NCBI RefSeq assembly: GCF_900474295.1
Contig: NZ_UCOB01000021.1
Coordinates: 1 to 61,983 of the forward strand
Reading direction: 5' to 3'
DNA: 61,983 bases
Origin: Synechococcus sp. UW140
GTDB lineage: Bacteria; Cyanobacteriota; Cyanobacteriia; PCC-6307; Cyanobiaceae
Positions 1-61,983 of this stretch are shown piece after piece. Both the position numbers and the translations under genes were made by a program. The notes below the pieces were generated by a model. It was not told the origin of the DNA. It saw only the letters and a program-made list of their open reading frames with translations, and did not search any database. Within the stretch, counting starts at the first letter, position 1. Every line of letters begins with the position of its first letter.

Positions 1-72
1 CCTGTGTATCACCAGCCTGCTTATGGCTATTCGCAGCAGAGCAGCTACCAGCAGCCCCGTTACGGCTACTGA
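1..72 (+). CDS. 3' end of a Tyr/Gln-rich protein (partial)
   Basis: The window opens inside a plus-strand reading frame that ends at TGA 70-72. The last 23 residues are almost only Tyr, Gln, Ser, Pro and Gly (tail PRYGY), which suggests a low-complexity C-terminal tail rather than a folded domain. A strong intrinsic terminator follows at 188-217, which supports this being a real gene end. The family cannot be named from so little sequence. Confidence 0.6.
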   Translation, partial: PVYHQPAYGYSQQSSYQQPRYGY

Positions 73-187
73 TCACACCGCCGGGGAGCCTGATGCCTGC
101 GGGCTGAAAGCAATACAACACCAAGGCGTGGGAAAGCAGGGCAGTCATTGGAGGTGAGGACTGATCCATCCCCCGGCACAACACCAC

Positions 188-217
188 AAAGCCCCGCCAA
201 TGGCGGGGCTTTGTTTT
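188..217 (+). terminator. Rho-independent terminator
   Basis: Perfect 11-bp stem AAAGCCCCGCC / GGCGGGGCTTT with a 3-nt loop, followed by GTTTT. It lies 115 bp after the stop of the partial gene at the left edge and points the same way. The opposite strand has no matching T-run, so it probably serves the plus strand. Confidence 0.85.
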
Positions 218-262
218 GGCAAAAACGTCATCCCCTGAACGCTTGAGCGGCCAGCGTGGATT

Positions 263-568
263 TCATTCCGGAACCGAAGACGGCTGACATTCAATCCAGA
301 GAAGCCAAAGAGGACCAATAATTGGGACAAGCAATAAGAGAATCCATTGCCATTGACGACCAGTGTCGCGAATGCGCCGAACATTCATTGCGATGCCAGG
401 GCAAATTGATGCAATCGCAAACAGGTAATAAAGAGGATCAGGGGTGAATTTTGAAAGGACTAGTCCTATGACAAGATTTACAAGAAAAATCTTCCAATAA
501 TCAATCCGCTTTGTACGCCCTTCAAAATCGAAGGCTTTCGTCCAGAACTGAGGATAAAAGTCGAGCAT
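263..568 (-). CDS. DUF805 family small membrane protein
   Basis: About 101 residues from the ATG at 568. The N-terminal half has the DUF805 pattern: aromatic residues, then FDFEGRTKRIDYW before the first membrane helix. Three or four hydrophobic segments follow, with a NVRRIRDTG loop before the last pair (DUF805 proteins carry a similar RRLHDTG-like loop). An in-frame upstream ATG at 634 would add 22 polar residues that are atypical for the family, so 568 is preferred. DUF805 proteins are integral membrane proteins of unknown function. The gene stands alone. Confidence 0.75.
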   Translation of the reverse strand: MLDFYPQFWTKAFDFEGRTKRIDYWKIFLVNLVIGLVLSKFTPDPLYYLFAIASICPGIAMNVRRIRDTGRQWQWILLLLVPIIGPLWLLWIECQPSSVPE

Positions 569-1018
569 CAAAGACTTAGAAAGGCCATTTTCACAATGTA
601 TCCGTTTTCCACTTTTGGCAAGAGCTGTCAACAAAAGTAAGCACCAATGCTGCGAGCAGATCCTCTAAAAATCCTTCTCAACAACAGAAGCTAGTGCCTT
701 GAATTCCGTCTGAAGAGGAATCCGTATGCCTAGGGTCCAAGACCGCATCGAAGAACCTCAAGAAATTACAGAATCAACGAGGCAAGAGATAACGGATGGA
801 TGCTCCCCAGGCGATAGCGGCTCAGCCCGTGCCTCTCGTATCTCTCTGTCAGTTCACCCAAGCAAGGCGGGAACTTTGGCCCGTGCATAACTGACGATTC
901 CACCCGGCTCTGCCCACGTGGAACGACCCAATGCCTCGCGAAAGCCTTTAGGCACTCATCGCTGCAGGTGGTAGCTAGACCAACCCTGGACGATTGCGCG
1001 AGGCATCCGGTCAAAGGC
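569..1018. other. 450-bp stretch without a convincing gene
   Basis: Lies between the divergent DUF805 and cystine lyase-like genes. A 54-codon plus-strand frame (726-890) has an AGAGGA sequence about 8 nt before its ATG, but its Ser/Arg-rich translation resembles no family I know. No terminator, tRNA or repeat was seen. It probably contains the promoters of the two divergent genes. Confidence 0.4.
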
Positions 1019-2299
1019 ATGAGCTATACCAACGGTTCAATAGGCACACTGCGAGATCTCTGCCCCGCACTGGCGAACAAGACCTACTTCAACTACGGAG
1101 GACAAGGGCCACTTCCCACTCCCTCGTTAGAGGCAATCAGCCTCAGCTGGCAGCGGATCCAACAGCTTGGCCCCTTCACCACAGAGGTGTGGCCTTTTAT
1201 TAGCCGCGAGGTGAATAGCACCCGTGCGTTGCTGGCTCAGCTTTGCGGGGTTGCACCCCATCGCCTTGCCCTCAGTGAAAACGTCACAACTGGTTGTGTG
1301 CTTCCGCTTTGGGGGCTGCCCTTCGATCCAGGCGATCGTCTGCTCATCAGTGACTGCGAACATCCGGGCGTGGTGGCGGCCTGCCATGAGCTCGCCCGGC
1401 GCCAACAGCTGCAGATCGACACCCTGCCGGTAAAACAGATCCGTGGGGGCCGAGATCACCAGTCCGAAACCGAAACGGCTGTGCTGAAGGCTCTGGAACA
1501 GAGCATGCATCCGAACACCCGCCTCGTGGTGCTCTCCCATCTTCTCTGGAACACAGGCCAGCTGATGCCGATCGAAGCGGTGGCAGCACAACTGCACAAC
1601 GAATCTCAGCCTCCTTATCTGCTGGTAGATGCAGCCCAGTCAATGGGGCAGATTCCCGTCAAGGCTGCCGCCAAGGCCGCCGACATCTATGCCTTTACAG
1701 GCCATAAATGGGCGTGTGGCCCGGAAGGGCTGGGCGGCGTCGCCCTGTCCGAACGGGTGCTAAGCGAAGCCAGCCCGACTCTGATCGGTTGGCGCAGCCT
1801 GCAAGATGAAAGCAAAGCCGTCCTGGATGATCCGGACCCCTTCCACCACGACAGCCGCCGCTTTGAAGTGGCCACCAGCTGCGTCCCTCTTCTGGCAGGA
1901 CTGCGGACATCGCTTGAAGTCCTGGAACGAGAGGGCAGCGCTCAGCAACGCCTGGAGCGGATCCAAGCGCTGAGTGGTCAGCTTTGGCAAGAGCTCATGG
2001 CCATGCCCACAGTGACCCCTTTGCTCGAGGGGGCCCCACCAGCAGGACTGGTGAGCTTTAGCTTGAACGGTGACTCGGCAACGAGCACACCGGCCGAACT
2101 CGTGCAACGCCTCGGGAATAAGGGGATCTGGATCCGCGATCTGGCCGATCCCTCCTGCCTACGGGCCTGCACCCACGTCTGCACCCTGGCCAGCGAGCTG
2201 CAAAACCTGGTTGAGGCCCTCGATCAGTCCATCACCGAAACCACGCAATCATCAGCGCCTGAAGCGGCTCGAACAGACCGAACAGTCCCATCAGACTGA
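1019..2299 (+). CDS. Class V aminotransferase fold, L-cystine/cysteine C-S lyase-like
   Basis: About 426 residues. The N-terminus has YFNYGGQGPLP, typical of the cyanobacterial C-DES / isopenicillin N epimerase-like branch of class V PLP enzymes. DAAQSMGQ gives the Asp that contacts the PLP pyridine, and the FTGHKW motif gives the Schiff-base Lys. C-DES of Synechocystis splits L-cystine to release persulfide sulfur for Fe-S assembly, and a similar role is inferred here. A cysteine desulfurase-like or epimerase-like activity remains possible. The start is uncertain: ATG 1019 precedes the conserved region, and an in-frame GTG at 968 would add 17 residues. A membrane protein gene begins 21 bp downstream on the same strand. 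Confidence 0.8.
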   Translation: MSYTNGSIGTLRDLCPALANKTYFNYGGQGPLPTPSLEAISLSWQRIQQLGPFTTEVWPFISREVNSTRALLAQLCGVAPHRLALSENVTTGCVLPLWGLPFDPGDRLLISDCEHPGVVAACHELARRQQLQIDTLPVKQIRGGRDHQSETETAVLKALEQSMHPNTRLVVLSHLLWNTGQLMPIEAVAAQLHNESQPPYLLVDAAQSMGQIPVKAAAKAADIYAFTGHKWACGPEGLGGVALSERVLSEASPTLIGWRSLQDESKAVLDDPDPFHHDSRRFEVATSCVPLLAGLRTSLEVLEREGSAQQRLERIQALSGQLWQELMAMPTVTPLLEGAPPAGLVSFSLNGDSATSTPAELVQRLGNKGIWIRDLADPSCLRACTHVCTLASELQNLVEALDQSITETTQSSAPEAARTDRTVPSD

Positions 2300-2320
2300 G
2301 CCCTACGCATCACACCACCC

Positions 2321-3067
2321 ATGCTCTGGATCCTCGTCGTCCTCTGTGTGCTGACCATCGGAAGCTGCCACTGGCTGGCGGCCCTGATCTCGAAACAGCC
2401 CACCCCAATCCAGATCCGATGGGCCTCTGTGGGTGGAGGTGCAGGTCTGGCCTATGTGTTCATCCACCTGCTTCCGGAACTCGCCAGTGGAGGACAAACC
2501 ATCAGTGACGCAGCAGGCATCAAGAGCTTTGTACCCAGCGCGATGACTGAAAGCCTGTTGTTTCTTATCGCTCTGGTTGGGGTGTTGATCCCATACACGC
2601 TCAATGTGATCAGCAAACAACACCCCACGAGCAAGCAATGGACCGGGGCAGCACGCCTACTCACCTTTGCGCTGATCAGTTATCTCTACGCCTATTCACT
2701 GCCGTCGCTGCTCAGCACAGGCATCAGCTACGGACTGCTCTTCACCATTGCCATCAGTGCCCATGTGCTGCTCGCCGATCGCACCTTGGCAGCTGAGCAC
2801 CCGGTGACATTCCGACGCCGCTTCCGCTGGATTGGTAGCGCCGCACTAGTGCTTGGCAGCCTGCATGCCGCAGTCCTCCATCCCGTCTCCGATCTCACCT
2901 TGGCAATCGCCACAGCCTTTGTCGGCGGCGGGTTGCTGATCAGTGTGTTCCGCGAGGAACTTCCCGACGCCCGTCAATCACGTCTGATCTGGTTTTCACT
3001 CGGACTGTTCAGCATGGGGGGCCTATTGCTGATTGCGACAGGCCACGGCACAGCGATCCATCATTGA
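2321..3067 (+). CDS. Polytopic membrane protein, ZIP-like
   Basis: 248 residues with seven or eight hydrophobic segments through the whole chain. The second segment contains FIHLLPELASG, a His-Leu-Leu-Pro-Glu motif reminiscent of the metal-binding helices of ZIP transporters, and a second His lies near HVLLADR. The protein ends HGTAIHH. It sits 21 bp after the cystine lyase-like gene and is probably co-transcribed. It converges on murE with a short gap. Metal transport is only a suggestion, since the full ZIP signature is not evident. Confidence 0.6.
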   Translation: MLWILVVLCVLTIGSCHWLAALISKQPTPIQIRWASVGGGAGLAYVFIHLLPELASGGQTISDAAGIKSFVPSAMTESLLFLIALVGVLIPYTLNVISKQHPTSKQWTGAARLLTFALISYLYAYSLPSLLSTGISYGLLFTIAISAHVLLADRTLAAEHPVTFRRRFRWIGSAALVLGSLHAAVLHPVSDLTLAIATAFVGGGLLISVFREELPDARQSRLIWFSLGLFSMGGLLLIATGHGTAIHH

Positions 3068-3100
3068 ACCAGTCATCCGATCAGAAGAGATTCCAACCCA

Positions 3101-4624
3101 TCAACCTCCAAGCCGACGGCGCAAAGCCATCTCTGCCTGTTCACGGTCATCAAAGTGCACCTTGCTGGTGCCGAGGATTTGATAGTCCTCATGGCCTTTG
3201 CCGGCAATCAACACGAGGTCATCGGGACCAGCCCCCTCAATGGCTGCGGCGATGGCTGCAGCCCGATCGCACTCCACTGTCAGCGATGTTCCCGCCGGAA
3301 TCCCCGCCACCACGTCGTCCAGGATCCGTTGAGGGTCTTCCGTGCGCGGATTGTCGGAGGTCACCACCACGCGATTGGCCAGCGCAGCGGCAACGGCCGC
3401 CATCTGGGGACGCTTGCCTCGATCGCGATCACCTCCGCAGCCAAACACGCACACCAGAGCGCCGGTCACAAACGGCCGGCAGGCCGCCAGGGCATTACGC
3501 AGGCCATCAGGCGTATGGGCATAGTCCACCACCACCGACGGCAGCAGGCTCATGGCCTGATCAGACGGCACCATCACCCGTTCCATCCGCCCAGGCACCC
3601 CCTTAAAGCAGCTCGCCGCCTTCAGCAGCAGGGGCAAGGGCAACCCGTTCTGCACCAGCACCCCCACGGCCTGGAGCAGGTTCATCAGATTGAAATCACC
3701 CACAAGTGGCGACAGGAAGTCGGCGCTGCCCACCGGTGTGACGATCGTGCCAGAGACGCCCGAGGCCGTGAGGTTGAGATCCGTCATCGTCAGCTCAACG
3801 GGCTCAGGCTGGCGATCAGGCTTGAGCGAGCAGCGCCAGCAGCGATCACCAAGCTGCTGCGCCAACCTTTGCCCCCAGCGGTCATCGATGTTGACCACGG
3901 CGCATGCACCATCGCCCACGAGCAACGGCTCGGTGAACAACCTGGCTTTGGCGTCGAAATAGGCCTCCATCGTCGGGTGGTAATCGAGATGGTCCTGGGT
4001 GAGGTTTGTGAACACCGCCGCGGAGAACTGACAACCAGCAACCCTGCCTTGCTCGAGAGCGTGGGAACTCACCTCCATGGCCGCCAACTGGGTGCCACCA
4101 GACACCGCTTCTGCCAGCTGAGCCTGGAGCCGATCTGCAAAGGCTGTGGTGTGGGTCGAGGTGATGCTGTGCCCAGGCCAGCGGTTCACCAACGTGCCGA
4201 ACAGGGCAACAGGGAGGCTGATCTGCTTGCAGAGATGCTCGATCAGATGGGTGGTGGTGGTTTTGCCATTGGTTCCGGTGACACCGATCAGGGTCATCCG
4301 CCCCGAGGGGTGCTGCCAAAACGCTGCCGCTAATGCCCCGGCCCAGACCGCCACTGGATCGGGCACCACCACCACTGGATCCATCCTCCCCGGTGGATCG
4401 GCAGCTGCCGCAGCCGGACCGATCACCGCAGCGACGGCTCCTGCCGCCAATGTCTGACGCCAGAAGGAGCCACCATCCACCCTCTCGCCAGGGAGACCGA
4501 GAAAAAGGCTGCCTGCACCGGCACAGCGTGAATCACAGGTCAGAACCGTGATCGGCGCATTAGGCAAGCCTTCTGCCAGAGGCAAACCGACTGCATTGAG
4601 CAGCGAATGGAGTGTCTGAGCCAT
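3101..4624 (-). CDS. murE: UDP-MurNAc-tripeptide synthetase MurE
   Basis: 507 residues, a normal length for the family. It adds meso-diaminopimelate (DAP) to UDP-MurNAc-L-Ala-D-Glu in cytoplasmic peptidoglycan precursor synthesis. The Mur ligase P-loop [10 protein letters not shown] is at residues 114-123. The DNPR motif (424-427), which selects DAP over lysine, is intact. GKGHEDYQ near the C-terminus is also typical. The ATG at 4624 opens the conserved N-terminal domain. The gene is followed convergently by the ZIP-like gene and preceded by the glutaredoxin-like gene 27 bp away. Confidence 0.96.
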
Positions 4625-4651
4625 TAGCCGACCACCATCAGTGGTGCAGTT

Positions 4652-4969
4652 CTAATCCGATCCAAGCGCGCTGGAGCAGGCCCGTTGTAACCAGGCGTAC
4701 AAACCATCACCATCAAGTCGTGGTGACACTCGTGGCAGGGGCATGGAGGCCAACGCCAGCACAGGCACTTCGAGGTCATAGCGGGCCTTCAGAGCGGGAT
4801 CGGTGCCCGGTGCATCGATATCGATCACTTCAAGCACGAGAGGCGGAGCGATAGCGCTGAGATCCAACCTTCTCAGGCGTTGTTCGAGGCCCTCGCACAA
4901 ACAGCAACCCTGGCGGCTGTAGAGAAGCAGCGGCTGCTGGGCTTTAGTCAGGAACGGGGTCACAGCCAC
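4652..4969 (-). CDS. Glutaredoxin-like protein (DUF836 type)
   Basis: 105 residues. A beta strand (LLLYSR) leads directly into GCCLCEGL, a CxxC-type redox motif at the start of the first helix, and a cis-Pro-like VPVLAL segment lies near the middle, as in small thioredoxin-fold proteins. The fold implies thiol-disulfide exchange, but no substrate can be assigned. The start overlaps the 3' end of yidD by 26 bp, so the two are probably translated from one message. Confidence 0.8.
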
Positions 4970-5189
4970 AAGGGGTGAAGGGATGGCAACGCAACAACCG
5001 ACGCAGGGTTAGCCAGCCACCGCGCCAGGGGCCATGGCGCTCAATCGCCTCTATCCCATAGGCGCTGCAGGAGGGAATGAAGCGGCAGCGAGGGCCGATC
5101 AAAGGTGAGATGAAGCGCCTGTAAAAGCCGATCAAAGCAAGCAGCACAGCTGCGAATGCCCGGGTGATCGTGGTCTTTAACAGTGCCAT
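4944..5189 (-). CDS. yidD: Membrane protein insertion efficiency factor YidD
   Basis: 81 residues with the diagnostic pattern [16 protein letters not shown], then [15 protein letters not shown], and a C-terminal [14 protein letters not shown]. YidD is a small amphipathic protein at the inner face of the membrane that aids YidC-dependent insertion. It overlaps the following glutaredoxin-like gene and is divergent from the ion channel gene across about 60 bp. Confidence 0.95.
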
Positions 5190-5249
5190 CGCAATCCTGT
5201 CCCGTGCCTGACTGTTGCCTCTAGCTTAGGAATCGAGTGTGAAGCTGCC

Positions 5250-6407
5250 GTGACCCGACGACGTCGCATCAGGCTGCTCCTGATTGGCGTTGCGTGCGCA
5301 TTGACCTTGCTGTTCAGCCTCCCTCAGGTAGGGGCTCAAGAAAGCATTCCCGGACAAGCCAACAGGGTTGGGGATCTCTGGAAACTGAACACAACACGGC
5401 AGCCATGTCCCGCAGCAGAGACACTGCCAAGCCATCCGTTTATCCCACCTCAACGATCGGATCAACCCGGACCGATCCCAGTGGGCTTGAACATCCACAT
5501 CAACGAAATACCCTCGATTTCCGACACCCACAACCAATTTCAAGTGGATGGCCTACTCACCTCAACGTGGTGCGACAGCCGAATAATTGATGAACTCCCG
5601 AAGGGAGAGAAGGAACTGGTGCTCTACAACAGCGCCGCAGAGAACTGGATTGGAGAACACTGGTCTCCACAACTGGAATTCACAAACCGCATAAGAGAGG
5701 CTTTTTACCAGACCCAAACCATCACGCTTCGACGCAATGGTTCAGTCGAAAGAACAGCTCGCTTTGAGGAAGGACTGGGGTCAGAATTCAAACTCGAGAA
5801 ATTTCCGTTCGATCAGCAACTGTTGCGGCTGTATGTGCAGTCGTTCACTTGGGACCAAAGCATCGTTCGCCTGATCGACCTGGGCGACGTTGTAAGCCTG
5901 AGCCGTACATCAAAACTTCCAGAATGGCAAATCAAAGGCCTAAAGTATTCCATTCGCAATCATGACGACCCGGAAAAAGGGAGCAAGGAATTTTCTCGCC
6001 TCTCCTCCAGGATCACCATCGCACGCCGATCGGGATATTACATCTACAAGATTTTCCTACCCCTTGGAATCCTCACCTTCACCAGCATTTTCTTTCTAGC
6101 CATTCCGATCGAGGCATTCGCCGATCGAATGGCCTTTATTTCCGGCCTGCTGTTCACAACGCTGGCTTATCAGATTATTATTGCAAGCTCAGTTCCGAGG
6201 GTCCCGTACCTCACCCTGGGAGATACATATACGATCTTCCTATTCATCTTCATGATATCGGAAGTCTTCATTGCCTATCATATTTCGCAAAATGTTCTCA
6301 AAAACGGAGCCGAACGAGTGCCCGCAATTGAACGTGTCATGGAGATCTTTTTGCCAACAATCTTCATCGCTTCACAGGTTCTATTTTCTTGGCTAGCAAT
6401 GAGTTGA
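5250..6407 (+). CDS. Pentameric ligand-gated ion channel (GLIC/ELIC type)
   Basis: 385 residues from a GTG. A signal peptide (about 1-30, ending near VGAQ) precedes an extracellular beta-sandwich with the conserved FPFDQQ (185-190), followed by four membrane helices: M1 about 262-286, M2 292-313, M3 326-346, M4 364-384. The stretch after M2 reads VPRVPYLT, close to the LPKTPYMT of GLIC. An acidic residue (Glu288) lies just before M2, where cation-selective channels carry Glu. As in other prokaryotic members there is no disulfide-forming Cys-loop. It would form a homopentameric channel in the cytoplasmic membrane with a periplasmic ligand or proton site. It ends 2 bp from the convergent DUF3365 gene. 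Confidence 0.9.
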   Translation: MTRRRRIRLLLIGVACALTLLFSLPQVGAQESIPGQANRVGDLWKLNTTRQPCPAAETLPSHPFIPPQRSDQPGPIPVGLNIHINEIPSISDTHNQFQVDGLLTSTWCDSRIIDELPKGEKELVLYNSAAENWIGEHWSPQLEFTNRIREAFYQTQTITLRRNGSVERTARFEEGLGSEFKLEKFPFDQQLLRLYVQSFTWDQSIVRLIDLGDVVSLSRTSKLPEWQIKGLKYSIRNHDDPEKGSKEFSRLSSRITIARRSGYYIYKIFLPLGILTFTSIFFLAIPIEAFADRMAFISGLLFTTLAYQIIIASSVPRVPYLTLGDTYTIFLFIFMISEVFIAYHISQNVLKNGAERVPAIERVMEIFLPTIFIASQVLFSWLAMS

Positions 6408-6409
6408 AT

Positions 6410-7303
6410 TCAAGCCCGATCGGATTCATCGCCTCGGGTTAAGTAGGCACGGATAGAAGCAATTCCCTTCGCAATCGCGCCGAATTCATCGCGACGACCG
6501 TCAAGGTCTTGGTCCTCCTGCTCACCACGAAGCAAGCGCAGCAATTGAGAGAGCGGTCGTAGCACCAGCCGGGAGAAGACCCGATTGACCGCCAGCACTA
6601 CCAAGATCGACATGGAGCCGACCGCCAACACCAACAGAAGCGCAAAACGGCCTGGAGTGGGGAGACCGGCATCTTCAGGAAGGGTGACAATCTGAGCCCC
6701 TACCACCTCGCCAAGTTTCCACCCAAATCCATTCTTGGATCCATAAGCCCTGATCTGACTGCGAGGGGCACGATCAGGGGTGGAATGGCAACTGAGACAA
6801 CTCTCATTCGTGAGACGAATCGGCTTAGCCACGAAGTACTGACGATGATCACTACGACCGGCCTGGGTTCCACTCACTTCCCGCAGTGATGGGTTGGCCA
6901 TGAAGCGGCGAATCAACTGAGCCTCCTGCTCATCAGCAAGGTCAGCCGAACTGGTGGGATTGAGTGATGCCTCGCGATAGTGGAAATCCGCGTAAGCATT
7001 GTTCAAGCGCAAGTACTCGAAGACTTTCGTTGCCGAATAACTGGGGACGGCCGCCGCAAGAAACGCTTCATCAGAGACTGCATTGATTGGAGCGATGATT
7101 GGGTTCACCTTGCGGGAGGTGTACTGACGCACTGCCAGCATCACGTCCATGAACTGGTGGGCCTGCGAGCTGACGTACTGATGAGCAACAAGGGAATAAC
7201 CCGTAATCACCAGCACCACAGCCACCACCAGAGCCGCGAACTGAATGCCCACAAAGCGGAGCAGGAAATCGGTGGCTATGGATCGGGATGGCTGGCTGTC
7301 CAC
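6410..7303 (-). CDS. DUF3365 heme-binding membrane protein with HAMP-like tail
   Basis: 297 residues. It has one N-terminal membrane helix (about 14-39), a periplasmic DUF3365 domain with a single c-type heme motif CLSCH (about 168-172), a second helix (about 222-245) and a HAMP-like segment ending in [13 protein letters not shown]. This is the architecture of a redox or gas sensor input module, but no kinase, cyclase or methyl-accepting domain follows. It could bind heme and signal through a partner, or act in electron transfer. It is divergent from rpsD and convergent with the ion channel gene. Confidence 0.8.
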
Positions 7304-7401
7304 TCGCCTGGGCCCTGAAAGAGCTGGGAGCAGCCTACCGAGGCTTTAAGGTGGTGGATTCGTGCTTCGGCGCGAAATCCAGATCAATCAACGATTTCCC
7401 T

Positions 7402-8010
7402 ATGTCTCGCTACCGCGGCCCTCGCCTGAGGATCACGCGGCGCTTGGGAGACCTTCCCGGTCTCACCCGGAAGGCCGCAAAGCGGTCCTATCCCCCTGGT
7501 CAGCACGGCCAAGCCCGTCGCAAGCGCTCTGAATACGCAATCCGTCTCGAAGAGAAGCAGAAGCTTCGCTTCAACTACGGCGTCTCCGAACGTCAGCTCG
7601 TGCGTTACGTGAAGAAAGCGCGCGCCCAGGACGGTTCCACCGGAACCAACCTGCTCAAGCTGCTCGAGAACCGCCTCGACAACGTTTGTTTCCGTCTCGG
7701 CTTCGGCCCCACCGTGCCAGGTGCCCGTCAACTGGTGAACCACGGCCACGTGACCGTGAACGGTCGCGTCACCGACATCGCCAGCTACCAGTGCAAACCC
7801 GGTGATGTAATCACCGTCCGTGAGCGCAAGTGCAGCAAGAAACTGGCCGAGGCAAACCTGGAATTTCCTGGTCTTGCCAACGTGCCTCCCCATCTCGAAC
7901 TCGACAAGAGCAAGCTCAGCGCCAAGATCGTTGGTCGCTGCGAGCGTGAGTGGGTCGCACTTGAGATCAACGAATTGCTGGTGGTGGAATACTACTCACG
8001 CAAAGTGTAA
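7402..8010 (+). CDS. rpsD: 30S ribosomal protein S4
   Basis: 202 residues from the ATG at 7402, which opens the canonical [15 protein letters not shown]. An upstream in-frame start would overlap the divergent DUF3365 gene and add non-conserved residues. The N-terminal assembly domain is followed by the S4 RNA-binding domain ([15 protein letters not shown]), and the C-terminus VVEYYSRKV is typical. S4 binds the 5' domain of 16S rRNA and nucleates 30S assembly. The gene stands alone, as in other cyanobacteria, and is followed by a strong terminator. Confidence 0.97.
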
Positions 8011-8068
8011 GTTTCCCCTACAGCCAAGGGAGTGGAGATTTTCCGAGTCCCCGCTCAAGCTTGAAGCC

Positions 8069-8113
8069 AACTCTTGCGAACCGTTGCTCTCAACGGCTTG
8101 CAAGAGTTTTTTT
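8069..8113 (+). terminator. Rho-independent terminator after rpsD
   Basis: A long hairpin begins AACTCTTGC and ends GCAAGAGTT, with a second inner stem (AACCGTTG pairing with CAACGG and CTT) and a 4-nt loop, followed by a run of T. It starts about 60 bp after the rpsD stop. Confidence 0.9.
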
Positions 8114-8356
8114 ATGTGCATGACCGAGAAACCCCAGAACTCACAACTCGAACCATTCAAGGACGATCAAAAGCCCCGACCACAATGGGCCTTCAACTCT
8201 TGACATGCATTGCACAGCAAGAGATGAGCAGCCTTCTCGACACAGACTTACCCCCGAGCAGCACGAACTCAAATGAAGGCCGTAGCAGCAGCGAACTACG
8301 AGGCCAGCCCGTCCCCAATGCACGCAAGCTATCGAGAAAAGCGGAGAATCAGAACG

Positions 8357-8671
8357 CTATTCAAATCCCTCCCAACCCTCTTGACCAATGCCATCGAGTC
8401 CATGCAAAACATGCGAAACCTGATCAGGATCCACCCAACGGATCGCTCCATCATCCACATCTGCAACCTGCAATAATCGATTCACTTTTGAACCCGTTAA
8501 ACCTCCCTCGCAAAACAACACTTGCCCCATCCACCAACCCGTATCGGTCGGAATCGAGTGGTTGTGGTTCTCGTTAACAATGACGAACTGTCCCGGCTTT
8601 ACACGCAAGAAAAGCGGAGCAGCGTTAACGACATTTGAAGGGGGAATCCCTCCTGCACGATGCGCACTCAT
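8357..8671 (-). CDS. DUF3104-like small protein
   Basis: 104 residues. The middle resembles the DUF3104 family of marine picocyanobacteria: a VKPGQFVIV strand, WWMGQVLFCEGG, then LLQVADVDDGAIRWV and a final VSHVLHGL. The function is unknown. It is a small soluble protein with no signal peptide or membrane helix. Short intergenic regions of about 240 bp (after the rpsD terminator) and 227 bp (before metB) flank it and hold nothing else I can support. A long plus-strand frame across it looks like a shadow. Confidence 0.65.
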   Translation of the reverse strand: MSAHRAGGIPPSNVVNAAPLFLRVKPGQFVIVNENHNHSIPTDTGWWMGQVLFCEGGLTGSKVNRLLQVADVDDGAIRWVDPDQVSHVLHGLDGIGQEGWEGFE

Positions 8672-8898
8672 TGGCCTATCCGTATTAGTACTTACGTTCT
8701 AGCCCTGGCGGCGTTGTGGATGCAATGAGTCAAAGCACCTCAAAAATCGTGACCCCACGCTTCGCAGGGAAGCCCCTCAACCAAGGCCGGGGCAGGAAAG
8801 GGCCATGGTGATGGTTGCACCGCAAGGGATGACGGTCTGACCGTTTCTTAGCCTTCAGCCTCAGAGGCGTGGCAGAACGCGTCATCCCCAACTGACCC

Positions 8899-10065
8899 GT
8901 GGCAAACGACTTCTCTTCCAGACCGCAACCCGCGGCAGCGACCCGTGCCATTCACCACGGTGAGAGCTTTGCCAGCGAAACCGGCACGGTGATGCCGCCG
9001 ATTTACACCTCATCCACGTTTGCCCACGGCAACCCAGGCGGATTCGACTACACACGCTCAGGCAATCCCAATTTCAGGATCTTGGAAGGGGTGCTGGCCT
9101 CCATTGAGGAATGCAACCACGCCACCGTGTTCGGCTCCGGGGTGAGCGCCATCACCGCAATCGCCTCCTCTCTCAGCCAGGGCGACCTGGTGCTCTGCGA
9201 GGAGAACCTCTATGGCTGCACCGTGCGCTTGTTCGAGCAGGTCTTCGCCAAATTCGGTGTACAGACTGAATGGATCGATTTCACCAATTCTGCTGCGCTA
9301 ACCACGATCGCCACCCGCAAACCAGCGATGGTCTGGCTGGAAAGCCCAACCAACCCCCTGCTCAAAGTGATCGACCTGGAGGCGGTCTGCGCAGCCGCCC
9401 GTGCCGCAGCTGTGCCAGTGGTGGTCGACAACACCTTTGCCACTCCCCTGGTGCAGCGCCCCCTGCAACTGGGAGCCACCCTCTCCCTCACGAGCACCAC
9501 GAAATACATCAATGGGCATTCCGACGCCCTCGGTGGAGTCGTTTGCTGCGACGACGCTGAATGGCAGCAGAAGATGCTGTTCGCCCAAAAAGCGCTGGGG
9601 CTGATGCCCTCTCCCTTTGACTGCTGGCTGATCACGCGCGGGCTCAAGACCCTGCCTCTGCGCTTACGCCAACAGATGAACAATGCTGCCGCCGTGGCGA
9701 ACCATCTCGCCCATCACCCTGCGGTGGCCTGGGTGCGCTATCCGCTGCGGGCGGACCATCCCCAACACGCTGTGGCCAGTCGTCAGATGAGCGGTGGTGG
9801 CGCGATCGTGACCATCGGCTTGAACGCCAGCCGCGACCAGGCCTATGCCGTCTGCAAGGCCCTGCATTGGTTCACGATGGCCGAAAGCCTGGGAGGAGTG
9901 GAAAGCCTGATCTGTCATCCAGCCACCATGACCCACGCAGCCGTGGCGACCACGGTCAAAGAGAAACTAGGAATTAGCGACGGACTGGTTCGGCTCTCGC
10001 TGGGTTGTGAAGACGAAGCGGATCTCATCGCCGACCTCGACCAAGCCCTTGCTCTGCTGCCGTGA
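8899..10065 (+). CDS. metB: Cystathionine gamma-synthase-like PLP enzyme
   Basis: 388 residues from a GTG. It belongs to the Cys/Met metabolism PLP family: YTRSGNPNF binds the PLP phosphate, FGSGVSAI lies near the cofactor, VVDNTFATP carries the cofactor Asp, and SLTSTTKYINGH carries the Schiff-base Lys. The usual reaction joins an activated homoserine and cysteine to cystathionine on the route to methionine. A gamma- or beta-lyase activity cannot be excluded from sequence. It overlaps the next family member by GTGA, which implies coupled translation, and cysK follows, so the block handles sulfur amino acids. Confidence 0.85.
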   Translation: MANDFSSRPQPAAATRAIHHGESFASETGTVMPPIYTSSTFAHGNPGGFDYTRSGNPNFRILEGVLASIEECNHATVFGSGVSAITAIASSLSQGDLVLCEENLYGCTVRLFEQVFAKFGVQTEWIDFTNSAALTTIATRKPAMVWLESPTNPLLKVIDLEAVCAAARAAAVPVVVDNTFATPLVQRPLQLGATLSLTSTTKYINGHSDALGGVVCCDDAEWQQKMLFAQKALGLMPSPFDCWLITRGLKTLPLRLRQQMNNAAAVANHLAHHPAVAWVRYPLRADHPQHAVASRQMSGGGAIVTIGLNASRDQAYAVCKALHWFTMAESLGGVESLICHPATMTHAAVATTVKEKLGISDGLVRLSLGCEDEADLIADLDQALALLP

Positions 10066-11534
10066 GCACCCGCGATCTGCTCATCGACCCCTGTTGGCAG
10101 GGGCATGATCTGGGACAGCCCCTACCCGACAGCACGCATGCCGTCTCGGTGGCCCTACCCCGGTGGAGCGACGTCATCGCCTACGAGGAGAACGACCCCG
10201 CCTGTCGCAACCAACTCAGAGCGGTCTATCCCCGCTTCGGGTTTCACCCTCTGGTGGCGGAGCTGGCCCTCAAAGCCCTGCGACACGTGAATGCTCCAGC
10301 AGACAGCAAAGCCTGGCCGTATCCCACAGGCGCGGCAGCCAAGGCCGCTCGCGAGCACTGCCTGCGCTGCCAGCCAAACGCTCAGGCATCCATCGAGGTC
10401 GTCAACGGCCTGCACTGCCTGATCACCGATTCCACCGCCAGCCCTTCAGCGAAGGCCTTCTGGCAGCACGCTGGCCTCGGGGCTAGCTCCCGTCAGGCAG
10501 CGATAGCCCTGGGCCATGAAGCGTCGCCAGCCCAAAGCGCTGGCGATCAGGCCCGTGGCCGCATTCAGGAACGACTTGCTGCGATCTATGGCTGCCCTCA
10601 GGGTCAGATCAGCCTGCATCCTTCTGGCATGGCCGCGCTTCACAGTGCCCTGAATCTGGTCAGCGCGCTGCATCCAGGCCGTCCCACCCTCCAGGTGGGA
10701 TTTCCCTATGTGGATGTGCTCAAGCTGCCCCAGGTGGTGTTTGCTGGCGCCGAGCTGCTCACCGACAGCTCCCCTGAGGCAGTTGCCGCCAGTCTCGACC
10801 GCCTCAACCCTGCAGCAGTCGTGGTGGAGTTACCCAGCAACCCCCTGCTGCAGTGCGTTGATCTGATCACCGTGGCTGAACTGGCCCATCAGCGCGGTAT
10901 CCCTGTGATTGCGGACGACACGATCGGCTCCGGGCTCAACATCGACGCTCTCCCCTTCTCTGATCTGGTCTTCAGCTCCCTGACCAAAAGCTTTGCCGGC
11001 AGGGGAGATGTGCTTGCCGGCACTCTGGTGGTGAGCCCTAGCTCACCCTGGCGAGGCACGTTTTGCACCGGATCAAGCGTCGCCCCATCCGGCCTCGGCG
11101 ATGCCGATGCCATTTGCCTGGAGGAAGCAAGCCGTGACGTCCACGCCCGGATCCCACGGCTCAATGCACACTGCAGTGCCCTCGTGGCACGGCTAAGGCG
11201 ACACCCCGCCGTCAAGCAGGTGTTGCATCCTGACCGCTGCCCCACCTTTCAGGCGCTGATGCGCAGCGGTGCAGGCCATGGATGCCTGCTCTCGTTTGAA
11301 CTCCATGGCGGAACCCCGAAAGCCCAACGCGTCTATGACGCCTTGGCTGTCTCCAAGGGGCCGAGCCTGGGCACCCATTTCACGCTGTGCTGCCCCTACG
11401 TTCTGCTAGCCCACTACGAAGAACTTGATTGGGCCGCGTCCTGTGGCGTTCCCTCTCACCTGCTGCGGGTCTCTGTCGGCCTGGAAGATCCGGATCAGCT
11501 TTGGCAGCGGTTTGAACGCGCTTTGGCGGCGTAA
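10062..11534 (+). CDS. Divergent, long cystathionine gamma-synthase-like enzyme
   Basis: 490 residues, about 100 longer than metB because of an N-terminal extension (LPDSTHAVSVALPRW and onward). The core keeps VVELPSNPLLQ, VIADDTIGSG and the Schiff-base Lys in SSLTKSFAGRGDVLAG, but the usual YxRxGNPT phosphate-binding segment is absent in recognisable form. The layout recalls the long fungal STR2-type cystathionine gamma-synthases. The GTG start overlaps the metB stop (GTGA). It may be a second transsulfuration enzyme or a partner of metB. The substrate is unknown. Confidence 0.75.
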   Translation: MSTRDLLIDPCWQGHDLGQPLPDSTHAVSVALPRWSDVIAYEENDPACRNQLRAVYPRFGFHPLVAELALKALRHVNAPADSKAWPYPTGAAAKAAREHCLRCQPNAQASIEVVNGLHCLITDSTASPSAKAFWQHAGLGASSRQAAIALGHEASPAQSAGDQARGRIQERLAAIYGCPQGQISLHPSGMAALHSALNLVSALHPGRPTLQVGFPYVDVLKLPQVVFAGAELLTDSSPEAVAASLDRLNPAAVVVELPSNPLLQCVDLITVAELAHQRGIPVIADDTIGSGLNIDALPFSDLVFSSLTKSFAGRGDVLAGTLVVSPSSPWRGTFCTGSSVAPSGLGDADAICLEEASRDVHARIPRLNAHCSALVARLRRHPAVKQVLHPDRCPTFQALMRSGAGHGCLLSFELHGGTPKAQRVYDALAVSKGPSLGTHFTLCCPYVLLAHYEELDWAASCGVPSHLLRVSVGLEDPDQLWQRFERALAA

Positions 11535-11718
11535 GCACGACAACGCTCACGGATCAACCCTGGCTTGGATTGGATTGGAGCAGAACCGTTTGAACGTACC
11601 CTCGCCGTTGCGTGGTGAAGCCATCGCCTTGTCAAAGTCTGAACAAGGCCTTAAAGCCAGAGCCCTAACGGGTTGATCTCACTAAGTTGACGGACCTGGG
11701 CATCCTGCGTACCCCTCC

Positions 11719-12705
11719 ATGTCTCGCGTTTACGCCGATAACAGCCAAGCCATCGGCAACACCCCTCTGGTTCGTCTCAACAATGTGACCAAGGGCTGCA
11801 AGGCCACCGTGCTGGCCAAGATCGAAGGCCGCAATCCCGCTTACAGCGTCAAATGCCGGATCGGCGCCAACATGATCTGGGAGGCTGAAAAAAGCGGCGC
11901 TCTCACGGCAGACAAGACCATCGTCGAGCCGACATCTGGCAACACCGGCATCGCCCTGGCTTACACCGCAGCAGCGCGTGGGTACAAGCTGATCCTGACC
12001 ATGCCCGAGTCGATGTCGATCGAGCGTCGCCGTGTGATGGCCGTGCTCGGGGCCGAGATCATTCTCACCGAAGCTGCCAAGGGCATGCCGGGCGCCATTG
12101 CCAAGGCCAAGGAAATCGCCGAGAGCGATCCGGCCAAATACTTCATGCCTGGTCAGTTCGAGAATCCGGCCAACCCCGAGATCCACGAGAAAACGACTGG
12201 GCCTGAGATCTGGAACGACTGCGACGGCGCCATCGATGTGCTTGTGGCTGGCGTCGGCACGGGCGGCACGATCACCGGCGTCTCTCGCTACATCAAGAAC
12301 GAAGCGGGTAAGGCGATTGAATCCGTCGCTGTTGAACCAAGCCACAGCCCCGTGATCACCCAGACGATGAATGGGGAAGACGTCAAGCCCGGTCCGCACA
12401 AGATCCAGGGCATCGGCGCTGGCTTCATCCCCAAAAATCTCGACCTCTCCGTTGTCGACAAGGTGGAGCAGGTGACCAACGATGAATCGGTGGAGATGGC
12501 CCTACGCCTGGCCAAGGAAGAAGGGCTTCTGGTGGGCATCTCTTGCGGTGCCGCAGCCGCAGCCGCCATTCGCCTCGCCCAGCAGGATGCCTATGCCGGC
12601 AAAACCATCGTTGTGGTGCTTCCCGACCTGGCTGAGCGTTACCTGTCCTCAGTGATGTTCGCTGACGTCCCAGCAGGCATCATCGAGCAACCGGTCCCGG
12701 CCTGA
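11719..12705 (+). CDS. cysK: Cysteine synthase A (O-acetylserine sulfhydrylase)
   Basis: 328 residues, collinear with E. coli Cys[17 protein letters not shown] carries the PLP Lys, [13 protein letters not shown] forms the substrate loop, [10 protein letters not shown] binds the PLP phosphate, and [11 protein letters not shown] follows. It makes L-cysteine from O-acetylserine and sulfide in the cytoplasm. It lies 184 bp after the transsulfuration pair, so it probably has its own promoter, and it is followed by a strong terminator. Confidence 0.96.
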
Positions 12706-12724
12706 TTGAGGCGACCTTTCGAAC

Positions 12725-12752
12725 AACCCCGTGCAGTCGTACGGGGTTTTTT
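12725..12752 (+). terminator. Rho-independent terminator after cysK
   Basis: 8-bp stem AACCCCGT / ACGGGGTT with loop GCAGTCGT, followed by TTTT, 20 bp after the cysK stop. The convergent queA ends at 12765. Confidence 0.9.
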
Positions 12753-12764
12753 GTTGTCTACAAG

Positions 12765-13901
12765 TCAGCGGTGAGGCCGTGCGACCTCAAGCACCGCCTC
12801 CGGGGGGATCCACATGGCATCCCCGTAGGAATAAAAGCGGTAGTTGTGTTCAATCGCGCAGGCATAAAGCCCTAACAAACGCTCACGACCGATCAGAGCA
12901 CTCACCAAAAGCAGCAACGAGCTTTTGGGCAAATGGAAGTTGGTGAGCAGACCCTGCACCACAGCGAAGCGATAGCCGGGCTGAATCACCAGATCCACTG
13001 GACCCTTCAACGGCTGCAAGCGACCGCCCCCAGCCTGAGCAGCACCTTCAAGGGCACGCACACTGGTCGTCCCAACTGCGATCACCCTGCCGCCGCGTTG
13101 ACGGCAGGCGGCCACGGCCTTCACCACCTCCGCTTTCACCTCCACCCATTCGCTGTGGAGCGTCAGCTGCGTGAGATCCTCGGTTTCAACTGGGCGAAAC
13201 GTCCCCAGGCCCACATGCAGGGTGACTCGCGCAATCTCCACACCACGTGCCTGCAGGGCCGCCAACAGTTCATCGCTGAGATGCAAACCCGCCGTTGGTG
13301 CAGCGACCGCTCCCGGACGGGAGGCATAACGCGTCTGATAGCGCGTCTGGTCATCGGCATCGTGTCGAGAGATATAGGGAGGAAGAGGCACTTCGCCAAA
13401 ACGCTCCAGCAGCCCCTCAATCTCCAAGGCATCATCACAACCTGGTGGGAACTGAATCAGCCTTCCACCCGTCGCGGCATCACTGGAAAGCACCTGCAAC
13501 GGCAACGGTTCCTGGTCCAACCCTTCAAGCCAGAGCTGATCACCTGGTCGCAGCTTCTTTGCCGGTCTTGCCAGACACAGCCACTGCCCATCCCCCCGGG
13601 GCTCCAGCACCAACAGTTCCGCCAAGCCACCGCCGGAGCGGCGCACCCGCAGGCGAGCTTTGAGCACCCGCGTGTCATTGACAACCAGGAGATCACCAGG
13701 CTGCAACGCCTGCTGCCAGTCCCAGACCTGTTGATGGCTGGCCTCCTCCAGGGTGGCGTCCATTGGCGGCACCATGAGCAGCCGAGCCGCATGGCGAGGC
13801 TCCGCAGGCACCTGGGCAATGCGCTCCTGCGGCAAGGAGTAGTCGTAAGAGCGGAGCTGACGATCCCTGGAATCGGGCACAGATGCCTGTTGCACGGTCA
13901 T
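12765..13901 (-). CDS. queA: tRNA ribosyltransferase-isomerase QueA
   Basis: 378 residues. QueA transfers and isomerises the ribosyl part of S-adenosylmethionine onto preQ1-modified tRNA to make epoxyqueuosine. Visible family motifs are the N-terminal [65 protein letters not shown] and the C-terminal [19 protein letters not shown]. It is convergent with cysK. The kimA-like gene lies upstream on the same strand, 44 bp away. Confidence 0.96.
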
Positions 13902-13945
13902 TCACCATGCTGCCGAATAGCAAGGACGCGCAGATGCCGGTGGCG

Positions 13946-15808
13946 TCAATCCACCGGCTGCACAGGCTCCAGTGAGGTACGCACCACAGAGAACACGTGC
14001 GTGCCCTGGGCCGAGAGCGCTCGATACAGATAAAGCGCCCTCTGGTTGAGCAAGAAGCGATCAAGCAGATTGTCGGACACGGCCACCGGCATCACGACGG
14101 TGGTTCTTCGCTCGGGATGGGTGGTCTCCTGTTCGCGAACAAAGGCACAAAACGGCTGAATCACCGAGCTGTAGGGGCTGACCAAAAGCTTGAGCTGCAG
14201 ATCACCGCTATCCGCTCCCACCAAGCGATCCCAATCGAGGCTGATCTGGCCGGGATCGTCGCGGTCCCCAACCACCATCACTGCCGTGACCTGTTCAGCG
14301 ATCGTGCAGGCATAAAGCACCGCCTCAAGGGTTGCGCGCGTCAGTCCCCCCATCCAAACAATCGCCTGATGCTGCACAGGCGCTTCCACAGGCGCTAGAT
14401 AAAGAGGCTCAATCAGCGGATCCGGAACCATGGCTGCAGCCACTTCCCGGTGACGCCGCCGAATCGCCGCGAGGGCCCAGACCAATAGAGGAATCGCGAT
14501 CACGACCGTCCAGGCCCCTTCCCAGAACTTGCTGATGATGATCACCACCAACACCACGAATGTGGCGCTAGCACCAAGGGCATTCATCAGCATCCGGCCC
14601 TGCCAGCCCTCACCGCGCTGACGCCACCAACGCAAGAGCAATCCCAGCTGAGAGAGGGTGAAGGCTGTGAACACACCCAGGGCATACAAATTCACAGCCA
14701 CGGTTGTGTCTCCTTGGCACACCCAAATGATCAGAGCCGTGCCAGCCAACAACACACCGATGCCGTTCTGATAGACCAGCCGATCGCCGAGCCACGCCAT
14801 CTGACGGGGCAAGCAACGATCATCAGCCAACATTGCCGCCAAGAGCGGAAAGCCTGAAAACGCTGTATTTGCCGCCAGCACGAGAATCAAAAGGGTGGAG
14901 ATCTGCAGGCCCCAAAGCAGTGGAGTTCCAGGCCCAAACACCTTGGTGCCGATCTGGGCCAGCACCGTGACGTTGGGGTCCGGGGCGATTCCGTAGAGGA
15001 ACCCCATGCCACTGACGGAGAAGAACATCAACGCCAACAGTCCTCCCATCACCAGCAAGGTCTGCCTGGCATTAACGGGAGCGGGTTCGCGGAACACTTG
15101 CACGCCATTGGCGATGGCCTCGATACCGGTCATGGCTGAACAGCCGGAGCTGAAAGCACGCAGGATCAAGAACAGCCCCAAGGGTTCCATGCTCGTGACC
15201 AGAGGCGGTGGATCGGGGCGAAAGCCGTGATGCGCCACAAGATCGTGCAATCCCACCAGAGTGAGCAGCGCGATCATCACCACAAACGCATAAGTCGGTA
15301 GGGCAAAGATGCGCCCCGCTTCCCGCAAGCCCCTCAGATTCGCCCAGCCCACCAGCGCCAGCAGCAGCAGCGTGAGCGCCACCTCATGGTGAAGCAGAGA
15401 TGGGATCAAGGAGCTGATCGCCTGACCGGCCGCCATCAAGCTCACCGCAGCGGTGAGGGTGTAGTCGATCAGCAGCGCCGCCGCCGCCACCAGGCCAACA
15501 TTGCGGCCGAGGTTGTCACGAGCCACCACATACGAGCCTCCCCCCTGGGGATAGGCAGCGATCACCTGGCGGTAAGACAACACCACCACGGTGATCAAAG
15601 CGATGATCGCCAGCGTGATCGGCAGTGAGAGGCTCAGGGCCCGACTGCCCGCCAGGATCAGGACTCCAAGGGCTGCCTCGGTGGCATAGGCCACCGACGA
15701 CAGCGCATCGGAGGAGAGAATCGGCAGCGCTTCCAGCCTGGGGAGGCGCTCCTGGCCAGCACTGCTTTTAGGGAGGGGTCGCCCGATCAGGACGGAATAC
15801 AAGCTCAT
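13946..15808 (-). CDS. kimA: KimA-like potassium importer (APC superfamily)
   Basis: 620 residues. It matches Bacillus KimA (YdaO) through the chain: an N-terminal LSSDALSSVAYATE, then SYRQVIAAYPQGGGSYVVARDNLG, FSSGCSAMTGIEAIANG, and LVLAANTAFSGFPLL. Twelve membrane helices are followed by a soluble C-terminal domain of about 150 residues. KimA is a proton-coupled high-affinity K+ importer, controlled in Firmicutes by cyclic di-AMP. K+ uptake is inferred here by homology, and amino acid transport is the alternative for this superfamily. The leader upstream of its ATG can fold (see the 15812-15900 entry). Confidence 0.85.
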   Translation of the reverse strand: MSLYSVLIGRPLPKSSAGQERLPRLEALPILSSDALSSVAYATEAALGVLILAGSRALSLSLPITLAIIALITVVVLSYRQVIAAYPQGGGSYVVARDNLGRNVGLVAAAALLIDYTLTAAVSLMAAGQAISSLIPSLLHHEVALTLLLLALVGWANLRGLREAGRIFALPTYAFVVMIALLTLVGLHDLVAHHGFRPDPPPLVTSMEPLGLFLILRAFSSGCSAMTGIEAIANGVQVFREPAPVNARQTLLVMGGLLALMFFSVSGMGFLYGIAPDPNVTVLAQIGTKVFGPGTPLLWGLQISTLLILVLAANTAFSGFPLLAAMLADDRCLPRQMAWLGDRLVYQNGIGVLLAGTALIIWVCQGDTTVAVNLYALGVFTAFTLSQLGLLLRWWRQRGEGWQGRMLMNALGASATFVVLVVIIISKFWEGAWTVVIAIPLLVWALAAIRRRHREVAAAMVPDPLIEPLYLAPVEAPVQHQAIVWMGGLTRATLEAVLYACTIAEQVTAVMVVGDRDDPGQISLDWDRLVGADSGDLQLKLLVSPYSSVIQPFCAFVREQETTHPERRTTVVMPVAVSDNLLDRFLLNQRALYLYRALSAQGTHVFSVVRTSLEPVQPVD

Positions 15809-16342
15809 CCGGCGGGAATGCGATCACCGCCTCCCCACCATGCAGGCTGAGCCGGACTTCGGCAGCCCTAGATCGGCAGAGGCTCAAACTCGATCACCTA
15901 ACAACACATCCATCAAGACCAACCAATCAACAGCTGAAGCATTGAAACAGCAATTCAGACAGTCGCCACAGCAGGCCTCACTGACGCCGAGAAAAACACT
16001 CAAAGACCACCCAAAACAAGGAGAAGAGTGACTCAGCAAAGGAAACAAGAACCTCGCATCTTTACTTCACTCAACCAGAACACAGCAGCGCAAGCAGAAA
16101 TAGCATTAGCAACTAATTCAACCTGCCACCGAAACACCAAAACCAAGACTCACTTTAGAAATTATCCCAAAAGAAAACCTAAATCCAACGACAAAGGCAC
16201 CTCGACCACTATCACTAAAATCAAACAACAATCAATTCCATACACATATTTCTAACACCACTCATGAATCAGCGGAGCCAAATAACGGGAAGAAACTATT
16301 TCACATTCGAGGCCAAGACGGCAAGCAAAAGCGAGATTCACA
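15809..16342. other. 534-bp intergenic stretch, AT-rich to the right
   Basis: Between the divergent kimA-like gene and the phospholipase-like gene. Apart from the kimA leader, the plus strand is very rich in A and C with many CAA and AAC runs. Two short open frames (15840-16031 and 16028-16255) translate to Lys/Thr/Asn/Gln-rich strings with no motif and are not believed. The GC content falls here and stays low through the large gene downstream. Confidence 0.4.
15812..15900 (-). promoter_or_regulatory. Structured leader of the kimA-like gene
   Basis: Read on the minus strand, the 90 nt before the ATG contain three possible hairpins: GATCG/CGATC, then GGCTGCCG pairing with CGG-CT-CAGCC, then GGCGG/CCGCC next to the start and close to a GGGGAGG ribosome-binding sequence. 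The middle part (AGGGCTGCCGAAGTCCGG) weakly recalls the 3' half of the ydaO cyclic di-AMP riboswitch, whose classical target is kimA. The 5' half of that motif was not recognised, so a riboswitch is a hypothesis only. Confidence 0.3.
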
Positions 16343-16474
16343 ATGCAAATATTAGACTTTGATCATTGCCAACCTCAAATCTCAGCCCTTTACCACAGAC
16401 AGAGACAGCCAAAAAACTGGTACGAGTTAACAGACAAAAACCAAGAAATGCATAAATTAACAAAAAAAGATTAG
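16343..16474 (+). CDS. Candidate 43-residue upstream ORF
   Basis: ATG at 16343, TAG at 16472-16474, 2 bp before the ATG of the 1000-residue protein. The translation begins MQILDFDHCQPQ and ends KLTKKD. It is polar and charged with a mixed composition, with no signal peptide or known motif. Its placement suggests a small translationally coupled leader gene, but such a frame could also be open by chance in AT-rich sequence. Confidence 0.3.
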   Translation: MQILDFDHCQPQISALYHRQRQPKNWYELTDKNQEMHKLTKKD

Positions 16475-16476
16475 TC

Positions 16477-19400
16477 ATGCCTAAAACCAGCACTTTTCTA
16501 AGTTTTTCTGGTGGCGGCTGGAATACTCATACTGCAAGCTCTGCCTTTATTGGTGCAGGCCTGCAAGCAGCCAAACGAGGATCTGCAAGCTATAACTTTG
16601 ACTTATTATTTAAGAATATTGACGGCATCGGATCAATATCAGGAGGAAGCTGGTTTACATCCATGCTTTCAAACTCTAAAGGTTTTGCAGACTTTCTCGC
16701 GACTCGACCCGATGACTGGTTCGCAGCCGGAGGATACATGGGAATACAAAAAAAAATATTTACAGAGCAGGTTTCAAGTAAAGATGTTGCCAAAGCAAAA
16801 AAGTCTATTGAAGATAAGTTCGAAAATCTTTTATTCGGCACTGGCCGTATAGCCGGCAAAATTGAAGAGGCTAAAAGTTCATGGACTGGTTGGGCCGCCA
16901 GCTGGTTTGTGGATCTTGACAAGGAGATCAAAGATGCCATTCAATCTTTAATCAATGGTGTCGATCCAACAGAGCTAGTTCCAACAGGAGCATTTAATGC
17001 ATTTAAAAATATAAACGGAGAGTACATTTTTGACTGGCTTGAGTTCACCAAAAATACCGTATACTCCGCCTACGGAATGAGAACTTCCTTCGAGGGTCAA
17101 TCCTTAAGCGGTAATCGTAATGATTGGTCGAAAGACAAAGATATTATATTGACTACAACCTATGACGCTTCTGGCGCTCTCAACTACTCAACCTATTCCG
17201 GGTCAGGGAAGAATAGAACCTACAACAACTTCCTAACGGGAGCCAGCAATGCCAACATCATTTTGCCATCTCAATTCGTTTCTAGCGCAAAGGGTGCAAA
17301 TTACTCGCTAAATCCTTTCAACGAACTAGCGGCATCTTCACTTCAATTTTCAGTTAACTCAGGCTCAAGCAAGACTTCAGCTTTTAAAGCTTATTACAGC
17401 TCAAATCTAGACATCATTGAATCGACCGCCGTTTCCTCCGCTGCCGCAGGCATACTGGCATCCACATCCACACTACAAAACCTTTTAAAAGACAACCTCC
17501 AAGACTACATCCGAAAAGACTTAAATAAAGATGGCTGGATACTTACCGACAATTCCCTGAATAGATACTTGAAGAATACCCTGCACGAAAAACTTGATTC
17601 TCAATACAGCTGGTACAATCCAAAAAGAAAAGCTCTTAAGATAGGGGCCAGTAATTTTGTAGATATATTTATTCCCACTTCAAAAAGCTCGAAAGCCGTC
17701 ACTGGTGTTGATGGCTTCATCGAAGAGATTGTCTATACTCTCCAATCGAACGTTTTAGGCTTAGCAATTCCTCTGAGTCACAATACTAATTCCAATACAG
17801 TTGATTATTTGCAGCCCATTGAGAATGGATCCCTTAACACACTTCAGCAAAATGGAAGTTACAGATTCTACGATGGTGGTTATTCAGACAATACTGGCAT
17901 CGCTGGCGTTGTAAGCAACATTCAAAACACAAAAGGTTTAGACAATGAGCTAGATCTCACTTTTTTTGTTAATAATTACAATACTATTGGTATTTCGAAA
18001 AACCTGACTGGTGCCGATACCAATCAATATATCGCCGGTGACGCAGCCCACTTATTTGGAATTAGTGAACTGGACAAGTGGAGAGATGAATCTCAGGTTC
18101 GCAACAAAATCGATCTTGATGGCTACAATGCCGCAGGGGACATCGACATAGCGTTCCCATATATTTTTAGTAAAAATGCATGGAAAGGAAAGCATAATGC
18201 AGACTGGGAATGGGACAATTACGAAATCTTATTAAAACCATTTCTTGATGAATACAATAAAATCATCAACCCTTCAAAGCAGCAAACGAGCGATTTCAAT
18301 AAAAAGAAAGCTCAGCTCGAGAAGGAAGCAACTTATTTAGCCTATTACAAATTAGATATTCAAACCGTAGACAATCCATACTGGAATATCAAGAAAGGAC
18401 AAAGAGGCGAGGCCAACATTTTCATGAGCTGGAAAGGTGATTCATTTGCAGCACCAAAAAACAATGATTTTTTTGACATTTACGAAGACCTATATAAAGC
18501 AACTCGCGAAGGAATTCTCAATCAAGGGGGCTATGTCCACCTATTGGGAGCACTCAATGTTCAAAACCTTGTAGAAAATACAGAGAACACGCTCAAGTTC
18601 AAAGCCGAAGAGGGAGTCGTGCACAAGTTCGAGGTTAACTTCTTAGATAGTAACTCTGCAAAATTTGGCGGCGACTATATGAACGTAATCGAATTCTATT
18701 TAACCGACTTGTCTGGAAAGAGAGATTACCTAGGAACCGTTGGCGGCAGTGAAACCGAAAACGGCTTTAGTTTTGAAAATGATGTCAATCCCAACTTATT
18801 TTATCTCGAGCATGGGGAGTCACTTGACTTTGTCTACAAAAACAAATCCAATGAAACCGAATCCAATGATCGTCTAATCATTGAAGAATATGATGCAAAT
18901 CGATACGAAATTAAGATTATGGACGAAGCAAAAAATCAGCAAATTGCCAGCCTGCTGACAACATTTGTCCCATTCAATTCGAAAGCTGACTCTCTGGCAT
19001 TAGATCCAACACAACGCACGAGCTCTGATGATACTTATTTCAAAATCAATGCTGGTGAAAAATTCTCAATCTCCCTTGATGCCATTGCTGCCATGCGCAA
19101 CACTATCGGCTTGATTCAAGTCGACGTGGATCCCATCACCGGAAACGCTACATTCAATGGATTTGCAACCGATAGCAATGAGTTTGATCAAGCCGTAAGA
19201 GCAGCACTAGCCAGCAATTCAGCTGGCTTTACGACACAAGTGCTCAATCCCGGAGTCACGGACAAAAAGGTCCAGTGGACTGCGAGTCAAGATGGCTACT
19301 ACGCTCCCGCGATGATTACAGAAAAGGACAGGCTTTTTGCACTGAATCATACTCTTGATTCCACGACTCACACCAGAATTGTTGGTGAATACACAGTTGC

Positions 19401-19479
19401 TTTTGAAGATATGATTGGCATAAATCAGAGTGACTTCGACTTCAACGACGCTGTCTTCCAACTCACGCCAATCGTCTAA
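16477..19479 (+). CDS. Large phospholipase A2/B-like protein with C-terminal DUF4114-like domain
   Basis: 1000 residues. The N-terminus has FSGGGWNTH (10-18), a Gly-rich oxyanion loop. Next comes ISGGSW, with Ser55 in the place of the nucleophile in the GLSGGSW of fungal phospholipase B and cytosolic PLA2. YDGGYSDNTG carries Asp466, the likely dyad partner. Together these suggest a patatin/cPLA2-type serine acyl hydrolase acting on (lyso)phospholipids or other acyl esters. The last 100 residues (YTVAFEDMIG, then SDFDFNDAVF) resemble DUF4114, common at the ends of large secreted cyanobacterial proteins. There is no Sec signal, so a type I-like export route is possible but unproven. The gene is far more AT-rich than its neighbours, which suggests transfer. 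Confidence 0.7.
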   Translation: MPKTSTFLSFSGGGWNTHTASSAFIGAGLQAAKRGSASYNFDLLFKNIDGIGSISGGSWFTSMLSNSKGFADFLATRPDDWFAAGGYMGIQKKIFTEQVSSKDVAKAKKSIEDKFENLLFGTGRIAGKIEEAKSSWTGWAASWFVDLDKEIKDAIQSLINGVDPTELVPTGAFNAFKNINGEYIFDWLEFTKNTVYSAYGMRTSFEGQSLSGNRNDWSKDKDIILTTTYDASGALNYSTYSGSGKNRTYNNFLTGASNANIILPSQFVSSAKGANYSLNPFNELAASSLQFSVNSGSSKTSAFKAYYSSNLDIIESTAVSSAAAGILASTSTLQNLLKDNLQDYIRKDLNKDGWILTDNSLNRYLKNTLHEKLDSQYSWYNPKRKALKIGASNFVDIFIPTSKSSKAVTGVDGFIEEIVYTLQSNVLGLAIPLSHNTNSNTVDYLQPIENGSLNTLQQNGSYRFYDGGYSDNTGIAGVVSNIQNTKGLDNELDLTFFVNNYNTIGISKNLTGADTNQYIAGDAAHLFGISELDKWRDESQVRNKIDLDGYNAAGDIDIAFPYIFSKNAWKGKHNADWEWDNYEILLKPFLDEYNKIINPSKQQTSDFNKKKAQLEKEATYLAYYKLDIQTVDNPYWNIKKGQRGEANIFMSWKGDSFAAPKNNDFFDIYEDLYKATREGILNQGGYVHLLGALNVQNLVENTENTLKFKAEEGVVHKFEVNFLDSNSAKFGGDYMNVIEFYLTDLSGKRDYLGTVGGSETENGFSFENDVNPNLFYLEHGESLDFVYKNKSNETESNDRLIIEEYDANRYEIKIMDEAKNQQIASLLTTFVPFNSKADSLALDPTQRTSSDDTYFKINAGEKFSISLDAIAAMRNTIGLIQVDVDPITGNATFNGFATDSNEFDQAVRAALASNSAGFTTQVLNPGVTDKKVQWTASQDGYYAPAMITEKDRLFALNHTLDSTTHTRIVGEYTVAFEDMIGINQSDFDFNDAVFQLTPIV

Positions 19480-19494
19480 AATAAATTGTAGCCA

Positions 19495-19544
19495 TTGATG
19501 ATTTATTTGGGTCTTAGCAAAGCCCAAGTAAATCATCAAGTTTT
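19495..19544 (+). terminator. Long hairpin terminator after the phospholipase-like gene
   Basis: 17-bp stem starting TTGATGATTTA and closing with TAAATCATCAA (one G-U pair) around an 11-nt loop, followed by GTTTTA. It begins 15 bp after the stop. Confidence 0.85.
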
Positions 19545-19672
19545 AAAATCCCTTTAGTACTCAGCAAGTTGATGTTGGTTGCCTTGCTCCTGAAGCTCAA
19601 AAGCTTTTGTGGACTCAACGTTTGATCCTCCATCCCTACTAGGGGCAAGGTTTGAAACTCTTGGCTTGGCAG

Positions 19673-19708
19673 CAACAAGAAGAAATCCCCCAACATTGGA
19701 GGGGGGGG
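19673..19708 (-). terminator. Terminator after pdhC
   Basis: On the minus strand, CCCCCTCCAATGTTGGGGGA folds into a hairpin (CCAA/TTGG extended by a C/G run, with one bulge) and is followed by TTTCTTCTTG. It lies just past the pdhC stop at 19721. Confidence 0.6.
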
Positions 19709-19720
19709 TGCTTGAAAACC

Positions 19721-21058
19721 TCAGATCGCCAGGCTGTCTGGACGGGTCTCGATTAACTCAGCCAAATCCTTCAGGAAGGCGGCACCGTCTGCGCCATAAA
19801 TCACACGGTGATCAGCGGTGAGGTTCACCTGCATCTGGCGCTTCACAGAGATCGAACCGTCCTTCCCGGCTACCACCGTGGGACGAGAAGCGGCGACAGC
19901 CAGGATCGCACCGGTGCCAGGCGGAAGGATCGCATCAAAACGATCCACCCCAAACATGCCCAGGTTGGACAACGTGAAGGTACCGGTGCTGTACTCCTCG
20001 GGCTGCAGTTGCTTGCTGCGAGAGCGCTTCACCAGGTCTGCCCACTGGCGAGACATCTCATACAGATCAGTGCGGTCGGCCTGTCGCAGGACTGGTGTGA
20101 TCAAACCTCCGTCCTCCATGGCGACGGCCACCGCCACGTTCACATCGGCGGGATACGCCATCCCAGCCGCAGTGGTGGCTGCATTCACCTGGGGATGACG
20201 AGCCAAGGTGACGGCCACCGCCTTAGCCAGCAGCGCCGTCATCGTCACGCCCTTGGGCTTCACCTGCTTATAAAAAACATCCAACTTGTCCGTGGTGATC
20301 GTGTATCCAACGCGGAAGCAAGGAACAGCCAGGCTGGCTTCCATGTTGCGGTTCACCGCGGCCTGGAGAGTGTTGAAGGCCACGGTCTCACCAGGAGCAC
20401 CGAAGCTATTGCCTGCCTGGGCAGTCGGCACTGCTGGGGCACCAGCACCAGCCACGATCGCTGCAGAGGTACCTTCCCCAACCCGCGGAACACTGACAGG
20501 GCGGCCAGCGGCCCGTTCGACATCTTCTGCCTGAATACGACCATTCGGGCCACTGCCGCGAACGCTGGCGAGATTCACCCCCATCTGAGAGGCGAGCTTC
20601 TTGGCCCGGGGGCTAGCAACAAGACGACCATCACTAACGACAGGCGCCGGAGCCGCTGCAGGCACAGGGGCCGGTGGAGCCACCACAGGTGCAGCAACTG
20701 CTGGGGCAGGAGCCGGGGCGGCGGCCGCAGGAGGCGATGACGGAGCTTCTGAAGAGGGAGCTGGGGAGGCTCCACCAGCGCCACCGCCCTTGGCCTGAGC
20801 CTCAGCGATCTCAGCTTCGGTCTCCACGATCAGACCAATGGTTTCTCCCACTGGAGCGGTGCTGCCGGCCGGCATGAGCACAGCAGCCAAATAACCCTCG
20901 TTAAACGACTCCACATCCATGTCGGCCTTGTCGGACTCGACCACAAGCACCGACTCACCTCGGCCCACCTTGTCTCCTGGCTTTTTAAGCCACTCGACAA
21001 TCTTCCCCTCCGTCATCGTGGAGCTGAGGGCAGGCATGAAGATGTCGTGGGTCGCCAA
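19721..21058 (-). CDS. pdhC: Pyruvate dehydrogenase E2, dihydrolipoamide acetyltransferase
   Basis: 445 residues. An N-terminal lipoyl domain has the lipoylated Lys44 in ESDKADMDVES. An Ala/Pro-rich flexible linker follows, then a peripheral-subunit binding domain (VASPRAKKLASQMGV to NGRIQAEDV), then the catalytic acyltransferase domain ending in ADHRVIYGADG with the active-site His417. It transfers the acetyl group to CoA in the pyruvate dehydrogenase complex. lipB, which supplies octanoyl groups for lipoylation, lies close by. It follows ylqD on the same strand by about 60 bp. Confidence 0.95.
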   Translation of the reverse strand: MATHDIFMPALSSTMTEGKIVEWLKKPGDKVGRGESVLVVESDKADMDVESFNEGYLAAVLMPAGSTAPVGETIGLIVETEAEIAEAQAKGGGAGGASPAPSSEAPSSPPAAAAPAPAPAVAAPVVAPPAPVPAAAPAPVVSDGRLVASPRAKKLASQMGVNLASVRGSGPNGRIQAEDVERAAGRPVSVPRVGEGTSAAIVAGAGAPAVPTAQAGNSFGAPGETVAFNTLQAAVNRNMEASLAVPCFRVGYTITTDKLDVFYKQVKPKGVTMTALLAKAVAVTLARHPQVNAATTAAGMAYPADVNVAVAVAMEDGGLITPVLRQADRTDLYEMSRQWADLVKRSRSKQLQPEEYSTGTFTLSNLGMFGVDRFDAILPPGTGAILAVAASRPTVVAGKDGSISVKRQMQVNLTADHRVIYGADGAAFLKDLAELIETRPDSLAI

Positions 21059-21121
21059 AACCTTCTCCAGTGGGGCTGAGTAGCGGAATTTTACGGGCCG
21101 GCAGGCCGAGCAGGAGCAGGA

Positions 21122-21565
21122 TCAGCCCTGCTCGATCGACTCGACCACACCATCACGGACCACAACGGCGACCTGCATCTTGCTGACGAGGTTGTCGCCG
21201 ACGGCCAGTTCACAGAAACTCTCGATCTGACCCTGATCAACGATCTCCTCCATCGCGACATCGCGCACCTGCGACTGCTGCTGGAGAAGATTGCGCTTCT
21301 GCTCTTCCAGTTCAGAGCGCTTGGCAGCGACCTGCTGCTGCACCTGTGCCACCTGATCCTGCACCCTGGGATCCAGAGGATTGGCGCTCTGACGACGCAC
21401 CTCCTCAACCACCTGCTGCCCCTCCTGCTCCAGCTGGCCTAACTGCTGATCGGTGGTCGCGATCGCGGTGCTGAGCTCCCGCTCCGCTTCTTCCTTCCAA
21501 GCCGGCGTCACAACAGCACGGATCGCGATTGTGCGCTTAATCGACAGGGTGGTGCCGTCAGACAT
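21122..21565 (-). CDS. YlqD family protein
   Basis: 147 residues. The pattern is that of YlqD: a short N-terminal beta segment (LSIKRTIAIRAVVTPAWKEEAE), a long Gln/Glu-rich helix of about 70 residues that probably forms a coiled coil, then a C-terminal beta segment (FCELAVGDNL to VVVRDGVVESI). The function is unknown. It is common in cyanobacteria and Firmicutes. It lies between aas and pdhC on the same strand. Confidence 0.85.
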   Translation of the reverse strand: MSDGTTLSIKRTIAIRAVVTPAWKEEAERELSTAIATTDQQLGQLEQEGQQVVEEVRRQSANPLDPRVQDQVAQVQQQVAAKRSELEEQKRNLLQQQSQVRDVAMEEIVDQGQIESFCELAVGDNLVSKMQVAVVVRDGVVESIEQG

Positions 21566-21649
21566 GGAAGAAAGGAAAGAGCGCCAAGCGTCTCAGTCCC
21601 AGCCTCGGGGGTCAAGCCACCCCGATGGCGGGTTCCCGATCCAGGAGGC

Positions 21650-23629
21650 TCAGCGCCCGTAGAAGCCCTGGATCACAGCCCGATCGCGGTCAGTGATGCG
21701 ATCGCGACGTTGCTTAAGCGTTTGTGTGAGCAAACCATTTTCAATCGTGAATGGCTCCACCAGTCCCACCCCGGCCAGACGCTCATCCCCCCTGGAGCCA
21801 ACGCGTGCTGTCAACAACCGATTGAACTCACCACGCAGAAGACGACAAATCTCAGCCTGCCCAGGGGATCCACCCAGATCGGCCGCCACACTCACCCCCT
21901 GCTCCGCAGCCCAAGCCTGAATGGCGTCAGTTCGAGGGACCACAAGGGCACCAAGTTGACGCTCGTCCTGACCCACGAGCATGACTTGCTCTACCAATGG
22001 GCTCGACACCAGTAGCTCCTCCAGCGGCCCCGGTTCAATGTTTTCACCGCTGCTGAGCACGATCGTGTCTTTGGCGCGGCCAGTCAGCACCACGGAGCCA
22101 TCGGGCAGCAGCATGCCCAAATCACCCGTATCGAACCAGCCGTCGCCATCAAGCACCTTGGCAGTGGCGTCTGGCTTGCCGAGGTAGCCAGCCATCACCT
22201 GGGGACCGCGAACCAACACCACGCCGCGCTCCCGGAAGCCGAGCGGTGCGCGAGTGTCGGCATCAACGATGCGAAATTCGGTTTCTGGCATGGGCAGCCC
22301 CGAACTTCCACGGATATTGCGCCAAGGTCGCCGGCAACTCACCACCGGACTGGTCTCAGTCAGTCCGTAACCCACCAAAAGCTCGATCCCTACCGCTTCA
22401 AAGAAGGCATCCACATGGGGGGCAATGGCACCACCGCCATTGATCGGGAACTGCAACTGGCCACCACTGAGCTGCAGACGCAACTTGGGCCAGATCAGCG
22501 TCGAGGCGAGGGCATGGGCGGGCCAGCGCCGCGTCATCTCAGCGGCAGCCTTCAGGCGCTGACGTCGCCCCAGGGACTCGAGCATGAGATTGCGATTACG
22601 ACGGCGGGCCAGGCAGTAGGCGCTGCTATTGGCCAGAGCGGCGCGCAGGAGACGCTGGCGTGAGGCTGGAAAGGTCTTGAGCACATCCTCAAAACCAGCC
22701 TGCACTGCCTCCCAAAGACGCGGCACGGTGGCCATCACCACCGGCTTCACCCTGGGCAGATCACGCTTGAGCTGCTTGATCGTTGTGTAGCTCTGTGAGC
22801 AGGCGCAGGAAAAGAAGTAGTACTCCGCGCTGCGCTCATAGGAATGCCAGATCGGCAGCACGCTCAGCACAGGTGCTCCTGGGGCTGGATGGGCCACACA
22901 GGCGAGGCTGCGGATCTGATGCAACAAGTTGGCGTGGGTGAGCGGCACCCCCTTTGGCTGACCGGTCGTCCCAGAGGTGTAGAGAATCGTGGCCGTCGTG
23001 GAGCCAGCCGTATCCAGGCCTCGGCTAACGATCGGATCCGGTGCTGTGCCCAAAGCGCCCATGGCCAAAAAGGCCTCCCACCCGATCACCCCCTCGAAGA
23101 CCGGCTCACCTTCCAGCTGGATGATGCAGCGCAGACTTTCCCGCAGGGGCTCCGCAAGGTCCAGCCGTTGCAGCAGCTCAGCGTTCTGCACCACAAGGGC
23201 CACGGCTTTGCTGTCCTGAAGGATGTAATCAAGCTCCTGCACAGGAGCAGCGGCACCCCGCACAGCGCTGACAGCACCCGAACGCATCAAGCCCTGATCA
23301 ACCACGAGCCAGCGAGGACTGTTCTCGGCAAACAACCCCACCACATCGCCTGAGCCGACCCCAAGGGAACGGAAGGCGGCAGCGGCGGCGGTGATCCGGT
23401 CCGCCAGCTGCCGGTAGCTAAAGCATTCGGGATGGGTCGCATGGGGCGCATCGACCGCCATCACATCCCCATGGTGACTCGCCAACCAAGGCCAGATTTG
23501 ATCCACTCTGCCCAGATCCTCCACATGGGAATGAGCCTTGAGCGCTGCCTGCTCACGAGGGGTGGGGGTCCAGCTGGAGCGGGCGGCGATGGGCACGGGG
23601 ATCGAGGGCAGACCGCCCAGGGCTATCAC
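21650..23629 (-). CDS. aas: Acyl-ACP synthetase / long-chain acyl-CoA synthetase
   Basis: 659 residues, a typical length for cyanobacterial Aas. The AMP-binding P-loop [13 protein letters not shown], the [11 protein letters not shown] motif A5 and the GWFDTGDLG motif are present. In cyanobacteria the single enzyme of this kind ligates free fatty acids to acyl carrier protein and recycles fatty acids released from membrane lipids. Which carrier (ACP or CoA) is used cannot be read from the sequence. The start overlaps the end of lipB by 4 bp, so the two are coupled. Confidence 0.9.
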
Positions 23630-24396
23630 CCCCTCGGCTCATCGGCAATCATCAAGTGGCTGAATGCGGCACCAGGCCCCTGCCAGCGGAGCCCAAAGCG
23701 TTGCCCCAGGGCATCCCGCAGCAGCGGCTGCACATCCTCCACTCTCAGCCCCGGGATCCACTCACTCAGTCGCCCCACGGCCTTCCCTTTCAACCCGCAA
23801 GGCACAACTGCGTCAAAACCGCTGAGGTTGCCACTCACATTGAGCGCCAGGCCGTGCTGGGTAATCCATCGGCGGCAACCCACGCCGATCGCCGCCAGTT
23901 TGCGGCCATCCAGCCACACCCCAGTCATCCCCTCAATCCGTTCGCCCTCGAGATCCAGCTGGACCAGTACATCGATCACCACCTGTTCCAGCTGCCGCAG
24001 ATACCAGTGCAGATCACACTGGTGCCGGTGCAGATCCAGCACGGGGTAAGCGACCAACTGGCCGGGCATGTGATGGGTGACTTCCCCGCCACGATCGATG
24101 CGGTGCAATGGTGCTGGCGGCTCAGCAGGATCGAAGAGCAAATGCTGGTCGGAGGCGCCGCGGCCAAGGGTGTAGCAAGAGGGATGCTGCAGCAGCCATA
24201 CCGCTTCCGGAGGCTGCACCACTTCATGATCGTTTTGAACCGAACGAGTGGAGAAGGCCAACAATCTCTCCTGCCAGTGCTGCTGCCAGCTCCAGGCGAC
24301 GGAGAACGGCACCAGCTGCTGCGGCTCAAAAAGAAATGCCGAAGGCCTCTGTGCGCCCTGGTTTGGCGTCTCTAGCGTGCAGATATCAATCGGCAC
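23626..24396 (-). CDS. lipB: Octanoyltransferase LipB
   Basis: About 256 residues. LipB moves octanoate from acyl carrier protein to lipoyl domains such as that of PdhC. Family motifs are [37 protein letters not shown] (with the catalytic Lys further on in [12 protein letters not shown]), and [11 protein letters not shown]. The first ATG of the open frame (24531) lies inside the divergent lrtA, so a GTG at 24396 is chosen. A GTG at 24312 is possible. The promoters of lipB and lrtA must overlap in a very short interval. Confidence 0.9.
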
Positions 24397-24408
24397 CGGA
24401 GAGATGCC

Positions 24409-24996
24409 ATGAAGCTTCTGATCCATGGTCGCAACCTGGAAGTGACCTCGGCTCTGCGCGACTACACCGAATCGAAGCTCGAGCGGGCCGTTCAGCACTA
24501 CAACGACATGGTGATGGAAGCGGATGTGCACCTGTCAGTCGCCCGCAACCCCCGCGTTCCCCAACAGACAGCTGAGGTGACGGTGTTCGCCAACGGCACG
24601 GTGATTCGTGCCCAGGAACGCAGCGAAAACCTTTACGCCAGCATCGACCTGGTGGCCAACAAACTGAGCCGTCAGCTGCGTCGTTACAAGGAACGCCACA
24701 GTGACCACCACCACAGCCATGGCCATCGGGCCAGCACCACCCCGACCACCGAAGCGGTGATCGACGAATCATCGGTGGATGGCTCACTGCTCGATGGCAA
24801 GGAGGCCCACCTGCCTGATCCTGGTGTGCGTCGCAAGTATTTCACGATGCCCCTGATGGGCGTTGAAGAAGCGCGGCATCAGCTCGATCTCATCGACCAC
24901 GACTTCTATTTATTTCGCGATGCAGAGACCAAGGAGTTGCAGGTGATTTACCGCCGCAATCATGGGGGCTATGGCGTCATCCAGGCGCGAGACTGA
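24409..24996 (+). CDS. lrtA: Long-form ribosome hibernation factor LrtA/HPF
   Basis: 195 residues. The N-terminal ribosome-binding domain ([19 protein letters not shown]) is joined by a His-rich linker ([11 protein letters not shown]) to the C-terminal dimerisation domain, which has [14 protein letters not shown] and [12 protein letters not shown]. Long HPF proteins join 70S ribosomes into inactive 100S dimers. LrtA was first described in cyanobacteria as light-repressed. It is divergent from lipB, and the deoC-like gene follows 18 bp downstream. Confidence 0.95.
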
Positions 24997-25014
24997 CGCT
25001 TCCCACCCAAGCCC

Positions 25015-25722
25015 ATGACCCGCTTGCCCCGGCAGCAGGAGCTGCCGGATCTAGCCCCCTTGATCCATCAGGCCCTGCTGGATCCTCTACTCAGCCGTGA
25101 TCGCCTGAACGAGGGCTGCGATGCAGCCCGCCAGCTTGGGCTTGGAAAGCTATGCACCAACCTCAGCCAGCTGACGGCCGTGCGGGAGCGTCTCGGCGCT
25201 CCGGGACCCACGGGCCTGATCGCAGTGATCGCCTTCCCCTTCGGCGCCATCCCCACAACCCTCAAACAAGCGCAAGCGGAGTGGGCCGCTGAGCACGGCG
25301 CTGAAGCACTCGACGTTGTGCCTGACCTGACGGCACTGGCTGAAGACCGCCCCAACGCCTTTGCTGAGGAGCTCGCCATCCTGATCAACGTTGGGTTACC
25401 GGTCACCGTGATCCTCGACATGGCGAGGCTGGAAGAAGCACAGCTGAAGCTGGCGGTTGAGGCCGCCATTGATGCAGGCGCTGAAGCCGTACAGACAAGT
25501 AACGGCTTCGGAGCCGCCACCACAGCCAGGCAAGTCCAGCAGCTGCGAAGTCTCAGCCGCGGACGATGTGGCATCAAGGCTGCCGGCGGCGTGCATAGCC
25601 TGGAACAGTGTCAGCAGCTGATCGAAGCGGGCGCCACTGCTCTAGGCACGAGCAGTGGACCGCAGTTGATGCAGGCTCTGCGCACCCCGATCGCCAGCGG
25701 CAACGGAAACATCGATGGCTGA
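25015..25722 (+). CDS. deoC: DeoC-like aldolase family protein lacking the Schiff-base lysine
   Basis: 235 residues with the deoxyribose-phosphate aldolase fold: VIAFPFGA, LDVVPDL (with the conserved Asp), IKAAGG (second catalytic Lys kept) and ALGTSSG (phosphate binding). The Schiff-base Lys, which lies in VKTSTGFG in Thermotoga and IKTSTG in E. coli, is replaced by Gln in AVQTSNGFG (codon CAG, about 25498-25500). A normal class I retro-aldol reaction on deoxyribose 5-phosphate is therefore unlikely, and the protein may have another role. It overlaps recO by 8 bp, so the two are probably co-translated. Confidence 0.8.
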   Translation: MTRLPRQQELPDLAPLIHQALLDPLLSRDRLNEGCDAARQLGLGKLCTNLSQLTAVRERLGAPGPTGLIAVIAFPFGAIPTTLKQAQAEWAAEHGAEALDVVPDLTALAEDRPNAFAEELAILINVGLPVTVILDMARLEEAQLKLAVEAAIDAGAEAVQTSNGFGAATTARQVQQLRSLSRGRCGIKAAGGVHSLEQCQQLIEAGATALGTSSGPQLMQALRTPIASGNGNIDG

Positions 25723-26521
25723 CCGCCGGCTGGAAGGGCTGGCCTTAAAGGTGGGCCCCCTGGGCGAACATGACCGGCTGTTGACCCTGCTCAGCGCAGA
25801 AGCGGGGGTGATCCGTCTGGCAGTGCCCGGTGCCCGCAGACCACGCAGCAGCCTGGCCGCCGCCGTGCCCCTCACCCAGATGGAGCTGCAGGTGGTGGGG
25901 CGTCGCGGTTTGCCTCGGGTGCGTCAGCTCAGGGTGCAGCACAACTTCGGCGCCGTCGGGCAACGACTGGAAACCTTGGCCGGGGCGCAGGCTCTGGCCG
26001 AACTTTGCATGGCTCTGGTGCAAGACGACGACCCTTTGGCAGGCCTCCTTGACACCGTGGTGATCCACCTAGAGCGACTGGAAACCATCAGCCGTGATCA
26101 GAGCAGCGGCTGCACAGCCCTTGCCAGCAGCGTTCAAGCCTGTATTCATCTGCTCGCCCTTGGCGGCTACGGCCTACCGCTGCAAAACTGCTGCCGATGC
26201 GGCGACGCCCTGATCCCCCCCATTGGTCAATGGGACTGGCGCTGCAGCCTGATCGTCGATGAGGGCCTGGCCATCGGTCGCCAACCTGGTGCGGCCGTTC
26301 AGCTCAATCCCTCGGAGCTGGCCCTACTCCAGCGACTGCCTCGCGCAGAACTGCCTCGCCGCCGCGATGGCAGCCTGATGGGCCCTGAAGATGTGTGGTT
26401 GCGCCTCCTGACCGTCGTGGAGTGCTGGATCCGCTGCCATCTGCCCAGGCCGGTGCGATCCCTTGCCATGCTGCGGGAGTCAGTGATTGTCTCCAGCAGT
26501 GACGGCGCTGGGCGATCATGA
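25715..26521 (+). CDS. recO: DNA repair protein RecO
   Basis: 268 residues. RecO helps load RecA on SSB-coated DNA in the RecFOR pathway. The N-terminal OB fold begins with RRLEGLALKVGPLGEHDRLLTLLS and PGARRPRSSL. A helical domain follows with a zinc-binding-like cluster (CCRCGDALIPP, then WRCSL). The start lies inside the end of the deoC-like gene. Confidence 0.92.
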   Translation: MADRRLEGLALKVGPLGEHDRLLTLLSAEAGVIRLAVPGARRPRSSLAAAVPLTQMELQVVGRRGLPRVRQLRVQHNFGAVGQRLETLAGAQALAELCMALVQDDDPLAGLLDTVVIHLERLETISRDQSSGCTALASSVQACIHLLALGGYGLPLQNCCRCGDALIPPIGQWDWRCSLIVDEGLAIGRQPGAAVQLNPSELALLQRLPRAELPRRRDGSLMGPEDVWLRLLTVVECWIRCHLPRPVRSLAMLRESVIVSSSDGAGRS

Positions 26522-26540
26522 GCCGGTCTTCTCTGGCATC

Positions 26541-27920
26541 TTGAGCGGTCCCTCCATCAACAGCCCGGAGCCAGCACTCCCCACTGGCGGCAACCCCCAA
26601 GGAGGGCGCGGACTTCAAGCAGTCCTGCGCCTGAACGACTTCCGCAAGCTCTGGATCGGCCAGATCTTCTCCCAGCTGGCTGACAAGTTCTACATCGTGC
26701 TGATGGTCTTTCTGATCGATCAGCACCTATTGCTGACATCCCAGCAGAACGGTGTGCTTGCCGATGTGGCGTCGGAGGTCGGCCTCGATATCAGTACGCG
26801 CACGCAGGTCATCACACTCCTGGCCACCGGCATCTTCGTGGCCAACACGCTCCCTGCCATGGTGCTCGGCAGCGTGGCAGGGGTTTGGGTTGACCGCTGG
26901 CCAAAACGGCGGGTGATGGTGGCCTCCAACGGTCTGCGCGCCCTGATGGTGCTGTTCACACCTCTTTTCCTGATCCCGGGTCCGCTGATCCTTGGGCTGC
27001 CTTGGGGCTACTGGGGACTGGTGTTGATGACCTTCGTGGAGTCGATCCTCACCCAGTTCTTCGCCCCGGCAGAACAGGCCGCCATCACGCTGCTCGTGCC
27101 CAGCGAGCATCTTCTCGCGGCCAACTCCCTCTATCAGACCACCAGCATGGGCGCCACGATTGTTGGCTTCGCCCTCGGTGAGCCGATCCTTCGCGGCCTC
27201 AACCATGTGTTCAGCACGATTGGCATTCACGGCGGTGAATTCATCCTGCTGCCGTTCTGCTACGGCATGGCAGCCCTCAGTCTGCTGGCCATCCGGCACC
27301 GGGAGCAGGCGATCCGCAGCGATGGCCGTTCGGTCTGGCATGAGATCGGCGAGGGCCTTCAGGTGCTTAAACGGATCCCCACCGTGCGCAATGCCATGGT
27401 GCATCTCGTGCTTCTTTACAGCCTGCTGGCCGCCCTCTACGTGCTGGCGCTCCAGCTGGCAGGGTTGATTCAGAGCCTGGGTCCCTCCGGTTTCGGCACC
27501 CTGCTGGCCATGAGCGGCCTGGGCATGGCCGTCGGCGCCGTGGTGATCGCCCAGCTTGGCCATCACTTCAACCGCCGCCGCCTCACTGCCGCCGGCCTCG
27601 GAGCCATCACCTTCTCACTGGTGCTGCTGAGCCAGTTCAAGGGCTCTCTGAGCAGCACCCTCACCCTGTGCGGAGTCCTCGGAGTCGGAGCAGCCCTGGT
27701 CGCTATTCCGGCTCAGACCACCATCCAGGAGGAGACCCCAGAGACCCAGCGAGGCCGCGTGTTTGGCCTTCAGAACAACCTGATCAACATTGCCCTGAGC
27801 CTGCCCCTGGTACTGGCGGGAACGCTGGTGAGCAGCGTCGGTCTCAGTCCGGTGCTGTGGCTCTTGGCCCTGTTAGCGATGTTCGCCGCGCTCATGGAGC
27901 GTCCTTGGGAGCGCTGCTAA
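26541..27920 (+). CDS. MFS permease
   Basis: About 459 residues with about twelve hydrophobic segments. The first helix is preceded by LRLNDFRKLWIGQIFSQLADKF, and the loop after helix 3 (GVWVDRWPKRRVMVAS) resembles MFS motif A, as in the bacterial MFS group near the multidrug exporters. The substrate is unknown. The start is uncertain: no ATG is available, and TTG 26541 is chosen. GTG 26499 or TTG 26487 would overlap recO further. A glycosyltransferase gene follows on the same strand. Confidence 0.8.
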   Translation: MSGPSINSPEPALPTGGNPQGGRGLQAVLRLNDFRKLWIGQIFSQLADKFYIVLMVFLIDQHLLLTSQQNGVLADVASEVGLDISTRTQVITLLATGIFVANTLPAMVLGSVAGVWVDRWPKRRVMVASNGLRALMVLFTPLFLIPGPLILGLPWGYWGLVLMTFVESILTQFFAPAEQAAITLLVPSEHLLAANSLYQTTSMGATIVGFALGEPILRGLNHVFSTIGIHGGEFILLPFCYGMAALSLLAIRHREQAIRSDGRSVWHEIGEGLQVLKRIPTVRNAMVHLVLLYSLLAALYVLALQLAGLIQSLGPSGFGTLLAMSGLGMAVGAVVIAQLGHHFNRRRLTAAGLGAITFSLVLLSQFKGSLSSTLTLCGVLGVGAALVAIPAQTTIQEETPETQRGRVFGLQNNLINIALSLPLVLAGTLVSSVGLSPVLWLLALLAMFAALMERPWERC

Positions 27921-27953
27921 CTTGCTTGTTCAGAAGCGGGAAAGGCAGAGCGG

Positions 27954-29132
27954 GTGGCCCACATCGCCTGGCTGGGAAAAAAATCACCGTTCTGCGGCAA
28001 TGTCACCTACGGGCTGAGTACGACCGAAGCGCTCAGAAAACGCGGACATCAAACCAGCTTCATTCATTTCGATAACCCTGGCTCCCCTGCCAGCAGCACC
28101 ACGTCTTTGCTGGCCAACGACCCAGACGTGAGCCTGCCGTATCTAGTCAAATCGCAGGTTTACACAATTCCATCCCCGCGCGCCCAGCGGGAACTGCGTG
28201 AATCGCTCGAACGACTGCGGCCCGATCTGGTGCACGCCAGCCTCACCCTCTCACCGCTGGATTTCCGCCTACCGGAGCTCTGCCAGCAGCTGGGTGTGCC
28301 CCTGGTTGCAACCTTCCACCCGGCCTTTGATGCTGGCCTGCGCAACCTCACCGCCGGCACCCAGCAACTCACCTATCAGCTCTATGCCCCTGCCCTAGCG
28401 CGTTACGACCGCGTGATCGTGTTCTCCGAGCTCCAGGCGGATGTGCTGGCGCGGCTCGGGGTGAGTGAAGACCGACTGGCGGTGATCCCCAACGGCGTGG
28501 ATCAGCAACTCTGGGCACCTCCCTGTTCCATGCCTGCCGCAGCCAGAACCGATGCAATCCGCTGCCAAGTCGAAGAGAGGCTGGGCAAGGAGCGGATCTT
28601 TCTCTATATGGGCAGAGTCTCCACTGAAAAAAACGTTGAAGCCCTGCTCAAGGCCTGGAAGCTGGTCAATCCCCCCGGTTGCAGGCTGGTGATCGTGGGC
28701 GATGGACCTCTGCGCACCACTCTGCAGAACGCTCATGCCAACAACAGTGTGGTCTGGTGGGGCTACGAGTCCGACCTGGAAACTCGGGTGGCCCTGATGC
28801 AGGCCGCGGAGGTCTTTGTCTTACCCAGCCTGGTTGAAGGACTCTCTCTTGCCCTGCTGGAAGCGATGGCGAGCGGATGCGCCTGTGTGGCGACCGATGC
28901 TGGAGCCGATGGCGAGGTGCTTGCCGACGGCGCCGGCATTGTGCTCAGCACTCAGGGAGTTACCACCCAGCTGCGCACCTTGCTGCCTGTGCTTCGGGAC
29001 CAGCCGGTACTCACCGCTGAATTGGGCCAACGGGCACGTCAGCGGGTGATGGAGCGTTACACACTGAACCGCAATATTGATGCTCTTGAACAGCTCTACC
29101 GAGGTCTTCTGGTCACACCAGTGGCCGCTTAA
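27954..29132 (+). CDS. GT4 family glycosyltransferase
   Basis: 392 residues from a GTG. The N-terminal Rossmann half contains HIAWLGKKSPFCGNVTYG. The C-terminal donor-binding half has IPNGVDQQLW, YMGRVSTEKNVEALLKAW, VIVGDGPLR, and the ExxGxxLLEAMASG motif (EGLSLALLEAMASGCAC) for the nucleotide sugar. It is a retaining enzyme with no signal peptide or membrane helix, so it is probably cytoplasmic or peripheral. Donor and acceptor cannot be read from the sequence. A glycolipid or polysaccharide product is possible. Confidence 0.85.
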   Translation: MAHIAWLGKKSPFCGNVTYGLSTTEALRKRGHQTSFIHFDNPGSPASSTTSLLANDPDVSLPYLVKSQVYTIPSPRAQRELRESLERLRPDLVHASLTLSPLDFRLPELCQQLGVPLVATFHPAFDAGLRNLTAGTQQLTYQLYAPALARYDRVIVFSELQADVLARLGVSEDRLAVIPNGVDQQLWAPPCSMPAAARTDAIRCQVEERLGKERIFLYMGRVSTEKNVEALLKAWKLVNPPGCRLVIVGDGPLRTTLQNAHANNSVVWWGYESDLETRVALMQAAEVFVLPSLVEGLSLALLEAMASGCACVATDAGADGEVLADGAGIVLSTQGVTTQLRTLLPVLRDQPVLTAELGQRARQRVMERYTLNRNIDALEQLYRGLLVTPVAA

Positions 29133-29951
29133 TCAGCGCAAGCTGCGACCGTGCTCAGCAGCAGCCACCACAGCTTCGATCAGAGCCGAGCGCAGACCCG
29201 CCGCCTCCAACCTGCGGATTGCGGCCATGGTCGTGCCTCCTGGGGAAGCCACCATGTCCTTCAGCTGGCCAGGATGAAGCTGCTGCTCATGCAGTAATGC
29301 TGCGGTGCCTGCGAGGGTGCGGTGGGCCAAATGCTGGGCCTGATCGCGGGGCAGACCCACCGCCACTGCACCATCCGCCATCGCTTCGGCAATCATGGCC
29401 ACATACGCCGGACCTGAGGAGGTGAGCGCAAGGAATGCATCCAAACGCTCTTCAGGCAACTCCAACACTTCACTGACCGGCGAGAACAAGGCCTGAACCT
29501 GAAGCTTTTGCGCGTCGGTCACTCCCTGCCCCCAAGCCAATCCCGTCAGCCCAGCCCGAACCAGCGACGGCGTGTTGGGCACAGCCCTCACACAAACCCT
29601 CCCAGGGAAGCAGCTCTGAAGTCGCTCCAGCGTGATGCCCGCCAGCACTGAGATCAGCAGCGGCGACGATCCCTCCTGCACCGGAGGCGCTGCAGCCGCC
29701 ACCTGATCCAACTGATAGGGCTTAATCGCCAGCAATTGCATCGGTGCTCTCCAAGCCGAGAGCGCTTGCGGGTCAGAGGCAGGCAGCAGGGTGAGCTCAG
29801 CAGGCAGCTCTGAGGCCAGTCGCGTCACTGTTGCAGCCTGCCCAACGACAGCAATCACCTCCTCAACGCTCGGCTGGCCCTGCTCCAAGAGAGGTAACAA
29901 CAAAGCCTGGGCCATCCGGCCCAGGCCAATCACGCCAAGGGAAAAGGTCAC
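29133..29951 (-). CDS. proC: Pyrroline-5-carboxylate reductase
   Basis: 272 residues from the GTG at 29951, which places the dinucleotide-binding SLGVIGLGRMAQALL at the N-terminus. An upstream ATG would run into sepF. It catalyses the last step of proline synthesis with NAD(P)H. RAVPNTPSLVRAGLTGLAWG and LTSSGPAYVAMIAEAMADGAV are family signatures. It follows sepF by 22 bp. Confidence 0.95.
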   Translation of the reverse strand: MTFSLGVIGLGRMAQALLLPLLEQGQPSVEEVIAVVGQAATVTRLASELPAELTLLPASDPQALSAWRAPMQLLAIKPYQLDQVAAAAPPVQEGSSPLLISVLAGITLERLQSCFPGRVCVRAVPNTPSLVRAGLTGLAWGQGVTDAQKLQVQALFSPVSEVLELPEERLDAFLALTSSGPAYVAMIAEAMADGAVAVGLPRDQAQHLAHRTLAGTAALLHEQQLHPGQLKDMVASPGGTTMAAIRRLEAAGLRSALIEAVVAAAEHGRSLR

Positions 29952-29973
29952 AGTGATCAGTCGATCAATGTCC

Positions 29974-30555
29974 TCAGAGTGCCGCAGCGCTGGCTTCACC
30001 CCAAGCCGGTGCCGGAGCAACACTGGCTTCGGCAGAACTTTGTTCCACGTCCTTGGTCACCACCGTTGGAGCAGAAGCCTCGTCCTGACTGGCATTCGTA
30101 ACGGTGACACAGCTGGGAGCGAACAAGAAGATACTTTCGCCCACACGCTCTTGATGACCATCGATGGCGAAGGTGCCACCGGCCACAAAGTCAACGGCTC
30201 GCTGTGCCTGGTCAGGCTCCATCATCGTGAGATTGAGGATGACGGTCTTGCGCTCGCGCAGCGCCTGAATCGCCCGTGGCATCTCATCAAAACTGCGCGG
30301 CTCCATCAGCGTCACCTCAGCGGCATTGGTGCTGATGCCGGGCATGCCAATCACGTTGGAACTACCACTGGAGAAGGGCTCAGCATCGGCGAAAGGGTTG
30401 CCTGCATCGAGAGGAGCCAACGCCCCACCGACGGCATGGCTGGCACCATGATCCGCTTCAAGCTCTTCGCCAGTGTCGTAATCGAGATCGTCATAGTCAC
30501 CGTCGAGATAATCATCGCCAGCAACAACAGCACGAAGGCGGGAAATCAACGACAC
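29974..30555 (-). CDS. sepF: Cell division protein SepF
   Basis: 193 residues from the GTG at 30555, which gives an N-terminal [13 protein letters not shown] amphipathic helix (membrane targeting). An acidic Asp/Tyr-rich linker ([14 protein letters not shown]) follows, then the SepF core: [30 protein letters not shown] and [20 protein letters not shown]. SepF anchors FtsZ filaments at the division site. It sits between proC and pipY. Confidence 0.94.
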
Positions 30556-30628
30556 CGGGAGACTGCAAAAACCTTGACCCTGGATAGCGCTCCGACCAGG
30601 CCTGAGCAAGCTCTGCAGCAGATTTCAA

Positions 30629-31324
30629 TTATTTCAATTCATCGAACTCATGCCGGGAAATGATGGCGTTAGGCGTGGATTGACGGGCACCGAACAGGCC
30701 GGAACCCACGCGCACCCAGGTGGCCCCGGCCTCAGCCGCCGCCTGCCAGTCACCACTCATCCCCATCGAGCACTCCTGCAAGCCCAGACGATCCGCCAGC
30801 GAGCGACAGTCGCGAAAGAGAGCAGGCCGCTCAGCAACGGCCAGATCCAACGGCGCCATGGTCATCAGCCCGCTGAAGTGCAGATTTGGCAATGTCTTCA
30901 GCTCGGGCAAAGCCTCCTCCAGCTCGACAGGATCCCAACCCGCTTTGGCGGGATCAGGCCGCAGCTTCACCTGCAAGAACGCCTCCGGCTCCACCCCCTC
31001 CTCAGAGGCAATGCGCGCCACGCGCCGAGCCAAGGCGAGGGAATCGATGGAATGGATCACAGCAAAGGCACGGACCACTGGCCTCACCTTGTTGGCCTGG
31101 AGACGACCGATGAAATGCCAGCGCAGCTGTTGAAGGTCATCCAGTTCAAGCTGTTTTGGCAACGCCTCCTGGACGCGACTTTCCCCGAAGTCAAGCTGGC
31201 CTAGTTCTGCGATTTGACGCACCGCAGAGGCCGGATGGCCCTTGCTCACCGCGAGCAGATTGACCCCCTTCGGCAGCAGGTCTTGTAGAGCCTGCCAACG
31301 CTCAGCCTTCTCCTGCTCTGCCAT
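30629..31324 (-). CDS. pipY: PLP homeostasis protein PipY (YggS/PLPBP)
   Basis: 231 residues. This is a PLP-binding TIM-barrel protein without known enzymatic activity, thought to buffer PLP and amino acid pools. LLAVSKGHPASAVRQIAELGQLDFGES carries the PLP Lys. WHFIGRLQANKVRPVV, SGLMTMAP, MGMSGDW and VRVGSGLFGAR are family motifs. The ATG at 31324 is preferred over a GTG at 31339. pipX lies 24 bp upstream, the conserved cyanobacterial pair. Confidence 0.95.
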   Translation of the reverse strand: MAEQEKAERWQALQDLLPKGVNLLAVSKGHPASAVRQIAELGQLDFGESRVQEALPKQLELDDLQQLRWHFIGRLQANKVRPVVRAFAVIHSIDSLALARRVARIASEEGVEPEAFLQVKLRPDPAKAGWDPVELEEALPELKTLPNLHFSGLMTMAPLDLAVAERPALFRDCRSLADRLGLQECSMGMSGDWQAAAEAGATWVRVGSGLFGARQSTPNAIISRHEFDELK

Positions 31325-31348
31325 CACCGTGTGGCCCACCCCGACCGA

Positions 31349-31615
31349 TCAAATAAAGGTCTGGTCAAACAGCTCTTTCCAACGCTGATGCTCTGCCTGA
31401 CCATCGCGACGGCTGCGAGCGAGATTGATTTCAGCGTGATGGCGAGCATCCTGAAATGGAATCACCTCGAACTGGGCCCCACGAGGCTGGAGAGTGACCA
31501 GAAAGAACATGCGCTGGGCATAAAGGGTTGCATAGACATCTCTTCCCTCACCGGCTGGAGCCACGCGATAAAGCATGCCGAAAGTGGGGTGATTGAGATA
31601 ACGCTCGGCTCCCAC
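31349..31615 (-). CDS. pipX: PipX, coactivator of NtcA and PII partner
   Basis: About 88 residues from the GTG at 31615. It matches Synechococcus elongatus PipX along its length: YLNHPTFGMLYRV, YATLYAQRMFFLV, RGAQFEVIP and a C-terminal FDQTF. It has the Tudor-like fold that binds PII (GlnB) at low 2-oxoglutarate, or binds NtcA and boosts nitrogen-control transcription at high 2-oxoglutarate. An upstream ATG at 31630 would add five residues. It forms a unit with pipY. Confidence 0.93.
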   Translation of the reverse strand: MGAERYLNHPTFGMLYRVAPAGEGRDVYATLYAQRMFFLVTLQPRGAQFEVIPFQDARHHAEINLARSRRDGQAEHQRWKELFDQTFI

Positions 31616-31636
31616 AGATCGCAAACGCAAACATTT

Positions 31637-32551
31637 TCAGAGGGAACCGTACCTCCCACGCAAGCCAACCACCACGATCAGCAGGATGCCCCCCAGCCAG
31701 TTCAATGGCCTAACCCCTGATGCAGCAAGGCTTTCAGGGCGGAAGTGCTCGGATGGCAACCATTGCCCACCGCGAGCGATCAGGGCCTCAGCACCCTGTT
31801 CAGCACGCAGCAGGATGTTGGCAAGCAAACGTTCTCCGACCGCTAACACCAGCCCAAACGAGGCTTTCAAACCGAGGCGCTTGAGATTCACCGCCCGACT
31901 GGCCAACGCGCGCAGCAGATTCTGCAGCTCCTCCTGAACAAGCGGAAGAAAGCGCAGGGCAAGCAACAGCTGAAAGCTGAGCCGATCCACCGGCAAGCCC
32001 AACGCCGCCAACGGCGACAGCAGCCAACTCAGAGCCCACACCAAATCCTCACTGGGCGTGGTGAGCAGCATCAAGTTGACACTGTGCACCACGGTGAGGA
32101 TCAGGGTGGCACTGTTGAGGCCAAGCTCGGCAGAACGACGATTCACCACCAGGGGGCCGAGACTGAAACCTGCAAAGTTCAGTGGCCCGAGACGCAGCAG
32201 TTCCCAGGCGGGCGTGGAGGGCAGCGTGACATCCAGCTCTTGCTGGGGACGGTATGGCAGCAGGGCAGGGGCATCTCCGGTGGGGAGCAAGGTGGCCAGC
32301 ACCCCAGCCAACAGGGCCAACAAGGTCACCAAGGCAAGCGAGCGCCACCAGACCCGCACCGACAGACCACTGCAGAAGGTGATCAGCAACAGCAACAGCA
32401 GCAACGACACACGCCAAAGCGGCCCGGCCAGGACTGGCGTAAGCAGGAACATCAACACCCAGCCCAGCTTCAGGCGTGGATCCAAACGGCGCAGCCAGCC
32501 CGAGTTGGCATCGACGTACTGACCGATGGGAATCTGACGCAACCAATCCAT
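31637..32551 (-). CDS. Energy-coupling factor transmembrane protein (EcfT/CbiQ family)
   Basis: 304 residues. The N-terminus is DWLRQIPIGQYVDANSGWLRRLDPRLKLGWVL, typical of the CbiQ/EcfT family. Five to six membrane helices follow. A cytoplasmic coupling helix region (LLRALASRAVNLKRLGLK) and an Ala-Arg-Gly motif (EALIARGGQW) then match the part that contacts the ECF ATPases. No ATPase or substrate subunit is next to it. It lies 3 bp from der and 21 bp from pipX, a known cyanobacterial order. Confidence 0.88.
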   Translation of the reverse strand: MDWLRQIPIGQYVDANSGWLRRLDPRLKLGWVLMFLLTPVLAGPLWRVSLLLLLLLITFCSGLSVRVWWRSLALVTLLALLAGVLATLLPTGDAPALLPYRPQQELDVTLPSTPAWELLRLGPLNFAGFSLGPLVVNRRSAELGLNSATLILTVVHSVNLMLLTTPSEDLVWALSWLLSPLAALGLPVDRLSFQLLLALRFLPLVQEELQNLLRALASRAVNLKRLGLKASFGLVLAVGERLLANILLRAEQGAEALIARGGQWLPSEHFRPESLAASGVRPLNWLGGILLIVVVGLRGRYGSL

Positions 32552-32554
32552 CGG

Positions 32555-33922
32555 TCAGCTGGAGCGGCTCTGCTGCCGTGCCAAATCGCGCTCGGCATCC
32601 CGTTGCTGCTTCCCACGCCAAAACAGCTTCAATGGCGTTCCCTCAAAACCAAGGCCTTCACGGATCTGACGCTCCACATAGCGCCGATACGTGTCACCAA
32701 ACAGCTTGGGCTCATTCACGAACAAGGTGAAGCTCGGAGGTCGACTGGCCACCTGGGTGCCGTAATACAACCGACCCTGACGGCCGCCGCGGGTGGTGGG
32801 TGGACTGCGCCAGCTGAGCGCTTCCTTGAGAACTTCATTGACCACGGATGTAGTAACCCGACGACGGTGCTGCTCCACCGCCAGGGCCGCCAAGGCAAAG
32901 ATGCTGTCGACCCTCTGACCAGTGAGGGCCGATGTGAACAACATTGGAGCCCAATCGAGGAAATAAAGCTTGGAGCGGAGCTCCTTCTCCATCGCGGGCA
33001 TGGTGTGGCTGTCCTTCTCAACAGCGTCCCATTTATTGACGACCACCACACAGGCACGGCCCTCATCTTCGATCCGACCTGCTAGGCGCTGATCCTGCTC
33101 GGTGACACCATCAAGAGCATCAATCACCAGAACGCAGACGTCACTGCGCTCGATAGCTTTGAAACTGCGGTTGATCCCAAAAAACTCAGGGCCGTAGCTC
33201 ACACTGCGACGGCGGCGGATGCCGGCGGTGTCCACCAACTTCCAAGGGAATCCTTGGCGCTCAATACTTGTGTCGATCGTGTCGCGAGTCGTGCCACGGA
33301 TCGGACTGACGATCGCCCTCTGCTCACCGCAAATAGCATTGAGCAAGCTCGACTTACCCACGTTGGGACGGCCAACAATGGCCATCTGAATCGGCTCATC
33401 ATCCGTGCCTTCCTCATCCTTTGGAGGAAGAAAGGTGAGCACCAGATCAAGCAAATCACCAGTTCCTGCACCATGGATCGCGGAAATCGGGTGGGGTTCA
33501 CCCAAGCCAAGCCCCCAAAAATCCGCTGCCATCGCCAGTCCCTGATCTGGCGACTCACACTTGTTCACCGCCAGCAGCGTGGGGCACTTCTGAGTGCGCA
33601 GCCATTCGGCAATCGCTTCATCCGCTGCCGTCACCCCTTGCTGACCATCCACGATCACCAGAGCGACGGAAGCCTCCGCCATGGCCAAGTTCGCCTGCTC
33701 ACGGATCTCAGGCAAAAACTCGCTGTCGTCGTCGAACACCAAACCGCCGGTGTCGACAACTTTGAATTCACGATCACCCCAATACCCATCTTGGTAGGTC
33801 CGGTCCCGCGTCACCCCCGGCTCGTCATGAACGATGGCTTCCCTGCTGCGGCAGAGACGATTCACCAGCGTTGACTTGCCAACGTTTGGGCGACCGATGA
33901 TGGCAACGACCGGACGCGCCAC
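32555..33922 (-). CDS. der: Ribosome biogenesis GTPase Der (EngA)
   Basis: 455 residues from the GTG at 33922, which gives the usual start [17 protein letters not shown]. There are two tandem GTPase domains with P-loops GRPNVGKST and GRPNVGKSS, switch motifs [11 protein letters not shown] and [11 protein letters not shown], and DTGG/DTAG. A C-terminal KH-like domain ends the protein ([36 protein letters not shown]). Der acts in 50S subunit maturation. It is the first gene of the der-ecfT-pipX-pipY-sepF-proC string. Confidence 0.96.
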
Positions 33923-34014
33923 GACATGCAACGAAAAGAGATTCTTTGACCCTACAGAGGCGCGAAAGGCAAAACCTTTCCGTTTGCGACGCACGAGACG
34001 CGAGTGAGACAGCT

Positions 34015-34440
34015 ATGGATCGGACAGTTGCCTCCGCCCCGAAAGCGGATCTTTCCATGATCGAACTGATCGCCTCCATGGTGGTGGATCTCTCCGAGCA
34101 AAAACTGACGGTGTATGACCACCAGGATCAGATCGTGCGGGTCATCCCCGTCAGCACCGGCAAAGCCAGCACCCCAACCCCCACTGGCATCGGATCCGTG
34201 CGGACGAAATACCGTTCGGTGACGATGCGCGGCCGCAACTACGTCGCCCCTGGTGTGCCCTACGCCATGTGCATCACGGCCAACGAAATGATTTGCCTGC
34301 ATGGCGCCCCCTGGCAGGAAGACGCTGGTCAGGCCTTCGGGGTTCCCAGAAGCAATGGATGCGTTCGCATGCCAACCCATCAGGCACGGTGGCTGTTCGA
34401 GAACACTCGCAAGGGCACCGAAGTGCTGATTCAGGTCTGA
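34015..34440 (+). CDS. L,D-transpeptidase (YkuD domain)
   Basis: About 141 residues. A single YkuD domain runs from MVVDLSEQKLTVYD to the end. It includes STGKASTPTPTGIGSV and the catalytic segment HGAPWQEDAG to PRSNGCVRM, with the conserved His, Ser-Asn-Gly-Cys and Arg. The Cys is the nucleophile for 3-3 crosslinks or protein attachment in peptidoglycan. No signal peptide is evident from this start, so export is unclear. A further ATG at 34057 is possible. It is divergent from der. Confidence 0.88.
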   Translation: MDRTVASAPKADLSMIELIASMVVDLSEQKLTVYDHQDQIVRVIPVSTGKASTPTPTGIGSVRTKYRSVTMRGRNYVAPGVPYAMCITANEMICLHGAPWQEDAGQAFGVPRSNGCVRMPTHQARWLFENTRKGTEVLIQV

Positions 34441-34470
34441 ACCGGGGCCGTTCCAGCGTGGTTCTCAGGC

Positions 34471-34962
34471 TCAACGCACTGGCAAATCACCAGGGTGGCC
34501 ACAAACGGGATCCAATGGAGGCTCCAAACGCTCCGGCAGAAGCCCCTCCTCAGCGAGGGGTTCCTGCCGTTCCGCCAGCCAAGCCAATAGCCAGTTCACC
34601 ACCGTGGCCCTGCGGGTGCGACGTGGATAAAGCTCGCCGATTTTGTAACCCTCAAAGCCAAGCTGCTGCTTGAGCAACTGCTTGAGCGGCTTGGGGACCG
34701 ACCGGGTGAGGGCGACAGAGGCCGGTCGGGTGGCGATCACTTCTGGAGCCTTCGGAAAGGCCTCACGCCACGGCTCTGGCGTCGTCGGACCAGCCTGCCA
34801 ACAAGACTCACCATCCTGCCCAGGCAAGCAGAGATAACCAAGTCGCTCCCAGACCCGTTCGGCCACGAAACGATCCGTGGTGCGATCCTCGAGAATCTGC
34901 AGCAGCAGGGAGCGACTGAGAGGCCAGAAGGTCTCCACGATGACCCATGCGTGACCCACCAT
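34471..34962 (-). CDS. DUF1823 family protein
   Basis: About 163 residues. It matches the cyanobacterial/plastid DUF1823 pattern: LLLQILEDRTTDRFVAERVWERLGYLC, then PEPWREAFPKAPEVIATRPASVALTRSVP, LLKQQLGFEGYKIGELYPRRTRRATVVNWLLAWL. The function is unknown. It is probably soluble. The start may be ATG 34962 or GTG 34938. The second gives METFWPLSR, close to other members. It is divergent from the next gene. Confidence 0.85.
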   Translation of the reverse strand: MVGHAWVIVETFWPLSRSLLLQILEDRTTDRFVAERVWERLGYLCLPGQDGESCWQAGPTTPEPWREAFPKAPEVIATRPASVALTRSVPKPLKQLLKQQLGFEGYKIGELYPRRTRRATVVNWLLAWLAERQEPLAEEGLLPERLEPPLDPVCGHPGDLPVR

Positions 34963-35018
34963 CGTTTCATGCCCCCACGACACAGACAGGCCGCCAGCGC
35001 CTCCGATAGCGTCCGGAT

Positions 35019-35615
35019 ATGTATGTGATCGACACAACCCTGGCTCCAGGCAGCCGCATCAGCCCGGACTCAACCCTGCAGCGCCTCGTCTTTGCTCTAC
35101 CAGCCGCCATCCAGGCCAAGGTGCGCAAAGACCAGCGCAAGCTGCTGGGCAAGGACGCGGCCAAGCAAGCCCCTCTGCCCTGGGACGAACACGGCCTGGT
35201 GACCTACAGCTTCCTCCGAACCTCCCGACGAAGCCAACCGCTGATCTGCGACCGTCGGGATGAGCCCCTGCCCCGCCGCAGCCGAGATCAGCTGCGGGTC
35301 GGCCAGAGGGTGCGCCTGTCGCTCCGACAAGTCCCCCGTCTCGGCAAACCCCGTCTCGGGACAGTCGGGAGCACCCGTCTGGAAGTGTTGAAAGTGCAGC
35401 TGCCGCTGGTCGATGCCCCCGCCGGCAAAGGCAAACCTGCGAGTCCTCACAGCATCCAAACGGTCAAGATGCCCCTCCCCGTGGATCTGCTTCAGGAGGT
35501 GGAACGGCTTGCAGAAGCCGATGGCTGGTCCGTGTCTGCCTGGTTGCGGAACGCCATCGAATCCCAGGTCAGTCGAGAACAGGGCAGGATCGGCACGAAC
35601 CGTCCAGCCGCCTGA
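35019..35615 (+). CDS. Unknown protein with C-terminal ribbon-helix-helix-like segment
   Basis: 198 residues, no family recognised. About 140 basic residues (MYVIDTTLAPGSRISPDSTL, a KVRKDQRKLLG stretch, several Arg-rich strands) are followed by KMPLPVDLLQEVERLAEADGW then SVSAWLRNAIESQV. The latter has the strand-helix-helix form of RHH/CopG DNA-binding proteins. The basic character suggests a nucleic acid binding protein. The ATG lies just outside the DUF1823 start region. The dus gene starts 38 bp downstream. Confidence 0.65.
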   Translation: MYVIDTTLAPGSRISPDSTLQRLVFALPAAIQAKVRKDQRKLLGKDAAKQAPLPWDEHGLVTYSFLRTSRRSQPLICDRRDEPLPRRSRDQLRVGQRVRLSLRQVPRLGKPRLGTVGSTRLEVLKVQLPLVDAPAGKGKPASPHSIQTVKMPLPVDLLQEVERLAEADGWSVSAWLRNAIESQVSREQGRIGTNRPAA

Positions 35616-35652
35616 ACACCGCCAAGGAGAATGTCCACCTCTGCTGGAAGCC

Positions 35653-36672
35653 ATGTCGGCACAAACGGTTGAGCGCTTCGCCACCCCCCTTGCCTTAAAA
35701 GGGGGTGCCAGCGTGCGACAACTGCGCTGCCGGGTCTTGCAATCACCCCTGGCTGGGGTGAGCGATCGCATCTTCCGCCAACTCGTGCGTCGCTGGGCTC
35801 CAGATGCCCTCCTGTTCACCGAAATGGTGAATGCCACCAGCCTGGAGCTGGGTCACGGACGGCACAAAGTCGAAGAATTAGCCCAGGAAGCCGGGCCGAT
35901 CGGAGTGCAACTGTTCGACCATCGCCCCCAAGCCATGGCGGAGGCCGCCCGTCGCGCTGAGGCCGCCGGGGCCTTTCTGATTGATATCAACATGGGCTGC
36001 CCCGTGCGCAAAATCGCCCGCAAGGGCGGCGGCAGTGGCCTGATTCGTGAGCCAGACCTAGCGGCGAGGATCGTTGATTCAGTGGCAAGGGCCGTGAGCA
36101 TCCCCGTCACTGTGAAAACCCGCCTGGGCTGGTGTGGCAGCGATGGCACGGCCTCAGCTGCTGTGCAGTGGAGCCAGCAATTGGAAGCAGCCGGAGCCCG
36201 ACTGCTCACCCTTCACGGCCGCACCCGTGAACAACGCTTCAGCGGCAAGGCCGACTGGGAGGCGATTGCAGCCGTCAAAAATGCACTCACGATTCCTGTG
36301 ATTGCCAACGGTGATGTGAACAGCCCGGACGATGCCCTGCTTTGCCTGAAGGTCACGGGTGCCGATGGGGTGATGGTGGGGCGGGGAACGATGGGAGCTC
36401 CCTGGTTGGTCGGGCAGATCGATGCCGTCCTGTCTGGACGATCGGTACCCGCCACACCCAGCGCCGAGGCACGGCTCCACCTGGCCCGTGAACAACTCGT
36501 GGCCCTGGTCGCTGATCGAGGCCACCACGGCTTGCTGATCGCCCGCAAACACATGAGCTGGACCTGCAACGGCTTCCCGGGGGCACCCCAACTGCGCCAT
36601 GCCCTGATGCGAGCACCCAGCCTTGATCACGCCCTTGCCTTGCTCGACGCCCAGATCAACCAGCTGGCATGA
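35653..36672 (+). CDS. dus: tRNA-dihydrouridine synthase (DusB-like)
   Basis: 339 residues from the ATG at 35653. It is an FMN-dependent TIM barrel that reduces uridines in tRNA. Visible motifs are SPLAGVSDRIFRQLVRRW, LFTEMV, GVQLFDHRP, FLIDINMGCPVRKIARKGGGSGL (the DusB form), TVKTRLGW, LTLHGRTREQRFSG, VIANGDVNSPDDAL and GRGTMGAPWL. It overlaps the following glycosyltransferase gene by ATGA at 36669, so translation is coupled. Confidence 0.93.
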   Translation: MSAQTVERFATPLALKGGASVRQLRCRVLQSPLAGVSDRIFRQLVRRWAPDALLFTEMVNATSLELGHGRHKVEELAQEAGPIGVQLFDHRPQAMAEAARRAEAAGAFLIDINMGCPVRKIARKGGGSGLIREPDLAARIVDSVARAVSIPVTVKTRLGWCGSDGTASAAVQWSQQLEAAGARLLTLHGRTREQRFSGKADWEAIAAVKNALTIPVIANGDVNSPDDALLCLKVTGADGVMVGRGTMGAPWLVGQIDAVLSGRSVPATPSAEARLHLAREQLVALVADRGHHGLLIARKHMSWTCNGFPGAPQLRHALMRAPSLDHALALLDAQINQLA

Positions 36673-38699
36673 GTTGGTGGGCACTGCTGACGCTGCTCTG
36701 GCCGCTCTGGCTTAGCCGTCGCCCAGAAACCCTCACGCCTCTCTGGGGCCGTCGCAGCCTGATCGTGCTGATTGGCGCCCTCACCCTCCGTTACCTGAGC
36801 TGGCGAGTGAGTGCCAGCCTCAATCTGACCAGCGTGACCTCCATCAACCTGAGCCTGGTGCTCTTGATCACGGAAGGCTGGCTACTGCTCAGCGGCCTGA
36901 TCGCGATCAGCCTTGCCTGGAAACGCGTTCCTGATCGCCGCGGCCAAATCCAGGCACTGCATCAGCACTGGCAATTGAGCGAATGGAGGCCTGCGATTGA
37001 TCTCTATGTGCCCACATGCGGAGAACCGATCGCGGTGCTCGAACGCAGCCTGATCGGCTGCACCCAGCAGAGCTATCCCAACACCACCGTCTGGGTGCTG
37101 GATGACAGCGGCCGCTTGGAGGTGAAGCAGCTGGCCTCCCGACTGGGATGCCGCTATCTGCACCGCCCAGACCGGGTGCATGCCAAAGCCGGAAACCTCA
37201 ACCATGGCCTCAGTCATGGCCAGGGTGAGCTGGTGGCGGTGATGGATGCCGATTTCATTCCCCAGAGTGACTTTCTCAGCAGTTGCATCGGCTTTCTGGC
37301 GCAACCAGACGTTGGCCTACTGCAAACGCCGCAGTGCTTTCTGAATGCCGACCCGGTGATGCGCAACCTGGGCATGGAGTCTTGGCTGCTGTCGGATGAA
37401 GAGAGCTTCTATCGCTGGATTCAACCGGTACGCGACGGATGGGGTGCTGTCGTCTGTTCCGGCACCGCGTTCCTGGCACGTCGATCAGCCCTTCAAAGCA
37501 TTGGCGGTTTTGTGGAGGGTGCCATCTCCGAGGATTTCGTCACCGGCATCGCCCTGCGAGCGAAGGGCTGGCAGTTGCTCTATCTCCCAAAGAAATTGAG
37601 TGCAGGCCTAGCCGCAGAAACCATGGCCGATTTCGTGCGCCAGCGGCAACGCTGGGCGGAAGGCACTCTGCAGAGCCTCACCCTGCCCCAGGGCCCACTA
37701 CGCAGCCCAAATCTCAGCCCAGGCCAACGACTGGCCTACCTAGAGGGGGCCCTCCATTGGTTCAACAGCCTGCCGCGCCTGCTGCTTCTGCTGATGCCCC
37801 TGAGCTACGGGCTACTTGGCGTGGTGCCGATCCTGCTCAGCTGGCAGAACGCGCGCGACTATCTGCTGCCGCTGTGGGGGACACTCCTGCTCAGCGTGGG
37901 TTGGCTGAACCGCGGTTCCCGTGGAGCACTGATCAGCGAACTGACTGGCTGGGTGCTCACAGTGCCCCTCAGTCTCACCTTGATCAGGCATGGCACCCGC
38001 CTGCTACGCGGGCGAACCAGCCATGAATTCCTCGTCACCCCAAAGCACCAGCGACGGGACCGTGGGAGCTGCAGTGCCCAGCTGGTGCTGCCGCTGCTGC
38101 TGCTCACCCTGCTCACGTTGATCAATCTGCGCGGACTGCTCCTGCCGGCTGCATCCCTTGACCCGATCGCCCTGAGCGGACGCCCGATCGGCTTGGTCTG
38201 GGCCAGCCTCAATCTGGTCAGCCTCTTGATCGCCCTGCGAGCCTGCTGGGACCCGCCAGCAAGCAATCCAGCACCCTGGCAACAACTCAGCAGTGAGGCA
38301 TGGCTCGAAAACAACGGCGGACCCCGCCATCCCTGCCGGATCAACGCCATCAGTGAAACCGGAGTGGAAGTGAGCTTCACCGGTTTGGCACCGGAGTTCG
38401 TCATCAATAGCCGCCTCATCTGGTGCGACAACGTTGCAGCCCTCCCCGTGACCCTGGTCCGCCGCAGGGGACCGCAGCTGGCCCTGGCCTGGGCAGGGCT
38501 GACGCAGCACCAACACATGGCGCTGATCCACTGGCTCTACGGACGGCCCGATTGCTGGCCAGACCGAAAGGCCAAACAGGAATGGAGAGCTCTACTCATC
38601 CTGATCAGCAGGGTGATCCGACCCGCTGCCACACCTGGACCACTGCAGCGCAGCAAGATGCCCCAACAGCTCAAAGGAGCAGATTGCGGGTTCCGCTGA
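36669..38699 (+). CDS. BcsA-like membrane glycosyltransferase (GT2) with PilZ-like tail
   Basis: 676 residues. Two or three N-terminal helices are followed by a processive GT2 domain with LDDSGR (Asp145, Asp146), MDADF (Asp193, Asp195), TPQCF, SEDF (Glu288, Asp289) and QRQRW (325-329), which are the residues of cellulose synthase. Several membrane helices follow, then a C-terminal segment containing RHPCR and ISETG, which recalls the RxxxR and (D/N)xSxxG motifs of PilZ domains. The first position of the second motif is Ala, so cyclic di-GMP binding may be weak or lost. It probably makes an exported beta-glucan-like polymer. No bcsB or bcsC gene is near. Confidence 0.85.
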   Translation: MSWWALLTLLWPLWLSRRPETLTPLWGRRSLIVLIGALTLRYLSWRVSASLNLTSVTSINLSLVLLITEGWLLLSGLIAISLAWKRVPDRRGQIQALHQHWQLSEWRPAIDLYVPTCGEPIAVLERSLIGCTQQSYPNTTVWVLDDSGRLEVKQLASRLGCRYLHRPDRVHAKAGNLNHGLSHGQGELVAVMDADFIPQSDFLSSCIGFLAQPDVGLLQTPQCFLNADPVMRNLGMESWLLSDEESFYRWIQPVRDGWGAVVCSGTAFLARRSALQSIGGFVEGAISEDFVTGIALRAKGWQLLYLPKKLSAGLAAETMADFVRQRQRWAEGTLQSLTLPQGPLRSPNLSPGQRLAYLEGALHWFNSLPRLLLLLMPLSYGLLGVVPILLSWQNARDYLLPLWGTLLLSVGWLNRGSRGALISELTGWVLTVPLSLTLIRHGTRLLRGRTSHEFLVTPKHQRRDRGSCSAQLVLPLLLLTLLTLINLRGLLLPAASLDPIALSGRPIGLVWASLNLVSLLIALRACWDPPASNPAPWQQLSSEAWLENNGGPRHPCRINAISETGVEVSFTGLAPEFVINSRLIWCDNVAALPVTLVRRRGPQLALAWAGLTQHQHMALIHWLYGRPDCWPDRKAKQEWRALLILISRVIRPAATPGPLQRSKMPQQLKGADCGFR

Positions 38700-39336
38700 T
38701 TGCCTGGGTGGCCAGCAGCAAGGCCACCACCAGATTCAGAGCGACATGCAGGCGACGAATGGAGGGCCAGCGGTCGATCTCCGCTTGCAAACCCATCGAC
38801 AACAACAACAAACCTGCAAGAACCACGCCTCCCCAATAGTGCGATTGCCAGAAGGCCGCCTGCCAGGGCCAATCGGCACCGCGCTGCACTTCAGGCTGCG
38901 ACCCCAGCAGCAACAACATGATCCACGTGCTGATCGCCCATCCCAAGCGCAGAGCAGTGCGACGGCAACGCAACAACGCCACAAAAGCTGCAATCACGCC
39001 GGCTTCAGCAGCCAAAAACGCAATCAGGCGGGGCAAGGAAGGCGACACGGCAGCAAGATCAGCAACCGGACGCCCAATCCAGGCCTCGGCAACGTCATGG
39101 GCAATGGCAATCAGGGACGCGAGGATCACAACAGCCGTCACCCAGCGACCGTGATCAGCGTGCTCCACCGGGACGGTTGGAGCAATCGGATTGATATCGA
39201 GACGCCGCTCCCGCGCCAGGATTCCCAGCCTGATTGTGGCTCCCACCACGGGGTAGACAAACAGAATGATCAACACTGGATGCACCAGTCCAAGCCACTG
39301 CATGGCAGACAGCGAGGGCACGGAAAGCAGGGTCAA
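38671..39336 (-). CDS. DUF4079 membrane protein
   Basis: 221 residues with about six hydrophobic segments. The start matches DUF4079 of cyanobacteria: MQWLGLVHPVLIILFVYPVVGATIRLGILARERRL. HWHYW-type His residues appear in QSHYWGG. The function is unknown. His residues in the helices could bind heme, but this is speculative. Its 3' end overlaps the convergent glycosyltransferase gene by 29 bp. Confidence 0.85.
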   Translation of the reverse strand: MTLLSVPSLSAMQWLGLVHPVLIILFVYPVVGATIRLGILARERRLDINPIAPTVPVEHADHGRWVTAVVILASLIAIAHDVAEAWIGRPVADLAAVSPSLPRLIAFLAAEAGVIAAFVALLRCRRTALRLGWAISTWIMLLLLGSQPEVQRGADWPWQAAFWQSHYWGGVVLAGLLLLSMGLQAEIDRWPSIRRLHVALNLVVALLLATQAISGTRNLLL

Positions 39337-39345
39337 AATCTCCTC

Positions 39346-40101
39346 CTATGGCAAGACGACACTGCTGCTTTGACGGACCAGCAGCAATGAGAAATAGGGC
39401 CGCGACCCAGCTTGCACGGCGGCCGCAGGCACCACCTGCTGATCACCCCAACCGATCCGCTCAGCGAACAGAGTCTGATCGAGTAGCCCCCGAGCCCGAA
39501 GCAGCGGCTGGATCCACTGCCAACGCACCCCCAACTTGATCAGAGCGAGAACGGTGCCACTCTCCTCAGCCTGATCAAGCAATGCCTCCATGGCTGCAGG
39601 TGTTTCAGGGCAAGGACGGATCAACAAGCCCTCCTGTTGCAAGGCCAGTGGCCAGGCGCCGGCGGCGGCGGCGGCGGATACCGAGGAAATCCCAGGGATC
39701 AGTTGCAAGCTCACGTCAGGATGATGGCGCTGAAGCGCCAGCAGCACGTAACTGCCAGTGGCGAACAACGAGATATCCCCCTCACAAAGAAACACCACCC
39801 GATGCCCCTGGCTCACTTCCTTGGCAAGGGTGGAAGCGGCCGCTCGCCAGGCCTCTTGCAGCGCGTCAGGCTCTGTGACCATGGGGAAGACCAGGGGTAG
39901 ATGTCGCTGATTCGGCTGCAGATACGAAGCCACAATCGAAGCGGCCATCCCCACGGCCTCCGGCCGTGCCACTGGATAGGCCACCACCTCAGCTGCGCAG
40001 AGACAGCGATGGGCCCGAAGCGTGAGCAGATCAGGAGCACCGGGACCGACTCCGATCAGGACCAGCGGAGACGTTGAGGGAACAACGGGGGATGCAGTAA
40101 T
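39346..40101 (-). CDS. cobI: Precorrin-2 C20-methyltransferase
   Basis: About 251 residues. It adds the C20 methyl in cobalamin ring synthesis from S-adenosylmethionine. The N-terminal SAM-binding VLIGVGPGAPDLLTLRA is open in the same frame as VAYPVARP and lies upstream of the first GTG (39987), so the real start must be further up. VFLCEGDISLFATG, LIPGISSVSAAAA and the C-terminal SLLLV follow the family. No ATG, GTG or TTG is available. AGGGG lies 7 nt before an ATT codon at 40101-40099, which is the best candidate start. A CTG at 40107 is the alternative. Confidence 0.85.
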   Translation of the reverse strand: MTASPVVPSTSPLVLIGVGPGAPDLLTLRAHRCLCAAEVVAYPVARPEAVGMAASIVASYLQPNQRHLPLVFPMVTEPDALQEAWRAAASTLAKEVSQGHRVVFLCEGDISLFATGSYVLLALQRHHPDVSLQLIPGISSVSAAAAAGAWPLALQQEGLLIRPCPETPAAMEALLDQAEESGTVLALIKLGVRWQWIQPLLRARGLLDQTLFAERIGWGDQQVVPAAAVQAGSRPYFSLLLVRQSSSVVLP

Positions 40102-40183
40102 GCTCAGACCCCTGGGTGCAACTGGGCTTGTTCTAGGTCACGCCAGCCCTGCCCCCAGAATGCTCAACGACCTCGAAGCGGCA

Positions 40184-40729
40184 ATGAGCACACTTCGCAT
40201 CCATCAAGCCGCCAAGCCATCCGCACCGCCCTTACTCGAAGCCTCTGATCCAGACCAGATTCAGCAGGAGCTGGCTGAGAGGGGGATTGACTTCCAACGC
40301 TGGCCAACAAGCCAAGCTCTGCCAACCGGAGCCAACCAGGAGGTCATCCTCCAGGCCTACGCCAATGAGGTGGCCAGAGTGCAGGCGTCAGGTGCTTATC
40401 CCACCGTTGACGCCATCCGGATCACACCGGATCACACCGACAAAACAAGCCTGCGTGAGAAGTTTCTGCGGGAACACACCCACAGCGAAGACGAGGTGCG
40501 GTTGTTCGTGGAAGGAAGGGGGCTATTCACCCTTCACATCGGCGAGGAAGTGCTCCAACTGCTCTGTGAAGCTGACGACTGGATTGCCGTTCCGGCAGGC
40601 ACCAAACACTGGTTTGACATGGGAAGCGAACCAAACTTCTGCGCCATCCGTTTCTTCAATCAGGCCGAGGGCTGGGTCGCAGAGTTCACCGGCGACACCC
40701 TGGCCGAACACTTCGATCGATTGGAATGA
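40184..40729 (+). CDS. mtnD: Acireductone dioxygenase
   Basis: 181 residues from the ATG at 40184, aligned with the Klebsiella enzyme: MSTLRIHQ, EEIQQEL-like segment, FERW-like FQRW, KFLREHTHSEDEVRLFVEG (metal-binding His-x-His and Glu), LHIGEEVLQLLCE, VPAGTKHWFDMG (metal His). It oxidises acireductone in the methionine salvage pathway. Product outcome depends on the bound metal (Fe or Ni). mtnB and mtnC lie about 20 kb away at 60560-61920. It is divergent from cobI across about 80 bp. Confidence 0.95.
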   Translation: MSTLRIHQAAKPSAPPLLEASDPDQIQQELAERGIDFQRWPTSQALPTGANQEVILQAYANEVARVQASGAYPTVDAIRITPDHTDKTSLREKFLREHTHSEDEVRLFVEGRGLFTLHIGEEVLQLLCEADDWIAVPAGTKHWFDMGSEPNFCAIRFFNQAEGWVAEFTGDTLAEHFDRLE

Positions 40730-40756
40730 TCAGGGAATGGACTGGGATGAAGGCTC

Positions 40757-40990
40757 TCAGGCAGCGAGCAGCAGATGAGCATCCACAACGGACTTCAACG
40801 CAATTCGGTTGCTGCTGGGAGACTGCTGCGGAACGGACTCGCCCACCAGCAACGCCGCCTCAAGATCAGAGCACTTGCGCAACAGGTCTTTGACCAAAGG
40901 GTTGGCCTTCAGGACATCCCACTGATCATCTGTGGTGCCATTCCGAAGAGCCTGGAGGGAATCGGCAACCGCCACAACAGGTTCAACCAT
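40757..40990 (-). CDS. Small unknown protein
   Basis: About 77 residues from the ATG at 40990. A GTG at 41032 would add 14 hydrophobic residues. The sequence MVEPVVAVADSLQALRNG, then DDQWDVLKANPLVKDLLRKCSDLEAALL, has a natural helical composition but no known motif. It lies between mtnD (convergent) and grrM (same strand, 218 bp upstream). Its relation to the Grr cassette is unknown. Confidence 0.45.
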   Translation of the reverse strand: MVEPVVAVADSLQALRNGTTDDQWDVLKANPLVKDLLRKCSDLEAALLVGESVPQQSPSSNRIALKSVVDAHLLLAA

Positions 40991-41207
40991 CGCCAGACAA
41001 GCAACGACAGGACCAATACTAAAACTGCCCACAGGGCACTGGTCAATCTCTTTGGACTTCTTTTGGACTTTGATTGCGATTGCGTAGCGATTGCAACCCT
41101 GGCGACACCGAACCCCAGCAAGAAGACCAACAGGCAGAGCTCTGGGCAGTACAGAACCACCGCAGGCAGGCGTCAGGCCGGCTGGATTGCGCAGCTCCAA
41201 TCCCCAG

Positions 41208-42356
41208 TCAGCTGGCCGTAGCCGACTGCTCCTCTAGCTGCTCAAGCAGCACGTCCACAGGAATCTTGGTGGAAAAGCGACAGGCACAGGTCTCACTGGC
41301 ATTGAGCGTGCCGTGCTCCCAATACTTATTACTCCCGGTACCACCACCACAGAAACCGTAGTAATCGCATTGGCTCCTGCACTCAGCCATGCCGGCATTC
41401 ATATCGTGCTGCAATTGGCGAAACGCTTGCGTTTGCGTCGCATCCTCAAGCGAAAGATCGCGAAGGTTGCCAAGATTGAACAGGCCATAGCGTTCGGTTT
41501 CAACCGAGAGCAGCTCCGGATCAAAGGTTGAGAAATTGCCCGCCGCATCCACACTAAGAATCGAATAAGGGCGATTCATCTCGTTTTGGCGAAGGCGTTG
41601 ACCAAAGCTGATCATCTCCAACACCTGATCAAACTCCCGCAGCTTGATAGGGAAGCCATCCCGTTGATTACGGCGCCAGAAACGCCGCAAAAACTCTCGG
41701 TACTGCTTCTCACGCCTCAACCCCTGCATGGAGGAGTGGACATGAACACCTTCCTGCTCCTCAACATTAAATCCGACGTGATGAATGCCTTCATCCCGCA
41801 GAAATTCATACATCTCATCAGGCTGATCTAGTGCTTCATGGGTAAGCACTGCAATAGCGTGAAAGGGAATACCATGATCTTGAAGGGTGCGAATTCCACG
41901 CATCGTGTGCCGATGGGATCCGTTGCCGTTACGGAAGCGTCGATGGGAGTCATGAATGCACTCAGGACCATCAATACTGACGCCAACCTCAATCTTATTT
42001 CTCTTAATACACGCTGCCCATTGATCATTGATCAGGGTGGCATTCGTCTGAATGTGCTGATCAATCACCACGCCCTGCTGCTGCAGCTCGGCAGTCGCTT
42101 TTTCAAGGCATTTCGTGGCCTCATCGTAATAGCTACAGGGCAAGGTGAGAGGCTCACCGGCATGCCAGAGAATCGAAAGATGAGGACCCCAGAAGGGACT
42201 CTCGTAAATCCTCTGCAACAACAGCGGCAGCTGACTGAGATCAAACTGGTGACGCTTCTGACGGTCGGGCAGGTAGCAATAGCTGCAATCAAGATTGCAG
42301 AGAGATGTGGCCTGGATCACCACCAGGCCAATAGGACCGTAGTCAGCGCTGTTCAC
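41208..42356 (-). CDS. grrM: Cyclophane-forming radical SAM/SPASM maturase GrrM
   Basis: 382 residues from a GTG. The N-terminal radical SAM cluster CNLDCSYC (Cys20, Cys24, Cys27) binds the 4Fe-4S centre that cleaves S-adenosylmethionine. LWHAGEPL, QTNATLIN and GVSIDGP follow in the barrel. The C-terminal SPASM domain has Cys-rich CRSQCDYYGFCGGG and SETCACRF for auxiliary clusters. This is the GrrM/OscB type that cross-links aromatic side chains to a nearby residue in a ribosomally made peptide. The start overlaps the grrA stop (GTGA), so enzyme and substrate are translationally coupled. The next gene upstream is the precursor. Confidence 0.9.
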   Translation of the reverse strand: MNSADYGPIGLVVIQATSLCNLDCSYCYLPDRQKRHQFDLSQLPLLLQRIYESPFWGPHLSILWHAGEPLTLPCSYYDEATKCLEKATAELQQQGVVIDQHIQTNATLINDQWAACIKRNKIEVGVSIDGPECIHDSHRRFRNGNGSHRHTMRGIRTLQDHGIPFHAIAVLTHEALDQPDEMYEFLRDEGIHHVGFNVEEQEGVHVHSSMQGLRREKQYREFLRRFWRRNQRDGFPIKLREFDQVLEMISFGQRLRQNEMNRPYSILSVDAAGNFSTFDPELLSVETERYGLFNLGNLRDLSLEDATQTQAFRQLQHDMNAGMAECRSQCDYYGFCGGGTGSNKYWEHGTLNASETCACRFSTKIPVDVLLEQLEEQSATAS

Positions 42357-42661
42357 CAGTTTGCGAATCCTCCCCGGTAAGCATTACCAAAGCCTCCTCC
42401 GCCACCATTGGCAAATCCGCGACCACGGCCATTGCCCCAGGCACGTCCACGACCATTCCCCCAGGCCCGCGCCACCAAGGGTGGCGTTTGGGGGGGCTGA
42501 TGATCCAGGTCGCTCCAGACCTGATGATCAATCTTTTGAATCCGTTGTTCCAAGGCATTGCTTGCATCAGGCTGACTGTGCACAGCAGCACGACTGGACT
42601 CACAGAGCACAGAGCTGGCAGCCAGTGCAGCAGCAAGGCTGAGAAGTGTGGTCTTGTTCAT
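42353..42661 (-). CDS. grrA: Gly-rich RiPP precursor GrrA (triceptide type)
   Basis: 102 residues. A Sec-type signal (MNKTTLLSLAAALAASS, followed by Ser/Arg/Ala) is followed by a helical leader (ALEQRIQKIDHQVWSDLD) and a Gly-rich core (66-102). The core holds five aromatic-X-Asn triads: W67-G-N69, W75-G-N77, F83-A-N85, F91-G-N93 and F99-A-N101. In this family the maturase joins the aromatic ring to the third residue to make a three-residue cyclophane. The aromatic residues are exactly eight apart. The ATG at 42661 is chosen over a TTG 12 nt upstream. grrP lies 50 bp upstream on the same strand. Confidence 0.9.
   Translation of the reverse strand: MNKTTLLSLAAALAASSVLCESSRAAVHSQPDASNALEQRIQKIDHQVWSDLDHQPPQTPPLVARAWGNGRGRAWGNGRGRGFANGGGGGFGNAYRGGFANW
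42356..42466 (-). repeat. grrA: Octad repeats in the grrA core
   Basis: Imperfect 24-bp repeats encoding AWGNGRGR twice, then GFANGGGG, GFGNAYRG and GFANW. Each begins with Ala or Gly, then an aromatic residue, a small residue and Asn. The first two units are identical in protein and near-identical in DNA, which suggests recent duplication. Confidence 0.85.
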
Positions 42662-42710
42662 GGTGAAGGTCAAAGAAACACGACGTAACTGGAGAAGAGC
42701 GCGCGTGGCG

Positions 42711-43631
42711 CTACTTGTTGCTGAACTGTGCAGTGGTCGACAGAACCATCCGGAAGAAAGTGCTGATCTTCTGATCGCTCAGGTCAATGGCGCTGTCGCT
42801 TCCGATCCAGCGATTGATTTCCGAACGCACCGCAGGATCGTTGTCGATGTAGGCAGAGAGCAGACGACCGATCGCCAGATTGCTGACGTTGAGTAAATGG
42901 GGCGTGGAATCACCCACGACACAGCCCACGCCTGAGCGGCTGTAGGCCCGGTCAGGAACCAACGCATCATCGGGAGCGGTCGCCTGTCGATTGGCCTTCA
43001 ACCAGAGACTGTCACCACCAAGGAAGGACACATCACCATTCTTGAGGCCTGCTAGAGCCTGCTCAGGAGTATCGAAGAACTGAAACTGAGCGTCGTCAAG
43101 CGACCGTGCCAACACATCGGCAGCAACCGTGTTCTGGACAACACCAATGGTCTTGCCCTGGAGACTGCCTGGAGTGCCATCGTTGCCCTCGGGGGCTAAC
43201 ACCCGCACACCACCATTGGCGAAGGGGATGGTGAAATCAAGCGTGCGCTGACGCTCCCAACTGAATGCCACACCACAGGCGATATCTGCAGCACCGGAGC
43301 GAATTTTGTCGAGCCCTTCTCGGGCTGATGTCACCGCAACCGGTTCGATCGCGAAGCTGTCGGCCTTGGCATGGGGCGCCGTTTTCATCTGATCACGGAT
43401 CGCCTCCAGCACAACAAAAGACAGGCCGTCATAGTTGTCGCCATTCTTCTGAACCATCGGCAAGGCATCACCGATCACCACGGCCCGCAAGCTTCCGGTT
43501 TCAAACGCGTTAGCTGTGGCCTGTGCTGCCTTAGACCCGCCATCCGACTCGGCGGCGGGCTTCTGACAGGCCACCACTGCCATGGCCGAGAGAGCGAGCA
43601 ATCCGCATGTGGCCGTCTTCCGCAAACCCAT
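42711..43631 (-). CDS. grrP: Orphan periplasmic binding protein GrrP
   Basis: 306 residues. The N-terminus LLALSAMAVVACQK is a lipoprotein signal with Cys22 as the likely lipid anchor. A type 3 solute-binding fold follows: GLSFVVLEAIRDQM, IRSGAADIACGVAFSWERQRTLDFTIPF, GKTIGVVQNTVAADVLA, and GLKNGDVSFLGGDSLWL. No ABC permease or ATPase is adjacent, as expected for GrrP, which occurs with grrA and grrM. It may bind or display the modified peptide or sense a ligand, but this is unproven. It probably heads the grrP-grrA-grrM operon. Confidence 0.88.
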   Translation of the reverse strand: MGLRKTATCGLLALSAMAVVACQKPAAESDGGSKAAQATANAFETGSLRAVVIGDALPMVQKNGDNYDGLSFVVLEAIRDQMKTAPHAKADSFAIEPVAVTSAREGLDKIRSGAADIACGVAFSWERQRTLDFTIPFANGGVRVLAPEGNDGTPGSLQGKTIGVVQNTVAADVLARSLDDAQFQFFDTPEQALAGLKNGDVSFLGGDSLWLKANRQATAPDDALVPDRAYSRSGVGCVVGDSTPHLLNVSNLAIGRLLSAYIDNDPAVRSEINRWIGSDSAIDLSDQKISTFFRMVLSTTAQFSNK

Positions 43632-44352
43632 TGTGCTGACCTTCGAATGAGATCCAACAGACCTCAGATCTAGACAGAGAAGCCAGAAGCGACCACAGAT
43701 CAGATCTGAACCAGCACGATCGGGATCAGAACGGCAACTCAGCTGCCGTCAGTTCATACAGATGAAACGAAGCCCACTCTGAGCCCAGGCATCCGTGCGC
43801 CTTCGCAATGCACCCACCAACCTCTCCAGCCATGACATCAAGAATGGTGCGGTATGGAACCTGCAGTCGCGAGACGATCGGAAAAGTCGCCAAAGGCACG
43901 GACGTGCGCAGCAGTTTGCACCAGGGTTATGACTGACCCAATCTCCTCTGGTGTCCATGTCATTCCACGACTCAAACACGGCTCAGCAGAAGAAATCCGA
44001 GGCCGGAAAAACAGGGGCTGCCAAGCAGAACACACTCCTGGCTCGACCGATTTACCCAGGGACACGCGGAACGTCTCACCCTTCCGCCTAATCCAGTGCA
44101 CTCAGCGGCGAACCAAGTGCTCACCAAGCATGGGCACTTGGTTCGCCCGACCACGGCAGTTCGCCAAACTGCTCCTGCTCACAAGCCAGTCCTTCTGGAT
44201 CTCGTGCTTCACGCGGCTGAACGAGCAACCCTTCACATCAGAGGGACCGGCCAACGCAATAAGGCGCCTTTCCAGATGCAACAGAACGAGGCCTTCACAG
44301 TGCACCAAGCCGAGCTGCCTCAACAGTGCATCAGGGCCGCAACAACCCTGAT
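43632..44352. other. 721-bp gene-poor region upstream of grrP
   Basis: No convincing gene on either strand. The open frames are short, overlap each other and lack family features. It should hold the grrP promoter. It contains a perfect 14-bp inverted repeat (44107-44147). A small RNA is possible but no known cyanobacterial RNA family was recognised. Confidence 0.4.
44107..44147. repeat. Perfect 14-bp inverted repeat
   Basis: Arms GGCGAACCAAGTGC and GCACTTGGTTCGCC are exact reverse complements, separated by 13 nt. There is no T-run on either side, so it is not a standard terminator. It could be an RNA hairpin or a binding site. Confidence 0.8.
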
Positions 44353-44538
44353 TTAGATCGCGGCACTCTGGAACGAGTACTCAGCGAGGCATCGAAACAC
44401 TTCTTGCTTCTTTTGAAGCAGAAACTCCTGCTCGCTTGGGTCACCTCCGCCCCAACTTTTAAGCGCATCGCAGGTCGTCTTGTATTCGAGTCGCAAGGCA
44501 TTGAGGTCGTAGGAGAAAGAAGCAACGGTCTCATCCAT
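44353..44538 (-). CDS. 61-residue unknown protein
   Basis: The translation (MDETVASFSYDLNALRLEY, then a WGGGDPSEQEFLLQKKQEVFRCLAEYSF stretch) has the balanced composition and helical pattern of a real small soluble protein. No domain is recognised. A longer overlapping frame on the same strand has a less natural composition and is rejected. It ends just right of the gene-poor region. Confidence 0.5.
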   Translation of the reverse strand: MDETVASFSYDLNALRLEYKTTCDALKSWGGGDPSEQEFLLQKKQEVFRCLAEYSFQSAAI

Positions 44539-44735
44539 GGCATCGAAAAAAGAATGGCCAAATTATTACAAGACACTTCATCTCCTTGACGTATCAAGGG
44601 CGACTCTCCTCGATTCGGACGATGGACGATAACCGCAGGCCGCGCGCACCGCGATCCAGCCAAGGTGTGGGTATCTCCGTCACGGCCAGCAGCCAGTGTT
44701 GGCCACAGTTTCTGGGTTCGTTCATTCGCTTTGAC

Positions 44736-44900
44736 ATGACCACCGAAATTCGCAATTGGGCCGTTGTTGCGGCAGCGATGGAAGCCCAAGGAGCCACCCA
44801 CAGCGAGATGTATCGCCGCGCCAAAGCGCTTGCAGAAGGCCAGTCCGACCCGATGCCGACCAGCTTCCCAGCGGCACCCTTAAGCATCTCCGCTGCTTGA
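44736..44900 (+). CDS. 54-residue unknown protein
   Basis: From the ATG at 44736: MTTEIRNWAVVAAAMEAQG, then SEMYRRAKALAEGQSDPMP and a short tail. It is a single helical hairpin-like unit with no signal or membrane helix. A terminator 28 bp past the stop supports it as a real gene. An upstream ATG (44586) would add 50 basic, low-quality residues. Confidence 0.6.
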   Translation: MTTEIRNWAVVAAAMEAQGATHSEMYRRAKALAEGQSDPMPTSFPAAPLSISAA

Positions 44901-44927
44901 GCACCTCGCTATCAGCCCACTAGATCG

Positions 44928-44962
44928 AAACGCCTCGAGCTTCGGCTCGGGGTGTTTTTTTT
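44928..44962 (+). terminator. Rho-independent terminator
   Basis: Stem ACGCCTCGAGC / GCTCGGGGTGT around a TTCG tetraloop, followed by eight T. It ends the 54-residue gene. Confidence 0.9.
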
Positions 44963-45151
44963 GACCAGCATCGTTGCCTCAGCCAACCCGAATCCAGGCC
45001 CTGGGGCGATCCTTGCCCCACCAGGAATCGAACGGACCGGAAGGGCAATTAAGCCACAACATCCAGCACCAAGACGGGGCAGCATGTAAAACCTGCTACT
45101 CCACAAAAGCTTGAACCGGAGCTAAAGTGAACCAAGACAGACTGGTACTTG

Positions 45152-45406
45152 ATGCAAGCATTGCTCTTTCTTGCGCTTGCGCTTTTTAACATCGCCCTAG
45201 TCATTCATCTAAGCGAGAAAGTTCGTCAATACATCAACAACTGGCGTCATTACAAGCGCCTGGTTAACGACCATCCCGAGATGAATAGTGTCGATCCAGA
45301 TCAAGGCTTAATCGTGTTTGAAAGCGATGATGCTCTCCGCGCTCTCGTACTCGATAACGACCAACCCGGGGCAAACGAACCTTTCTACGTCGCCGAAGAC
45401 GAGTAG
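45152..45406 (+). CDS. 84-residue unknown, single N-terminal membrane helix
   Basis: The N-terminus MQALLFLALALFNIALVIHLSE is one membrane helix, followed by a charged region (KVRQYINNWRHYKRL) and an acidic C-terminal part (GLIVFESDDALRALVLDNDQP). The composition is that of a real protein, but no family is known. The ATG at 45152 is preferred to the TTG just before it. It stands alone on its strand. Confidence 0.55.
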   Translation: MQALLFLALALFNIALVIHLSEKVRQYINNWRHYKRLVNDHPEMNSVDPDQGLIVFESDDALRALVLDNDQPGANEPFYVAEDE

Positions 45407-45459
45407 CCGTCAGAAACCACGCCAAGCAAAACCGCGGCGGCACAAACTCAATTCGGCCA

Positions 45460-45480
45460 AGAGCTCAAAAGCTGAGCTCT
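45460..45480. repeat. 8-bp inverted repeat at a stop codon
   Basis: AGAGCTCA and TGAGCTCT separated by 5 nt, overlapping the stop of the 42-residue minus-strand gene. Without a T-run it is only a weak terminator candidate. Confidence 0.5.
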
Positions 45481-45607
45481 AACCAGTCAGGAATTCAAAC
45501 ATTCCCAGAACGTCAATTCCTCCTCTGAAACACAAGAGAATCACAAAGGCGATGATTCCAGCATTCAGAGCCAGAAATGCAGAAACGGTTTTCAACTCAT
45601 CGCTCAT
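45479..45607 (-). CDS. 42-residue small membrane protein
   Basis: ATG at 45607-45605, TAG at 45481-45479. The sequence begins MSDELKTVSAFLALNAGIIA and continues with a hydrophobic FVILLCF to RGG, then IDVLGMFEFLTG. One membrane helix (about 10-27) is flanked by charged residues, which is typical of real tiny membrane proteins. It is too short for most gene finders. The 183 bp to the next gene (45608-45790) hold nothing I can support. Confidence 0.55.
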   Translation of the reverse strand: MSDELKTVSAFLALNAGIIAFVILLCFRGGIDVLGMFEFLTG

Positions 45608-45790
45608 ACACAGATGCTCGCAAAGACCGCAAAACACCCGAGGGTCGAAATCTTTTGCAATGCCAAAGATCTATCCATTCGACAGGCTTGACCTCAGCAT
45701 GTGCGGCGCCACGTCAGAGCCTCACTCCACCCCCCTTCTGGATTGCAAGGCAGCAGGAGATGACGTTGGATCTGGAGCCAGCGACAACCA

Positions 45791-45943
45791 TCAGTCGTCG
45801 TGCTCATTCTCGACAACATCAACATCCACTACTTGCCCATCCTCATTGGCCTCACTCTTGATCTCCTTCACTCCACGCAGAAGCCCTTTAACAAGACGGC
45901 TCAAGAAGTAGACCGTCAGGGCTAGCCAGAGGATCTTGATCAT
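45791..45943 (-). CDS. 50-residue membrane-anchored acidic protein
   Basis: ATG at 45943-45941, TGA at 45793-45791. MIKILWLALTVYFLSRLVKG is a membrane helix, a basic LLRGVKEIKSE follows, and the C-terminus is very acidic (DVDVVENEHDD). Its ATG overlaps the stop of the upstream gene as TGATG, which points to translational coupling. The function is unknown. Confidence 0.6.
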   Translation of the reverse strand: MIKILWLALTVYFLSRLVKGLLRGVKEIKSEANEDGQVVDVDVVENEHDD

Positions 45944-46197
45944 CAACGCCCAGCCACAACAAGCATCAGGCCTCCACTGTGAGACGCATCACCGCTGGAA
46001 GGCAATGAGCATGAAGACGGGTCAGCAGCGCTAACACTCTCCAGCACAGGCTGGACTCGCCGATCAACCGGCCTTCCTGCCTTCAATAAAAAGGAGCCCT
46101 CCCCCCAGAAGACTCCCAGACTCGACGCACCGACCACCAACAGGCCGGCTAAGTAATTTTGCTGTGCCATCCCGATACAAAAAGTCGCCAAAAGCAC
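45943..46197 (-). CDS. 84-residue small membrane protein
   Basis: From a GTG at 46197 (84 residues), or an ATG at 46170 (75 residues). MAQQNYLAGLLVVGASSLGVF is a hydrophobic segment. The rest is Ser/Gly-rich (SVSAADPSSC, SGDASHSGG) and ends MLVVAGR. The stop overlaps the start of the 50-residue gene. The coupling supports both frames, but the C-terminal half is low in complexity, so confidence is moderate. Confidence 0.45.
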   Translation of the reverse strand: MLLATFCIGMAQQNYLAGLLVVGASSLGVFWGEGSFLLKAGRPVDRRVQPVLESVSAADPSSCSLPSSGDASHSGGLMLVVAGR

Positions 46198-46246
46198 GGT
46201 CTAGAGGGTTCCTCCAAACAACATGCCAAGAGCGAAGGCAGCTGCA

Positions 46247-46909
46247 TTAGGGGCTAACCACCCCAACGGAATGCATGCGAACATCCACCGGATTCTCCAA
46301 CTCTCCAGTCAGGATCTGGGCTTCATGCGCGGCCAACTGCTCCAAACGAGGTATCACGACGGACCGATCCCAACGCTCTTCGCACAGCATCCAGTAGAGA
46401 CCGAAGTGGCGGGCCTCGCTAGCCAGTAACGCTCCATAGAGCTGCCGTAACTCCTGATCAGGACTGTGCTCTGCAAGCAATGCCATGCGCTCATGGCTGC
46501 GCGCCTCGATCAGACCGGCGACGAGAAAGGAATCCAGCATGCGGTCCGGCTCGGGCCGGCGCACCTGTTTCGCCAGCTTCGCGCCGTAACCCGGTGAAGG
46601 CAGAGGCTCGAGGTAACGCCCTCGTCCCTTAAGCACCGCTAGCACCTGCTCAAAATGCTGGAGCTCCTCGCGAGCAAGTGGGCTCAGGGCTTCCCCAAGG
46701 CCAGGCTCACACAGGTATCGAAACATCAGCTGCACGGCCGCACCCGCAGCCTTTCGCTCGCAATGGGCATGATCGATGAGCACTTCGATCGGCCTGGCAT
46801 TGGCTTGATCCAGCCATGAAGCACTGGTGGGAGCGGCGAGCCAGCGGATACTTGCGACAGTTTTTTGAAGGCTCTGATCACCAGCCTGAGCAGGAGACAA
46901 GAGCACCAT
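46247..46909 (-). CDS. miaE: tRNA-(ms2io6A)-hydroxylase-like protein MiaE
   Basis: About 220 residues, a ferritin-like diiron fold. The first iron pair is given by EVLIDHAHCERKAA (Glu, His), then REELQHFEQVL, then a second set EARSHERMALL and SEARHFGLYW. MiaE hydroxylates the isopentenyl group of the modified adenosine next to the anticodon. The ATG at 46909 overlaps the aroQ stop (TGATG), so the two are co-translated. Confidence 0.92.
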   Translation of the reverse strand: MVLLSPAQAGDQSLQKTVASIRWLAAPTSASWLDQANARPIEVLIDHAHCERKAAGAAVQLMFRYLCEPGLGEALSPLAREELQHFEQVLAVLKGRGRYLEPLPSPGYGAKLAKQVRRPEPDRMLDSFLVAGLIEARSHERMALLAEHSPDQELRQLYGALLASEARHFGLYWMLCEERWDRSVVIPRLEQLAAHEAQILTGELENPVDVRMHSVGVVSP

Positions 46910-47361
46910 CAAACCGCCTCTTTCACACGAGCCCGCAGATGGCCAACCAGTCCATCGAGAGCCAGGCGATAGCTGTCGGCGCCGAAGCCACAGATCACAC
47001 CCACAGCCTGATCGGCCAGATACGACTGATGGCGAAAGGGCTCCCGTGCATGGATGTTGCTCAGATGCAGTTCCAGATAGGGAATCGCCACTCCCAACAA
47101 GGCATCCCTTAGAGCGATCGAGGTGTGGGTGTAAGCGCCGGCATTGATCATGATCCCATCCACCTGGCCCATCGCCTCGTGGATGCGATCCACCAGAGCT
47201 CCCTCAAAATTGCTCTGGAAGCAGTCCAGCTCCACGCCGAGATCACTGGCTTGGAGCGCCAGCGCAGCTTCAATCGCTGGAAGAGTCGCAGATCCATACA
47301 ACCCTGGTTCGCGCTTCCCCAGCAGGTTGAGATTGGGGCCATTAAGCAAGAGCAGGCGCAT
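46909..47361 (-). CDS. aroQ: 3-dehydroquinate dehydratase, type II
   Basis: 150 residues from the ATG at 47361, which begins [23 protein letters not shown] (with the catalytic Tyr at the end of the loop). [36 protein letters not shown], and [17 protein letters not shown] are type II motifs. It makes 3-dehydroshikimate in aromatic amino acid synthesis. It overlaps miaE by TGATG. Confidence 0.96.
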
Positions 47362-47468
47362 GGCCCTCACGCGGACTGAATTGAATCTGATCGTATCGAG
47401 CTTCTGGTTCTTGCCCTGATCAACGAAGAAAATGGCAGACCGGCTGGTAAATTCTCTGGGTGTGGTTC

Positions 47469-47550
47469 GGGTCGGTGCCCGAGTGGTTAATGGGGGCGGA
47501 CTGTAAATCCGCTGGCTCTGCCTACGTTGGTTCAAATCCAACCCGGCCCA
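47469..47550 (+). tRNA. tRNA-Tyr (GTA)
   Basis: 82 nt, class II. The acceptor arm GGGTCGG pairs with CCGGCCC (one T-G pair) plus discriminator A. The anticodon loop CTGTAAA gives GTA. A short variable arm (GGCTCTGCC) and a T-loop GTTCAAATC are visible. CCA is not encoded. Confidence 0.95.
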
Positions 47551-47560
47551 TCCTCCACAT

Positions 47561-47632
<72 letters not shown>

Positions 47633-47638
47633 TCTTCT

Positions 47639-47669
47639 CCACCCCCTGGCACCGGGGGTGGATCTTGTT
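47639..47669 (+). terminator. Terminator-like hairpin after the tRNA pair
   Basis: 8-bp GC stem CCACCCCC / GGGGGTGG with a 7-nt loop, followed by the weak tract ATCTTGTT. It lies 6 bp after tRNA-Thr. Confidence 0.6.
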
Positions 47670-47803
47670 GATTGATTCAAATCGATTGCGTGGGGCATGG
47701 CCGTTGAAGCGTTTGCGCCTTGACACCCGTCAGTGGCAACGCAAGGTTCCGATTGATGGCGTCCATGCCGACACCAAAGATCTGAGCCATCGCCTGGATG
47801 TCG

Positions 47804-49282
47804 TCAGTCCGAACAGCCTGAGCCTCCTGTGCCTTGGCTCAACAGCACCGCCGATTGCGGAGACAGTGTCAAGGGTGAAGGCCCAGCGGCCCCGCTCAGC
47901 AACTCGCAGTCGAGCGTTGCGTCTGATGCCTGACTAACAAGCTGAGGATCCAGAGTCAGGACCCGCTGCCGACTGCGGTTGAGGCCAACCGCCAAGCCGG
48001 GGGCGAGACCGATCAGCCCATCGCGGCCCTGAGGATGCCAACACAATCCGCCCTTCCTGAGGATCGGGAAGCGACGACGCAACTGCAAAAACGCCTGGAT
48101 CGCAGAGCACAAGTCATGCGGCCAGGGCTGCCCCCAAGGCATGGCTTCGCGGCACTCAGGCTCCTCACCACCCCGCAATCCTGCTTCAGTGCCGTAATAG
48201 ATGCAGGGCGCTCCAGGCTGGAGGATCAACAACAACAAGGCGAGGCGCAACGCGGCTGCATCTCCCTTAAGCGTGTGCAATGCCCTGGGGACATCATGAC
48301 TATCAAGCAGGTTCAGCTGGGCAGCGTTGACCTCAGGCCGGCAGCTGTCCTGGGTGGCCGTCCAAATCGCGAGCAGCGCGTCAGCGTCAAGCGGCTCCAG
48401 CGGATATTGAGGGTTGTTGTAGGCCTCTGATAATCGTCCTGCCGCGGCCCAGCAAAGACTGCTCCAACCGAGGCGATAGTTCATCACACCGTCGAACTGA
48501 TCCCCTTGCAACCAAGGAACCGCATCACCCCAGATCTCCCCAACAATCCAGGCCTCCGGATTGACCGATCGCGCCATGCGCCGAAATGAAATCCAAAACC
48601 CAGAAGGAACCTCATCAGGCACATCCAGTCGCCAGCCATCAATGCCTCGCTCGAGCCAATGGCGTCCCACTTGCAAGAGAAAATCCTGCACCGGAGGATG
48701 CGCGTGATTGAACTTGGGCAGGGCCGGATCATTCCACCAACAGCTGTATCCGCACGACTCTCCGGTGCGGGGATAGGGATGCAGGGGCCAATGGTGGATG
48801 TGAAACCAATCCCGATAAGGAGACGTGATGCCGTTTTCCAGTAAATGGTGAAACGCCCAAAAGCCCCGGCCGCAATGGTTGAACACGCCATCCAGGATCA
48901 AGCGCATCCCGCGGCGATGCAGCTCCGCAAGCAATGCATCGAAGGCCTGATCACCCCCAAGCAGCGGATCCACCTTGAGGTAGTCGTAGGCGTGGTAGCG
49001 GTGATTGGCGGCCGAGGCGAAGATCGGTGTGAGGTACAGACAGGTCACTCCCAGTCCCTGCAGGTGATCAAGGCTTTCGATCACGCCCCAGAGATCACCA
49101 CCTTGAAAGCCCTGGAGCATGGGGTCGCTTCCCCAGGGCTGCCACTGCAGCCCAGCCACCTGTCGCTGCTGAGACGCGATTGGCGTCACCCCAGCGCGCC
49201 GAAAACGATCGGGGAAGACCTGATAGACCACGGCATCCGGGACCCAAGCAGGTGGTAGTGCAAACGCATCACTCAAAGCCAA
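47804..49282 (-). CDS. GH13 alpha-amylase family enzyme (maltodextrin-type)
   Basis: 492 residues. Conserved GH13 regions are DGVFNHCG (I), GWRLDVPDE with the nucleophile Asp (II), VGEIWGDA with the acid/base Glu (III) and LLDSHD (IV). VVYQVFPDRFRR at the N-terminus and the chain length recall neopullulanase/cyclomaltodextrinase-type enzymes, which hydrolyse short alpha-glucans. There is no signal peptide, so it acts in the cytoplasm. It is divergent from glpK. Confidence 0.88.
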   Translation of the reverse strand: MALSDAFALPPAWVPDAVVYQVFPDRFRRAGVTPIASQQRQVAGLQWQPWGSDPMLQGFQGGDLWGVIESLDHLQGLGVTCLYLTPIFASAANHRYHAYDYLKVDPLLGGDQAFDALLAELHRRGMRLILDGVFNHCGRGFWAFHHLLENGITSPYRDWFHIHHWPLHPYPRTGESCGYSCWWNDPALPKFNHAHPPVQDFLLQVGRHWLERGIDGWRLDVPDEVPSGFWISFRRMARSVNPEAWIVGEIWGDAVPWLQGDQFDGVMNYRLGWSSLCWAAAGRLSEAYNNPQYPLEPLDADALLAIWTATQDSCRPEVNAAQLNLLDSHDVPRALHTLKGDAAALRLALLLLILQPGAPCIYYGTEAGLRGGEEPECREAMPWGQPWPHDLCSAIQAFLQLRRRFPILRKGGLCWHPQGRDGLIGLAPGLAVGLNRSRQRVLTLDPQLVSQASDATLDCELLSGAAGPSPLTLSPQSAVLLSQGTGGSGCSD

Positions 49283-49334
49283 CCACCTTTGCAGGAGCGT
49301 GCCCCACCGCTAGCACTTGAAAAACGAGTCGGCC

Positions 49335-50852
49335 ATGGCAGCAACGCCTCTCCTCCTGGCGCTAGACCAGGGCACCAGCAGTTCACGTGCAGCCCTGTTT
49401 GACAGCAGTGGAACGCTGGTGGCAAGCGCTTCTGCCCCCCTCGCGATCCGCTATCCCGCCGATGGCTGGGTGGAACAGGATCCCTTGGCGATCTGGGAGA
49501 GCCAGCGCCAGGCCATGGCGCAGCTGGAGTCAATGCTGACTGACGAGCAGCGTCGGTCCGTGACCTGCTGTGGCATCACCAACCAGAGGGAAACCACGGT
49601 GCTGTGGCAACGCAGTAACGGAGCCCCGTGCGGCCCAGCCCTGGTCTGGCAAGACGGACGAACCGTCGACATCTGTCGTCAGTGGAAAGATCAAGGCCTC
49701 GAAGCCAACTGGTGCCACCGCACAGGCCTGTTACTTGACCCCTATTTCAGCGCCAGCAAGATTCGCTGGCTGCTGCTGCATGAACCAACAGCCCGCGCTG
49801 CCGCAGAGCGCCACGACCTCTGCTTTGGCACCGTCGAAAGCTGGCTTCTCTGGCATCTCAGTGGCAGACGGCTGCACTACTCAGACATGAGCAATGCCAG
49901 TCGGACCCTCCTGATGGATTTGGAACAGCGCCAATGGATGGAGCCGTTCTGTGATGCAGTGACCTTGCCGAGTTCAGCCCTACCCGAGCTGGTGCCGTGC
50001 CGCGGTAACTTCGGCGCCATCAGCGAGGGCCTGCCCTTTGCCGGCGTTCCGATCAGAGCCCTGCTGGGAGATCAGCAGGCCGCCACCCTCGGCCAGCTCT
50101 GCCTCGAAGCGGGGGAAGCGAAATGCACCTATGGCACTGGGGCTTTCCTGGTGGTGAATACCGGCTCAGAGCTACGCCGATCCAATGCTGGATTGCTCAC
50201 CACGCTGGCCTGGACCGATGCCGACGGCACCCCCACGTACTGCCTGGAGGGCAGCCTGTTCAATGCGGGCACCGTGGTGCAGTGGCTGCGGGATGGCTTG
50301 GGACTGATTCGTGAAGCCGCTGAGATCAATGCGCTAGCCGCCAGTGTCGACTCTGCGGCAGGGGTGATGTTGGTGCCGGCATTCACAGGTTGGGGAACGC
50401 CCCACTGGGACCCCAGCGCACGTGGCCTCCTCATCGGCCTGACCCGCGACAGCCAACCTGGTCACATCGCCCGCGCGGCCCTGGAAGGGATTGCTCTGTC
50501 AGTAGCCAGCCTCGTGCAGCTCGCCGAACAATCGATTGGCCATGGCCTGGGGGAACTGGCTGTGGATGGCGGTGCTGCCGCTTCCGATCCCCTACTGCAG
50601 GCCCAAGCCGACAGCACCGGCCTGCGGGTGAGACGTCCTGCCAGCCTCGAGAGCACAGCACGGGGCGTCGCCCTTCTGGCAGGTGCAGAGGCCGGGGTGA
50701 TCGCAGATCTGCGCGACCTGGTACCCGCCAAGATGGAAGGAGGAGACCTGTTCAAGCCCGGCCTCGACAGCAACCAGCGTCAGCGCTGGTGCGAACGCTG
50801 GGATGAGGCCGTGCGCCGCAGCCTGCACTGGAGCGAAGGAGGGCAGGGATGA
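49335..50852 (+). CDS. glpK: Glycerol kinase
   Basis: 505 residues from the ATG at 49335. A TTG 18 nt upstream is less likely. LALDQGTSSSRAALFD is the N-terminal FGGY phosphate-binding loop. WVEQDPLAIW, ITNQRETTVLW, LLGDQQAATLGQ, CTYGTGAFL and VDGGAAASDPLLQAQAD follow the family. It phosphorylates glycerol to glycerol 3-phosphate with ATP. It overlaps glpD by ATGA. Confidence 0.95.
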   Translation: MAATPLLLALDQGTSSSRAALFDSSGTLVASASAPLAIRYPADGWVEQDPLAIWESQRQAMAQLESMLTDEQRRSVTCCGITNQRETTVLWQRSNGAPCGPALVWQDGRTVDICRQWKDQGLEANWCHRTGLLLDPYFSASKIRWLLLHEPTARAAAERHDLCFGTVESWLLWHLSGRRLHYSDMSNASRTLLMDLEQRQWMEPFCDAVTLPSSALPELVPCRGNFGAISEGLPFAGVPIRALLGDQQAATLGQLCLEAGEAKCTYGTGAFLVVNTGSELRRSNAGLLTTLAWTDADGTPTYCLEGSLFNAGTVVQWLRDGLGLIREAAEINALAASVDSAAGVMLVPAFTGWGTPHWDPSARGLLIGLTRDSQPGHIARAALEGIALSVASLVQLAEQSIGHGLGELAVDGGAAASDPLLQAQADSTGLRVRRPASLESTARGVALLAGAEAGVIADLRDLVPAKMEGGDLFKPGLDSNQRQRWCERWDEAVRRSLHWSEGGQG

Positions 50853-52417
50853 GCGACCCCCTCGACCTTTTGATCATCGGTGGGGGTGCCAGTGGCGCCA
50901 GCGTGGCCTATGAAGCCGTTTGCCGCGGCCTTCGGGTCGCCCTCCTAGACGGAGCCGACATCGGCGCTGGCACGAGTTGCCGCAGCACCAAGCTGCTGCA
51001 CGGCGGGGTGCGCTATCTAGAACTGGCCTTCAAAACCGCCGACCCGGCCCAGTTTCGCCTGGTGCGTGAAGCCCTCTTGGAACGCGGCCACTGGTTAGAA
51101 CAGGCTCCGTTTCTTGCCCACAGACTCGAGCTAGCCCTACCAACCACCAACTTGGTGGGACAGGGTTATTACCGGATTGGCCTGGGCCTTTATGACGCCC
51201 TGGCAGGGCGAACAGGTATCGGCGCCAGTCGCTGCCTTTCCAAAGCGCAACTTCACCAGGCTCTTCCCTTGCTGAAGCCTGGGCTCAATGGTGGGGTCGC
51301 CTACAGCGATGGGCAATTCGACGATGCCCGTCTCAACCTTCTGCTGGCGCTCAGCGCCGAACAAGCCGGTGCACAGCTCCACACAGGTTGCCGTGTGACC
51401 AAGCTGGAGAAGACCCCTGAAGGACGCATTTGCGGTGCCATCAGCATCACGGCTGATGGCCGCGAACAACGTTGGAGCGCGCGGGTGGTGGTCAATGCCA
51501 CAGGCATGCAATCCGACGCAATCCGGCGCATGGCCGATCCCGACTTAGCAGAGCGCATGCTCACGAGCAGAGGCGTGCACCTGGTGCTGAAGGCCAACCT
51601 CTGCCCGGAGGGAGTCGGCCTGCTGCTGCCCGCCACCGATGACGGTCGGGTGCTGTTCATGCTGCCGTTCTTTGGCCGAACCCTTGTCGGCACCACCGAC
51701 ACGGCTTGTGACATCGCGACCGCCTCAGCTCCCTCCGCCGAGGAGCAGGAGTATCTGCTCGCTTATGTGCGTCGCTGGTTTCCCCAGCTCAGCGATCTCA
51801 GCGTCGGCAGCTGCTGGGCTGGTGGCCGCCCCCTGCTGCGGCCTTCGGGCGACGACCGCAGCAGCAGTCGGGTCGTGCGTGAACACGAGGTTGAAACCCT
51901 GCCAAGCGGGCTGGTGAGCGTGATGGGGGGGAAGTGGACGACCTGCAGACCCATGGCAATCGACACCCTCGAGGCCGTGGCCGCGCAACTTGAAAGACCG
52001 TTGCCGCCCCGGCAAGCGCTGCCTCTGCTGGGCTCCGCCACGGTGCCCGGGCAGACCAGTGCCCTGTTGAGCCAGCAACGGCAGGAGCTGGAGGCACTGC
52101 TTCCGAACACGGTCTTGCGCACCGCTCAAGCCAACCATCTGCACAGCAACTTCGGCTTGCGGGCCCCAGCCTTGGTGGGTGGCTGGAGCGAGAGCGATCG
52201 CCAACCTCTCAGCGAGGTCATCCCCATCTGCCGAGGCGAACTCCAGCACGCCATCCACTCCGAACACGCTCGCAACGCGACCGATGTACTGGCCCGACGC
52301 TGCCGGTTGGCGATGGTGGATCAGAGCGAAGCCGAGCGGCTCGTGCCTCTCGTGAATGAGCTATTGGAGAACCAGGGGCATGCAGCCTGCGGGCCGAGCC
52401 TCAACCTTGCGCACTGA
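50849..52417 (+). CDS. glpD: Glycerol-3-phosphate dehydrogenase, FAD-dependent
   Basis: 522 residues. The N-terminal FAD-binding DLLIIGGGASGASVAYEA and the GTSCRSTKLLHGGVRYLE signature are clear. VVVNATGMQSD, LPFFGRTLVGTTDT and VSVMGGKWTTCR are family motifs. It oxidises glycerol 3-phosphate to dihydroxyacetone phosphate and passes electrons to the quinone pool. It is coupled to glpK by a 4-bp overlap, and its 3' end overlaps the convergent treS by 17 bp. Confidence 0.95.
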   Translation: MSDPLDLLIIGGGASGASVAYEAVCRGLRVALLDGADIGAGTSCRSTKLLHGGVRYLELAFKTADPAQFRLVREALLERGHWLEQAPFLAHRLELALPTTNLVGQGYYRIGLGLYDALAGRTGIGASRCLSKAQLHQALPLLKPGLNGGVAYSDGQFDDARLNLLLALSAEQAGAQLHTGCRVTKLEKTPEGRICGAISITADGREQRWSARVVVNATGMQSDAIRRMADPDLAERMLTSRGVHLVLKANLCPEGVGLLLPATDDGRVLFMLPFFGRTLVGTTDTACDIATASAPSAEEQEYLLAYVRRWFPQLSDLSVGSCWAGGRPLLRPSGDDRSSSRVVREHEVETLPSGLVSVMGGKWTTCRPMAIDTLEAVAAQLERPLPPRQALPLLGSATVPGQTSALLSQQRQELEALLPNTVLRTAQANHLHSNFGLRAPALVGGWSESDRQPLSEVIPICRGELQHAIHSEHARNATDVLARRCRLAMVDQSEAERLVPLVNELLENQGHAACGPSLNLAH

Positions 52418-54092
52418 CCGATTGGTCCTGCTGGACCGATTCCTGATCGGCTTCCTCATCCACTTCCCCGATCAGCCACCAGCTGAAGCCATGGGCAGGC
52501 AGATAAACAAACCAATTCCGATCCGCCTCAGGGAATTCACTGCCCCAGAGCACCTCCCGTGTGCGCTGGCCCTGCCAGCGGCTCAAATCCAAGCGAAGCG
52601 AGGCGCCGGCAGCCGAGAGATTGGCAGCCACCAACACGGTCATCGACTCACTGGTTCGCACGTAAACAATGACTGCCGGATGACTGCAATCCAGCAACTC
52701 AAAACCTCCGTGCCGCAAGGCCGGAAGCAATCTCCGACAAGTGAGCATGCGGCGATGCCAATTGAGCAGTGACCCCTGCAATTGCTTCTGAACCTCCACG
52801 TTCACAACCCGGTGGTGATAACCAGGAGCCGTGATCGAGGGCAGCACCAGTAAGGGGTCAGGTGCGGTTGAGAAGCCGCCGTTGCGAGCTGGGGTCCAGG
52901 CCATCGGCGTGCGATTGGGATCCCGATCCCGTAAGCCAGGCCAATCGCCCATCCCCAGCTCATCGCCGTAATAGAGGCAAGGCATTCCAGGCAGGCTGTA
53001 GATCAGCGCATGCAGCACCCGATTGGAACCGGGATCACCGTTCAGGAGCGGAGCCAACCGGCGATTGATGCCCCAGTTGAGCCAATGCCCCTGGCCCTGA
53101 TGCAAGCCAGCTCTGATGGTCTGCACCACGTCATCACTGACCAGGTGACCATCCCCTAGCCAAAGCTCGTCGTGGTTTCGCAAGGGCAGAGCCCAGCGAC
53201 AACCCTGCACAGCCTCCTGTGCTTGATCCAGGCAAACGCGCAGAGCCTCAGTACGACCACTGGCAATGGCCGCGAACAGATGGGCGGTGAGCGCGAAATT
53301 GAACGCCCCGTGCAGCTCGTCGTCCTGCAGATACGGAGCCGCCTCATCAACCGGCTGGATCGCTTCGGCCAGCAGCAGCACCTCCCGGCTGTGGGCATCC
53401 ACCCGTTTCCGCAGTCGTTTCAAAAACGTATGCGTGGCCGGCAAGCCCTCACAGCGCGATCCCTCCTCTTCAAAGAGAAAGGGAATGGCATCAAGGCGAA
53501 AGCCATCCACACCGCGGTCGATCCAAAAGTCGACCACCTCGAGCATCGCCTCCTGCACCAGAGGGTTCTCGTAATTCAGGTCGGGCTGATGACTGAGAAA
53601 ACGATGCAGGTAATACTGCTGAGCCACTTCATCCCATTCCCAATTCGAAGATTCGAAATGGCGAAAGAGGACAGGTGCATCGGCATAACGCTGGGGGTCA
53701 TCGCTCCAGACGTAGACATCCCTTTCAGGACTGCCCTTAGCCGCCCAGCGGGCCCGCTGGAACCAAGGGTGCAAGGTACTGGTGTGATTCAGCACCAGAT
53801 CGAGCACCACCTTGATGCCGTGCTTGTGAGCAGCAGTGAGAAAACGATGGAAGGCTGAAAGGTCCCCCAGGTCGGGATGAATCTCGGTGAAATCGGTGAT
53901 GTCGTATCCACCGTCCTGAAGGGGCGAGGGATAGATCGGCGTCAACCACAGAGCATCCACCCCAAGCCAGCGCAAATAGGGGAGGCGCCCAGCCAATCCT
54001 TGAAGATCACCGATGCCGTCGCCATTGCCGTCGGCATAACTGCGCACGATCAGCTCGTAGATCACGGCGCCGTTCCACCAGGGCTGCTGCAT
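52401..54092 (-). CDS. treS: Trehalose synthase (maltose alpha-D-glucosyltransferase)
   Basis: 563 residues. It matches the mycobacterial enzyme closely: WWNGAVIYELIVRSYADGNGDG, GGYDITDF, VVLDLVLNHTS, FLSHQPDLNYENP, GVDGFRLDAIPFLFEEEG (nucleophile Asp), VLLLAEAIQ, LRNHDELWL and YYGDELGMGD. It interconverts maltose and trehalose. No fused maltokinase domain is present. It is convergent with glpD and divergent from the aldehyde dehydrogenase. Confidence 0.92.
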   Translation of the reverse strand: MQQPWWNGAVIYELIVRSYADGNGDGIGDLQGLAGRLPYLRWLGVDALWLTPIYPSPLQDGGYDITDFTEIHPDLGDLSAFHRFLTAAHKHGIKVVLDLVLNHTSTLHPWFQRARWAAKGSPERDVYVWSDDPQRYADAPVLFRHFESSNWEWDEVAQQYYLHRFLSHQPDLNYENPLVQEAMLEVVDFWIDRGVDGFRLDAIPFLFEEEGSRCEGLPATHTFLKRLRKRVDAHSREVLLLAEAIQPVDEAAPYLQDDELHGAFNFALTAHLFAAIASGRTEALRVCLDQAQEAVQGCRWALPLRNHDELWLGDGHLVSDDVVQTIRAGLHQGQGHWLNWGINRRLAPLLNGDPGSNRVLHALIYSLPGMPCLYYGDELGMGDWPGLRDRDPNRTPMAWTPARNGGFSTAPDPLLVLPSITAPGYHHRVVNVEVQKQLQGSLLNWHRRMLTCRRLLPALRHGGFELLDCSHPAVIVYVRTSESMTVLVAANLSAAGASLRLDLSRWQGQRTREVLWGSEFPEADRNWFVYLPAHGFSWWLIGEVDEEADQESVQQDQSVSAQG

Positions 54093-54193
54093 TCCGTTCT
54101 GCGTTAGCCAATCCCATAGCTAGACCCGGATCAGACCGACGTCAGCCCTTTCGCCCGGATGAATTGCCAGCATGGCGCCGTAACGGTTGGCCC

Positions 54194-55594
54194 ATGACGC
54201 TCAGTTCACCGCCTGCACCCCAGAATTTGCCGGACTTGCCTTCGCTTCGAGGGCTGGTCGTCCATGGTGCAACCCGCGGGGAAGCCTGGCGTCGCAAGCA
54301 ACTGCAGACGATGCGCGCCCTGCTCGATCAACACGAGGGCGAGATCCTCGAGGCCCTGCGGGCAGATCTGGGCAAACCCACAACGGAAGGGATGGTGGAG
54401 GTGCTCGCCCTTCGGCAAGAGCTGCGGCTCTGTGACACGCAACTGCGCCGCTGGATGCGCCCACGCCGGGTCCCGGTCCCGCTACCGCTGCAACCGGGCA
54501 GGGCCGAAGTCATCCGCGAACCCCTCGGCTGCGTCCTGATCATTGGCCCCTGGAACTATCCCTTCCATCTCACCCTGCAACCACTGATCAGCGCCCTTGC
54601 AGCAGGCAACACCGCCGTGGTCAAGCCCTCAGAGCAGGCTCCAGCCACAGCTGCCCTCATCGAACGGCTGCTTGGCAGCGCCTTTGACCCTGAGGTGGTG
54701 CGGGTGGTGCAAGGCGACGGGTCCACAGCAGCTGCCCTGGTGGATCAGGGCTATGACCACATCTTCTTCACTGGCGGAGGCAGCATTGGTGCCAAGGTGA
54801 TGGCTGGAGCAGCAAGGCATCTCACACCGGTCACCCTGGAGCTGGGCGGCAAAAGCCCCGCGATCGTGCTGACAGGTGCTGATCTCGCCGTCACAGCACG
54901 ACGACTGATCTGGGGGAAAGGGCTGAATGCAGGCCAGACCTGCATCGCCCCCGACTACCTACTGGTTGAAGACAGCCTGCGGGATCCCCTGGTGAAAGCC
55001 CTTGCAGCGGCCCGAGTCGATCTCTATGGGACTGACCCAGTGGAATCAAGCGACCTCGGCCGGATCATCAACGACCGTCAGTATCAACGGCTAGAGGCTC
55101 TTCTCAATGGAGCCCGTGCCAATGGCCAGGTCCTGATCGGCGGCGAAAGCGATGCCAACAGCCGGCGAATCGCCCCAACCGTGCTGACGGTGAACACGCT
55201 TGAAGATCCGTTGATGCAAGAAGAACTGTTCGGACCGCTGCTACCGCTGATCGCTGTTCGCGATCTGGCCATGGCGATGGAACGGATCCGCCGCCTGCCC
55301 AAACCCTTGGCCCTCTATCTCTTTGGCGGGAAGCAGCATCAGCAGCACGAGCTGCTGATGGGCACCAGCTCAGGCGGTGTGTGCTTTAACGACGTGGTGA
55401 TGCAGGTGGGTATTCCAGACCTGCCCTTTGGTGGCGTGGGGCCCAGCGGGATGGGCAGCTACCACGGCGAAGCAGGCTTCCGCACCTTCTCCCACGAACG
55501 CTCCGTGCTGAGACGGCCATTTTTCCTCGATCTGCGCCTGCGCTACCCCCCCTACCGGCTGGGCCGGGATCTGATGCGACGCATCCTTGGCTGA
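54194..55594 (+). CDS. Class 3 aldehyde dehydrogenase
   Basis: About 466 residues. GPWNYPFHLTLQPLISALAAGN and LELGGKSPAIV are typical, and GQTCIAPDYLL carries the catalytic Cys. FFTGGGSIGAKV binds NAD(P). The length and motifs fit the fatty/aromatic aldehyde class 3 enzymes that lack a membrane anchor. The ATG at 54194 is chosen over a TTG at 54164. The LysM gene follows 57 bp downstream. Confidence 0.93.
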   Translation: MTLSSPPAPQNLPDLPSLRGLVVHGATRGEAWRRKQLQTMRALLDQHEGEILEALRADLGKPTTEGMVEVLALRQELRLCDTQLRRWMRPRRVPVPLPLQPGRAEVIREPLGCVLIIGPWNYPFHLTLQPLISALAAGNTAVVKPSEQAPATAALIERLLGSAFDPEVVRVVQGDGSTAAALVDQGYDHIFFTGGGSIGAKVMAGAARHLTPVTLELGGKSPAIVLTGADLAVTARRLIWGKGLNAGQTCIAPDYLLVEDSLRDPLVKALAAARVDLYGTDPVESSDLGRIINDRQYQRLEALLNGARANGQVLIGGESDANSRRIAPTVLTVNTLEDPLMQEELFGPLLPLIAVRDLAMAMERIRRLPKPLALYLFGGKQHQQHELLMGTSSGGVCFNDVVMQVGIPDLPFGGVGPSGMGSYHGEAGFRTFSHERSVLRRPFFLDLRLRYPPYRLGRDLMRRILG

Positions 55595-55651
55595 ATCGGG
55601 ACTGGCGCCCTTGCTGAAGCACCTTATGGTTTGCCAAGAGGAAATAAGAAC

Positions 55652-56752
55652 ATGCGCCGAGCCCTGTTTGCAGCCCTGGCCCTGACGGCCTTGATGCCGC
55701 TTCAGGCCCTCAGCGGCACTGTCACGGTGCGACGTGGAGACACCCTTTCCGACATTGCCGACCGTTACGGGGTGTCGGTGGGATCGCTGATGCGTTTGAA
55801 CGGATTGCGCAACTCCAATCATGTTGAAGCCGGGCAACGCCTCAGGGTGCCGGGCCCAACAGTCACAGCTGGGGCCGGCCGTCACACGGTGGCCCGTGGC
55901 GAAAGTCTGAGCACAATTGCCAGCCGTTATCGCGTCACCGAAAGAGATCTGATCACCCTCAACCATCTCCGCGATGCCAACCATGTTGAGGTGGGCCAAC
56001 GGCTCCGGCTGCCCAGCAATGCAGTACTGCCCCAACCCAAAGCAGCCAAAACCAAACCTGTGCCGGTCAATCCGGTTCCGAACGCCAGCAGCCACACCAT
56101 TGCGCGCGGCCAAACCCTGACCCAAATCGCCAAGGCTTACGAAGTCCCGGTTGCCTCCCTGGTGGACATCAATGGCCTCACTGATCCCAACAAGGTGAAG
56201 GTGGGCACCAAGCTGCTGCTGAGACAGGCACCCTCTGAGTCTGCCGCCAGCCTCAGCACCCAGTCGGTGATCGAACCCAGCCCCAGCAACAGCAACGCCA
56301 CCAGCAACCAAGCCATCAGCACCGGCGTAGCTCCAGCGCGGGATGAGGTCACCTCTGCAAGAGAAACAGCGAGCTCCTCTTCAGTTGAAGAGGCCTCCGT
56401 CACCAGCGCCAGCGCCAACGCTGCTGTGCAGCCGGCCACCACAGCCAGCAAATCCGACCTGATCGCCAAGGCCTCCACCAAGCCAACTGCATCGGTAGCC
56501 CCCAATCAGGCCGACTGGCGCAGCTATGGCCCACTGAAAGTGGACTGGAGCAACTGGCAGACCATGGCGGGCAGTGATGTAGCCCCAACCCTCAATGCTG
56601 ACGGCAAGCCCTTGTACATCGCTGTGAACTGCGGAGCGCGCAAGATCAACGTCACCGGAGCCAATGGCGCCTGGAAAACCTGGAATGCACCCCAAAACAA
56701 CTACGAGCAGGATCTTGTCAAGGACCGATGCCGCCAGGGAAGCGGCTCCTGA
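55652..56752 (+). CDS. Secreted LysM protein with three LysM repeats
   Basis: 366 residues. A signal peptide (MRRALFAALALTALMPLQALS) is followed by LysM repeats at about 23-67, 77-120 and 147-191, each with a GDTL/GESL/GQTL start and a VxxGxxL end. A Ser/Ala/Thr-rich linker leads to a C-terminal region of about 80 residues (WRSYGPLKVDWSNWQTM, YIAVNCGARKINV) that looks conserved. It should bind peptidoglycan in the periplasm. AGAGGA lies before the ATG at 55652. Confidence 0.9.
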   Translation: MRRALFAALALTALMPLQALSGTVTVRRGDTLSDIADRYGVSVGSLMRLNGLRNSNHVEAGQRLRVPGPTVTAGAGRHTVARGESLSTIASRYRVTERDLITLNHLRDANHVEVGQRLRLPSNAVLPQPKAAKTKPVPVNPVPNASSHTIARGQTLTQIAKAYEVPVASLVDINGLTDPNKVKVGTKLLLRQAPSESAASLSTQSVIEPSPSNSNATSNQAISTGVAPARDEVTSARETASSSSVEEASVTSASANAAVQPATTASKSDLIAKASTKPTASVAPNQADWRSYGPLKVDWSNWQTMAGSDVAPTLNADGKPLYIAVNCGARKINVTGANGAWKTWNAPQNNYEQDLVKDRCRQGSGS

Positions 56753-56764
56753 GACAGCCTGCGC

Positions 56765-58243
56765 TCAGGCGACGTAGTGCAGCGGCCAAGGCTGGCGCAG
56801 AAATCGTCGACCGCTGTCCCTTAAGAACAGCCTCTGGGCCCCGTCATTGCTCTCGCTGATCAACTCTTCCTGGACCATCCGCCTGGTCAACCATCCCCAG
56901 CGCAGAGGTTCAACCTCGGCAAGAGTGTCACTGAGACTGCGGAGATCAGTGCCATGGTCTTTCTCCAAGGCCTGCAGCACAGCAAGAGCCGCTTCCGACC
57001 AATCATCACGAGGGAGAGTCTCCTGACAACGGTCGCAACGACCGCAGGGCGCAGCCAGTTCGCCGACCGCTAGCAATAACGCCTGCTGGCGGCACATCTC
57101 ACCTTCCGCCACGGCTTCCATCCGTCGCAACTGCTGCTGCGCCAGTTCCACGCGACTGCGGTCCGCCTGCTGATCGGCCGACGCGTGGCGCAATGAAGCC
57201 TGCATCGCCCAACCGAGGCTGGTGCGATCACCCGGAGAGAACAGCACGATGCACTGAGCAGGGTGGCCATCACGGCCGGCCCGGCCAGATTCCTGGAGGT
57301 ACCCCTCGGGGGTTGCGGGCAGATCGAGATGGAGCACAAGCCCCACATCACCTCGATCAACGCCCATACCGAAGGCCACCGTGGCCACCAGTACAGGCCT
57401 CTCGGCCTCCAGGAAGTGGCAGAGCGCTTGCTGACGCCGCCCGGGCTCCAAACCGGCGTGATAGGGGATCGCCTCAACCCCATTGGCCTCCAGGCGAACG
57501 GCCCAGCGCTCCACCGATCGCCTGGTGCGTGCGTAGATCAACGAGGCACCACGGGAGTTGTCCAGCGCTTTCAGCACTTGATCCAACGGATCCTTGGGGC
57601 GTCGGCGCATCACGTAATGGAGATTGTCCCGCTGGGCAGAAGCCACCTGCACCAGAGGACGCTGGAGATCGAGCAGGCGAAGGATGTCGGCTCGCACCCG
57701 CGGCGCGGCGGTCGCGCTGAGCGCCACCACTGGCACACCCTCACAAAGGGCACGAACGTCGCCCAGACGTCGATAGTCGGGGCGGAAATCATGCCCCCAG
57801 GCACTGATGCAATGGGCTTCATCCACAGCCAGCGCCACAAGCCGACCTTGGGCATGCGTCTTGGCGATCAGCTCCCGGATCTGCGCCGACTGAAGCCGTT
57901 CTGGGGCGAGATAGAGCAAGCGGAGCTCGCCTTCCACCAAAGCACGACAGACCTGTTGGCGATGCTCCGGCAGTAACCCCGCATGCAGACAGGCGGCAGG
58001 AATGTCACGGCTGCGGAGTTGTCGAACCTGATCCTCCATCAAGGCGACCAGTGGTGAAATCACCAGCACCAACCCCTGCTTGACGAGTGCCGGCAGCTGA
58101 TAGCAAAGCGATTTACCACCACCGGTGGGCAGTACAGCCAGCGCATCCCTGCCAGCCAAGAGGGCTTCGATCACCGGCCGCTGGCCGGGCCGAAAATCAT
58201 CCCAGCCGTAGTGGTCATGCAGCGTCGCCAGCAGCGGATCCAA
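56765..58243 (-). CDS. recQ: RecQ family ATP-dependent DNA helicase
   Basis: 492 residues. Helicase motifs are AVLPTGGGKSLCYQLPAL (Walker A), VDEAHCISAWGHDFRP (motif II), ALSATAAPRVR (III) and QESGRAGRDG (VI). A zinc-binding CGRCDRCQ follows, then a winged-helix-like end, with no HRDC domain. It unwinds DNA 3' to 5' in recombination repair. It is convergent with the LysM gene. Confidence 0.92.
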   Translation of the reverse strand: MDPLLATLHDHYGWDDFRPGQRPVIEALLAGRDALAVLPTGGGKSLCYQLPALVKQGLVLVISPLVALMEDQVRQLRSRDIPAACLHAGLLPEHRQQVCRALVEGELRLLYLAPERLQSAQIRELIAKTHAQGRLVALAVDEAHCISAWGHDFRPDYRRLGDVRALCEGVPVVALSATAAPRVRADILRLLDLQRPLVQVASAQRDNLHYVMRRRPKDPLDQVLKALDNSRGASLIYARTRRSVERWAVRLEANGVEAIPYHAGLEPGRRQQALCHFLEAERPVLVATVAFGMGVDRGDVGLVLHLDLPATPEGYLQESGRAGRDGHPAQCIVLFSPGDRTSLGWAMQASLRHASADQQADRSRVELAQQQLRRMEAVAEGEMCRQQALLLAVGELAAPCGRCDRCQETLPRDDWSEAALAVLQALEKDHGTDLRSLSDTLAEVEPLRWGWLTRRMVQEELISESNDGAQRLFLRDSGRRFLRQPWPLHYVA

Positions 58244-58285
58244 ACCACACCAGCGATAGGGCCCTCAGCTTAACGGCCACTACAT

Positions 58286-59371
58286 CTAGGGGACCAACGG
58301 CGATTCCAGCTGCTCTGGCGACTCCTCAACCAATTGCAATCGCACCCGCTTGCCACCGGCCAGTTCACCTAACGAGACCCGCATGGTCGCGCCACTCAGG
58401 CTCTGCAGCGCCGAGAGCACATCGCGCAGGTAAGGAGTGCTGCTGCCGCTTTCGACCCACAGGCGCTCCTGCAGCCCCCCCAACCGACGCCAGGAGGTAT
58501 GCAACTTGAGAACCGCCGACTCAAGCGCTTGGGCCTGGCCAACGGCATCGGCCAGCAATCCAAGGGCATCCAGGCGCTGCGCCTCCTGCATGGCCTTCTC
58601 AAGGTCCAGCTCCCCCTGCTGGAAGGCACGCACGGCCACACCACTCTCGGTGGCCTTCGTGATCCAACGAGCTGTACTGGTGACATCCTTGATCCGGTCG
58701 AGTTCAGGCTCATCGCGCAGCACCTTGCGCAGATCCTCCTGCTGCAGTTCTGGCAGCTTTGCGAGCTCCTTCACGAGCGGAGCCACCACTCTGGGTGGCA
58801 ACAGATTTTGCTGGGTACGCTCGCGAATCTCCTCGGGCAGCAGGGGACTGGTCGCCGCCGTGAATTCATCGGTCAGCCTCCGCACCTGCTTGCGCGTGAT
58901 CTCCTGGCCCTCATTGGCAGCTTCTGAAATCATCAGCTGCACTTCCGGGGCCGCCTGCGCCGTTTCAAGGAAGGCCCGCTTGGAGAAATGGTTCACACTC
59001 TCTTGCTCGAGCATGCCGCCCCCGACCAGATCTTCGGCGGATTCAGCGAGCTGGATCAGGCTGTAGGCCCGGGTCTTGCTGATTTCACGCTCGCGTAACC
59101 ACTGCAGAAAGCCAGCACCACGCCCTTCGCCACCGCGTTTCTCACGATCGCGAACTGCCTTGAGGATGCGCCCCCTGAGGATCTCGGTCTGGAGGTCGAA
59201 ACGATCACAGACTGCCCAGGCCTGGTCCAGCTGCTCAAGGAACTCCAGCGTGCTGATGTCATCCCGCTCAGGATCAGGGAGATCCATCTGCAGCATGGGG
59301 GGCTCAGGACTGAGACTGGAACTCACAGCGGCATCAGAGATGGAGCTGGATGCTGCCACGGCGAACGACAT
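58286..59371 (-). CDS. Unknown cyanobacterial protein, helical, possibly DNA-binding
   Basis: 361 residues from the ATG at 59371. An ATG at 59425 would add 18. The family is not recognised. The N-terminal part is acidic ([23 protein letters not shown]), then [28 protein letters not shown] resembles a phage-type helix-turn-helix. A long helical region and a short beta-rich C-terminus ([20 protein letters not shown]) follow. It is divergent from psaE, with 71 bp between. Confidence 0.6.
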
Positions 59372-59442
59372 TGTGTGACGCTCACGGCGTGGGAGCACCC
59401 GCCCGGAGATATCGTCCCATTGCATCCCGTTCCTGCGCAGCG

Positions 59443-59652
59443 ATGGCGATCTCCCGAGGTGACAAGGTGCGCATCAAGCGCCCTGAGTCCTACTGGTTCA
59501 ACGATGTGGGCACTGTGGCCTCAATCGACAAATCCGGAATCCGTTACCCAGTTGTGGTTCGCTTTGAAAAGGTGAACTACAACGGCATCTCCGGCTCAGA
59601 AGGTGGCATCAACACCAACAACTTCGCTGAAGCTGAACTGGAAAAGGCCTGA
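59443..59652 (+). CDS. psaE: Photosystem I subunit IV (PsaE)
   Basis: 69 residues from the ATG at 59443, an SH3-like fold: [23 protein letters not shown], then [12 protein letters not shown] and [11 protein letters not shown]. PsaE sits on the stromal (cytoplasmic) side of photosystem I and aids ferredoxin reduction and cyclic flow. The upstream ATG in the same frame would overlap the divergent gene. mutM starts 5 bp downstream. Confidence 0.97.
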
Positions 59653-59657
59653 GGCCA

Positions 59658-60524
59658 TTGCCAGAACTGCCTGAAGTTGAGACGGTTCGCCGCGGATTGG
59701 CAGACCGTCTCAGTTCATTTCAGATTCACGATGTTGAAATCCTCCGGGACAGGGCCATTGCCAGTCCCGGAGGATCTTCTGTGTTCGCAGAAGGTCTCCG
59801 AGGAGCATGGGTCGGTCGGTGGCACCGACGCGGCAAATACCTCTATGCCGAACTGCACGACCACAGCGATGGCGACCAGACCGCCAGTCGAGGCCTTTGG
59901 GGCGTGCACCTGCGCATGACAGGCCAGTTTTTATGGCTGGATAGCGAACAGCAGCAGGAGCCCTGCCGCCATACACGAGTGCGCTTCTGGGACCCGAGCG
60001 GTGACGAACTGCGCTTTATTGACATGCGCAGCTTCGGCGAGATGTGGTGGGTTCCCCCCGAGTTGCCCGCTGAAGCAATCATCACCGGGCTGAAGAAGCT
60101 AGGGCCGGAACCCTTCAGCGACTCCTTCAATGGACGCTATTTAAAGCAACGACTAAAAGGCAGCAGCCGTTCGATCAAAGCGGCGTTACTGGATCAGAGC
60201 CTTGTGGCAGGAGCCGGCAATATCTACGCCGATGAAAGCCTTTTTGCAGCAGGAATCGATCCTCACACCACCGCCGGCTCACTCAACCGAGAGCAGCTCG
60301 ATCGGCTGTGCGACTGCTTGATCGCCGTACTCCAACAAAGCATCGGTGCAGGCGGCACCACGTTCAGCGATTTTCGAGACTTAGAAGGCGTGAATGGCAA
60401 CTACGGAGGCCAGGCAGCTGTCTACAGGCGAACAGGCAAGCCCTGCCACGTCTGTGGCACACCGATCCAGCGTGAGAAACTGGTGGGCAGAAGCACCCAC
60501 TGGTGCCCCAACTGTCAGCACTGA
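59658..60524 (+). CDS. mutM: Formamidopyrimidine-DNA glycosylase
   Basis: 288 residues from a TTG. The catalytic Pro must be residue 2 (exposed after Met removal), and the frame reads PELPEVETV right after this TTG, which fixes the start. It removes 8-oxoguanine and formamidopyrimidines. HLRMTGQF, SFGEMWW, LLDQSLVAGAGNIYADESLF, and the C-terminal zinc finger CHVCG to CPNC are present. It lies between psaE and mtnB on the same strand. Confidence 0.96.
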   Translation: MPELPEVETVRRGLADRLSSFQIHDVEILRDRAIASPGGSSVFAEGLRGAWVGRWHRRGKYLYAELHDHSDGDQTASRGLWGVHLRMTGQFLWLDSEQQQEPCRHTRVRFWDPSGDELRFIDMRSFGEMWWVPPELPAEAIITGLKKLGPEPFSDSFNGRYLKQRLKGSSRSIKAALLDQSLVAGAGNIYADESLFAAGIDPHTTAGSLNREQLDRLCDCLIAVLQQSIGAGGTTFSDFRDLEGVNGNYGGQAAVYRRTGKPCHVCGTPIQREKLVGRSTHWCPNCQH

Positions 60525-60559
60525 GATCAATCAGGGCTATCGCAAGCGAGACGCAGCCG

Positions 60560-61168
60560 GTGGTGACGCCCCATCAGGATCTGATTAAAGCCATTCAGGA
60601 TTTGCACCGGCGTGGATGGTGCGACGGCACAGGCGGAAATTTCAGCGTTGTCCTGCGCAAGCAGCCAACAACCCTGCTGATGGCACCAAGTGGAGTCGAC
60701 AAGGGCAGAGTCGAAGCAAACATGCTGATCGAAGTGAATCACAACGGAGAGGTGCTCAGCGGCCTGGGGAAGGCGAGTGCGGAAACGTTGATGCACCTAA
60801 CCATTGTCGAAACATGTGGCAGTGGTGCTGTGCTGCATACCCATTCGGCAAACGCAACGGTTGTGTCCAAACACGCAGTCAGCAAGGGATTCATCACTCT
60901 CGAGGGATGGGAAATGCTGAAGGGCCTCCGTGGCATCACCACCCACAACACCTGCATTGAGATACCGGTGATCGCCAATCATCAAGACCTCAAGATGATG
61001 TGCAAGCATGCTCAACCTTTGCTCGCCGATGCACCCTATGGCTTGCTTGTGGCTGGCCATGGCCTTTACGCTTGGGGCGAAACATTGCTCGAAGCAAGGC
61101 GTCATGTGGAAATCCTCGAGTTCCTACTAAAGCTGCACTGGAAAGAGCAATTGCTGAGGATGAGATGA
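60560..61168 (+). CDS. mtnB: Methylthioribulose-1-phosphate dehydratase
   Basis: About 202 residues, a class II aldolase fold. The GWCDGTGGNFSV segment, MAPSGVDKGRV, the zinc-binding HTHSANATVVSK and the later GHGLYAWG (third His) are family motifs. It dehydrates methylthioribulose 1-phosphate in methionine salvage. No ATG is available. GTG 60560 fits the family length, while GTG 60503 would overlap mutM. It overlaps mtnC by ATGA. Confidence 0.92.
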   Translation: MVTPHQDLIKAIQDLHRRGWCDGTGGNFSVVLRKQPTTLLMAPSGVDKGRVEANMLIEVNHNGEVLSGLGKASAETLMHLTIVETCGSGAVLHTHSANATVVSKHAVSKGFITLEGWEMLKGLRGITTHNTCIEIPVIANHQDLKMMCKHAQPLLADAPYGLLVAGHGLYAWGETLLEARRHVEILEFLLKLHWKEQLLRMR

Positions 61169-61920
61169 CTCAAACCACGCATCTACTACTCGATATCGAA
61201 GGCACAACATGCCCAATCAGCTTTGTGTCGTCTGTGCTATTCCCCTATGCAAAAAAGCAACTAGATCCCTACCTGATCTTGCATGGACACAACAAAGAAG
61301 TGCAGACTGTCATCACAGAAGCCTGGCAAGAATGGCGCATTGATCAAGACGAAACAAGCCAAAAGCTCTTACAGCAATCCCCAGCGGAAGAGGAAGACAC
61401 GGCCCATCAAGCCATCAGCAACTATTTTCAGCACCTCATCAGCATCGACAGGAAATCGACCAGCCTGAAGGATCTCCAGGGACGCATATGGGAACAGGGA
61501 TATCGAGATAGAGCGCTTCAAACCGAACTTTTCCCCGAAGCCCTGCAAGCACTTCGCAGCTGGAGAAGGACAGACTTAAAGCTTGCTGTGTATTCATCTG
61601 GCAGCATCAATGCCCAGAAACTGCTCTACCAATACACGCCAGAGGGAGACATCAGAGATCTATTCTGCGCTTGGTTTGACACCCATACCGGCCCCAAGAA
61701 GGCAAGTGGCTCTTACATCAACATCGCAAAGCAGCTCGGCATTCGCTCCAAGCAGATCACGTTTATCAGCGACAACAAGGCGGAGTGTGATGCAGCAGAG
61801 GAGGCAGGCCTAAGAACACTATTTAGCCTTCGAGACAACAACCCCGATCAGAATCCAGGTCAGCACTGCGTGATTCGGTCACTCAGCGAAGTGCTTTCAC
61901 AGCTACAACTGTCGAACTGA
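61165..61920 (+). CDS. mtnC: Enolase-phosphatase E1
   Basis: 251 residues, a HAD-superfamily enzyme: LLLDIEGTTCPISF (nucleophile Asp), VYSSGSINAQKLL, and FISDNKAECDAAEEAGL (motif IV). It enolises and then dephosphorylates diketo-methylthiopentyl phosphate to acireductone, the substrate of MtnD. The start overlaps the mtnB stop (ATGA), so the pair is co-translated. Confidence 0.95.
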   Translation: MTQTTHLLLDIEGTTCPISFVSSVLFPYAKKQLDPYLILHGHNKEVQTVITEAWQEWRIDQDETSQKLLQQSPAEEEDTAHQAISNYFQHLISIDRKSTSLKDLQGRIWEQGYRDRALQTELFPEALQALRSWRRTDLKLAVYSSGSINAQKLLYQYTPEGDIRDLFCAWFDTHTGPKKASGSYINIAKQLGIRSKQITFISDNKAECDAAEEAGLRTLFSLRDNNPDQNPGQHCVIRSLSEVLSQLQLSN

Positions 61921-61983
61921 GGCAAACTGCGCATCGCGTCGATGCGTGACGGCTGCGAGGCCATCCATCGCGTGGCCTGTTCC
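61903..61983 (-). CDS. 3' end of a convergent gene (partial)
   Basis: On the minus strand an open frame enters from the right edge and ends at TAG (61905-61903). The last residues read GTGHAMDGLAAVTHRRDAQF then ASVRQL, a natural-looking C-terminus. It would overlap the mtnC 3' end by 18 bp. The family is unknown, and the call rests only on composition. Confidence 0.4.
   Translation of the reverse strand, partial: GTGHAMDGLAAVTHRRDAQFASVRQL

Follow-up and report, generated by a model that had tools for sequence, protein, structure and literature searches.

The DNA analyzed here, a contiguous stretch of 61,983 nucleotides from Synechococcus sp. UW140 (the window), carries three genes on the minus strand in the order grrP, grrA, and grrM. 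grrP (42711..43631, 306 amino acids) encodes an SBP_bac_3-type binding protein with a lipobox-like VVAC that ends at Cys22; grrA (42353..42661, 102 amino acids, ATG start) encodes a precursor peptide; and grrM (41208..42356, 382 amino acids, GTG start) encodes a radical SAM/SPASM-type cyclophane maturase. The grrP-grrA intergenic gap is 49 bp, and the grrA stop and grrM start overlap in a GTGA at 42356-42353, with GGGGAGGA situated within grrA, upstream of the grrM GTG. All three proteins exceeded the NCBIfam cut-offs of their families: GrrP scored 357 bits to TIGR04262 (cut-off, 190), GrrA 89.9 bits to TIGR04260 (GrrA/OscA1; cut-off, 31), and GrrM 583.7 bits to TIGR04261 (GrrM/OscB; cut-off, 310), with model positions 1-363 of 363 covered. 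A previous sequence-only reading had described one minus-strand three-gene unit in which grrA and grrM share a GTGA stop/start, and had named matches to these three models as its check. Its coordinates, strand, and gene order were all correct, and its assignment of the 382-residue protein to the GrrM family and of GrrA to Gly-rich precursors was borne out by the scores above and by the Gly-rich GrrA C terminus. Judged by these matches, the cassette belongs to the known Grr/OscA-OscB triceptide kind, already named in NCBIfam.

The closest named record is Synechococcus sp. UW105 (98% identity in GrrM), and the UW140 genome holds a single GrrM match. Relative to a UW105-like genome (G159), dN/dS was 0.058 (grrP), 0.047 (grrA), and 0.078 (grrM); against G155 and G172, dS exceeded 1.3, which makes the ratio unusable there. 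An RNA-family scan of the window returned two tRNAs and nothing else, a sigma-70 promoter scan of the region returned no sigma-70-like site, and terminator-like sites numbered 7 in the scan versus 3.2 in shuffles. Elsewhere in the window, a cobI-like ORF (39346-39987) matches its family models from about position 30 and below their cut-offs; its start may have been missed, or the gene may be shortened.

The GrrA peptide and the GrrM enzyme

GrrA begins with a predicted Sec-type signal region (about residues 1-25; 42587..42661, minus strand), read by eye rather than from a computed cleavage site. Residues 36-44 form the leader motif ALEQRIQKI (42530..42556, minus strand), identified by conservation over 69 sequences, in which the pattern E-x-R-[LI] is kept at Glu38 in 59/69, at Arg40 in 66/69, and at Leu/Ile41 in 66/69; this motif is likely the element that GrrM recognizes. 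The core (residues 67-102; 42356..42463, minus strand) contains WGN at 67 and 75, FAN at 83, FGN at 91, and FAN at 99 and ends in Trp. These five [WF]-x-N motifs compare with a mean of 0.75 in shuffled sequences (at least 5 in 2 of 200,000 shuffles), and they are spaced exactly 8 residues apart. One longer interval occurs in the core of G155, and the cores of relatives contain FRNGG arrays. No sorting signal was recognized in GrrA.

Across 69 cores (the window included, the frameshifted GrrA of L142 left out), which hold 5 to 16 motifs each, Asn stood at +2 of Trp or Phe in 606 of 622 cases (Trp, 177/182; Phe, 429/440) and at +2 of Tyr in 1/105, counts that carry a small bias because the first [WFY]-x-N was set as the start of each core. 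The review PMC11002830 states that OscB links residue i to residue i+2, with Trp C7 bonded to the beta-carbon of Asn or Asp, and Phe C4 to that of Asn. Since the Asn-at-+2 pattern agrees with this reported chemistry, W/F-x-N cross-linking is expected here, and GrrA is predicted to be cross-linked in this organism.

GrrM carries the radical SAM motif CNLDCSYC (CX3CX2C), with Cys20/24/27 kept in 57/59 sequences, the SPASM-type Cys326/330/336/359 in 59/59, and Cys116 in 58/59. The Pfam radical SAM model matched at 62.2 bits and the SPASM model at 17 bits, under its cut-off of 21.5; with that proviso on the Pfam score, the motif and the kept C-terminal cysteines agree with the earlier identification of GrrM as a radical SAM/SPASM enzyme.

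Several variant or precursor-like genes were also observed. P-A-A-M cassettes occur at L141 (6564-6935) and L142 (6335-6598); G029 has an intact second GrrA, and in G071 the second GrrA is shortened, probably by a frameshift. A Planctomycetia MAG (L179, 5334-5942) encodes a GrrA-like precursor with a Tat-like RRRFLKG replacing the plain Sec signal. Small ORFs near other GrrM-family genes (L371, 5556-5918; L370, 5982-6188) have W-rich ends and no Gly-rich core and are possible precursors of another kind.

The miaE site and the upstream region

The cassette site was viewed in 19 of the 31 genus genomes. GrrM adjoins rimP-nusA in 15 of the 19 (the G165 copy there is broken) and lies at a miaE-ARD site in four, namely the window, G159, G155, and G172. 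At the old site in UW140, Deg, c30, c12, rimP, and nusA lie together and the cassette is absent; short BLAST searches found no cassette remnant there. The host gene of the insertion, miaE (46247..46912, minus strand), is not a RiPP part. At the four occupied sites (the window, L297, L298, and L306), it is cut at its 3′ end after RMHSVG, and its displaced tail CAAAGTCCAAAAGAAG lies beyond grrM, where it marks the far insertion junction (41057..41072, minus strand, in the window; empty sites for comparison, L299, L302, and L303). The G155 tail differs by one base. In G167, G153, and G166, the miaE site is empty and ends RMHSVGIRKQSPKEA. The G155 insertion adds little beyond the three genes, and the window has an extra 2.6 kb between miaE and grrP. 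That all three genes entered miaE together suggests that they form a self-contained unit.

The upstream regions of 11 genus members, once aligned, revealed a conserved element, CTGATCCCGATCGTGCTGGTTC (43708..43729, minus strand; approximately TGATCC-GATCG-GC-GGTT), about 100 bp ahead of grrP. TGTCTA at 43671..43676 (minus strand), from the upstream alignment, may be the grrP −10 element. Because the conserved element, a possible operator, is common to the old and new sites, the cassette likely brought its own control region along when it relocated.

Cluster 12, a secreted protein of about 160 residues, was considered as a fourth gene of the system and rejected, being present in 80 of 151 genomes, some of them without grr genes. 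Its gene lies 3′ of grrM at the old site and near the M-less pairs L127 and L144, and in the UW140 genome it stays at the old site, where the cassette is absent. The secreted family of about 160 residues with the pattern NWNTDF...FSYRISVQGC, which occurs in 80 of 151 genomes, has members at L098 (7486-8007) and at G000:C3:146840-147319, the L098 member being without a Pfam match. In L167 (G131, 4968-5414), grrA is missing, and a deletion joins the beginning of grrP and the final part of grrM into a single open frame.

Linkage and phylogeny of GrrP

In a family sample of 151 genomes, matches above cut-off were found for GrrM in 55, GrrP in 55, and GrrA in 54; the corresponding numbers in a phylum sample of 292 genomes were 39, 47, and 37. 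Within the genus, GrrM exceeded the cut-off in 29 of 31 genomes; the G165 copy has stops, and no GrrM was found in G034. In the family sample, GrrP lay within 0.7 kb of GrrA for 68 of 70 copies, and GrrM within 0.9 kb for 59 of the 70; the distances are rough, and the 70 count in the window, one sub-cut-off match, and one copy with a frameshift. Outside the family, GrrP was found within 1.5 kb of GrrA in 20 of 21 GrrA genomes and GrrM in 10 of 21. That count covers 29 GrrA places, with the weak matches G266:C3, G272:C188, G393:C35, and G393:C16 omitted, neighboring pieces merged in G428 and G393, and weaker GrrP matches elsewhere in the genomes not entered; G268 was scored for both GrrP and GrrM via two contigs, G306 lies at a contig edge, and shortened GrrP and GrrM pieces adjoin GrrA in G434.

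GrrP is linked more closely to the peptide gene than to that of the enzyme. In G189 (one contig, 3.67 Mb), the P-A gap is 77 bp and GrrM lies 2.26 Mb off; in G270, the P-A pair is present, and no GrrM match was found at E 1e-60. In G153, a genus member, P lies directly beside A, with GrrM about 4.3 kb away, an arrangement that G166 resembles (its grrP runs off the stretch). The pairs at L104, L127, L138, and L144 have no GrrM in their stretches, and their genomes carry one elsewhere; GrrM is cut by the contig end beside the second pair of L120, and L166 lies at a contig end. Three cassettes (L120, L131, and L147) have the order P-A-P-A-M. Counting against the pairing are G373, in which grrP, grrA, and grrM each lie on their own contig, and L108 and L110, where GrrA has neither GrrP nor GrrM nearby. 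GrrP and GrrA may also be neighbors because they are two exported proteins expressed together, rather than because they bind. As a separate observation, the region between P-A and M in G153 (L307, 1114-5832) spans about 4 kb and contains a large ORF on the minus strand, and L308 (G166) is alike.

The GrrP model itself also catches other proteins, as indicated by about ten phylum-sample genomes with TIGR04262 above cut-off and no GrrA match; most of these matches cover model positions 1-240 only, and the proteins may be paralogs. Eight GrrP-like proteins with no GrrA nearby (L097, L113, L119, L125, L128, L136, L140, and L145) form a separate clade; four of them exceed the TIGR04262 cut-off by a small margin, the L125 protein scores 72 bits to SBP_bac_3, and the model may be catching paralogs such as these. 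Conversely, GrrM occurs without a GrrA match in G217, G285, G354, and G432 of the phylum sample, three of which have no GrrP among the matches listed, the fourth (G354) having a 1-240 match elsewhere. Ten GrrM loci outside the picocyanobacteria (score, >300; seven non-cyanobacterial and three cyanobacterial) showed no GrrP match in their flanks, some of which are short, and a GrrA match in L179 only; GrrM-family enzymes would thus also work without GrrP.

On a GrrP tree of 74 rows labeled by GrrA core type, 6 changes were counted over four groups versus a shuffled mean of 32.5, a test inflated by near-copies and subject to a long-branch warning (L095 with the outgroup). L167 is absent from the GrrP trees and L156 from the 74-row tree. 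Nine genomes (G037, G048, G072, G076, G108, G113, G121, G132, and G148) carry both array-type and YYGG-type peptides. Their array-type GrrPs all fall inside one 37-row clade (support, 100/100), and their nine YYGG-type GrrPs all fall outside it. The YYGG-type GrrP rows form a grade, not a clade, and the 37-row clade excludes the array-labeled L121 and L142 and includes the "other" row L153. A single GrrM above cut-off is present in six of the nine two-type genomes; the five placeable ones sit in the array-type GrrM clade. The G113 GrrM (cut by a contig end) is absent from the GrrM tree. G132 has additional broken GrrM pieces on another contig. From the single GrrM in these six genomes and its placement in the array-type clade, one GrrM probably serves both array-type and YYGG-type peptides.

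GrrP fold and the proposed role of the cassette

GrrP matches Pfam SBP_bac_3 at 31 bits (cut-off, 26.4) and has a periplasmic binding protein fold of the DEBP type. In an alignment of 66 of 75 references (A1; the shortened L134 and 8 P-only relatives were left out), Arg127 is present in 56/66 and Asp207 in 58/66, and both align with positions in DEBP; with these residues mostly kept, GrrP may bind an amino acid. Compared with the Asp-Glu-binding protein DEBP/GltI (PDB 2vha, 2ia4), the GrrP ligand loop is one residue shorter and its Ser/Thr pair is gone. The Ser/Thr and Arg of the loop are the DEBP/GltI-type contacts to the alpha-amino-acid. No transporter genes (ABC permease or ATPase) were found among the flanking window ORFs scanned.

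The sequence-only reading had called GrrP lipoprotein-type. This holds for UW140 but is not general: a strict lipobox was found in 6/66 GrrPs of A1, namely the window, three genus members, the M-less pair L104, and L154, whose lipobox looks spurious. An AxA-like site, by a loose pattern, was found in 62/66. A lipobox is also present in the GrrPs of G159, G155, G172, and G153; in that of the genus member G141 none was found, the position reading LVTSQ. By this distribution, the lipoprotein form is mostly a trait of UW140's lineage.

Taken together, these findings make it reasonably probable that GrrM cross-links GrrA, that the product is exported by Sec, and that the predicted periplasmic GrrP likely binds it. 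GrrM would act on the W/F-x-N motifs in the cytoplasm. By analogy with OscB, Trp C7 or Phe C4 would be bonded to the beta-carbon of Asn at +2, giving up to five rings in GrrA with 2 Da lost per ring. To judge from its N terminus, GrrA would then leave by the Sec route, its signal being cut off after modification. The amino-acid-binding-protein cleft of GrrP, with its altered ligand loop, would hold the exported peptide or its leader, and the lipid anchor in UW140's lineage would keep GrrP on a membrane. Linkage, phylogeny, and fold point to GrrP most likely being the periplasmic binding partner of cross-linked GrrA. More tentatively, with the balance somewhat against it, GrrA and GrrP may be a peptide-receptor pair, GrrP having been recruited from an amino-acid importer family and one maturase serving several pairs genome-wide. 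If this were true, the cassette would belong to a cyanobacterial periplasmic signaling or display system, and GrrP would not be an orphan importer part beside an antibiotic-like cluster.

Other explanations of GrrP were weighed against the binding-partner reading. GrrP could be an ordinary amino-acid uptake protein whose permease is coded elsewhere, its adjacency to grrA being historical. Such a protein would account for the SBP_bac_3 match, the DEBP fold, and the retention of Arg127 and Asp207, but it does not fit the persistence of GrrP beside GrrA across cyanobacteria, the lack of an ABC permease or ATPase among the flanking window ORFs scanned, or the altered ligand loop, and we regard it as rather improbable. 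Self-protection, in which GrrA hits competitors and GrrP keeps an inhibitory product in check in the producer's periplasm, seems unlikely, if less so than simple uptake. The presence of one GrrP beside nearly every GrrA and the way GrrP follows GrrA core type are in its favor, as are the matches, in the NCBIfam scan, to the related maturases for darobactin and dynobactin (far under their own cut-offs), whereas the inhibitory activity of GrrA is putative and 2 of the 70 GrrA copies, as well as G373, are without a nearby GrrP. This explanation is in any case a special case of the main one.

We likewise give little credence to GrrA as an envelope peptide for structure or display, with rings that stiffen its Gly-rich chain and GrrP as anchor or chaperone. 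The regular motif spacing (in the window and in the FRNGG arrays of relatives), the number of motifs per core, and the lipobox in UW140's lineage are consistent with that role; the lack of a recognized sorting signal and the many GrrPs without a strict lipobox are not. That the cassette is a functionless, decaying remnant is scarcely credible: although broken copies exist in relatives (G165, G131, and the second copy in G072), all three frames are open in UW140, dN/dS against G159 is below 0.1 for each gene, and the cassette is intact after relocation.

What may matter here is the linkage of GrrP to the peptide gene rather than the enzyme gene; the cassette kind itself is already known. No paper on GrrP was found in the literature searched. 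On the binding-partner reading, GrrP shifts from an "orphan binding protein" to a directly testable candidate binder of cross-linked GrrA. Given how many genomes of the genus carry GrrM above cut-off, the predicted exported cyclophane peptide would be a common trait of marine Synechococcus, undescribed in the literature searched.

Among known systems, the cassette is compared most directly with the OscA/OscB triceptide pathway. The UW140 enzyme and precursor both exceed the NCBIfam cut-offs for that pathway, and the W/F-x-N motifs of GrrA match those reported for OscB in the review PMC11002830; UW140 differs in organism, in core sequence, and in the presence of GrrP, and its product is a predicted one. 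GrrM scored significantly against the models of the AmcB, YhhB, DynA, FxsB, DarE, and XyeB maturases, which places it in the same radical SAM/SPASM superfamily, but it fell under each model's own cut-off, including that of the best of these other cyclophane maturases (AmcB, NF041718; 291 bits against 425). Within the GrrP family of orphan binding-like proteins, UW140 shares the order P-A-M with many relatives and differs from most aligned ones in having a lipobox.
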